Below the pieces are notes generated by a model that saw only the letters and a list, made by a program, of their open reading frames with translations, was not told the DNA's origin and did not search any database. Source: Anaerolineae bacterium (lineage in GTDB: Bacteria > Chloroflexota > Anaerolineae > Promineifilales > Promineifilaceae). Taken from it: a stretch of DNA of 34,605 nt. The stretch spans positions 1 to 34,605 of the forward strand of contig WFSA01000202.1 in assembly GCA_015486215.1 (NCBI GenBank), in the 5' to 3' direction. The position numbers were made by a program, and so were the translations under genes. This document shows positions 1 to 34,605 of the stretch, in pieces. Within the stretch, counting starts at the first letter, position 1. Each line of letters opens with the position of its first letter.

Positions 1-29
1 ATATCATCTAAGAACTTAGGCCAAGTTAT

Positions 30-152
30 ACTAGTACAGCACCAATCAAATATTGATGGATGGAGTAAAGGCTTTAGCCGATACAGGATCGACTAAAGCC
101 TCTACTCCTATTGAATTTTAATCCATCAATATAACATTGGTACTGTACTAGT
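30..152. repeat. Long imperfect palindrome (MITE-like)
   Basis: The outer arms ACTAGTACAGCACCAAT and ATTGGTACTGTACTAGT pair over 17 bp with one mismatch. Inside them TATTGATGGAT pairs with ATCCATCAATA, and then a 16-bp arm around GGCTTTAG pairs with one mismatch. The whole would fold into one long hairpin. I see no target duplication and no coding capacity. Directly after it (150-166) lies a fragment of the GTGCCTGTCACCTGAA repeat seen elsewhere in the window. The rest of 1-236 holds nothing else I recognise. Confidence 0.7.
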
Positions 153-236
153 GCCTGTCACCTGAACCTAGAAATCAGCAAAATCAGCGTCCAATTACGA
201 AGGCTGCAATCGCTCCTGCCGCATCTCTCCGCTTTT

Positions 237-264
237 TTGACAATTATCTAACCTTTGCTATACT
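237..264 (+). promoter_or_regulatory. Sigma70-type promoter of the tRNA cluster
   Basis: A perfect -35 box TTGACA (237-242) is followed after 16 bp by TATACT (259-264). TGC directly before it makes an extended -10. The expected start is near 271, about 23 bp before tRNA-Ser(UGA). This is the best promoter match in the window and fits a strongly expressed tRNA unit. Confidence 0.75.
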
Positions 265-293
265 CTCCGCCTGTGTTTGCGCCCTTCAGTAAT

Positions 294-384
<91 letters not shown>

Positions 385-441
385 CACACACTTAACAATG
401 AGTTGCCCCATCCGCCACTTTTATTAAAATGGATTGTGATT

Positions 442-528
442 GGGGAGGTGCCAGAGTGGACGATTGGGGCCGCCTGCTAAGCGGTTAATGGCTATAACCA
501 TTCATGGGTTCGAATCCCATCCTCCCCG
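442..528 (+). tRNA. tRNA-Ser (GCU anticodon)
   Basis: The acceptor stem GGGGAGG pairs with CCTCCCC. The anticodon loop CTGCTAA carries GCT, which reads AGC/AGU. The variable arm is long (type II, around 485-503) and the T-loop is GGTTCGAATCC. Unlike the preceding tRNA-Ser, CCA is not encoded (GCT follows). It is the second of three tRNAs in one likely transcript. Confidence 0.95.
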
Positions 529-589
529 CTAAATTGAAATGGGCGATCCGCCGAAACGGCCGTCGTACTCAGCATTTCAATTTCAACAC

Positions 590-663
590 GCGCCCTTAGC
601 TCAGTGGATTAGAGCGTCTGGCTACGAACCAGAAGGTCGGGGGTTCGAATCCCTCAGGGCGTA
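590..663 (+). tRNA. tRNA-Arg (ACG anticodon)
   Basis: This is a type-I tRNA of 74 nt. The D-arm contains TAGCTCAGTGGATTAGAGC, the anticodon stem TCTGG/CCAGA encloses CTACGAA (anticodon ACG, normally edited to ICG), and the T-arm is GGGGGTTCGAATCCC. The first acceptor pair is G-T. CCA is not encoded. The wobble A34 implies that a TadA deaminase exists elsewhere in the genome. Confidence 0.95.
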
Positions 664-666
664 CTT

Positions 667-705
667 AAAGAAGCGATTCCATTATGGGTCGCTTCTTTTC
701 GTTTG
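667..705 (+). terminator. Rho-independent terminator of the tRNA cluster
   Basis: AAAGAAGCGA (667-676) and TCGCTTCTTT (689-698) form a perfect 10-bp stem with a 12-nt loop. It sits four bases after tRNA-Arg and runs into a T-rich tail (TTTTCGTTTG). The 225 bases after it, up to ino1, hold one ACGGCCGT octamer (811-818) and no other feature I can support. Confidence 0.7.
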
Positions 706-930
706 TGTTGGCATTGATCAATTTTGTATTGATTCATGCCATAACGACTCCCCGTAACTGTCTCATTATCATGGGTTTTAATAGTTACAATTGATAACGT
801 TTACTTGGACACGGCCGTTTTTGATATTTCTCCTCAGCAGGAGTGATTTGTAAACCGCTTCTCGACTGAAATTCAACATGCGCCATATCCCAATTATTAT
901 GAATGCCAATCATTCCTGTGGAGGTGTATT

Positions 931-2028
931 TTGGCTGAAAAGAACAAAAAAGTAAGAGTTGCTATTATTGGTGTTGGTAACTGTGCCTCATCACTCGTAC
1001 AAGGTGTTGAGTATTATAAAAATGCGGCTGAGGATGAACAGATTCCTGGCCTTATGCACGCCCGTGTAGGCGGCTATCATGTCCATGATATTGAATTTAC
1101 CTGCGGCATTGACATTGATGTCGAAAAAGTCGGCAAAGATTTATCCGAAGCGATTTGGTCTGGGCAAAACAATACAATCAAATTTGCAGACGTTCCCCAT
1201 CTTAATGCCCCCGTCTATCGCGGCATGACGCATGATGGATTAGGGAAATACCTCAAACAGAAAATCACCCCTGCTCCTGGTCAAACCGCCCCCATCACCC
1301 AAATTCTGAAAGATACCAAAACGGATGTTGTTATCAGCTTCTTGCCCGTCGGCAGCGAAGATGCGACAAAATGGTATGTTGAACAAATTTTGAACGCTGG
1401 CTGCGGCATGGTGAACAGCATCCCCGTTTTCATCGCCAGTACGCCTTACTGGCAAGAACGCTTCCGCGAGAAAGGATTGCCCATCATTGGCGACGATATT
1501 AAAAGCCAAGTTGGAGCGACCATCGTTCACCGCGTATTGACCCGCCTGTTTGGGGATCGCGGCGTGAAGATGGAGCATACCAGCCAGTTGAATGTTGGCG
1601 GCAACATGGATTTCTACAATATGTTGGAGCGCGAACGGTTGGAAAGCAAGAAAATCAGCAAGACAAATTCGGTCACATCCCAATTGGATGAGCCGATGGA
1701 TGCTGATGACATCCACATCGGCCCCAGCGATTATGTGCCGTGGCTGACAGACCGTAAATGGGCGCATATCCGTTTGGAAGGACGTTCTTTCGGTGATGTG
1801 CCGTTGAATGTAGAATTGAAATTGGAAGTGTGGGACAGCCCCAATTCAGCTGGTGTAACCATTGATGCGATTCGCTGCGTCAAATTGGCATTGGATTATG
1901 GATTGTCCGGCCCAATTTATGGTCCTTCCAGCTATTTTATGAAGACACCGCCAGTCCAATTTACAGATGATATTTGCAAAGCAAAAACGGAACTGTTTAT
2001 TGAAACGGGTAATAATTCTAGTGAGTAA
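931..2028 (+). CDS. ino1: Inositol-3-phosphate synthase
   Basis: NAD-dependent myo-inositol-1-phosphate synthase (365 aa), which converts glucose 6-phosphate to inositol 3-phosphate. In such bacteria this feeds phosphatidylinositol-type lipids or soluble inositol solutes. Visible features are the N-terminal Rossmann motif [13 protein letters not shown] (about residues 10-22) and the catalytic block [14 protein letters not shown] (from about residue 188), whose Lys is the expected active-site residue. The [13 protein letters not shown] segment follows. Length and motifs match the compact archaeal/actinobacterial-type enzymes. The start is TTG at 931, chosen because GGAGGTG (920-926) sits six bases upstream and residue 2 onwards reads [13 protein letters not shown]. 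It stands alone, with no cognate phosphatase adjacent, although the HAD phosphatase at 2661 could act on a sugar or inositol phosphate (speculative). Confidence 0.93.
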
Positions 2029-2118
2029 TTGATCATAGCGTGGTTCAATACGATAGCATTGAATATAGAAACCAATCCGCAAATTATATGGATTTTCACA
2101 GATCACCCCCTGAACAAT

Positions 2119-2257
2119 CTGTGTTAGTATCTTCTCAGTATTTCGGGGTGAGTACAGCTAATTAGGAAAAGAACGAATTTACTCGACTGACGTAAGTTGT
2201 CCCTTTCCTAATTAGCTGCACTCATGCCCCCAATTTTTTGAGGAGTTACCTGTGTTA
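2119..2257. mobile_element. MITE-like element, family A, with 8-bp target duplication
   Basis: The element body is 2127-2249. It starts GTATCTTCTCAG and ends GAGGAGTTAC, with long internal arms around GAGTACAGCTAATTAGGAAA and CCTAATTAGCTGCACTC. The body is flanked on both sides by CTGTGTTA (2119-2126 and 2250-2257), a perfect 8-bp target duplication. There is no ORF inside. A related copy in the other orientation lies at 6767-6888. Confidence 0.85.
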
Positions 2258-2310
2258 CATATATAATTTGCGGGCTGATTTTTAAGATTGAGCCGTTCTT
2301 TCGTCTTTAT

Positions 2311-2649
2311 ATGGAAAATCCAGCCGGCAGAGAGTGTCATTTTTATTATGCGGATTATCATCGCGGCAGTAATATACAGGAGTGTCGCCTGATCGCTAAT
2401 AATGCGGATTCTGCGCGGTGGAAGCCGACTGATTGCTCTGCCTGCCCTGTCCCCGATATTTTGCAAGCGAATAGCAGCCCGCATTTGGTGCTGGAGGGAG
2501 CTGTGGTTAAGGGCTTTTTTGGATTTAATAGACATATAACGGTATCTGCATTTTGTAGTGTGCATCTGATGGATGTGCCTACGCCGCAAGTTGGTTGTTC
2601 GCAATGTGCGTTTGAGAAGCCAGGGTTGCGGGAGTTGTTTGGGGAGTAG
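2311..2649 (+). CDS. Small Cys-rich conserved-looking protein
   Basis: A protein of 112 aa that I do not recognise as a named family. It has seven cysteines (9, 25, 42, 45, 82, 96, 99), including two CxxC pairs in DCSACPVPDI (41-50) and VGCSQCAF (95-102). That suggests a small metal-binding or redox-structural fold with no signal peptide or membrane segment. The spaced motifs CHFYYADYHRG and NIQECRL look constrained rather than random. It ends 11 bases before the HAD gene start and so is probably co-transcribed with it. ATG at 2311 is the only reasonable start, but no clear ribosome binding site precedes it. The MITE ending at 2249 lies just upstream. An opposite-strand reading frame overlaps it, and I consider that frame a shadow. 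Confidence 0.65.
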   Translation: MENPAGRECHFYYADYHRGSNIQECRLIANNADSARWKPTDCSACPVPDILQANSSPHLVLEGAVVKGFFGFNRHITVSAFCSVHLMDVPTPQVGCSQCAFEKPGLRELFGE

Positions 2650-2660
2650 AGAGTACGGCC

Positions 2661-3371
2661 GTGTTTCACACTATTCTTTTTGATTTAGATGACACCTTAC
2701 TGGGGGATTCATCGGAAGATTTTACGCCCTATTATCTTGAAGCGTTGGGCGCACATTTCGATCCTTTTACGGGCAAATCGCTGTTTTTACAGGGAGTGTC
2801 GGCTGGCGTAGAGGCGATGCTGATTGATGAGAGAACGGCCGTTTCTAATGCGGATGTGTTTTGGCACGCGCTGACAGAAGAGATCGGGCATAATTCTGCC
2901 GCTTTGAAAGTGGAAAGTTCGAACTTTTATCGTGATGTTTTTCCTCAATTGGAACCACATACAAAAAGAAATCCGACTACACTTAAGCTGATGCAATACT
3001 GTTTTGCACGCGGGTGGAAGGTTGCCATCGCTACAAATCCCGTCTATCCCCGCCCAGCGATTGAAGAGCGGTTACGTTGGGCAGGCGTGGCGGTGACGGC
3101 ATTTGCGTATGCGCGGGTGACAACGTATGAGAACTCAACGGCCGTTAAGCCCAATCCCCTCTATTATCAACAAATTCTACAAAAAATCGACAGCATTCCA
3201 GTTGGAACCCTTATGGTTGGCAACGATTGGGGGCATGATATTATGCCGACTGTTGAATTAGGATTATCTGCATATTGGATCAATGACGGCAAGACAGACC
3301 CGCCCGATCCTGATTTAATCGTCGGCTGCGGCACATTGGATATGTTTTTCGAGTATATTCAGCGTGTATAA
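2661..3371 (+). CDS. HAD-superfamily hydrolase (phosphatase)
   Basis: A cytoplasmic HAD phosphohydrolase of 236 aa. Motif I is LFDLDDTLLG (residues 6-15; nucleophile Asp8, acid/base Asp10). Motif II is the Thr in VAIATNPVYPR (about 121). The motif III Lys is in AVKPNPLYY (about 161), and motif IV is the acidic pair in VGNDWGHDI (about 185-193). A helical cap between motifs I and II fits the subfamily I type. The substrate cannot be told from sequence. The start is GTG at 2661, whose first two bases are the last two of an ACGGCCGT palindrome (2655-2662). It follows the Cys-rich gene by 11 bases, so the two probably form an operon. Confidence 0.88.
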   Translation: MFHTILFDLDDTLLGDSSEDFTPYYLEALGAHFDPFTGKSLFLQGVSAGVEAMLIDERTAVSNADVFWHALTEEIGHNSAALKVESSNFYRDVFPQLEPHTKRNPTTLKLMQYCFARGWKVAIATNPVYPRPAIEERLRWAGVAVTAFAYARVTTYENSTAVKPNPLYYQQILQKIDSIPVGTLMVGNDWGHDIMPTVELGLSAYWINDGKTDPPDPDLIVGCGTLDMFFEYIQRV

Positions 3372-3405
3372 CTTAATATAAAAATAGAACGCGGATGCTT
3401 CGTAC

Positions 3406-3665
3406 GCGGATTATGCTAGGGCGATTGCAACCTCGCCTTAATTCGTTTTCGTTTTCGTGATCGAAAATCGAAAAAACCGATCACAAAATACGCTCACGAC
3501 AATCATAACGTATAAATTCCCCGCAATTCACATGTTATGTCAATTGCGGATCTGCTAAAAACGGTGTAAATTTGGAATTTAACGGTGCGATTTGGAGGTT
3601 GCAATCGCCCTACGGATTATGCGGATAAACGCGGGTTTTCTTTTTTTTATCCGTATAATCCGCGT
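3406..3665. repeat. Palindromic repeat that received a MITE insertion
   Basis: Removing the element at 3417-3612 joins CGCGGATTATGCGGATAAA, which pairs with TTTATCCGTATAATCCGCG (3647-3665). The pre-insertion sequence was therefore itself a hairpin-forming repeat with a short loop. Related words (CGCAGATTTCGCAGATT-like) appear at 21912-21940, 25969-25995 and 29230-29294. Confidence 0.6.
3407..3622. mobile_element. MITE-like element, family F, with 10-bp target duplication
   Basis: The body 3417-3612 has perfect 18-bp terminal inverted repeats: TAGGGCGATTGCAACCTC at the left and its reverse complement at 3595-3612. CGGATTATGC flanks it on both sides (3407-3416 and 3613-3622), a 10-bp target duplication. 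The inside is AT-rich with short palindromes and has no ORF. A lone end of the same type (GGTTGCAATCGCCCTG) lies at 26341-26356. Confidence 0.85.
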
Positions 3666-3687
3666 TATTTTGTAATGGTGATCAGAT

Positions 3688-4227
3688 TCACGAAAGGGAG
3701 TTTATCAAGGGCAGAGCAATATCTGTCCGCATCTGCAACGCATCTTTTCCCGCTTCTTGCCATAAACGAGCGGCAATATCGCCGAATGGCTCGCCTGTTT
3801 CAGGATGGAGTGTATCGGGGATAAGGTCGGCGAGGGGGACGGTGACGTGGGGGTATTTGAGCAGATCAGGGTCGGGAAGGTGGCGCAAACGGCCGTCACA
3901 CCCCTTATACTCCATCATTTTCTCGTTAAACAGCACAATATCAATATCAATCGTCCGTTTTACATTTTTATCCGTTTGCCGTTTACGGCGTAACCCTTGT
4001 TCGATCTCATCAATGATGCCGCATTTGATTTCGCCAGCGGGAAGCGGTGTGTCAAGGCAGACGACGATATTAAAAAAGGTTGGCTGATTGGTGAGGAGGA
4101 CGGGGAGCGTTTCGTAAAGGGGGGAAACGGCCGTGATGTGGCAGCATTTCATCAATGCTCGAATCGCATCGACGATATTTTTCTCTTTCTCTATATTAGA
4201 GCCTAATAGCAGATAGACGGTGTTCAT
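3688..4227 (-). CDS. folK: 2-amino-4-hydroxy-6-hydroxymethyldihydropteridine diphosphokinase (HPPK)
   Basis: A folate-pathway kinase (179 aa) that transfers pyrophosphate from ATP to 6-hydroxymethyl-dihydropterin. The N-terminus VYLLLGSNI (4-12) is the family start motif, VSPLYETLPV (34-43) follows, and RTIDIDIVLFN (91-101) carries the Mg-binding Asp pair of the RxxDxD signature. HLPDPDLLKYPHVTVPLADLIP is the usual C-terminal core. The length is typical for HPPK (160-180 aa). Its ATG overlaps the end of folB by 4 bases (ATGA), which shows translational coupling. No folP is next to it. Downstream is only the repeat block 3406-3665. Confidence 0.95.
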   Translation of the reverse strand: MNTVYLLLGSNIEKEKNIVDAIRALMKCCHITAVSPLYETLPVLLTNQPTFFNIVVCLDTPLPAGEIKCGIIDEIEQGLRRKRQTDKNVKRTIDIDIVLFNEKMMEYKGCDGRLRHLPDPDLLKYPHVTVPLADLIPDTLHPETGEPFGDIAARLWQEAGKDALQMRTDIALPLINSLS

Positions 4228-4589
4228 TCAAAATCCTCTCGCGTGCGTTCAATCTCCACGCCAACAGTATCAGTAAAAGGAAGTACATCCGGCTTTTCAA
4301 CACGAATAAGCAGGCGGGAAACTGTTTCGTTCTCGACTATAATGATCCGCGCTAAATCTTCTACCAGCCGCTCTACCAGCAGATCGCTGCCCGTCTCAAT
4401 CCGTTCAAGGATACGTTTGCTGATTGTGCCGTAGTTGACGGCATCGGCAATATCGTCAGAACGTGCCGCCGCCCGTGTATCGGCAAAGATCGCCACATTG
4501 ACGATGATTGTCTGCTTATTTACCCGCTCATCGGGATCGATCCCAATAATGCCATAGGCCCGCAAATTCTTGATTATTATTTTGTCCAT
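4224..4589 (-). CDS. folB: Dihydroneopterin aldolase
   Basis: The enzyme (121 aa) cleaves 7,8-dihydroneopterin to 6-hydroxymethyl-dihydropterin and glycolaldehyde, the step before FolK. It starts MDKIIIKNLRAYGIIGIDPDER with the conserved Glu at 21. It keeps the NYGTISKRI segment (52-60), LVERLVEDLA (71-80) and the C-terminal Lys of VEKP (97-100). The length is that of a single-domain FolB (about 120 aa). It is the first gene of a two-gene folB-folK operon. The region upstream (4590-4713) contains only two repeats. Confidence 0.95.
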   Translation of the reverse strand: MDKIIIKNLRAYGIIGIDPDERVNKQTIIVNVAIFADTRAAARSDDIADAVNYGTISKRILERIETGSDLLVERLVEDLARIIIVENETVSRLLIRVEKPDVLPFTDTVGVEIERTREDFE

Positions 4590-4625
4590 AAGCGAGTTCC
4601 TCTTCTGAAAATCCTAGATTTTCAG

Positions 4626-4713
4626 GTGACTGGCACTCGGCAAGTGCCAGTCACTTTTAGTTTAGGAATGACAATTTGAAGTTCTGCAAGTTATTAAATT
4701 CTCGTTCCTTAAC
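4626..4713. repeat. Hairpin repeat (family D core) followed by a family E fragment
   Basis: GTGACTGGCACT (4626-4637) and AGTGCCAGTCAC (4643-4654) form a perfect 12-bp stem with a 5-nt loop. It has the same core as hairpins at 8710-8754, 14285-14317, 26456-26553 and 28350-28447. From about 4660 follows TAGGAATGACAATTTGAAG up to CTCGTTCCTTA, one half of the family E palindrome that is complete at 33304-33426. On the minus strand no T-run follows the hairpin, so I do not call it a terminator. Confidence 0.65.
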
Positions 4714-6723
4714 TTATAGGTAGTAGCCGTGCAACCCCAAGATGATGAGGTAGCCGACGGCCGTTATCACCAGCAGTACATAATGCACCCGCTCCCATAA
4801 AGGCTGCCCTTTATCACGCCAGAGAGAAACGGCCGTTACACCCATCCCGCCCGCAATTAAGATCAACAGCCACGGAATAATCAGAAAGACGCGCACAAAA
4901 TTGGGGGCAGCATTAACACCAATTGCCGAGATATTATTCATAAACAGCGTGACAATACCGTAAGTCACACCAGTCACAAACAGCATCGCCAATATCGCAA
5001 AGAGGGAGAGCAATTTTCTGGCTCTTTTACGTAGCCGCTTTTGCTCAGGCTGCCATTCAAACGAGATATGCCGCAAACGGCGGATAATACCGGCTGTCGG
5101 CCATATGCCCAAAAATGTGAAAATAATAAAGCCCAAAAGTAATGCCGCCGCCCCAAGTTGGAGTATAAACGGCGTTCCCATCTGATTGATCAGGGCGATA
5201 ATTGGCAAGGTGACGGAATCAGCAGGGACAACATCATCCCGCCGATCACCATCCATCAAGCATCTGCTGTCTGGCTCAGTGGCAGGATCGTTCAGAAATT
5301 CAAGTGTAATCTGATTAATACAGTCGTCGCCAAACGCTGTGCCATGACTAGAAATGGGGTCAACAATTTGGTACGCCTGCGTCAATGTTTTGGCCGCTTC
5401 TTCGGCAAAGGGAGCGGGAGTGACGGGATCGTATGCACCTGACAGTAATAAGGTCGGCACGTCACTGTGGACGGCATCATCTATGCTGTCGGGCAGCGTT
5501 TCCACCTGCCAGATGGCACAAAGGTCGATATATGATTCTAAATCTTCGACGACTGTTTCTGCGATGCGCGGACGCAGCCCGTCAAGCGATACACTTTGAG
5601 GGTCAAAATCAGCGTCTTCGCTGCAAATGACTGAATAATACATCCCTTCGGCAAAGGTGTGATCGAAGCTGAACAGCGACATATATTGCTCAACTGTGGT
5701 GAGATCGCCATCTTCAATATCAGCTACGATACGCGGAAATAGGTTGAACGGTTGGGAGAGGTAGAAAGATTGGAAGAGGAATTCCATCAAGCCAGTGCCG
5801 TCGAGAGCGGTAACGGCCGTTTCTCCCGTCTCCGCATCTGTCAAATGCAATGTCGGCGGCTCCTCATCCAATTTATCGGCTAATGCAAACACCCGCTTCT
5901 CCAAGTCAGGATACTCTTCCGAGCAGGCAGGGTCGTCATTGCAAGCGGCGAACAACTTGTCATAAAGGGTGTTAGCACTGTGCGGTACTTCAAGAATAAA
6001 GTTGATATTGGGCGGCACGACTCCATCCAGCACCACAGAGCGCAATCGCTCTGGATGTTGACGCATCAGATGCAAGCCAAGCAATGTGCCGTAGGAAACA
6101 CCGTAAAAATTATACGTTTCATACCCCAATGCTTGCCGAATTGCTTCCACATCATTCGCATTTTCAACGGAGTTGTACGCCGATAAATTGATCCCTTCCC
6201 CGACCAATCGATCATGGCAGGCACGAACTTGATCAAATCCCAATTCTTCAATCTCATCATCGCTCATCCCTTCGGTGTCTACGCTTTCTACTGTTTCGGG
6301 ACACATCAAATTAGGCTCAGTTGACAGCGTGCCGCGCTGATTAAAGATAACGAGGTCTCGATCTTCGGCGATGATGCCATTTCCAGCCGTGAAGGGGAAA
6401 ATATCCAAACTAGAGCCGCCCGGCCCTCCCTGCGCCATAAAGAGCGGATCGGGATGGGGGGATGGGGAAGCCGCTTTTTTGATGGCGACGGGCAGACGGA
6501 TGGTCGCGCCGTCTGGTTCGGCGTGAACTTCTGGCACGATGACGTAACCGCACTCATATCCTTCATCTTCAGGAGTCGAATCTATAAGATCGATGAGGCT
6601 GGTTTCAAAAAAATCACATGCGGACGGCTCAAATCTGTAGGGGCTGGAATCGGATTGGGCATGGGTGGAACGGCCGTTTGCCAGCAGGATCAAAAGGATA
6701 AGCAGGGGGATATATTTTTTCAT
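4714..6723 (-). CDS. Secreted/membrane-tethered alpha/beta hydrolase (TAP-like peptidase) with a C-terminal membrane domain
   Basis: A serine hydrolase of 669 aa. It has an N-terminal signal segment (1-23, ending in HAQ), the oxyanion motif QGGPGGSS (98-105) and the nucleophile elbow GVSYG (Ser210). The TAP-like C-terminal part of the hydrolase holds LLLSGAYDPVTP (Asp432) and SSHGTAFGDDC (His460). This is the full triad of prolyl-aminopeptidase/tripeptidyl-aminopeptidase-like enzymes. Unusually, residues 519-667 add four predicted membrane helices (about 519-542, 572-594, 610-634, 647-667), so the catalytic domain would sit outside the cell, tethered at its C-terminus. Typical family members end shortly after the His. 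It is transcribed alone. A family A MITE lies upstream (6767-6888). The substrate is probably short peptides or esters (inference). Confidence 0.88.
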   Translation of the reverse strand: MKKYIPLLILLILLANGRSTHAQSDSSPYRFEPSACDFFETSLIDLIDSTPEDEGYECGYVIVPEVHAEPDGATIRLPVAIKKAASPSPHPDPLFMAQGGPGGSSLDIFPFTAGNGIIAEDRDLVIFNQRGTLSTEPNLMCPETVESVDTEGMSDDEIEELGFDQVRACHDRLVGEGINLSAYNSVENANDVEAIRQALGYETYNFYGVSYGTLLGLHLMRQHPERLRSVVLDGVVPPNINFILEVPHSANTLYDKLFAACNDDPACSEEYPDLEKRVFALADKLDEEPPTLHLTDAETGETAVTALDGTGLMEFLFQSFYLSQPFNLFPRIVADIEDGDLTTVEQYMSLFSFDHTFAEGMYYSVICSEDADFDPQSVSLDGLRPRIAETVVEDLESYIDLCAIWQVETLPDSIDDAVHSDVPTLLLSGAYDPVTPAPFAEEAAKTLTQAYQIVDPISSHGTAFGDDCINQITLEFLNDPATEPDSRCLMDGDRRDDVVPADSVTLPIIALINQMGTPFILQLGAAALLLGFIIFTFLGIWPTAGIIRRLRHISFEWQPEQKRLRKRARKLLSLFAILAMLFVTGVTYGIVTLFMNNISAIGVNAAPNFVRVFLIIPWLLILIAGGMGVTAVSLWRDKGQPLWERVHYVLLVITAVGYLIILGLHGYYL

Positions 6724-6758
6724 AAATTTTTTGGGGCAAACAATTTGCGTTCTTAGAG

Positions 6759-6896
6759 GAATTTGGGTATCTTCTCAAAAAATTGAGGGCATGAGTACAG
6801 CAGGTTTGGAAAAGAACAGATTGACTCAACTGACGCAATTTGTTCCTTCTTAATTTGTTGTACTCACCCCGAAATATCGAGATATTACGAATTTGG
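6759..6896. mobile_element. MITE-like element, family A, with 8-bp target duplication
   Basis: The body 6767-6888 runs from GTATCTTCTCAAAAAATTG to CCCGAAATATCGAGATATTAC. Both sides carry GAATTTGG (6759-6766 and 6889-6896). It is the inverted relative of 2127-2249, sharing ends and the GAGTACAGC and TTGTTGTACTCACCCCG segments. The remaining bases to 7000 contain a GGGTGACCCAGCGGGTCCGC repeat remnant (from 6914) and nothing coding. Confidence 0.85.
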
Positions 6897-7000
6897 CATA
6901 ATTCAACTGTCGGGTGACCCAGCGGGTCCGCCCCTACAGGGGGGGTGAATAGGCCGTGTCGAAAATTGAAACAATCCCCTGAAAACGTTGACCGATATTG

Positions 7001-7459
7001 TTATTGTTCTTCCCAGACATTGACAATACTTACTTGATTCTCATAAGTAGGAAGTTGGAAATTTTCACTCATACTTAGTAGTTTATGTCCTTCCGGGTTA
7101 TCGTACAGTAGCCACCTGAACGGCCCTGTATCAAAGTCATCATTAGCCACCCACCAGCGGCTGCCCCCGCGATCAACATATCCACGCCACCCCATCACAT
7201 CATGCCAATGCCCTTCCCCATCCAGCCATTGCACAACAGACCATAATTCAGTCGCATGAAAGTCGTCTTGCCTATCCATCTCAATATACGCCCCTTTTTG
7301 TATGCCATGAGACGGCACAGGGGTAGGGATCATTGTCGGGGTAGGGACTGGTCTGGGCGGTAATGCCTGCGCTGGTTTGGCGGCTGGCAAGATCATCGTC
7401 ACGCCTAAAAAAACAGCTATAAAAAAGGGTAGAACGGTTGCTTTATATATATGTTCCAT
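7001..7459 (-). CDS. Small secreted protein of unknown function
   Basis: A 152-aa protein I do not recognise. A hydrophobic N-terminal segment (about 8-26, followed by PAQA) indicates export with probable signal cleavage. A Pro-rich linker of PTPT/PTPVP type follows (about 34-49). The mature part is small, Trp-rich (WSVVQWLDGEGHWHDVMGW, RWWVANDDF, FRWLLYD) and acidic, like an extracellular SH3-like or carbohydrate-contacting domain, but that is only a resemblance. The start is well supported by GGAGG six bases upstream of ATG. It is the last gene of the minus-strand exopolysaccharide region, 134 bases after the GT4 gene, and may have its own promoter. Confidence 0.7.
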   Translation of the reverse strand: MEHIYKATVLPFFIAVFLGVTMILPAAKPAQALPPRPVPTPTMIPTPVPSHGIQKGAYIEMDRQDDFHATELWSVVQWLDGEGHWHDVMGWRGYVDRGGSRWWVANDDFDTGPFRWLLYDNPEGHKLLSMSENFQLPTYENQVSIVNVWEEQ

Positions 7460-7593
7460 TATTTTCCTCCGCGAATGTATTCACTTCTTCGTTAATTGAT
7501 AGCAGAATTGTTCGTCAGCGGTTACCGTACCCGTTTAATCTGCATAAAAGGGGGCAGTATAATGATCTCTTAACCTATGTTTACACGCATTGA

Positions 7594-8679
7594 TTATACT
7601 GTATGTATGTGTGGCTGTATGAATGTATTTAATCTAGTCACGTAATGGGATAGATTCATGTAGGTTGTGATGCGATGACGGCCGTTTGTACCCATTCTCT
7701 CCGCCTCATCAGGTTTGTCGAGCAGCTCCACGATTTTCTCACGCAACGCCTTTGCATCTTCAGGGGGAACGTATAGCCCCGTCTCCCCTTCAACGACGAC
7801 ATCCGTCTGGCCGGGCGTGCTAGAGCAGACAATCGCCTTGCCCATAGACATCGCCTCCAGCAACGCCGTCACCCCTGCTTGAAAATTGACATCATAAAGG
7901 GACATGACCATGAACGCGCTCATCGCATATAAGTCGCGCAGTTCATGCTGGGTGAAGCGACGGACAAGTACATTGTCAGGAATATCTTGGTCAGCAGTGG
8001 AATCTTCCCGCTTAGACCACGGGCTGCCAGCGGCGATGACGATTTGTACATCCAGTCCGCGTACCGCTTCAATCAATGTGGGATAGTCACGAAATTCCAG
8101 CCCAACGGAGCAGATGATCGGTTGATCGGGCAAATTTAGCTCTAAGGTATTGACCGCTCGCTCCGGAGAGAAGAAGTCAGAATCCACCATAAACGGGGTG
8201 AAGACGACGCGTTCTGGCGGCACATTCCATCGCTCTTCGATAAATTTCTTCTGCCATGTGGCGTAGGCAAAAAAGGTGTCAATATGGCTTTGCAGACGAA
8301 AATAATCTAACAGCATCATCTTTTTGCCGACAGAGAGAATGTGGACAATCATCAAATGTTGGGCGCGGTCGCCGATATTGAGGAATTTTAGAAAGAAAGC
8401 AAACGGAAGGCCGATCTGTTCGCCGTCGGTGAAGATGACTTGATACTGTTTGCGGAGTTTGAAGCATGTCCACGCCATCATCAAATTCTTGCCGCCGATC
8501 TTCTCCAACGGCCGTGCCAGCCATCCCCCCCGCTGCCGCGCATCATCATAATCGAGCAAATCAGCATTAAACTCACGCGCCATCGCCACATAATCGGCCT
8601 CAGGGCGTTCCCCCCGCACAATCTGCCCTTCAATATCTGGGTCTATCACACCAGAGATAGTTAGTAATACAGGGTTCAT
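7594..8679 (-). CDS. Family 4-type glycosyltransferase
   Basis: A 361-aa GT-B glycosyltransferase, probably using a nucleotide-sugar donor to build the exopolysaccharide repeat unit on the inner membrane face. The C-terminal half carries the GT4 signature: ICSVGLEFRDYPTLIEAV, then ALLEAMSMGKAIVCSS (about 273-288) and GQTDVVVEGETGLYVPPED (about 290-308). The N-terminal acceptor domain is divergent (NPVLLTISGVIDPDIEGQI...). The usual second Glu of the EX7E motif is not obvious: the region reads E-AMSMGKA. The donor cannot be assigned. It follows the next GT4 gene by 81 bases, which hold a strong hairpin (8710-8754). Confidence 0.85.
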   Translation of the reverse strand: MNPVLLTISGVIDPDIEGQIVRGERPEADYVAMAREFNADLLDYDDARQRGGWLARPLEKIGGKNLMMAWTCFKLRKQYQVIFTDGEQIGLPFAFFLKFLNIGDRAQHLMIVHILSVGKKMMLLDYFRLQSHIDTFFAYATWQKKFIEERWNVPPERVVFTPFMVDSDFFSPERAVNTLELNLPDQPIICSVGLEFRDYPTLIEAVRGLDVQIVIAAGSPWSKREDSTADQDIPDNVLVRRFTQHELRDLYAMSAFMVMSLYDVNFQAGVTALLEAMSMGKAIVCSSTPGQTDVVVEGETGLYVPPEDAKALREKIVELLDKPDEAERMGTNGRHRITTYMNLSHYVTRLNTFIQPHIHTV

Positions 8680-8709
8680 CGGTCTCCTTTACTCATTTAC
8701 AACTTAAGG

Positions 8710-8754
8710 AAGGCTGGGTGACAGGCACTCGGCAAGTGCCAGTCACCCAGCCTT
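8710..8754. repeat. 20-bp hairpin between two glycosyltransferase genes
   Basis: AAGGCTGGGTGACAGGCACT (8710-8729) pairs with AGTGCCAGTCACCCAGCCTT (8735-8754) with a single mismatch and a 5-nt loop. The core matches the family D hairpins. There is no T-run on the minus strand, so it may instead stabilise or partly uncouple the 3' end of the upstream mRNA segment. Confidence 0.7.
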
Positions 8755-8760
8755 CTCTTA

Positions 8761-9858
8761 CTATATCCCCTGCTCTGCTACTTGTTTGAGCAATGTTAAT
8801 AGTTGTTCGGCATTTTGTTGGGCATCGAATGCGCTTTGCACCAATTCGACTGCCCGCTTTCCTTGTTGAATACGCAGTCCTTTATTGCGGACTAAATCGC
8901 GCAATACCATTGTCAACGCATCCACATCACCAGTAGGGATGATAAAGCCCGATTCGCCATCTTTTACCAATTCAGGGATGGCGGCTACATCGGTGGAGAT
9001 GACGGGCAATCCTGCCGCGCCTGCTTCGGAGAGAACCATGGGCAGACAGTCTCCATATGTAGGCAGACAGAAGAGGTCAGCGTCGTGGTAAAGCTGTTTA
9101 AGCGGGTCACTATTGGGCTTCATATCATTATAGATAAATAGATTCTTCTCATCAGGCACATCATCTCTAGTTACAAGATGCAGTTCAATGTTGGGATACG
9201 TTTGACGCAGGTTGCGGAACGCTTCCAGCAAAAGGAAACCGCCTTTGCGTTCTAAGTCGCCGCCGACGAATAGAATTTTGACCGTCTCGTTGTCATGCGT
9301 GCGGGGAACGGGTGTTGCCCAGCTTCCGATATTTACGCCAGGTGGAATAATGGTAATTTTGTCGGCTGGAACGGCGTACTCATCAATCAATCCTTCTTTA
9401 GCCCATTCTGACCATGTGACGATATGTTTGGCGGCGTTAAAGGCGTTGCGGTTCAGTCTCCACTTGATCTGTTCTGCCCAAGCAGGGCCGGGTATGTGGG
9501 CGTAGAATTCACCTAGTTCATCATACTGTTTGGGGGTGGCATCAAGAGAGATGATGCTGGGGATTTTTTTGATCCAATGGGTGGCAAAAACGGCTGTTAC
9601 CTGTGTATGAAAAAAAAGTGCGTCCAATTCTACTTGACGATTTGTCTTGGCTATAAATCGATGGGTATACAGGCCAGCCTGTACCGTCCAGTTCACAACT
9701 TTACTGTAAAGGGTATCATCCCAAGTTGGCAATCCCCAATACGCCTTGACCGCAGAGTCACGGGCGACATTTTTTTGCAATGTTTGCCCATGTGCGACAT
9801 GCCCAAGCATCTGCTCAATGATAAAACCGATAGTATATGTTTCTTTATTATTATCCAT
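8761..9858 (-). CDS. Family 4-type glycosyltransferase
   Basis: A 365-aa GT-B glycosyltransferase. It has the Rossmann donor domain KILFVGGDLERKGGFLLLEAF (about 196-216) and the signature FCLPTYGDCLPMVLSEAGAAGLPVISTDVAAIPELVKDGESGFIIPTGD, split here for reading: SEAGAAGLPVISTDV carries the first Glu and IPELVKDGESGF the second. The EX7E-type Glu is therefore present. The protein is predicted cytoplasmic and peripheral. It probably adds one sugar of the exopolysaccharide repeat unit. It is 108 bases downstream of the 283-aa lipoprotein gene and upstream of another GT4 gene, in the same orientation. The ATG at 9858 gives a start MDNNKETYTIGFI consistent with the family. Confidence 0.88.
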   Translation of the reverse strand: MDNNKETYTIGFIIEQMLGHVAHGQTLQKNVARDSAVKAYWGLPTWDDTLYSKVVNWTVQAGLYTHRFIAKTNRQVELDALFFHTQVTAVFATHWIKKIPSIISLDATPKQYDELGEFYAHIPGPAWAEQIKWRLNRNAFNAAKHIVTWSEWAKEGLIDEYAVPADKITIIPPGVNIGSWATPVPRTHDNETVKILFVGGDLERKGGFLLLEAFRNLRQTYPNIELHLVTRDDVPDEKNLFIYNDMKPNSDPLKQLYHDADLFCLPTYGDCLPMVLSEAGAAGLPVISTDVAAIPELVKDGESGFIIPTGDVDALTMVLRDLVRNKGLRIQQGKRAVELVQSAFDAQQNAEQLLTLLKQVAEQGI

Positions 9859-9966
9859 ACTTCATCTGTTGCGGTTCAGCTAAATGACAGCCAATAAAAA
9901 ACAATTGACTCTGCGCCTGTAACTGCAATAATCACCCACATGGCAAGTTTCAATCGGGAAAAATCA

Positions 9967-10767
9967 TCATCTTGAACGCATTTTTATTTTTACATCATCA
10001 ATGTAGATAGTTTGAAAGAATCCTTCATCATTCTGAATAAAAAATCCAGTGACATATCTATATTCTGGATCATACAGTAATTCATCTAAACGTATCCGAA
10101 CTTCAACCCATGTCTGGGGTGGAATTGCGTTATCAAAGCCAAGAAAATATAGTTGTGTTTTGCTGAATGGTGATGGCGTATCTCCCCGATTTATAACGGA
10201 TTTATCATCTTCTACCCAGTAGGGAAAGTTGTTGCTGCCAGCCATCGTGACGATGATGCTGTTGGGGTCTATGGCGCGGTTGCCGCCATTTAACCAAAAG
10301 CTGATTTCCACAACTTCATCGCGCAAATATGGTTGGCGGCTGTTTTCGTTAATGGTAAAAAATGCCATGCCAAAATCGCGGTTGGGGGTCAGAGAAACGG
10401 CCGTGCGCCCGCCGCGTATAACATCGGTCACGTCCATCTCCACATCCATGCCCATATCTTCCTGAATAGTCCAATCTGGGTCTAAACTGTCGGCATAAAT
10501 ATCAATACTCGTCAACAACTCTCTTGTTGGTTGAGGTACAGAAGTAGGCGTGAATGGAAGCGATGTTGGTATTGGTGATGGTAATGGCTGTGATGTTGAT
10601 GATGGCTGTGATGTCTCCGCTTCAAGGATACTATTATCTGTGGCAGATGCAAATGCGGGATGCTGTGTTGGTGTTGGGAATCCCCCCGCCGGCGTAGGAT
10701 CGGCAGTTGACGTGCAACTGATGAACAGAGTGATAAGGAGAAGGGAGAAAGGTAAGTAATTACGCAT
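9967..10767 (-). CDS. Lipoprotein with a carbohydrate-binding-like domain
   Basis: Predicted lipoprotein of 266 aa. The chosen start ATG (10767) gives MRNYLPFSLLLITLFISCTS with a lipobox Cys at 18. A longer reading from 10818 would put 17 non-signal residues in front and has no support. A Pro/Ser/Thr-rich linker (about 20-80) leads to a C-terminal region with SLDPDWTIQED, VVEISFWLNGG, and IYIDDVKIKM, the pattern of jelly-roll carbohydrate-binding modules. It likely sits on the outer face of the membrane and touches the polysaccharide (inference). Its start overlaps the previous gene's stop by 8 bases (ATGCGTAA), which shows tight translational coupling. Confidence 0.75.
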   Translation of the reverse strand: MRNYLPFSLLLITLFISCTSTADPTPAGGFPTPTQHPAFASATDNSILEAETSQPSSTSQPLPSPIPTSLPFTPTSVPQPTRELLTSIDIYADSLDPDWTIQEDMGMDVEMDVTDVIRGGRTAVSLTPNRDFGMAFFTINENSRQPYLRDEVVEISFWLNGGNRAIDPNSIIVTMAGSNNFPYWVEDDKSVINRGDTPSPFSKTQLYFLGFDNAIPPQTWVEVRIRLDELLYDPEYRYVTGFFIQNDEGFFQTIYIDDVKIKMRSR

Positions 10768-12478
10768 GATAGGGGGAGAAGACGGCCGTTTTGACAGGCA
10801 GTATACCCACAAACTCATCTCTCACAAGGCAAGTTCTCGATGAAGAGAGCGGGATGATGGGTGAATTCTGAGGAACAGCCGATGTTTCAGTAATCGGTGA
10901 TGTTTCAGTAATCGGTGATGTCCCTGTAATAGGTGCCGTATTCGTAATAGACAATGTACCTGTGACCGCAGATGTGAACGTATAAAAATTGCCATTGGCT
11001 ATATTGGGTAATGATGGAGTTTGTGTCGGCGGAGCTAAAGCAGTAACGGTCACCTCCCCAAAGCTGGCATCAACATGATGAGCAAAGAGGAGGAAGGAAC
11101 CGTTTGGCGCACCCTCAAAATTGCTGCCCATAGACCATGTTGTCGGTTCTGGCTGATCTGCTTCCCAAACCTTAAAACGATACATCGATTCGGCGGTATT
11201 ATCTACAAATTCCACGTCTTCAGCGTTATTCTCCACCGTTTCCACGCGCAATTTATATATATACGAAACGCCCTCCTCCGGCGGCTCTTCCACGACGCTT
11301 TCTATGACATTATTGTTTCCTTCCAATTGCATGAAAACTAAATCTGGTAAATCCCAGCGGTATGAAGCGAATACGCCGAATGGCTGCAATCCTGATTTAG
11401 GTTGTGAGCCAGCAGTGCCTAAATCCGTATGTCCCGTCCATCTTGTCAGGAAACCGATACTAGGTACATTTTCGCTCCCGTCGATAAATTGAACCTCATG
11501 CACGGTAATCGGCACGCTTATTTCGTAATCTGTCCAAATAATATCGCCGATGGCAAGGGCGCGTTGATAGCCTGGCTTTGTAATGCGCACTTCGCCGTCG
11601 CTCATCTCCCATACCCCGTCTATAACCTCAACCATCTCTTGAATATCTTCTCCAGCCTGCCAATCAATCTGATATAGCTCATACCATTTGTTTTCGTCAA
11701 CGTAGTTGATGGTAACGGTGACAATTTCTTGAAACTGCAAGGTGTCTGTCGCGGTTAAAATTAATTCGTTCTCTCCGTCCAAAAGTGTTGTTCGGGCAAT
11801 ATCTATATTGAAATCGCCGCGCTTATCTAAACGGGATCTGTTTGGGCCTATGGAAAGCGGTATCTGTTTGGCTCCGTTGAGGGAATATGTTAATGAAAGT
11901 ATCTCGTCCAAATCAGAAACATTACCTAAGATATTGATCCATCGTTGTGGTGTGCCGTTCTGCCCGAAACTCTGCTCTGTACCGTACCACAGATCGATAA
12001 CTGGAATCTGTCTCTTTGTATCAAAAGAGGCTGTAAGCGCATCTTCTTCGTTACCGGCCATCACAATACGATAATGGTATGTTGTTTCCGCCTCTAAATT
12101 CTCCAATGTGACGGCGTGCCGCAATAAGGGCAGCTGCTCTTCTTTGTTGCCTAATTCGTACTGTTCTGTACGGCCGTAAGACAGCTTTCCAATTGCAGGA
12201 TCATCACTGCTCCATGTTATCACAGCCCTGCCATCACCTTGGATAACTTCTACATTGCTAATACGGATTCCTATTGATGTGCTGGTTGTAATGGTAGTTG
12301 TTCCCGTGATAGGCTCTATTAATTGACCATCTTCTCCTAATGGTTGATCGCCTAAAAGGGGATGGATAGTGGGCACAGACATAGGGGTTGTATCTGTACC
12401 AGTTGCATCATCTTTCTGACATCCAGCCAATACAAATAATATCCATAACAATCCAATAAATAGTATCCTCTGTTTCAT
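10760..12478 (-). CDS. Large lipoprotein with an Fn3-like domain
   Basis: A 572-aa predicted lipoprotein. MKQRILFIGLLWILFVLAGC has a clear lipobox (LAGC, Cys20). Residues about 72-155 resemble a fibronectin III / purple-acid-phosphatase N-terminal domain (ISNVEVIQGDGRAVITWSSD ... ETTYHYRIVMAG). Further beta-rich domains follow (LILTATDTLQF, DYEISVPITVHEVQF) that look like lectin/laminin-G-type sandwiches. Near the C-terminus is a low-complexity Thr/Ser/Ile/Pro stretch with repeated SPITET units. No catalytic motif is seen. It lies inside the exopolysaccharide operon and overlaps the next lipoprotein gene, so a surface-attachment or matrix role is likely (inference). It begins 38 bases after the acetyltransferase gene. 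Confidence 0.75.
   Translation of the reverse strand: MKQRILFIGLLWILFVLAGCQKDDATGTDTTPMSVPTIHPLLGDQPLGEDGQLIEPITGTTTITTSTSIGIRISNVEVIQGDGRAVITWSSDDPAIGKLSYGRTEQYELGNKEEQLPLLRHAVTLENLEAETTYHYRIVMAGNEEDALTASFDTKRQIPVIDLWYGTEQSFGQNGTPQRWINILGNVSDLDEILSLTYSLNGAKQIPLSIGPNRSRLDKRGDFNIDIARTTLLDGENELILTATDTLQFQEIVTVTINYVDENKWYELYQIDWQAGEDIQEMVEVIDGVWEMSDGEVRITKPGYQRALAIGDIIWTDYEISVPITVHEVQFIDGSENVPSIGFLTRWTGHTDLGTAGSQPKSGLQPFGVFASYRWDLPDLVFMQLEGNNNVIESVVEEPPEEGVSYIYKLRVETVENNAEDVEFVDNTAESMYRFKVWEADQPEPTTWSMGSNFEGAPNGSFLLFAHHVDASFGEVTVTALAPPTQTPSLPNIANGNFYTFTSAVTGTLSITNTAPITGTSPITETSPITETSAVPQNSPIIPLSSSRTCLVRDEFVGILPVKTAVFSPYHA
10881..10916. repeat. Tandem 18-bp repeat inside the lipoprotein gene
   Basis: Two identical 18-bp units (GATGTTTCAGTAATCGGT) encode SPITET repeats on the minus strand. 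Degenerate units follow on the right. Being in multiples of three, copy-number change would lengthen or shorten the linker without a frameshift. Confidence 0.8.
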
Positions 12479-12516
12479 AATTTAATAGGCCGTGTTACTT
12501 CGGCTATCGTAACAAT

Positions 12517-13071
12517 TTATGCTTTCTGCCCTTTGATGCTGATCACTTTAGCTGGAATACCAACGGCCGTTCCCCCTTCTGGTATATCCGTGATAACAAC
12601 CGCATTCGCGCCAATCACAGCCCCGTCACCAATCGCAATATCGCCTAAAACTCTTGCGCCAGAGCTGATCACAACATTGTTGCCAATTTGGGGGAAAGCG
12701 TACTTTTTGCGTAATCCAATGGTAACAGAGGAGATGATGCTGCAATTCTCGCCCATGCGATTGACCATAATCACTGTACCGACGGGATGGGCGATATACA
12801 AGCCGCCGCCAATATCTGCGCCAGGGCTGATCTCCAAGCCGTATCGTTGATAAATCAACCGTTGTGTAAATCCGCTCATAAACGGAATCCCTTTATGGTT
12901 GCACCATGAACCGAATCTAAACCAAAGCATAGCCCGCAATGGCAGATGGCGGAAAAGCAATTTAAGGGTCGTTATTAAGCTGACAGAGGGCAGTTCCACA
13001 TCTGAAGACCCAACCCATTGCTGGTCAGGGTCTGCCCAGCGTTGTACATCTTTTTTAAATAACTCAAACAT
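12517..13071 (-). CDS. CysE-like hexapeptide-repeat O-acetyltransferase
   Basis: A 184-aa acyltransferase of the serine acetyltransferase-like group with a left-handed beta-helix. The N-terminal helical part (1-75) precedes ISPGADIGGGLYIAHPVGTV (about 81-100), where the His is the expected catalytic residue. The turns NRMGENCSIISSVTIG, GARVLGDIAIGDGAVIGANAVVITDIP and GTAVGIPAKVI follow. CysE itself is longer and lies near cysteine genes. Here the exopolysaccharide neighbours point to acetylation of a sugar. The ATG directly follows the TAA of the preceding GT2 gene with no gap (TAAATG), so it is translationally coupled. Confidence 0.85.
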   Translation of the reverse strand: MFELFKKDVQRWADPDQQWVGSSDVELPSVSLITTLKLLFRHLPLRAMLWFRFGSWCNHKGIPFMSGFTQRLIYQRYGLEISPGADIGGGLYIAHPVGTVIMVNRMGENCSIISSVTIGLRKKYAFPQIGNNVVISSGARVLGDIAIGDGAVIGANAVVITDIPEGGTAVGIPAKVISIKGQKA

Positions 13072-14061
13072 TTATTCATCCTCTGTTTGTGCCAATGTTT
13101 TGTAAAAAACAGAACGGCCGCCTAACTCATCAGCCATCCCCTGATAGTAGCGCAAGTTAAAAATACCGCTATATGCTACCCTGCTCAATGGCGGGATAGA
13201 TAGGGCTGTCCATTTTAACAGTGTAATGCTGATTTTGCTTAAAAATGGTATATCGAGACAAAGCCAAGTCACTCCTCTCACGAAGGGGTGGCGGGTTTTA
13301 TATTCGCGCATCACCGTCGGCACCAGCCAATCCTGTCCTTTTTCTACGGTGAAGATAACATCATTACGGCCGTAAGTATACGGTGTCGATATCCACGACT
13401 CAAAACTACGTACCACATAATGATACCCAATCGCCGACTCACGAAACATAAATCGCACCCCGCAATCAGCCAGCCGATACGCCAACTCCACATCTTCCGC
13501 ACGACGAAACGTGGGATCAAACCCGCCGCACTTCGTCAAAATACGACGCGCAAGCGACGAATTTCCTGTATAAAATTGACGCTCCGACGGCTCCCACTCG
13601 CCGCTGGATAAGGCTGTATACTGTTTAACCAGCATATCTTGTTCCCATTGCGTCCATGGAGAAAGTTTGACATCAAGCGGAGTCAGCATTGTCCCTAAAA
13701 CGACAATATCACCATCGTTGTTGTCATGTACCTGCATATGTTCAGCAATCAGTTCGGAAACGGGAACGACATCATCGTCAACAAAGAGAATGATATCACC
13801 CGCCGCCTCTTCTATTCCCCGATTCCGTGTCACAGACACGCCCTGATTTTCTTGGGCGATAAATGTCAAGTTCAGCGGGGTATCAAACGTTTCCAGAAAC
13901 GCATTCGTGCCATCGCTTGAACCATCAGAGACAACGACAACTTCAAATTTAGCGAGTGGATATGTCTGTTGTTCAAATCCAGCCAACACATGCTTCAAGC
14001 GATCCAGTCGATTATATGTGGGTAAAACAACGCTCACTTTATATGATTGGTTCTTATTCAT
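13072..14061 (-). CDS. Family 2 glycosyltransferase
   Basis: A GT-A fold glycosyltransferase of 329 aa. The start is taken at ATG 14061 (MNKNQSYKVSVVLPTYNRLD) rather than the upstream GTG at 14076, because the family begins close to VSVVLPTYN and GGGA lies at a suitable distance. The signatures are VSDGSSDGT (the first nucleotide-binding Asp), VTRNRGIEEAAGDIILFVDDDVVP (DDD metal-binding motif) and GGFDPTFRRAEDVELAYRL (the ED acceptor/catalytic region). The C-terminal 60 residues hold a hydrophobic amphipathic stretch that may bind the membrane. The neighbours are an acetyltransferase (no gap) and, upstream, a 268-base gap filled by two repeats. Confidence 0.9.
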   Translation of the reverse strand: MNKNQSYKVSVVLPTYNRLDRLKHVLAGFEQQTYPLAKFEVVVVSDGSSDGTNAFLETFDTPLNLTFIAQENQGVSVTRNRGIEEAAGDIILFVDDDVVPVSELIAEHMQVHDNNDGDIVVLGTMLTPLDVKLSPWTQWEQDMLVKQYTALSSGEWEPSERQFYTGNSSLARRILTKCGGFDPTFRRAEDVELAYRLADCGVRFMFRESAIGYHYVVRSFESWISTPYTYGRNDVIFTVEKGQDWLVPTVMREYKTRHPFVRGVTWLCLDIPFLSKISITLLKWTALSIPPLSRVAYSGIFNLRYYQGMADELGGRSVFYKTLAQTEDE

Positions 14062-14111
14062 TGGTATTGTTCCCACTTTGCAACAACCGTTCAGACCGTT
14101 TCTAAATGTTA

Positions 14112-14247
14112 ATCGTCCTGTAATTACTCAGCCATTGTCCAAATTAACCACAAAGACACGAAGAACATGAAGTTTTCTAAGATTTTCTTTGTGATCTTTG
14201 CTTCTTTGTGATGAAATAATTGATGGGCTGAGTAGTTACATCGTCCT
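14112..14247. mobile_element. MITE-like element, family C, with 8-bp target duplication
   Basis: The body 14120-14239 has ends GTAATTACTCAGCC and GGCTGAGTAGTTAC and an inner arm pair around ACCACAAAGACACGAAG. ATCGTCCT flanks both sides (14112-14119 and 14240-14247). It lies in the middle of the exopolysaccharide operon, between two GT2 genes. Confidence 0.88.
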
Positions 14248-14252
14248 AAACC

Positions 14253-14318
14253 TCAGGGAAGGTTCGTTTTTAACTTGGACTTTCAGGTGACAGGCACTTG
14301 GCAAGTGCCTGTCACCTT
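14253..14318. repeat. Family D element, truncated copy
   Basis: It starts AGGGAAGGTTCGTTTTTAAC and contains the 33-base palindrome centred near 14301 (AGGTGACAGGCACTTG and its complement). The other half of the element, as seen at 26456-26553, is missing. It sits 12 bases beyond the stop codon of the upstream GT2 gene. Confidence 0.7.
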
Positions 14319-14329
14319 GATAAACAGCC

Positions 14330-15238
14330 TCATATATGCTGCAACAGATTATTCACAACGCGATAATTGTCTATACAATGACGGTAACCAGCAATGGTAT
14401 AATGCCATCTCCGCATATTCACTGGAAGACGATACGGTGATTTCCATCCTTCAAAGAATTTTTGCTCCCGAGCTGCTTGTATCCACTCTTCTCCGCGCTT
14501 ATCGTTCATTAAAGTCAGTTTTCCTGCAAGTCCTCCATTACCATAAGCATACCTCTGCGAAATATGCGCCATTGCTCGAACTCCCGTACGGTATCCATAT
14601 GTATGTAACACAGTAGCATCTGGAGTAGAGGCCATTTTTACGCCCGCTGTAACTAAACGCAGTTTATAATCTGTATCTTCTGCAATTGGAAAATCTGCGC
14701 CCGGCCCTAATAATTCATCAAATGGGCCGACAAGTTCCATTGCACTACGCCGAAAAGAGACATTGCAACTAATCCAATCCCAGTCATCTGGAGGCTCTTG
14801 ATGAGTAGCTGGATCATACACATACTCAGGCGGGGCAACAAGGATAGGGCATGTTCCTAAAGCATATGATGATTTGGACGGCGGAATCACTGACCCGCTG
14901 ACTCCCCCTATATCTGGGTATCGTTCAAACCGCTCAACAATTGCTGCTAGCCAATGTTCATCTGCTTCGGCATCATCATCGGTAAAAGCGATGATTTCAT
15001 TTTTAGCAGCTCGTACACCAGCATTACGGGCGCAACTCGCACCACGCTTATCCAAATGTACATATCTTACACGCGGGTCAACGGCCGTAACAGAATCAGT
15101 CACTGCACGCACACTCGTATCGGTTCCCTGCCCAACAATAATCAATTCCCAATCCGTCCGTGTTTGACGACGGACAGCATCAATCGCCGTTCTCACGACA
15201 TTAGCACGAACTGCTGGAATAACTACTGAAACTTTCAT
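14330..15238 (-). CDS. Family 2 glycosyltransferase
   Basis: A 302-aa GT-A glycosyltransferase. It starts MKVSVVIPAVRANVV directly in the nucleotide-binding strand. It has DWELIIVGQGTD, GASCARNAGVRAAKNEIIAFTDDDAEAD (about residues 66-93, with the DDD metal site) and the acceptor-side block GPGADFPIAEDTDYKLRL (ED motif). This type adds a sugar to a lipid-linked intermediate and often has a rhamnosyl- or galactosyltransferase-like specificity, but the donor is not deducible. It lies 68 bases after the acyltransferase gene. The downstream gap to the next GT2 gene carries a family C MITE and a family D repeat, which may weaken transcription between the two halves of the operon. Confidence 0.9.
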   Translation of the reverse strand: MKVSVVIPAVRANVVRTAIDAVRRQTRTDWELIIVGQGTDTSVRAVTDSVTAVDPRVRYVHLDKRGASCARNAGVRAAKNEIIAFTDDDAEADEHWLAAIVERFERYPDIGGVSGSVIPPSKSSYALGTCPILVAPPEYVYDPATHQEPPDDWDWISCNVSFRRSAMELVGPFDELLGPGADFPIAEDTDYKLRLVTAGVKMASTPDATVLHTYGYRTGVRAMAHISQRYAYGNGGLAGKLTLMNDKRGEEWIQAAREQKFFEGWKSPYRLPVNMRRWHYTIAGYRHCIDNYRVVNNLLQHI

Positions 15239-15306
15239 AAATGACTCTCCTAACCAAAGCGGGGCATTTAAGTCCCATTAAAAGTGAAGAATTAAGCAAA
15301 TCATTT

Positions 15307-15843
15307 TCATAATGATCTAATTACTTTTGCCGGAATACCTGCTGCTACCGAACGTGGCGGAATATCTTTAGTTACGATGCTTCCAGCACCGATCACGCTG
15401 TCTCTTCCAATCGTTACACCACGCAACACGATCACTCGGCCGCCCAGCCAAACATTGTCTTCCAAAATAATGGGGGCTGATTCTGGCTTTTCATTACGTC
15501 GATCTGGCTCCAGTCGATGAAAATCATTATCCATCATCATAACATGCGTGCCTATATTACATTCAGCACCAATCCGTATTAATTTGTCGGCCGAAATTGA
15601 ACAGCCATAATTTATAAATGTGCTTTTACCAATTTCCAGCAGGCCATTCTCGCCAGCAGATAGTTCCGTTGTGGCAATAGTAGACACCAGTCGTACACGT
15701 TCACCGATCACCATCCTGCCCTCGTTATGGATAGCTGGTTTGCCCCAAATACGTACTTTTCTTCCTAATTCAGCTTTACGAAAGTACCAATAGGCACGCA
15801 AAAGTGCCCAGCCGCTATTCCAGATATATATTAATTGTCCCAT
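15307..15843 (-). CDS. WbbJ-like hexapeptide-repeat acyltransferase
   Basis: A 178-aa left-handed beta-helix acyltransferase. [39 protein letters not shown] (probable catalytic His in the DNDFH element) and [20 protein letters not shown] followed by [14 protein letters not shown] are successive hexapeptide coils. [10 protein letters not shown] is the classical end. It probably acetylates a sugar of the repeat unit. Purine-rich GAAAAGAAGA just before the ATG serves as a weak ribosome site. Its upstream gap (15844-16216) contains a 223-bp mobile element, which separates it from the previous acyltransferase gene. Confidence 0.87.
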
Positions 15844-15969
15844 TCTTCTTTTCTATCCCAGCTTCTATGCAAAACCTTCATAACTATGAAATTCATATTC
15901 TTATTTGAAAAACGGATTTCTATCTTCACAGGGGGTGACAAATCAAAGCCAATCTGTTTTCCAAAATAG

Positions 15970-16208
15970 GTATAAACGTAACTTCTTAATAAATCGTGGA
16001 CAAGACTTGGCAAATTTCATCAGCACTTTATTTTACACGAGTATCATTAGGAAAATTTGTCAAGTCTCCCCAGAATACTGAGAAGATACGATGAAAGAAA
16101 TAAACGGATGGTGCAGTCGAGAAAATATCCGTTCATTTTCATAATCCGCTGTAGTCGTACTAGAAACAAAACAATTTCCCCATTTTTTTTGAGAGGATAC
16201 GTATAAAC
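15970..16208. mobile_element. MITE-like composite element (family B + A-like half) with 8-bp target duplication
   Basis: GTATAAAC flanks the element on both sides (15970-15977 and 16201-16208). The first 112 bases (15978-16089) are a family B copy, running from GTAACTTCTTAATAAATCG to GAATACTGAGAAGATAC. The second part (16090-16200) is an A-like palindrome with arms around AAACGGATG and CATTTTCATAATCCG, ending GAGAGGATAC. One pair of target duplications encloses both, so they moved as a unit or one inserted exactly at the edge of the other. Confidence 0.82.
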
Positions 16209-16216
16209 CTTAAAAC

Positions 16217-16783
16217 CTATGAGAAATATTTTTCATCCTCTGATTCTCTAACTTCTAACTCTCTTTTTACAACTGCTGGTACACCAGCCACCAATGTATT
16301 AGGTGGAACATCTTTGATCACGACAGATCCAGCAGCAACAACGGCTCCTTTGCCTATTGTCACGCCCGGCATAATAGAGCAGTTTGCACCTATCCATGAG
16401 CCATCCTCAATATAGATAGGTTCTGGTGCAAGCGTGCCTGCTCGGCGGAATGCTTCACCTATTTTATGTGCGCCAGTTATCAATGTTGCACGGGAACCAA
16501 TAACGACATGATCTCCCATAATGATAGGAGCGGCCAGATCAAAAAAAATATGGGCACTAATCATACCATACTTGCCAATAGTAAATCTCTCGGTGCCAAT
16601 AATTATTGGCATTCTACAAATGAGTGTGCCGTGCCCAACCTGAAATCCAATCAAACGAAAGACAGTGGCTCGGAAGCGGCCGCCTGTGTATGCAGGAAAT
16701 GGTAGAACTAGTAATCGTGCTAATAACCACCGCCAGCGAATGTTGCCAAACTCTTCTTGGATAAGTTGTTGAAATTTTTGCAT
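16217..16783 (-). CDS. Hexapeptide-repeat acyltransferase
   Basis: A 188-aa WcaF/maltose-O-acetyltransferase-like protein. An N-terminal helix with [20 protein letters not shown] (about 16-37) precedes the beta-helix coils [39 protein letters not shown] (probable catalytic His near 105), [20 protein letters not shown] and [13 protein letters not shown], closing with [13 protein letters not shown]. It is the second of three such enzymes in the cluster, which suggests a heavily acetylated polysaccharide (inference). It follows the polymerase gene by 18 bases. The 3' end is 9 bases from the MITE target duplication. Confidence 0.87.
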
Positions 16784-16801
16784 TGTGTTTGTCTATCCCG
16801 A

Positions 16802-18361
16802 TCATTCATTAAAAAGGGGAAGTAATCCTGATGGCGGCAGGGGATCTGGTTGCCAAGACCATCGTTTATGTTTTATGGGGATGGGTTGATCAACGATATA
16901 TTCCATCCTGTTTACGAAGCCAAGCATCACGCCTAAATATACCATATTTTGAACATTCCATGACATATCAACATAAGCGTAGATGAAGTGCATGACGATG
17001 TATAAAACGGCCGTTGCCGCAATCGCGCTCATATCATCATGCGGCATACGCCACAAGACGCGGATACCCAGCGTGATAGAGATGCCGACCAAAAACATCA
17101 TAGTAAAGAAGCCGCCAACACCCGTCTTCATCCATACCCATGCGATTGAATTATGGGTAATAAATTCCCACCATACAAAAGTACTAATATCTGGTAAGGT
17201 AACCAACATATAAAACGGCTGCCCGAAACCGATTCCCGTTAATGGTCTTTGGTGAATAGTGTAGTTGGAATTTATATTTTCCAAGTCACGGTACACATTT
17301 GAAGAACGGTCAGCTTCACTTGCATCATCTTCTGCAATGATAGATTTAATCGCCTGAGCAGGAAGCCCAATTGCCCCGCTGCTATTCCAAAAGGCACCCA
17401 AATAGAGTATGCCAACGATCCCGACTATTGGCATAATCACAAAAAAGACCTTGCGGCTTTCTTGGTATAAAAACACAGCCATAAAGGCTAATGCTATAAA
17501 CAAAGCGACAAAAGCAGCACGGCGCTGGGTGGCTAAATAGGTTAAAAAAACGGGTGGGATCATAAAAGGCAAAATAAACCGCTTTGCCCATGATCCTTTG
17601 TAAAGCCATACTGCGGCGGTAAAAACAAACAACGTGTTCATATGAATGGCCGCTGAATGTTCTGTAATGTCCTCTACTAGACTTAAATCTCGTCCTAACT
17701 CAACGAAATAAATATATACTCCCATAAATCCCTCTAAACAGAGGGCGATCATAGCCACCCACATTAAATTGCTTACATGCTCACGTTTGGTAAAGAGATT
17801 GCTGATCAAAATGAGGAGCATCGGCATATAAAATATAGAACGTGCAGACCATAGAGCTGTATTAAGATTCCCCCCTGTGCCAATCCCATAAACCAGGCCA
17901 AAGGCGACGAAGGTGACGAAGGATAAAGTCGGCCAAAATAGATCGCCCTTATAAAATTTTAAGTTGCGCTGCATAAAGGCGCGGCCTAACCATGAAGCAA
18001 AGGTGAGGGTTAGATAAAACTCTAAAGGGCTGAAAATTACTGCATTATGCAGGAAAAGGAGGGTTTCGTTGCTGGAGAAGTTTTTGTTGAATGGGTACCA
18101 TGGCATCATCACAAAGTCGCCGGCAAGGGAAAAAAAGACTATTAGATAAATACCGTAACGCGGTTCATATATGATGACAATGATACCAATCAAATATAGT
18201 AGCCAACTGATGGTCGAGAAGCTGGCGGTAAAGAGGTACATAGCCAATCCGACAACGGCCGTTACCCCCATCAATACCACAAACCATAACAGCCAAACAA
18301 TGTCAGATCGTGTTTTTTGCGAAGGTGCATTTTTCAAACTGCTATTCGTAGCAAATGTCAT
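16802..18361 (-). CDS. O-antigen ligase/Wzy-like polymerase
   Basis: An integral membrane protein of 519 aa with about eleven hydrophobic segments from residue 24 onward. They include LLWFVVLMGVTAVVGLAMYLF, WLLYLIGIIVIIYEPRYGIYL and, late, a large outer loop containing RSSNVYRDLENINSNYTIHQ and RPLTGIGFGQPF followed by ITHNSIAWVWMKTG. The PLTGIGFG...HNS pattern is the signature of the Wzy_C (O-antigen ligase) superfamily. It would polymerise or ligate repeat units on the outer face of the membrane. The start is ATG 18361, not the TTG three bases before, because the ATG overlaps the stop of the preceding 47-aa gene (TGATG). Confidence 0.87.
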   Translation of the reverse strand: MTFATNSSLKNAPSQKTRSDIVWLLWFVVLMGVTAVVGLAMYLFTASFSTISWLLYLIGIIVIIYEPRYGIYLIVFFSLAGDFVMMPWYPFNKNFSSNETLLFLHNAVIFSPLEFYLTLTFASWLGRAFMQRNLKFYKGDLFWPTLSFVTFVAFGLVYGIGTGGNLNTALWSARSIFYMPMLLILISNLFTKREHVSNLMWVAMIALCLEGFMGVYIYFVELGRDLSLVEDITEHSAAIHMNTLFVFTAAVWLYKGSWAKRFILPFMIPPVFLTYLATQRRAAFVALFIALAFMAVFLYQESRKVFFVIMPIVGIVGILYLGAFWNSSGAIGLPAQAIKSIIAEDDASEADRSSNVYRDLENINSNYTIHQRPLTGIGFGQPFYMLVTLPDISTFVWWEFITHNSIAWVWMKTGVGGFFTMMFLVGISITLGIRVLWRMPHDDMSAIAATAVLYIVMHFIYAYVDMSWNVQNMVYLGVMLGFVNRMEYIVDQPIPIKHKRWSWQPDPLPPSGLLPLFNE

Positions 18362-18504
18362 CAAAACGCTCGTCTAAGAAAATAAAAGGAGAGGATTACC
18401 GCCACGACTCCGCCCACTACGAATATCCGCAGAGCGGGTGGCTGCCGCCATAATAGTATACCCAGTATAAATGTGATGCCTAAAAAGCCAAGCCAAATAG
18501 TCAT
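18361..18504 (-). CDS. 47-aa two-helix membrane peptide
   Basis: A short gene that starts MTIWLGFLGITFILGILLW and ends VVAVILSFYFLRRAF. It has two hydrophobic segments (about 4-18 and 27-42) separated by RQPPALR, with an Arg-rich C-terminus placed inside by the positive-inside rule. It begins 10 bases after the stop of the CpsD-like gene, and its TGA overlaps the ATG of the polymerase gene by one base, filling an otherwise odd 150-base gap. I see no Shine-Dalgarno sequence, so it may be translated by coupling. The function is unknown. It could assist the polymerase or be the vestige of a larger Wzz-like protein. Confidence 0.6.
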   Translation of the reverse strand: MTIWLGFLGITFILGILLWRQPPALRIFVVGGVVAVILSFYFLRRAF

Positions 18505-18514
18505 TATATTGCGA

Positions 18515-19237
18515 TTAATGTTGGGGAATAAGCTGTAACAATGCGGATGGTGTGTGTAAATGCACCTGATTCATAATAACGCCTATGATAGAGAGATGAT
18601 CGATACTATCTAGGGAGGTTTGTGCGTCTCCAAGCTGGGTTGCACCTTGATGTATAATCAAACAGGCATCATCGCTTAATGATGCTAAGGGGATGACATC
18701 GCTACATGTGGAAATAGCGGGAATATCAAGCAGTATATGGTCAAATTTCTGCTCCAATTGATTAATCATCTCTTTTAGGCGTGAGCTTCGGGAAAGTATA
18801 GATCGCTTTTCTATATCCATATCCCCAGCAGGCAATAATGCCAAATTGGGGAATTCTGTCTGGACAAGTGCATCTTCTAGCGGGGTATCGTCAATTAAAA
18901 CGGCCGCTGCTCCCCCTTTCTCTGACAGCGAGGCAAATATCTCTGACGGCCGTTGCCAATTCAACTCCACAATACAGACAGTCACCTCCATATCATGCGC
19001 CATTGTCGCCGCCAATGCTTGCGTCAAGTAAGAGACCCCTTCTTGCTCTAGCGAAGCCACCATAGACAATCGTGCAGGGAATGGCTTATTACGGGCGGCA
19101 TGTGCCACCATGCGCCGGAATGGAGCGATGGCTTCAATAGGAAAGGATATAATCTGCGTGCCATCCTGCGCAGTCAACACAATTGCAGGAAGGGTGTCCT
19201 CATTTTTTTGCTTTCTAAAACGTTGCCATATTTTCAT
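18515..19237 (-). CDS. Degenerate CpsD/BY-kinase-like P-loop protein
   Basis: A 240-aa protein whose order of elements follows the bacterial tyrosine kinase / CpsD ATPases. The Walker A position reads ASLEQEGVSY (61-70) where relatives have a GEGKS-type loop, so the essential Lys is replaced by Val. The Walker A' position reads IVELNWQRP (89-97) in place of the usual Asp-containing IDADLRRP. Walker B (DHILLDIPA, 166-174) is intact. No C-terminal Tyr cluster is present. The protein is therefore probably unable to hydrolyse ATP normally and may be a structural or regulatory partner of the Wzx/Wzy export machinery. It lies 14 bases after wzx and 10 bases before the small membrane gene. Confidence 0.75.
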   Translation of the reverse strand: MKIWQRFRKQKNEDTLPAIVLTAQDGTQIISFPIEAIAPFRRMVAHAARNKPFPARLSMVASLEQEGVSYLTQALAATMAHDMEVTVCIVELNWQRPSEIFASLSEKGGAAAVLIDDTPLEDALVQTEFPNLALLPAGDMDIEKRSILSRSSRLKEMINQLEQKFDHILLDIPAISTCSDVIPLASLSDDACLIIHQGATQLGDAQTSLDSIDHLSIIGVIMNQVHLHTPSALLQLIPQH

Positions 19238-19251
19238 CGTTTCTCTTTTTT

Positions 19252-20760
19252 CTATCCAGCCGATTCTGTTTCACGCCTGAGTACTCGATTCAAAATCCGC
19301 TCGGCCACCCCGCGAAGCAAAAGCAAATCTTCTTGAGGGATAACCCGCAGAAGAAGAATCATCGCTATATAAACAATGCCGCCAACTATAATGGGAACGG
19401 CAATAAATATGTCTTGCAAAAACCAAACGGCCGTTACCATCACCAAGCCGGCAATAAATATGCGTACAGTCGTCCACACATTCGACCATCCCAGCAACCC
19501 TTTGGGCAGCACGTACAAACCAGCGATCATCATTCCGCCTTCTGTGATAATAAAAGCCAATGATCCGCCAATCGCGCCATTGCCAAATGCTTCTTGACAC
19601 CATGGAACTAGCAGTAAGTCCAATGGAATCGTTGCTGCGGTTGCCACGGCCATAATGATGGTCAATATCTTTTGTCGGTCAACTGAAATAATAAAGCTCC
19701 CCAACAGCATATTTTGATATGTCAAGATAAGAACGATTCCCATCACTGATAAGACAGGGCCGCTATTGATTAGTTCATCCCCAAAAAGCAATAGAACGAC
19801 AGGAGTAGCGATAACCATCACCCCTAACCCTATGGGGACACTAAGCAGCATCAAAAAATCGAAGCTCTTACCCATCATATTGCTCAATACACTTTGATCA
19901 TTTTCTCCATTATCTTCACTGCTGTCGGCATGTAATCGTGTTAAAGCGGGGAAGACGGCCGTCATAAAAATAGAAGGGATGAACATAAGTGTGGCAAACA
20001 GCCCGTCAGCCGCACCATACCACCCTACAACTTCTTCTTCAGCAAGTAACGAGATAATCACAATATCAAGTTGTATGTAAACAACTGCAAAAACAGAAAC
20101 TAAAAAGTAGGGGAAACTTTCTCGTATAATTTTTTTGGTCACCTGCCAATCAAATTTAATATGAATGGGATGCAATCTCTTCAAATATGCTCTTTGAATA
20201 AACAGTCCAATAATGCTTGAAGTCACCACAACAGCACTGATAACGAGTATCCCCTTACCTAAAAACAGCAAGACCAAACCAACCACAGTCAGAAATGTCT
20301 TACTGATAATATCGGACAACGAGACATATTCCATGCGCTCTAACCCTTCTAATGCGGCTCGGCTGGTGCCAGTTAATAGTAAGAAGAATCCAGAAATCCC
20401 TATGATGAAGATCACAGTGACTGTTTCGACTTCATACCCGGCAAATTGAACATACAGAGCAACAAAACCGAATGTTAAGGAAAAAATGACGGCGCGGAAT
20501 ATAAGAATAGCTCCGTATACCTCTGATAATTTCTCTGGACGACGGGCAACTGCTTTGACCAGATAGGTATCCATACCAAAAGTGGCGAATACTCCTGCCA
20601 TAGCCCAAATAGAGTTGGCTAAATGAAATTGCCCAACGGCAGTCGCGCCCAATATACGCGGCAAATAGACCATCAAGGCGAGTGTCAAACTCCATGTGAT
20701 TAGTTGAGATGCCATTAGCACAGTGGCATTCTTGGCAATTGTTTTTCCAGTTCCATTCAT
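19252..20760 (-). CDS. Wzx-like polysaccharide flippase
   Basis: A 502-aa membrane protein of the polysaccharide transporter group (MOP/MVF superfamily). Its roughly 14 hydrophobic helices begin at LMASQLITWSLTLALMVYL (about 15-33). The N-terminal signature RILGATAVGQFHLANSIWAM is typical for the family: a loop with G-AVGQ-F, as in Wzx and RfbX proteins. It flips lipid-linked repeat units across the membrane before Wzy polymerises them. The long loop around DSSEDNGENDQSVLSNMMG separates the two bundles. ATG at 20760 is followed by a second in-frame possibility only far inside. It starts 176 bases downstream of the PlsC-like gene. That gap carries a small palindrome (20862-20925) and may hold a promoter I cannot define. 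Confidence 0.9.
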   Translation of the reverse strand: MNGTGKTIAKNATVLMASQLITWSLTLALMVYLPRILGATAVGQFHLANSIWAMAGVFATFGMDTYLVKAVARRPEKLSEVYGAILIFRAVIFSLTFGFVALYVQFAGYEVETVTVIFIIGISGFFLLLTGTSRAALEGLERMEYVSLSDIISKTFLTVVGLVLLFLGKGILVISAVVVTSSIIGLFIQRAYLKRLHPIHIKFDWQVTKKIIRESFPYFLVSVFAVVYIQLDIVIISLLAEEEVVGWYGAADGLFATLMFIPSIFMTAVFPALTRLHADSSEDNGENDQSVLSNMMGKSFDFLMLLSVPIGLGVMVIATPVVLLLFGDELINSGPVLSVMGIVLILTYQNMLLGSFIISVDRQKILTIIMAVATAATIPLDLLLVPWCQEAFGNGAIGGSLAFIITEGGMMIAGLYVLPKGLLGWSNVWTTVRIFIAGLVMVTAVWFLQDIFIAVPIIVGGIVYIAMILLLRVIPQEDLLLLRGVAERILNRVLRRETESAG

Positions 20761-20861
20761 GTGAAAATTCTCTTTTATTGCGAGGGCGCAAAAGCATGCG
20801 TTTATGGGGGGGGAAAATCATCTAGCAGAGTGCCGAAGAAGGCTAAAACGGGGTGCAGATG

Positions 20862-20925
20862 ATGCAGACATTTAGGATAAATTCAGATTTTCTTCTGATA
20901 ATTTGTCTTCAAAAATCTGCATCCC
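20862..20925. repeat. Palindromic intergenic sequence
   Basis: GATGCAGA near 20862 and TCTGCATC near 20918 bracket AT-rich inner arms (CAGATTTTC and related). It is located between the PlsC-like and wzx genes. There are no flanking duplications and no ORF. It could be a small MITE remnant. Confidence 0.4.
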
Positions 20926-20936
20926 TAAATCTTTAT

Positions 20937-21641
20937 CTATTTACGCAACATATATTTAATTAATTGTCTCAGTACAATATCATACTCATCCAAAGTGAGA
21001 TTGTGTACGTCATTTTGTACCGTGTCTAACTCTTGTTCTATGCGCTGCTGTATTGTTTTGGTCAAAGCACGCGCCATAGGCACATCATTATCAAAGTGGA
21101 GCGGCTCGCCAATGCGTACATAGGCGTTAGGCTGCTTGTTGAAGAACAGATCATAATGGATAGCTGTTGGTAAAATTGTGATCTGTTTTACTAAACGGGC
21201 GATTTGTGCTGCGCCGGGCTGGGCTATAATCGGGCGTTCAGAACTACGTGTAAATGTCCCTTGTGGAAATATCACCATACACCGATTCGATTGCTCTTTT
21301 AGCAATGTTGAAGCATATTTCAATGTGCGGCCAACGGCGAAGGCATCCCCATCTTCTTCTACACTAAAAACGCCGTGCTTACGCATAAACGGCCGTTTGC
21401 CCATCATCTCCGCATTTGCCATCATGTAATAGTCTAATCCCAACAACTCTTCGACCAAAAATAGCGAAATCTCAATATCCAACCAACCAGGATGGTTAAC
21501 AACCATCAAAATAGGACGAGAACTGTCCAATTTCTTCTCTGGAAACCGCACCCGTATTTCATCCAAATACCACGATAACGTATATTTAGCCTTTATTCTG
21601 CCAACTTTTACACCAAATGGTGTCCTCTCTGTCTTGATCAT
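20937..21641 (-). CDS. PlsC-type acyltransferase
   Basis: A 234-aa member of the glycerol-3-phosphate/lysophosphatidate acyltransferase superfamily. Motif I VVNHPGWLDIEI carries the catalytic His and Asp (NHxxxxD type, about residues 48-55), motif III is VIFPQGTFTRSS (about 121-132), and LPTAIHYDL follows as motif IV. The FPQGT form is close to the FPEGT of 1-acyl-sn-glycerol-3-phosphate acyltransferases, but Gln replaces Glu. It transfers acyl groups at the inner membrane surface. The acceptor could be a lysophospholipid or a lipid-anchored glycan intermediate. It is the first gene of the minus-strand exopolysaccharide region. A degenerate MITE pair lies just upstream. Confidence 0.85.
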   Translation of the reverse strand: MIKTERTPFGVKVGRIKAKYTLSWYLDEIRVRFPEKKLDSSRPILMVVNHPGWLDIEISLFLVEELLGLDYYMMANAEMMGKRPFMRKHGVFSVEEDGDAFAVGRTLKYASTLLKEQSNRCMVIFPQGTFTRSSERPIIAQPGAAQIARLVKQITILPTAIHYDLFFNKQPNAYVRIGEPLHFDNDVPMARALTKTIQQRIEQELDTVQNDVHNLTLDEYDIVLRQLIKYMLRK

Positions 21642-21684
21642 TCTTTCTCTTTTATGATGGATAGCGGCGAAAAATGAAGTTCAG

Positions 21685-21904
21685 TCCTCAGTGTGACTAC
21701 AGCAGATCATAAAAATGAACGAATGTTTTCTCAACTGCGCATCCGTTCATTTCTTTCACCCGTTGTTGTCACTCCAAAATATTGAAAAGTTAATATCTTC
21801 TCAATAAATCGTGGACAAGACTTGACAAATTTCGTCAGCACTTTATTTTACACGAGTATCATTAGGAAAATTTGTCAAGTCTCCCCAGAATACTGAGAAG
21901 ACAC
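21685..21904. mobile_element. Degenerate A-like plus family B MITE-like pair
   Basis: 21685-21792 contains an A-like palindrome (arms AAAATGAACGAATG and CATCCGTTCATTT). 21793-21904 is a 112-bp family B copy starting ATATCTTCTCAATAAATCG and ending GAATACTGAGAAGACAC, with two substitutions at the ends. I find no target duplication, so this is probably an old insertion. The same A-like/B association occurs at 15978-16200 but in the opposite order. Confidence 0.65.
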
Positions 21905-21946
21905 CTTTTTTATTTGCGCTAATCTGCGAAATCTGCGGAAAATACG

Positions 21947-22681
21947 CTAAAAATCAGCGTCCCCAAAACCAAACGGATCATCCGTACCAGCGAATAGTTT
22001 CTCCAAACTGTCCCGTTCGCGGGTTTCGATAATTTGCAGGAAGGTTTGGGCATCCTTCCCCATATGTTGGAACGCGCTCAAGCCGCCCTCAAAGAAAGTT
22101 TGCACCTCAGCCCATGTTGACCAACGGGTGAAACCGCGTGCCAGCCGCAAACTAAAATTGATGAAAGGGATATTTGCCAGTTGGTTGACTCCATCCCCCA
22201 CTTGCATAATGAGATCGATTTGGCGGCTGCGTTCCTCCTGATTGTCGCAGAGGCGGTACGCTTGGGCGTAGAGCGGCACAGTGATGCGCTCTTTTACGCC
22301 AAGTTGGTGGATGAGAGTATCGATGAGAGTTTGATCGAGAACGGCCGTTAATTGATTCAATACATTCACATTATCCAGAGTTTCGCGTACCAGATTAGGC
22401 ATCACCCCTTCCAGCGCATTATAAATCTGCTCTAAATCTTGATCGCGCTGACTGAAATCCTGTGGGGCGTAGATGCCGTAACGGAAAAATTCGGCGGCAG
22501 GGTTGTAACGGGGATCGGCTAATAAGTCGGCATAGGTGCGCGAGAGACGGTCGCTCTGCCATGCGCGTAATAGCAATAAGTCGGGAAGCAATTCGTTCTG
22601 CACCGTTTGCCGCTCTCCCAATTTCCCTTGTCGTAACGGTTTTAACAGATGGAGTGTCTGTCGAAGTCTGTTTCTCATCAT
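21947..22681 (-). CDS. FFLEELY-like motif protein
   Basis: A 244-aa, mainly helical cytoplasmic protein. The segment DPRYNPAAEFFRYGIYAPQDFSQRD, read as AAEFFRYGIY then PQDFSQRD, resembles the hallmark of the FFLEELY-motif proteins, with FFRYGIY in place of FFLEELY. This is a similarity by memory of the motif, not a database result. The biochemical function of that group is unknown. The start is taken at the ATG-ATG pair (22681) rather than an upstream TTG at 22708, since the N-terminus MMRNRLRQTLHLL looks natural, but no ribosome site is visible. The last codons and TAG lie in a CGCTAA/AATCAGCG repeat (21912-21955), so the C-terminus may have been reset by a repeat. It is divergently oriented to mutS. 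Confidence 0.72.
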   Translation of the reverse strand: MMRNRLRQTLHLLKPLRQGKLGERQTVQNELLPDLLLLRAWQSDRLSRTYADLLADPRYNPAAEFFRYGIYAPQDFSQRDQDLEQIYNALEGVMPNLVRETLDNVNVLNQLTAVLDQTLIDTLIHQLGVKERITVPLYAQAYRLCDNQEERSRQIDLIMQVGDGVNQLANIPFINFSLRLARGFTRWSTWAEVQTFFEGGLSAFQHMGKDAQTFLQIIETRERDSLEKLFAGTDDPFGFGDADF

Positions 22682-22791
22682 GTGGGTATTTTCGCAGAAT
22701 TGGGACAATTTTCAAGACATCTGTGCAATCTGTCAATTACATACAGGACGGGACAAGGAACGATCAATTGACAATTGACAATTTTTCTTAA

Positions 22792-22919
22792 GGCTTGCAG
22801 TATCTTCTCAATGAATCGTGGACAAGACTTGACAAATGTCATCGGCACTTTAGTTTACGCGAGTACCATTAGGAAAATTTGTCAAACCTCCCCAGAATAC
22901 TGAGAAGATACGGCTTGCA
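22792..22919. mobile_element. MITE-like element, family B, with 8-bp target duplication
   Basis: The body 22800-22911 is 112 bp, running from GTATCTTCTCAATGAATCG to GAATACTGAGAAGATAC, with perfect 11-base ends. GGCTTGCA flanks both sides (22792-22799 and 22912-22919); a ninth base, G, also matches but is shared with the element end. This is the cleanest full-length family B copy. 119 bases lie between it and the start of the FFLEELY-like gene at 22681. Confidence 0.9.
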
Positions 22920-22925
22920 GATATA

Positions 22926-23061
22926 AAATTATGGTAACTACTCAGCCATTATCCAAATTAACCACAAAGACACGAAAAACACGAAGTTCTTTAAGGTTTT
23001 CTTTGTGATCTTTGCTTCTTTGTGATGAAACGAGTGATAGGCTGAGTAGTTACAAATTATG
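22926..23061. mobile_element. MITE-like element, family C, with 8-bp target duplication
   Basis: The body 22934-23053 is 120 bp with ends GTAACTACTCAGCC and GGCTGAGTAGTTAC. AAATTATG flanks both sides (22926-22933 and 23054-23061). It is 14 bases from the family B copy and only 75 bases before the mutS start, so the mutS promoter lies next to or inside it. Confidence 0.9.
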
Positions 23062-23127
23062 ATACAATAGCCGCGAATTACGACATGGTTTATATGCAAT
23101 ACAATGATTGTCAGGAGACCCCGCCCA

Positions 23128-25716
23128 ATGGCACGAAGAAAAAAATTAACCCCCAGCCGCAAACAATATCTCAACATGAAGGCGCAGCACCCCGACGCGA
23201 TCCTCTTTTTTCGCATGGGTGATTTTTATGAGATGTTTGATGATGATGCCCGCACCGCCGCTAAAGCACTCGATCTTGTCCTCACCAGCCGCCCCAATGG
23301 GAATGAACGCATTCCTATGTGCGGCATCCCCCATCACGCCGCCGAAGGGTATATCGCCCGTTTGATCGGGCAAGGGTTCAAAGTCGCTTTATGTGAGCAG
23401 ATCGGTAGCATGCCCGTAAAAGGGTTGATGCCCCGCGAGGTGGTGCGCGTTTTTACGGCCGGAACGGTCATCGAGCCGGGTATGTTGGACGCAGTACGCA
23501 ACAATTATCTGGTGGCGGTGATTAGTGACGACGGCCGTTCTGGCTTAGCATACGCCGACATCACCACTGGTCAATTTTCCACCACCGTCATCCAAAATCG
23601 GCGTGATTTGCTGGATGAATTGGCGCGTCTGGCACCGGCTGAACTGCTCGTGGCCGAGAATGAGCACAGCTTATTTGACATCGCCAGCACCGTCACCCCG
23701 CTGCCGCGCTGGCGGTTTGAAGAGGGAAACGGCCGTCAAGCGATCCAACGCCATTTCCAAGTCACCGACCTATCCGCCTTTGGCTGCGAAAATAAACCGA
23801 TGGCGATTCGTGCCGCCGGCGGCTTGCTCCACTATTTACAAGAGACCCAACGGGGAGCGATGGGGCAGATTACGCGCCTCTCTACCTATCATTTGGAAGG
23901 GTATATGGCGTTGGATGCGGCCACACGGCGCAATTTAGAGTTAGTCGAATCGCTCAGAGGCGACCGCGCCCATTCGCTGATCGGCATTTTGGACAAAACC
24001 TCCACGCCGATGGGGGCGAGATTATTGCGCGAACGGGTCACACGGCCGTTACTCCATCTTCCCGCCCTTCTGCAACGGCTTGATCAGGTGGACATCTTTT
24101 ACAACACCCCCATGCTCCGCGCCGACATCCGCACCGCTTTCAAAGGGATGCCCGACTTAGAACGGCTGACCAACCGCCTTCTCAGCGGCAAAGCAAACCC
24201 GCGTGATTTGGAACAGATGCGCTGGACGCTGATGATGATTCCTGCCTTGCGAAAGAAATTAGAAGCGGTGATCACGACGGAGGAGGATGCGTTACGGCCG
24301 TTAGCCGACAATCTCAACCCGTGCCAAGACGCAGCCACCATCATCCATCGCGCCATCGCCGAAGATGCCCCCATCAATTTGAATAAAATGGGGGTCATCA
24401 AAGCGGGCTTCTCAGCCGAGTTGGACGGGGTGATGAACTCATCCGCCCACGCCCGCGCTTGGGTTGCCGATCTAGAGCCGCGCGAGCAGGCGCGAACGGG
24501 TGTCAATTCGTTAAAAATCGGCTTCAACAAGGTGTTCGGCTATTACATCGAGATGACAAAAGCGACCTCCCATCTTGCCCCCGACGATTATATCCGTAAG
24601 CAGACATTGACCAATGCCGAACGGTACATCACCCCCGAATTGAAGGAGTACGAGACGCTGATTTTGAACGCAGAGGAGCGCATTTTGGAGATTGAGCGGC
24701 GCGTTTTCAGCGAAGTTTGCCAGCAGATCACCCGTCACGCCCCCTGCCTACTGGCGACAGCCGACACGCTGGCACAGTTGGATGTGGCTGTCTCGCTGGC
24801 GCAGGCGGCCTCCGATAATGGGTATGTCCGTCCTATATTGCGGCATGAGGAAGGGGAGATGTTGGATGTAGTAAACGGCCGTCACCCCGTCGTCGAACAG
24901 AGCAGTGGCATGGAGCGATTCGTGCCCAATAATATCCACTTTGACAAAAAAGAGCGCATTCAAATCATCACCGGCCCCAATATGAGCGGTAAAAGTACCT
25001 ATCTGCGCCAAGTTGCCCTCATCAGTTTGATGGCACAAATCGGCAGTTTTGTCCCCGCAGACTCGGCCGAAATCAATCTCGTTGACCGCATCTTCACCCG
25101 TATCGGAGCGCATGATGAATTGCACGCTGGGCGCAGCACCTTCATGGTCGAAATGGTCGAAGCGGCCGAGATTTTGAACCATGCCACCCATCGCTCCCTG
25201 CTCATTTTGGACGAAATCGGGCGCGGAACCAGCACCTACGACGGCCTTTCGCTGGCATGGTCAATCGTCGAATATCTGCATAACCATCCCCGCCTCCGTC
25301 CGCGCACGCTCTTCGCCACCCATTACCACGAGTTGACGGGGTTGAAGGATTGGCTGCCCAGCGTATCAAATTACAATATCGCCGTCGCCGAAGAGGGGGA
25401 GAAGGTCGTCTTTTTGCATCAAATCATTCCCGGCGGCGCGGATCAAAGTTATGGTATTCATGTGGCACAATTAGCTGGTCTTCCCCGCGCCGTGATCAAT
25501 CGCGCCAATGAGATTTTGGCTATTTTGGAAGATGAAACGATACAAACAGTCGTCAAGCCCGACCGCCTCAACGCCGCCCAACAAGCCGCCCTCTTCCCCG
25601 AATCCAGCCCCATGTTGGACGAATTGAAAAAGTTGGACATGAACAGCCTCACTCCCTTAGAAGCGATCAATAAATTATACGAATGGAAGCGGAAATATGG
25701 CGGAGGGGCAGAGTAG
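23128..25716 (+). CDS. mutS: DNA mismatch repair protein MutS
   Basis: The mismatch recognition ATPase, 862 aa. The mismatch-binding domain has ILFFRMGDFYEMF (about 23-35; the Phe-X-Glu wedge is FYE). The lever and clamp domains follow. The ATPase has Walker A GPNMSGKSTYLRQ (about 617-629), Walker B LLILDEIGRGTSTYDG and the TLFATHYHELT switch. The C-terminal HTH and a short tail end at KYGGGAE. The length matches bacterial MutS1. The start is taken at ATG 23128 because AGGAG (23113-23117) is correctly placed. An ATG 24 bases earlier lacks a site. There is no mutL nearby. Five ACGGCCGT octamers lie in this gene, giving NGR, DGR and RP residues. Two MITEs occupy the upstream gap. Confidence 0.97.
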   Translation: MARRKKLTPSRKQYLNMKAQHPDAILFFRMGDFYEMFDDDARTAAKALDLVLTSRPNGNERIPMCGIPHHAAEGYIARLIGQGFKVALCEQIGSMPVKGLMPREVVRVFTAGTVIEPGMLDAVRNNYLVAVISDDGRSGLAYADITTGQFSTTVIQNRRDLLDELARLAPAELLVAENEHSLFDIASTVTPLPRWRFEEGNGRQAIQRHFQVTDLSAFGCENKPMAIRAAGGLLHYLQETQRGAMGQITRLSTYHLEGYMALDAATRRNLELVESLRGDRAHSLIGILDKTSTPMGARLLRERVTRPLLHLPALLQRLDQVDIFYNTPMLRADIRTAFKGMPDLERLTNRLLSGKANPRDLEQMRWTLMMIPALRKKLEAVITTEEDALRPLADNLNPCQDAATIIHRAIAEDAPINLNKMGVIKAGFSAELDGVMNSSAHARAWVADLEPREQARTGVNSLKIGFNKVFGYYIEMTKATSHLAPDDYIRKQTLTNAERYITPELKEYETLILNAEERILEIERRVFSEVCQQITRHAPCLLATADTLAQLDVAVSLAQAASDNGYVRPILRHEEGEMLDVVNGRHPVVEQSSGMERFVPNNIHFDKKERIQIITGPNMSGKSTYLRQVALISLMAQIGSFVPADSAEINLVDRIFTRIGAHDELHAGRSTFMVEMVEAAEILNHATHRSLLILDEIGRGTSTYDGLSLAWSIVEYLHNHPRLRPRTLFATHYHELTGLKDWLPSVSNYNIAVAEEGEKVVFLHQIIPGGADQSYGIHVAQLAGLPRAVINRANEILAILEDETIQTVVKPDRLNAAQQAALFPESSPMLDELKKLDMNSLTPLEAINKLYEWKRKYGGGAE

Positions 25717-25963
25717 CGGAGCAATTTAGGTACACGCTGGCAGAAGTTCTCCAGCAATTATCGTAGGTCAATTTTGTAAAATTGACTGTGCAATTTTACA
25801 AAATTGACCTACAGAAGGGGATCTCGCCAGCCTCATCATTACCACGCGGGAAAGTATTAACAAAGCACTCAAAAATTTCCGCCATCAAGGATGGGTTTCT
25901 ATGCAGAAAGGGTGTATTGTGATTTTAGATACAGCCGCCTTGCAACGACAAGCAGCAGGATAG
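25713..25963 (+). pseudogene. Crp/Fnr-family regulator remnant, interrupted by a palindrome
   Basis: Reading on either side of a 50-bp palindrome gives two pieces of one regulator. Left (25713-25763) reads VAEQFRYTLAEVLQQLS, the end of the dimer helix and hinge. Right (25817-25963) reads GDLASLIITTRESINKALKN and onward to GWVSMQKGCIVILDTAALQRQAAG followed by TAG. That is the recognition helix region (TTRESINKALK) and C-terminus of a Crp-type winged helix. The sensor domain is gone and the inter-helix segment is replaced by the palindrome at 25763-25812. It begins at the mutS stop. It is a decayed gene, not expected to work. Confidence 0.72.
25763..25812. repeat. Perfect 22-bp inverted repeat
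   Basis: The left arm GTAGGTCAATTTTGTAAAAT plus TG (25763-25784) and its exact complement (25791-25812) are separated by ACTGTG. The perfect arms suggest recent insertion. It sits inside the Crp-type remnant and splits its reading frame. I see no flanking duplication. Confidence 0.85.
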
Positions 25964-26003
25964 AACACGGATGCTTCACACGCGAATTTCGCTAATTTTG
26001 ATC

Positions 26004-26076
26004 TTTTTAGGGTATCTTCTGTATCTTCTCAAAATTTGTCAAGTCTCCCCAGAATACTGAGAAGATACTTTTTAGG
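26004..26076. mobile_element. MITE-like element, internally deleted family B, with 8-bp target duplication
   Basis: TTTTTAGG flanks both sides (26004-26011 and 26069-26076). The body 26012-26068 starts with a doubled GTATCTTCT, then TCAAAATTTGTCAAGTCTCC, and ends AGAATACTGAGAAGATAC. Most of the inside seen at 22800-22911 is missing. An internally deleted copy with intact duplication suggests that the ends suffice for movement. Confidence 0.85.
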
Positions 26077-26084
26077 CCATTTAT

Positions 26085-26203
26085 GAAAAATAGTAACTAC
26101 TCAGCCTATCAATTATTTCACCACAAAGAAAATCTTAAAAAACGTCGCGTTCTTCGTGTCTTTGTGGTTAATTTGGACAATGGCTGAGTAGTTACGAAAA
26201 ATA
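26085..26203. mobile_element. MITE-like element, family C (reverse orientation), with 8-bp target duplication
   Basis: The body 26093-26195 is 103 bp with ends GTAACTACTCAGCC and GGCTGAGTAGTTAC. GAAAAATA flanks both sides (26085-26092 and 26196-26203). The inside is the reverse complement of the copies at 14120 and 22934 (GTGTCTTTGTGGTTAA here). Confidence 0.9.
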
Positions 26204-26212
26204 ATTATACGT

Positions 26213-26264
26213 TTGTCATTTCCCCACCTTCGTGAGGGCAGGCTCCGTGAAGATGGGAATGACA
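26213..26264. repeat. Family E hairpin fragment
   Basis: TTGTCATTTCCCCACCTTC and GAAGATGGGAATGACAA form an imperfect stem around a loop containing GAGGGCAGGCTCC. It is the same loop and stem as in 33329-33393. Confidence 0.7.
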
Positions 26265-26365
26265 ATCAAAGTTTTGGATGATTTAAATTTAGAAATGGCC
26301 TTATCTGTGTTCACCTGTGCGATTAGTGTCTAATTTTGAAGGTTGCAATCGCCCTGCTTCACCCC

Positions 26366-26417
26366 TTGCATTCCATGACGCACTGTGTTATATTTTGTTT
26401 ATGACGCACTGTGTCAT
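26366..26417 (+). promoter_or_regulatory. Promoter with two operator-like palindromes
   Basis: TTGCAT (26366-26371) and TATATT (26389-26394) are separated by 17 bp. ATGACGCACTGTGT occurs twice, at 26375-26388 in the spacer and at 26401-26414 near the expected start. The second copy continues to ATGACGCACTGTGTCAT, an imperfect dyad of the kind bound by TetR-type repressors. The sequence 26389-26429 is also a 17-bp-arm inverted repeat. It faces the phasin-like gene, 157 bases further on, with a family D element in the leader. Which regulator binds is unknown. Confidence 0.6.
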
Positions 26418-26455
26418 AAACAAAATATATATTAAATCAGGCTGTTTAGGACAGT

Positions 26456-26553
26456 CTTAGGGAAGGTTCGTTTTTAACTTTGGACTTTCAGGTGACAGGC
26501 ACTTGGCAAGTGCCTGTCACCTTGGCCACAGTTATTTACGAGTTTTCCCTTAG
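26456..26553. mobile_element. Family D palindromic element, complete copy
   Basis: It begins CTTAGGGAAGGTTCG and ends ACGAGTTTTCCCTTAG. The centre is the GGTGACAGGCACTTG palindrome. A second complete copy, in reverse orientation, lies at 28350-28447. I see no duplication longer than the terminal TA-like bases. It separates the operator-bearing promoter from the phasin-like gene and would fold in the 5' leader. Confidence 0.72.
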
Positions 26554-26573
26554 TGAAAAAAGAAGGTGTAAAA

Positions 26574-27002
26574 ATGGCGAAAGAAATTGTGGAAGACATT
26601 GTAGAAGAAATTGTAGAAGAGATTGAAGTTGTGGAAGAAGAAGCTGGATCAAATCCATTTGTTTCGACTGTGCATCGCGTATTGATGGCTGGTGTTGGCG
26701 CGGTTGCGCTGGCACAAGAAGAAGTTGAAGATTTCGTTGGTAAGCTGGTGGATCGGGGCGAATTGGCGGAGAAAGACGGCCGTAAACTCATCACCGATTT
26801 GAGCGATAAACGGAAAGATGCTCAAACGCGCGTGCAAGAAACAGCTCAAAGTCGTGTACAAGAGACAACCAATGCCGCAGATCGCCGCATGGAAAAATTA
26901 TTAGGGCGCATGAATGTCCCCACCAAATCTGACATTGCCGAGCTAAGCGAAAAAATCGCCCTCCTATCCGAGAAAGTAGACGCATTGAAAGCGCGTAATT
27001 AA
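26574..27002 (+). CDS. Phasin-like (polyhydroxyalkanoate granule-associated-type) protein
   Basis: A 142-aa amphipathic protein. The start is ATG 26574 (MAKEIVEDIVEEIVEEI), with AGAAGG about seven bases upstream, rather than an upstream in-frame start at 26553 that falls in the mobile element. An acidic N-terminal repeat (EIVEDIVEEIVEE) is followed by a hydrophobic helix VHRVLMAGVGAVALAQEEVE and a region typical for PhaF/PhaI-like phasins (VGKLVDRGELAEKDGRKLIT, 48-67 or so). The C-terminal SDIAELSEKIALLSEKVDAL forms a heptad coiled coil. Phasins coat storage granules. No phaC lies nearby, so a general membrane- or granule-associated role is also possible. It is transcribed convergently with the WecA-like gene. 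Confidence 0.75.
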   Translation: MAKEIVEDIVEEIVEEIEVVEEEAGSNPFVSTVHRVLMAGVGAVALAQEEVEDFVGKLVDRGELAEKDGRKLITDLSDKRKDAQTRVQETAQSRVQETTNAADRRMEKLLGRMNVPTKSDIAELSEKIALLSEKVDALKARN

Positions 27003-27012
27003 TTTCAGTAGA

Positions 27013-27076
27013 AGTGACAGTCACGGGGCGTATGGTTTTCGGTAAATTGAGCCCGTTCGCCCCCGTGACGGTCACT
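27013..27076. repeat. Inverted repeat between convergent genes
   Basis: AGTGACAGTCACGGGG (27013-27028) pairs with CCCCGTGACGGTCACT (27061-27076) with one mismatch and a 32-nt loop. It lies 10 bases after the phasin-like stop and just before the end of the WecA-like gene. It could terminate both transcripts, but no T-run follows on either strand. Confidence 0.55.
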
Positions 27077-27089
27077 CATTGACAATTGA

Positions 27090-28145
27090 TCAGTGCCGTG
27101 TTTGGTAGGATAGGAAGAGTAAAACGGCCGTTCCCCATCCGAGAAGCAGCCCCAATTTTAATGATCCTGACGGGATTAGAATGGCGATTAGGCCGAAGAT
27201 AACGGCCGTAAAATAGTACCCTAATACGATGCACCGCGTCGGTAGCCCGCGATCTGATAATCGAAAATGAAGATGCCCCCGATCTCCTTGAAACGGGTGC
27301 TGTCCCCGCCGCAAACGGGAGATGATTTGCCATGCCACATCCAAAATAGGGACGGACATCACCAATAGCGCGGTGGATAATTTTGCTGGCGAGAGGATGG
27401 AGTAGACGGCTAAATTGTAGCCGAGTAATGACGCGCCCGCCGCGCCTAGAAAAATTTTGGCAGGGGCAAAGTTGAAGAAGAGGAAACCGATCAAGACTCC
27501 AGCGAGTGCGAGAGGGTAGGCGGCAACGGCCGTTTGCCCCAATCGGTAACTATGCCACGCAAAGAGCAAGGCGGCGATGCTCCCCACGCCAGTCGCCAGC
27601 CCGTCCAAGCCGTCAAGCATATTGATAGCGTTGATCATGCCCACGATCCAGAAAAGGGTGATCAACAGCGCGAGAGGTCGCCATACCCAAATTAAATTCC
27701 CATCTAAATGGAAGAGGAAGCGTAAAGGGGTGTTTGTCCAAACGGCCGTCGCTGCCAACGGGTTGGTGAAGAGTTCGATGAAAACGGTATGTCCCATCGC
27801 AATGGCCGCGCTCGCCAATTGAAACAGCAATTGCCATCGTGCCGACAGTTCATACCGATCATCAATTAAGCCGCCAATGAAAATGACGGCCGTTCCCAAC
27901 AGCACCCCGCGCAGACGGAGCGCGTCGTCCGCTGTGCTGGGCGGAAAAAGGATGGCGGCAGTTATGACGGCCGTTGCGTACGCCCCCATCAACGCCGCCC
28001 CGCCCAATTTTGGAATGCGCCCCTGATGCGTTCGCCGCCCTCCCGGCACCGCCTCAATCCCCAAACGACGAGAAAGCCGCATCGCAAGCGGTGTCAACAA
28101 CAACACACTGCCCAATCCAGCCAGAAAAACAGATAAATATGTCAT
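27090..28145 (-). CDS. WecA/MraY-type glycosyl-1-phosphate transferase homologue
   Basis: A 351-aa membrane enzyme family that moves a sugar-1-phosphate from UDP-sugar to undecaprenyl phosphate, starting cell-wall or surface polymer synthesis. About ten helices are visible. The motifs KLGGAALMG (46-54), GGLIDDRYELS (91-101; Asp pair 95-96) and NAINMLDGLDGLA (172-184) are canonical, as is the cytoplasmic QGDRGHLHFRL (286-296). In contrast IFLGAAGASLLG (231-242) stands where the family has a FMGDxGS-type motif, so the conserved Asp is missing. The GCG codons there are clear. It is therefore either inactive, a paralogue with altered chemistry, or a subgroup I do not know. Six ACGGCCGT copies occur in 850 bases of this gene. 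Confidence 0.82.
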   Translation of the reverse strand: MTYLSVFLAGLGSVLLLTPLAMRLSRRLGIEAVPGGRRTHQGRIPKLGGAALMGAYATAVITAAILFPPSTADDALRLRGVLLGTAVIFIGGLIDDRYELSARWQLLFQLASAAIAMGHTVFIELFTNPLAATAVWTNTPLRFLFHLDGNLIWVWRPLALLITLFWIVGMINAINMLDGLDGLATGVGSIAALLFAWHSYRLGQTAVAAYPLALAGVLIGFLFFNFAPAKIFLGAAGASLLGYNLAVYSILSPAKLSTALLVMSVPILDVAWQIISRLRRGQHPFQGDRGHLHFRLSDRGLPTRCIVLGYYFTAVIFGLIAILIPSGSLKLGLLLGWGTAVLLFLSYQTRH

Positions 28146-28209
28146 AATAAAAGGCTGGAAATTGTCATCTTCCTGTCGTATATGTGCAATTTATAGATGT
28201 ATCATTATC

Positions 28210-28320
28210 GTAAACTTAAGCCAAATATGTCATTTCGACCGTAGGGAGAAATCTTCATTCTTGCCGAGAAAAGATTCCTCACCCCTTCGGGGATTCGGAA
28301 TGACAAATCGTTAAGTTTAC
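28210..28320. repeat. Palindromic element with GTAAACTTAA ends
   Basis: GTAAACTTAA at 28210-28219 and TTAAGTTTAC at 28311-28320 form the ends. The inside contains ATGTCATTTCGACCGTAGG and CGGAATGACAAAT, like many widespread CATTCCGA repeats. The outer sequence ATAGATGTAT recurs on both sides (about 28193 and 28329) but not directly at the element edges. There is no ORF inside. Confidence 0.6.
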
Positions 28321-28349
28321 AAATATGATAGATGTATGATTGAACGATT

Positions 28350-28447
28350 CTAAGGGAAAACTCGTAAATAACTGTGGCCAAGGTGACAGGCTCTTGCCAA
28401 GTGCCTGTCACCTGAAAGTCCAAAGTTAAAAACGAACCTTCCCTTAG
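28350..28447. mobile_element. Family D palindromic element, complete copy
   Basis: It runs from CTAAGGGAAAACTCG to AACCTTCCCTTAG with the hairpin AGGTGACAGGCTCTTG at its centre. It is the reverse complement of 26456-26553 apart from a few substitutions. The ends CTAAGGG/CCCTTAG are symmetrical. Together with 28210-28320 it fills the gap between the WecA-like and upp genes; 28448-28544 is plain AT-rich sequence. Confidence 0.75.
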
Positions 28448-28544
28448 TTCCCTATTATTCAAGACACTTTGTCACTGGTTTTAGATCGTTCTATGTATTT
28501 TCTCAAAAATCCAAAAACAATGAACTGCTCATTATTCATTGTTA

Positions 28545-29171
28545 CTACGCTGTTCCAAACAGGCGGTCGCCTGCATCGCCTAAGCCGGGCACGATGTAGC
28601 CGATCTCGTTTAGATGATCGTCAATGTGGGCGACATGGATTGGTACGTCGGGATGGGCGGCTTGCAGGGCGGCGATCCCTTCGGGGGCGGCGAGGATGGC
28701 AACGAATTTGATGCGCGTCGCTCCCCATTTTTTGAGAATATCAATGGTGGCGATGGCCGAGCCGCCCGTCGCCAGCATCGGGTCTAGGACGAGGCACACT
28801 TGCACTGTCGGGTTGGTGGGTAATTTATTGTAATAGGAGACAGGCTGTAACGTCTCTTCGTTGCGGTATAAGCCGATATGCCACACTTCCGCGCCGGGCA
28901 TCATCTCCCAAATGCCGTCTACCATGCCCAATCCCGCCCGTAAAATGGGGATGAGACCGATTGTGTCGGTCAACTCTTGCCCATGCGCTTCTCCCATCGG
29001 TGTTTGGGCGGTGATGGGGGTTGTGGCTAAATCGGCCGTTGCCTCATAACAAAGCAGCAATGCCAATTCACGCACCAGCTCACGGAATTTTTTCGGTTTT
29101 GTGCTGATTTTGCGGAGCATTGTCAGCTTATGTTTGGTCAAAGGATGGTTTGATTCGTGTATCATTTTCAT
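28545..29171 (-). CDS. upp: Uracil phosphoribosyltransferase
   Basis: A pyrimidine salvage enzyme (208 aa) that makes UMP from uracil and PRPP. The PRPP loop [20 protein letters not shown] (about 129-148) is canonical. The uracil-binding C-terminus [19 protein letters not shown] is intact. The N-terminus [16 protein letters not shown] and [16 protein letters not shown] are typical. The length (207-209 aa) is normal. The ATG at 29171 follows AGAGAAACGC, a weak ribosome site. An in-frame ATG two codons later is equally possible. It is a single gene bordered by repeat blocks on both sides. Confidence 0.96.
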
Positions 29172-29229
29172 GCGTTTCTCTTTTTAGTATCTTATCAGTG
29201 ATATTCTTGTACCGTGTACAAGAAATTGT

Positions 29230-29294
29230 CCGCAGATTCCGCAGATTAGTGCAGATTGAATGTTTTTATCTGCGCTAATCTGCGAAATCTGCGG
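29230..29294. repeat. CGCAGATT-type palindromic repeat
   Basis: CCGCAGATTCCGCAGATTA (29230-29248) and TAATCTGCGAAATCTGCGG (29276-29294) form long arms with inner GCAGAT/ATCTGC. The arms resemble fragments at 21912-21940 and 3406-3665. It is located upstream of upp. There is no ORF inside. Confidence 0.75.
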
Positions 29295-29320
29295 ATCATT
29301 CCTTTCTGGTTTATCCAGAT

Positions 29321-29481
29321 TAGGAATGAGGATTAAATAAAACCTGAAACTTCAAATTGTCATTCCCCCATCTTCATGAGGGCAGGCTCTGCGAAGGCAG
29401 GAATCCACACTCCTCAAGAAAATAAATTCCCGCCTACGCGAGAATGACAAGTCTGGGAGTTAAATAAATCCTCATTCCTTA
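29321..29481. repeat. Family E palindromic element
   Basis: The ends are TAGGAATGAGGATT-AAATAA at 29321 and its complement TTAAATAAATCCTCATTCC, to 29481. The centre carries TTGTCATTCCCCCATCTTC and ATTCCCGCCTACGCGAGAAT. Its right end overlaps the final codons and TGA of the helicase gene (29472-29483), so the element supplies that stop. Confidence 0.75.
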
Positions 29482-31523
29482 TTCATAATCGTGCGCCATA
29501 AAACGCCGTCTTGACGTAAGCCGCGCCTGTCGAAATCGCTATTGGCGAGGATGATGCTGTGGGAACAACGGCCGTTTAACCCCCGCACCAATCGGCTCAA
29601 CAGTTGATTCCGAATGCGAAAATCATCATCTGTCGTCCATACTTTGCCATCAGGCCAGCTTTGTGCCAGCACAAACGCATTGCTCAACGGCTGATTGGGA
29701 ATGTCCCACCAGCCCGTCGCCGCTGCGTCGAGCCATACCTGTACCTGCACCGTTTTATTCGCCAAAAGATAGCCGTAGATGGTAGAAATCATTATGCCGT
29801 CAGGATCGGGCGGGTCGCCCAGATGGGGCGGGTTGGAGGTGACGATTCCTTGATAGATGCTTTCGATAAATGTTTGCCCGATGGGTGTGTTGCCGCCCAA
29901 TTGTAATCCATCGGCCGTTAGTTCTAGTCGCCCAGCCGCGCGGACGAGCCAATCGCAAACGGCCGCGCCCGCCAAATCTGGCTCGGCATGAAAATCAGGC
30001 CGTGAGAGCAGTTCCGTAAACAGCGTGTGCAAAAAATGGCTGAGCGGCAGACTTTCTGCGTTCAACAACCAGTCGCGTAATATATCAGCCCGCTCCAATA
30101 CGCTGTTTGGCAGCCGTTCGCGCACAGTTTGGGGGAGGTCTTTGCTTAATAGCAGCCGTCCACTGGTGATGTCGTACCAATGGCGCGTCAGCAGTGATGC
30201 CCGCGCGGGGTCGATGTCGTCCATGCTCAAGGTCAACGCTTCAGCCACATCGTAGACGGAGGGCTGCACGCCCCAATCGGGATGGGTGAGTGCGAGCCAT
30301 GTAAGCCATGTGCGGATGCGAGGCTCATCGCGCGGGCTGGAGCGACGGCGTAAGAAGTAGCAGGGCAGCCCTGCAGCTTGTAATTCCTGTGTCAAATTAT
30401 ATTGCATCGCGCCATCTAAATAAGGGGTGATGATGGCGATCTTGTCGGGCGGCGTGCCTTGATGGATGAGGGCGGCAAGGGTGGGGATGAGGGCGGCGAC
30501 CATATCGCGGCGATAACGGCCGTGTACCACATCCAAAATCGCCTCATCTGCCCCTTCCATTGGCAGAGTCGTGTTCAGCAATCCGTTTTCGATCCGATTA
30601 GACAACGCCCATAACGGTGCGGGGGTGACGAAACTGGTGTCAAAAGTGAAGGCGTAATCGCAAGCGGTATAAAAGCGGTTTGCGCCTGTCGGATCGGCGG
30701 CCATGAACCGTTTGTAGCCGCCGCCCGCGTCGTAGGCGATGGTCGTCGTCTCCATACTGTCCATCATTTGCGTGATGAGATTTTGACCAGCCGGTGTTTG
30801 CTCTTCGATATTGTCTACCAATAAATGGCGGTAGCGTTCGCTGAAATAGCGGGAAAATTGGGGATGTTTGAGTAGGTGACGGTCAAAAACGGTGACGATG
30901 AGGGAGAGATCGAGCAGGCTGTTTTGCAGGCAGTGGGCGCGGAAATGGGTAACGGCCGTTTCTGCATCATTCAAATGGCGCACTCTGTCCGCCTCGCCAA
31001 TCCAACTGTGCCGCTGGCGTGCCATCGCTTCGGCCACCGTCAACCCGTTTAAGGCGGCGCGATTGAGTGTGTCTAATAGCTGGCTGACAATTTGTTGCGG
31101 ACGCAGGCGCAAATCGTTGAACGCCCCTTCGTCCAGCATCGGGGTGATGATTTTCCACATCAGCAGTTGGGCTAAATCGTAGCTCAACAGGGTGGGGGGG
31201 CGATGGGGATCGGCGAAGCCGGCATCACGGGCGAGAATCGGCCAAAAAAGAGTGACCATCTCTTGCGCCATCCAATTGTAGGTGATGATATTGAGATCGG
31301 TATACGACCCGGCATCGGTGTTGTGAATATACTCTAAAAAGCTGGCTTCATGCCCCCGTTCGGCTGTAAGGGTCAGGATGGTGTAGGCTGGCTCGCCGTG
31401 TTGGAGCAGGGAGAGGAGTTTATGATGGAGAACGGCCGTTTTGCCCGTGCTGACTGCGCCAAGCATAAAAACCGATCCGCCTGCGTCGAGTGCGTCTTGT
31501 TGTGTGGTAGTGAACTGTATCAT
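29472..31523 (-). CDS. Divergent UvrD/Rep-like helicase
   Basis: A 683-aa superfamily-1 helicase-like protein. The start is taken at ATG 31523 (MIQFTTTQQDALDAGGSVFM, a Q-motif-like beginning) instead of the upstream TTG 31544. Walker A is GAVSTGKTA (about 22-30). A Walker B-like DxxE region is HLLVDNIEEQTPAG (about 240-255), where relatives have VDEFQDT. IAIITPYLD begins the second RecA-like core. The late region has MISTIYGYLLANKTVQVQVW in place of the TIHKAKGLEF motif, so motif V is replaced. No nuclease Cys cluster is visible. Strand-unwinding ability is therefore uncertain. The last residues, NKE and stop, come from the adjacent repeat. The gene is divergent from pyrE. Confidence 0.75.
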   Translation of the reverse strand: MIQFTTTQQDALDAGGSVFMLGAVSTGKTAVLHHKLLSLLQHGEPAYTILTLTAERGHEASFLEYIHNTDAGSYTDLNIITYNWMAQEMVTLFWPILARDAGFADPHRPPTLLSYDLAQLLMWKIITPMLDEGAFNDLRLRPQQIVSQLLDTLNRAALNGLTVAEAMARQRHSWIGEADRVRHLNDAETAVTHFRAHCLQNSLLDLSLIVTVFDRHLLKHPQFSRYFSERYRHLLVDNIEEQTPAGQNLITQMMDSMETTTIAYDAGGGYKRFMAADPTGANRFYTACDYAFTFDTSFVTPAPLWALSNRIENGLLNTTLPMEGADEAILDVVHGRYRRDMVAALIPTLAALIHQGTPPDKIAIITPYLDGAMQYNLTQELQAAGLPCYFLRRRSSPRDEPRIRTWLTWLALTHPDWGVQPSVYDVAEALTLSMDDIDPARASLLTRHWYDITSGRLLLSKDLPQTVRERLPNSVLERADILRDWLLNAESLPLSHFLHTLFTELLSRPDFHAEPDLAGAAVCDWLVRAAGRLELTADGLQLGGNTPIGQTFIESIYQGIVTSNPPHLGDPPDPDGIMISTIYGYLLANKTVQVQVWLDAAATGWWDIPNQPLSNAFVLAQSWPDGKVWTTDDDFRIRNQLLSRLVRGLNGRCSHSIILANSDFDRRGLRQDGVLWRTIMNKE

Positions 31524-31664
31524 TGTGGGTATTGTAGTGTGCAAGTTTGCAGGTGTGCAAGTGGCAGGTGTGCATGTTTAATGCCTTTTGCCTTTTTATC
31601 TCTGTTCATCAGCGAAATTCGTATCCAATGCTAGGGATTGCAGCCGCTCTGATGGCTTTTTTGA

Positions 31665-31693
31665 TTGCGTGTATTGCTTAATCGTTTTATGAT
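31665..31693 (+). promoter_or_regulatory. Possible pyrE promoter
   Basis: TTGCGT (31665-31670) and TATGAT (31688-31693) are separated by 17 bp, and the -10 is five of six. GGAG (31722-31725) lies 8 bases ahead of the pyrE ATG. The -35 match is weak, so this is a plausible guess only. Confidence 0.4.
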
Positions 31694-31733
31694 AGGGCAT
31701 GGAGTTTACTAGACATGATTTGGAGTTGATCAG

Positions 31734-32333
31734 ATGACAGATAATGAAGCCCTCGCTGTAGCCTTGTACGATATTGGAGCCGTCAAAGTTGGCAAATTTA
31801 GATTACACAGCGGTCGAAAATCCCCCATTTACCTTGATTTACGTTTATTGGCCTCTTATCCGCAAGTGTTGCAGCAAGTGGCGGCCGCGTACCATGCTTT
31901 GATCGAAAAAGAGCAGTTAGCTTTTGATTTGTTGGCTGCTGCTCCGTTGGCAGGTTTACCGATTGGAACGGCCATCGCATTGATGACGAATATGCCCCTT
32001 ATTTATCCGCGTAAAGCGGCCAAAAGTTATGGGATGGGAAAATCTGTTGAAGGGGCGTATGAGGTGGGACAAACGGCCGTTATCGTTGACGATCTCATCA
32101 CCTCTGGCGACAGCATCATTTCTGTTGCCATTCCGCTGAAAGTTGCTGGTATGTTGGTCAAAGATGCGGTGGTTTTGATTGATAGAGAGCAGGGCGGGGA
32201 CGCGGTGTTGGCTGAATCGGGATATAAATTACATTCCGTATTCACGCTTAGATTTTTACTAGCGGTGCTGGAAAAGCATGAGCGTATCAGCAGTAAAAAG
32301 CATGCGCGGGTGTTACGAAAATTGTACAAGTAG
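31734..32333 (+). CDS. pyrE: Orotate phosphoribosyltransferase
   Basis: The de novo pyrimidine enzyme (199 aa) that converts orotate and PRPP to OMP. It has FRLHSGRKSPIYLDLR (about 22-37; the substrate-binding Lys/Ser/Pro) and the PRPP loop AVIVDDLITSGDSI (about 115-128; DDxxTSG). YPRKAAKSYGMGKSVEGAYE forms the flexible active-site loop with the catalytic Lys. The length is usual for bacterial PyrE. It starts at ATG 31734 with GGAG eight bases upstream. No other pyr gene is present in the window except upp. The 3' side carries a GGGGCGGC...GTCGCCC hairpin at 32334-32354 without a T-run. Confidence 0.96.
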   Translation: MTDNEALAVALYDIGAVKVGKFRLHSGRKSPIYLDLRLLASYPQVLQQVAAAYHALIEKEQLAFDLLAAAPLAGLPIGTAIALMTNMPLIYPRKAAKSYGMGKSVEGAYEVGQTAVIVDDLITSGDSIISVAIPLKVAGMLVKDAVVLIDREQGGDAVLAESGYKLHSVFTLRFLLAVLEKHERISSKKHARVLRKLYK

Positions 32334-32364
32334 GGGCGGCTCTCGCTGAGTCGCCCGCAAAGGT

Positions 32365-32413
32365 TTAGGGAGGGTTCGTTTTTAACTTTGGACCTTCAAG
32401 TGCCTGTCACCTT
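32365..32413. repeat. Degenerate family D remnant
   Basis: AGGGAGGGTTCGTTTTTAAC and GACCTTCAAGTGCCTGTCAC are recognisable parts of the family D element, with the hairpin left arm deleted. The AGGTGACAGG part on the minus strand provides the TGA stop of the phosphodiester glycosidase gene (32407-32409). Confidence 0.65.
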
Positions 32414-33300
32414 GACTCAATTAAAATAACGATGGGTAGGGGCGTGTAGGCGGGGATGCCGTTGCCATCGGCGAATTGCAAGCCTGTTGATGTGCCGCCG
32501 TCTAAATTCAAGGCAATTTCCAGTTCCAAATCAGAATTAACCAGCCATTGACTGAGTTGATGCAGCGTAAAACGGCCGTCACCCGCGATAATAAAAAGTA
32601 AACGGCCGTTCACATCCTGCCCCACAACTGTCCGTCGCGCTGGAATTCCATCTTCTTCAGGATACCCCATCACCCCATTTGGTTTGACTAATAACGGAAA
32701 GGATTGTGTTGCCTGTTGGATGGGAAATTGGTGTAGAAACGGCCGTTTATCATCAAAATAAGGCACATCGGCCAACCATTCCACGCTCGTTCCCGCGTCG
32801 GTGACGGTGAACATGCCCGCATATGTGCCATGACTTGTGCCAACGGCCGTGCCGTCACTCACAACCAATCCCGTCGCTTCATATCCCTCTGTAAAATAGC
32901 CGCCATTAATCGCCATTACTGCACCGCTTTCGCGCAGCCACAATCCTAACGATTGCCCTTCGCCCGCGTGATAGCCGACACGAAAATTGTATTGCGCGGG
33001 ATCGACGCGCACGAGATAAAGCGTCGCCGTATCAATATGAATGGTGCGCTCGTCGAGACCAGATTGGCGTTGCTGCCAACCGCTGTCCGGCGGGACGGGT
33101 GTGTGGGGGATCATTGTTGCGCTGGGTGATGCGATGGGGAGCGGCGTGGGAGATGGGGGCAGAGAAGGGGTGACGGCAGGCAGAACGGCCGTTGTGCAGC
33201 CAGCCAATAACAGCATCAGCAGTACGCCCCATTTTGTTATGTGGAGATAGAAACGAAAAAAGGCTAATTTTTCGACATGGTTCAAAATGGTGAAAATCAT
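32407..33300 (-). CDS. Lipoprotein with phosphodiester glycosidase (NAGPA-type) domain
   Basis: A secreted, lipid-anchored protein of 297 aa. The signal LLMLLLAGCTT (about 26-36) has a lipobox with Cys35. A Pro/Ser/Thr linker follows, to about 75. The domain reads AVMAINGGYFTEG (about 129-141) and SDGTAVGTSHGTYAG. After RRTVVGQDVNGRLLFIIAGD comes the conserved LNLDGGTSTGL (about 269-279), the catalytic signature of the exopolysaccharide/GlcNAc-1-phosphodiester glycosidase family. It probably cleaves sugar phosphodiesters at the cell surface (family inference). The start is at ATG 33300; the true start may be closer to the hydrophobic core. The stop lies in a family D remnant. Five ACGGCCGT copies occur in this gene. 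Confidence 0.85.
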   Translation of the reverse strand: MIFTILNHVEKLAFFRFYLHITKWGVLLMLLLAGCTTAVLPAVTPSLPPSPTPLPIASPSATMIPHTPVPPDSGWQQRQSGLDERTIHIDTATLYLVRVDPAQYNFRVGYHAGEGQSLGLWLRESGAVMAINGGYFTEGYEATGLVVSDGTAVGTSHGTYAGMFTVTDAGTSVEWLADVPYFDDKRPFLHQFPIQQATQSFPLLVKPNGVMGYPEEDGIPARRTVVGQDVNGRLLFIIAGDGRFTLHQLSQWLVNSDLELEIALNLDGGTSTGLQFADGNGIPAYTPLPIVILIESR

Positions 33301-33303
33301 CTT

Positions 33304-33426
33304 TAGGAACGAGGACTTATTTAACTACCAAAGTTGTCATTCCCCCATCTTCATGAGGGCAGGCTCCACGAAGATGGGGGAATGACAACTTTGAAGTTTC
33401 GTAAGTTATTAAATTCTTGTTCCTTA
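33304..33426. repeat. Family E palindromic element, complete copy
   Basis: The outer ends are TAGGAACGAGGACTTATTTA and its relative, ending TTCTTGTTCCTTA. Inside, a perfect 24-bp stem (33329-33352 with 33370-33393, around GTTGTCATTCCCCC) encloses a 17-nt loop with GAGGGCAGGCTCC. Fragments of the same family occur at 4660, 26213 and 29321. Confidence 0.82.
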
Positions 33427-33479
33427 CAGTAGTTACAATGAACCATGTCCATCTTTTTATCGCTATGTTTGTTTTTTTC

Positions 33480-33704
33480 TTAATCGCTCCACGAACGAAT
33501 AATTAATAAGCCGACTATGCTGATGATGAGGCCGATATGCAAGAAAAAATTGCTATGTATAAGCCAAGTCGCGGCCGCGCGATCTGAAGATTGCAGCATC
33601 AGGTTCAAGAAAAAATTGAAAATAATAAAGCCGATACCAATTAAAGGAACCAGCCCTGGCCGCCCGCTTAAATAAGTGTTTAATTTTTCGATTATTTCGT
33701 TCAT
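33480..33704 (-). CDS. Small two-helix membrane protein
   Basis: A 74-aa protein. The start is ATG 33704 (MNEIIEKLNTYLSG), with GGAG six bases upstream. An earlier in-frame start at 33743 adds an unlikely Cys-rich stretch. Two membrane segments are seen: LVPLIGIGFIIFNFFLNLML (about 18-37) and FFLHIGLIISIVGLLII (about 53-69). I do not recognise the family. The function is unknown. It lies 58 bases after the hflX stop on the same strand and could be co-transcribed. Confidence 0.75.
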   Translation of the reverse strand: MNEIIEKLNTYLSGRPGLVPLIGIGFIIFNFFLNLMLQSSDRAAATWLIHSNFFLHIGLIISIVGLLIIRSWSD

Positions 33705-33708
33705 AGAT

Positions 33709-33771
33709 TCTCCGTTGCAAGCAGCAGGTCTGCATGTTTGCATGTGTCACTTGCACACTTGCTTACTTGCA
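33709..33771. repeat. TGCA-rich low-complexity repeat
   Basis: Repeated TGCATGT, TTGCA and CTTGC words run between hflX and the small membrane gene (GCAAGCAGCAGGTCTGCATG then CACTTGCACACTTGC). A related run lies at 31538-31580 upstream of the helicase gene. I see no flanking duplication. Confidence 0.5.
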
Positions 33772-34574
33772 CGCGTATGGTTCAAAATAAGGGATGAGAC
33801 GTTGGGGTAAACGGCCGTAAATCACCGTTCCCTCCGCCTCATGCTGTACGCTGTCCACTTGTCCGCGTTCGTGAAATAGAGACAGTAAATCGCCTCGTTT
33901 ATACGGTAATTGTACCTGAATAGGGCGTAAGTAGCGGGTCATTACCGCTTCAATCAGCACCATTAGCTCGTCCATCCCTGCGCCTGTTGTGGATGAGACG
34001 GCCACACTTTGATCCTCTATATTGAGGACAGCCATTGGGTCAACTCCGTCTGGTAGCAGGTCAATTTTGTTTAAGGCTGTCACACGAGGGATATTATCCA
34101 CCTCTAATTCGGCTAAGGTATCTTCAACCGCTTCGATTTGGGCGGCGGCTTGCGGATGGGTCACATCGACGACGTGCAAAAGCACATCCGCTTCGATGAT
34201 CTCTTCCAATGTGGCGCGAAAAGCGGCGATGATTTGGGTTGGCAGCTTTTGAATAAAGCCAACTGTATCGGTAAACAACGCTTCCCGTCCGCCGGGCATG
34301 ATTACTTTGCGTGTGGTTGGGTCTAGCGTGGCAAATAATTTGTCGGCTGACAGCACATTTGCGTCTGAAATTTTGTTCAGTAATGTTGATTTGCCCGCAT
34401 TTGTGTAGCCGACAATGGCGATAACCTGTAATTCTGTTTGCTGCCGTTTTTGTCGGTGCTGTTCCCGTCGCGCCCGCACGATATTGATTTGCTTTTTGAG
34501 ATAGGTGATGCGTTTGCCGATTTCGCGCCGATCCATCTCGATCTGCTTTTCGCCCGGCCCGCGTAACCCCACAC
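33763..34574 (-). CDS. hflX: GTPase HflX, 5' end lost at the contig edge
   Basis: The C-terminal 270 aa of a ribosome-associated GTPase (full length is usually 400-450 aa). The remaining start GLRGPGEKQIEMDRREIGKR is the conserved HflX linker motif before the G domain. G1 is GYTNAGKSTLLNKIS, G3 is FTDTVGFIQKLPTQI, G4 is NKIDLL and G5 is in VAVSSTTGAGMDEL. The C-terminal HflX domain reads VQLPYKRGDLLSLFHERG. Known family role: recycling of stalled ribosomes. The apparent GTG start at 34572 is an internal Val. The gene is cut by the adapter sequence at 34575, so no upstream signal can be judged. Confidence 0.95.
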
Positions 34575-34605
34575 CTGTCTCTTATACACATCTGACGCTG
34601 CGACG
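34575..34605. other. Nextera (Tn5 mosaic end) sequencing adapter
   Basis: CTGTCTCTTATACACATCT (34575-34593) is the 19-bp Tn5 mosaic end. It is followed by GACGCTGCGACG, the reverse complement of the Read 1 tail (GACGCTGCCGACG) with one C missing. This is artificial sequence left at the contig end, not biology. Confidence 0.97.

Follow-up and report, generated by a model that had tools for sequence, protein, structure and literature searches.

The question raised by this locus is what a protein related to the BY-kinases does in a Wzx/Wzy gene cluster when its catalytic residues have been replaced. The window, by which we mean the whole analysed stretch of 34,605 nucleotides (contig WFSA01000202.1 of the Anaerolineae bacterium assembly GCA_015486215.1), encodes such a protein at 18515..19237 on the minus strand, the strand of all window features given below. 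The gene starts with ATG and its product has 240 amino acids. A sequence-only reading had described it as a CpsD-like ATPase devoid of the Walker A lysine and the Walker A' aspartate, with ASLEQEGVSY and VELNWQRP as replacement motifs and with Walker B retained, and an alignment with BY-kinases agrees with this description. The degenerate Walker A motif, ASLEQEGVSY, occupies residues 61-70 (19028..19057) and brings Val68 to the position of the lysine. The degenerate Walker A', VELNWQRP, occupies residues 90-97 (18947..18970), with Glu91 and Asn93 at the two aspartate positions, and Asp171 is retained in the Walker B motif, FDHILLDIPA, at residues 165-174 (18716..18745). The doubt had been raised that some other loop might supply the lysine; no substitute lysine was found within or adjoining the Walker A loop. 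At the C-terminus, the tail TPSALLQLIPQH (18518..18553) stands in the alignment where the tyrosine cluster is expected, and the final 30 residues contain no tyrosine. Of the EX2RX2R ring motif, the first arginine alone is present.

The assignment of this protein to a family was considered from profiles and from its predicted fold. Its best NCBIfam matches are BY-kinase models (TIGR03018 at 6e-23 and TIGR01007 at 3e-17), all under their cut-offs, and the sole Pfam model above cut-off is BcsQ (PF06564, 27 bits against 21.3). An AlphaFold2 model was computed with 36 natural homologues as the input alignment (pLDDT 87.5, pTM 0.83). Its top match in VIA-align is CapA1B1, with a Z of 25.2 and 2.0 A over 196 residues, followed by VpsO (24.6), CapA2B2, CapAB and Wzc (about 24 for Wzc). 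The BY-kinase folds thus rank first with Z values of 21-25, compared with 14-17 for MinD/ParA (about 17 for MinD) and 14 for BcsQ (BcsRQ entry 6yar, Z 14.2). Foldseek concurs with this ranking, and a profile search of the PDB sequences returns CapA1B1 at 4e-22. Since the BY-kinases outrank both MinD and BcsQ by fold, the modelled protein is placed in the BY-kinase family, as a member with neither the catalytic motifs nor the tyrosine tail, and the earlier worry that structural alignment might reveal a different family is answered. The BcsQ identity was rejected in spite of the Pfam score, because its fold ranks lower and the neighbours of the window gene are wzx, wzy, glycosyltransferases and acetyltransferases, which is not a cellulose-synthase setting. 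An identity as MinD/ParA was rejected on the fold ranking together with the gene context.

We refer to the family as class P. A search of the order (56 genomes, the window's included) gave 16 orthologues at E values of 2e-48 or less, with a gap below them. The class was extended beyond the order by a pattern scan of named genomes and by profile searches of the class and the phylum, and it was also found in Chloroflexus, Oscillochloris, Kouleothrix, Candidatus Viridilinea, Ardenticatenaceae and Thermoflexales. The named-genome scan relied on two patterns, one of which includes the degenerate loop, and is therefore uninformative on whether the lysine is universally absent; the whole-genome scoring searches did recover lysine-bearing relatives, as more distant groups. 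In a tree built by a quick method with the Walker columns removed, and in which the root was not inferred, class P forms one clade (SH-aLRT 99).

The motif counts refer to 49 distinct class P sequences, from 74 reads. None has the Walker A lysine, whose position is taken by Val in 46, Thr in 2 and Leu in 1. The Glu-Gly of the loop is present in all 49, as are the Walker B aspartate and the Ser/Thr after the lost lysine, at the Mg-binding place; in 42 sequences a Tyr comes immediately after this Ser/Thr. At the first Walker A' aspartate position, Glu is found in 42 sequences and Asp in 7, while the second aspartate is Asn, followed by Trp, in 49/49. The EX2RX2R motif retains its first arginine in every sequence, its second in none and its glutamate in 1/49, so that an octamer formed through the usual interface is not expected. 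Any one of the 49 has at most one tyrosine in its final 30 residues. From these sequences we infer that class P would carry out no tyrosine phosphorylation.

Loss of catalytic residues is also the expected outcome in a gene decaying toward loss. This explanation has almost no credit with us, as the substitutions are fixed in 49/49 sequences, 31 columns are invariant among the order's 16 homologues, and the gene order is maintained from Anaerolineae to Chloroflexus and Oscillochloris. Local decay is therefore rejected, and the substitutions constitute a fixed substitute motif, EGV[TS]Y...NW. The designation of the window gene as a pseudo-BY-kinase is in this way backed by its sequence, by conservation across the family and by the fold.

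The pseudokinase gene does lie between wzx and a small membrane gene, as had been read from the sequence. The wzx flippase gene (19252..20760, 502 amino acids; PF01943 at 5e-33, and NF041871 Wzx_EPS at 3e-35, under its cut-off) ends 14 nt before the pseudokinase gene, and 10 nt separate the end of the latter from a gene for 47 amino acids. Next is wzy (16802..18361, ATG start), a polymerase gene of the O-antigen ligase/polymerase family (PF04932 at 1e-8, and NF041870 Wzy_EPS at 4e-25, under its cut-off). The cluster continues at 12517..16783 with acetyltransferases and family-2 glycosyltransferases, and many relatives likewise have homologues of these genes following in that region. Two lipoprotein-like genes, for 572 and 283 amino acids, are located at 9967-12478; the 283-amino-acid one is repeated in many class P clusters and has no Pfam match. 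Across the loci, the recurring set consists of a PCP, Wzx, the pseudokinase, a microprotein of about 47 amino acids with two TM segments, and Wzy, and the recurrent order is wzx-P-wzy in Anaerolineae and PCP-P-wzy in Chloroflexia. In one genome (G007), the reading frame of Wzx runs on from its C-terminus into class P, giving 872 amino acids with no stop, which is weak support for an association of the two, since with an assembly coverage of 1.99 the stop may have been lost by sequencing error. The presence of the altered kinase throughout the phylum in one gene block suggests, at the level of sequence, a polymer machine that may run with no kinase activity from class P.

The PCP upstream in class P loci has 320-430 amino acids (more in one genus), two TM segments and a start like MVRLVLLRLLESYFRHRWLYLLPI. 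PF02706 (Wzz) matches 10 of 19 such proteins, and the model of one of them (pLDDT 80, pTM 0.60) resembles Wzc, KpsE and WzzE. After TM2 there is a conserved tail, LDRSLRFPxDVxxGLxLPVLAxVP, to which some proteins add a variable stretch; a kinase domain is absent. In one genus, the PCP is extended at its N-terminus by a stretch that contains an Mrr_N (Mrr N-terminal) domain (L164:6280-8445, L165:6675-8459). Among the 56 genomes of the order, all 16 with class P encode the PCP, compared with 0/40 of the others, and in 14 of the 16 the two genes share a contig. The sequence-only reading had called for a Wzz protein to be looked for elsewhere in the window's genome, and a Wzz-type PCP was indeed found there outside the operon, on contig C131; it is 58% identical to the PCP of another class P genome (G017). 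Contig C131 also carries a gene for an initiating-type sugar transferase and, immediately upstream of the PCP gene, a partner-switch group made up of STAS, SpoIIE-type phosphatase and HATPase genes (L051, G000 contig C131, 14341-18068). This group hints that phosphorylation control of a different kind may operate close to the pathway.

The complete co-occurrence with the PCP within the order also bears on the idea that class P is a positioning factor of the MinD/ParA kind, which would position the Wzx/Wzy machine at the membrane and would not dock on a PCP. MinD is the next fold after the BY-kinases, and the class P tail terminates in a short hydrophobic segment, TP-x-x-x-x-x-x-IPQ. Nevertheless, the BY-kinases score well above MinD, and when a MinD-like C-terminal membrane helix was looked for, the tail was not clearly amphipathic (mean shuffle rank of the hydrophobic moment 0.27). 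Taking the co-occurrence into account as well, we regard a positioning factor as a very improbable explanation.

The 47-amino-acid microprotein with two TM segments is encoded at 18361..18504, and its TGA stop overlaps the wzy ATG by one base (TGATG). An ORF of this kind follows the pseudokinase in 35/35 loci, the window included. In a second set of reads, some of whose genomes overlap the first set, it is present in 23 of 24, the remaining read having no sequence there. Of 13 pairs, 9 have a usable dS, with a dN/dS of about 0.06 to 0.30, and the other four are saturated; the microprotein is under purifying selection. Its profile matches 14 of the 56 genomes, all of them class P genomes and all at a place adjoining class P (14/16 class P genomes against 0/40 others). 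A fifteenth match has internal stops and was discarded as spurious. In the two class P genomes missed by the profile (G007 and G047), the microprotein is present by position. The loop between the TM segments has a net positive charge in 33/35 and a negative charge in none; positively charged loops face the cytoplasm according to the positive-inside rule, and the basic loop therefore suggests a location on the cytoplasmic side. No Pfam family is above cut-off for the window's microprotein, and across 14 members no family matches more than 2/14, all of these matches being weak. The alternative that the region contains an RNA structure instead of a gene was rejected, as no signal was obtained (z 1.1).

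The more distant relatives that retain the lysine come from other Chloroflexota, with profile matches at E 1e-27 to 1e-31, and are referred to as group Q; the grouping has no support of its own in the tree. The Walker A lysine is present in 6 of the 8 distinct group Q proteins that were read. For example, the protein of G728 retains the lysine, yet it already has GEGKSY and ECNW. The group Q proteins are also devoid of the tyrosine cluster, and hence, in the sequences compared, the loss of this cluster is wider than that of the lysine. A two-TM PCP-like gene is directly upstream in 7/8 group Q loci, with no match in the short contig of G565. Downstream of the kinase-like gene, 6/8 loci have a wzy-like gene and L217 has a wzx-like gene; in the remaining locus the contig ends. 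A hydrophobic ORF of 43-49 amino acids directly follows the kinase-like gene in 7/8 loci and is absent in L217. In L218 the gene finder called an opposing frame across the kinase-like gene. One group Q locus (L221:2441-4948) encodes an 836-amino-acid fusion of Wzx with a family-2 glycosyltransferase.

That these relatives from the same kind of gene block keep the lysine speaks for a nucleotide-binding switch with no catalysis, in which the Mg-nucleotide state would alter the grip of class P on the PCP. The invariant Ser/Thr at the Mg-binding place, Walker B aspartate and loop Glu-Gly agree with such a switch, and the titles of PDB entries list Wzc K540M with MgADP, so losing the lysine need not abolish binding. 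On the other hand, both Walker A' aspartates are changed in the window gene, the second being Asn throughout the family, and with the Trp that always follows this Asn and the Tyr after the Ser/Thr in 42/49, the pocket looks rebuilt, not merely weakened. We therefore consider the switch unlikely.

Whether an active kinase is encoded elsewhere was examined in the window's genome, for which the assembly is 96% complete in 341 contigs. Only two proteins pass an E value of 1e-12 for TIGR01007, namely class P and a CpsD protein on contig C196 that belongs to a paralogous class, class S. The class S gene (L049, G000 contig C196, 2368-3069) adjoins two Wzz-like genes, and its product has DDGAVET as the Walker A loop, with no lysine, and Ser at the position of the Walker B aspartate. 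The remaining matches are taken by us to be ParA/MinD/Mrp/CpaE-like from their sequences and motifs. No intact BY-kinase was thus found, although the missing 4% of the genome could hide one. The sequence-only reading had expected an arrangement without tyrosine phosphorylation unless an active paralogue existed elsewhere; the one other BY-kinase-scoring protein is altered at both sites, and the arrangement is supported as far as the sequences indicate. A search for a Wzb/CpsB-type phosphatase in this genome found no CpsB_CapC protein, and the one LMWPc protein, on contig C126, looks from its Cys pattern like an arsenate reductase.

Over the order, 42/49 class S proteins keep the Walker A lysine. 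It is lost in 7/16 class P genomes and in 0/33 others (Fisher p 1.3e-4, with ancestry ignored); on the tree there are only three losses, each in a class P genome, a number with which a sign test cannot reach significance. This hints that the loss of the class S lysine is tied to the presence of class P. It was suggested for CapB1 with CapB2, in the available part of PMC3795738, that a BY-kinase-like protein regulates an active partner, and class P could likewise regulate an active BY-kinase elsewhere. Most other class P genomes do encode BY-kinases above the family cut-off, and those that were read are mostly intact. However, no intact BY-kinase was found in the window's genome, and the confinement of the class S lysine losses, of which only three are independent, to class P genomes is the opposite of what dependence on an active class S partner predicts. 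We judge this explanation very unlikely.

We account for these observations by a different role. According to the available part of PMC12004946, EcpK of Myxococcus xanthus is a BY pseudokinase proposed as a scaffold for EpsV, a kinase-less PCP that it binds in two-hybrid assays, and HfsB of Caulobacter crescentus is a BY pseudokinase stabilising the kinase-less PCP HfsA in a Wzx/Wzy pathway. Since the anatomy of class P and its partner match EcpK and HfsB, we infer by analogy that class P is probably a phosphorylation-independent scaffold for the kinase-less PCP, working with Wzx, Wzy and the microprotein. It would dock on the cytoplasmic tail of the PCP, like CapB on CapA and, as proposed, EcpK on EpsV. 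Once docked, it would have a structural or adaptor role, bringing the PCP, Wzx and Wzy together at the membrane with no tyrosine phosphorylation. The microprotein, with its basic and probably cytoplasmic loop, may be an extra subunit that joins the complex of PCP and class P to Wzy. As class P would be a natural lysine-less state, any cycling would have to come from elsewhere, and the microprotein is a candidate source.

A broader proposal, which we put forward tentatively and hold to be possible but doubtful, is that the Chloroflexota have a polymerisation machine of their own that is not driven by tyrosine phosphorylation. It would comprise the PCP, a BY-kinase-like subunit, an obligate two-TM microprotein of about 47 amino acids and Wzy. 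The lysine of the kinase-like subunit would be kept in some lineages (group Q), whereas in the window's lineage ATP handling would have been lost and the pocket rebuilt into EGV[TS]Y...NW as a fixed binding surface. The microprotein would couple the PCP and the pseudokinase to Wzy, in part replacing phosphorylation control. If this is true, the microprotein, which is outside Pfam, represents a new polymerisation subunit.

When compared with the known systems, a BY pseudokinase paired with a kinase-less PCP is a kind that has been published since 2025 and was foreshadowed earlier, according to the available part of PMC12004946. Our literature search, in which EcpK and HfsB surfaced and subscription literature was thinly covered, met no report of the Chloroflexota family, its fixed motif, the microprotein or the lysine-bearing relatives. 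The novelty lies in the substitute motif and its conservation, in the microprotein and in the occurrence of lysine-bearing relatives in the same gene block; the kind itself is already known. The strict substitute site, together with relatives that keep the lysine, opens the question of what ATP adds to comparative testing, and class P members carry species or strain names in several cases, for example Chloroflexus islandicus and Oscillochloris sp. ZM17-4.

As described in the accessible part of PMC12004946, EcpK/EpsV resembles the class P system in that the pseudokinase is a stand-alone protein with no catalytic residues and no tyrosine tail and belongs to a Wzx/Wzy pathway with a kinase-less PCP. 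By the same description, EcpK is set apart from class P by the absence of all three Walker motifs and by a basic C-terminal helix; class P, unlike EcpK, keeps the Walker B aspartate and the fixed EGV[TS]Y...NW, adjoins wzx/wzy and has a microprotein partner. HfsB/HfsA is of the same kind (pseudokinase, kinase-less PCP, Wzx/Wzy), but HfsB comes from another phylum and no such microprotein is mentioned in the portion of its account in PMC12004946 that was available. With CapB1/CapB2-CapA of Staphylococcus aureus, class P shares the fold and the bipartite PCP-2b arrangement, but CapB has the catalytic Lys55, EX2RX2R and the Y-cluster (PMC3795738, in part), and class P has lost each of them. Wzc of E. 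coli has the same fold as class P, but it is fused to its own PCP and cycling is required, as stated in the available parts of PMC8285477 and PMC11986026. In particular, Wzc K540M is a non-phosphorylated, lysine-less octamer, and phosphorylation cycling is reported there to be necessary for capsule (PMC8285477, in part); the lysine-less state is thus artificial in Wzc K540M and natural in class P. The studied PCP-2 cases without a tyrosine phosphorylation cycle that we found are EcpK and HfsB, and to these class P adds a phylum-wide case that is defined by sequence.
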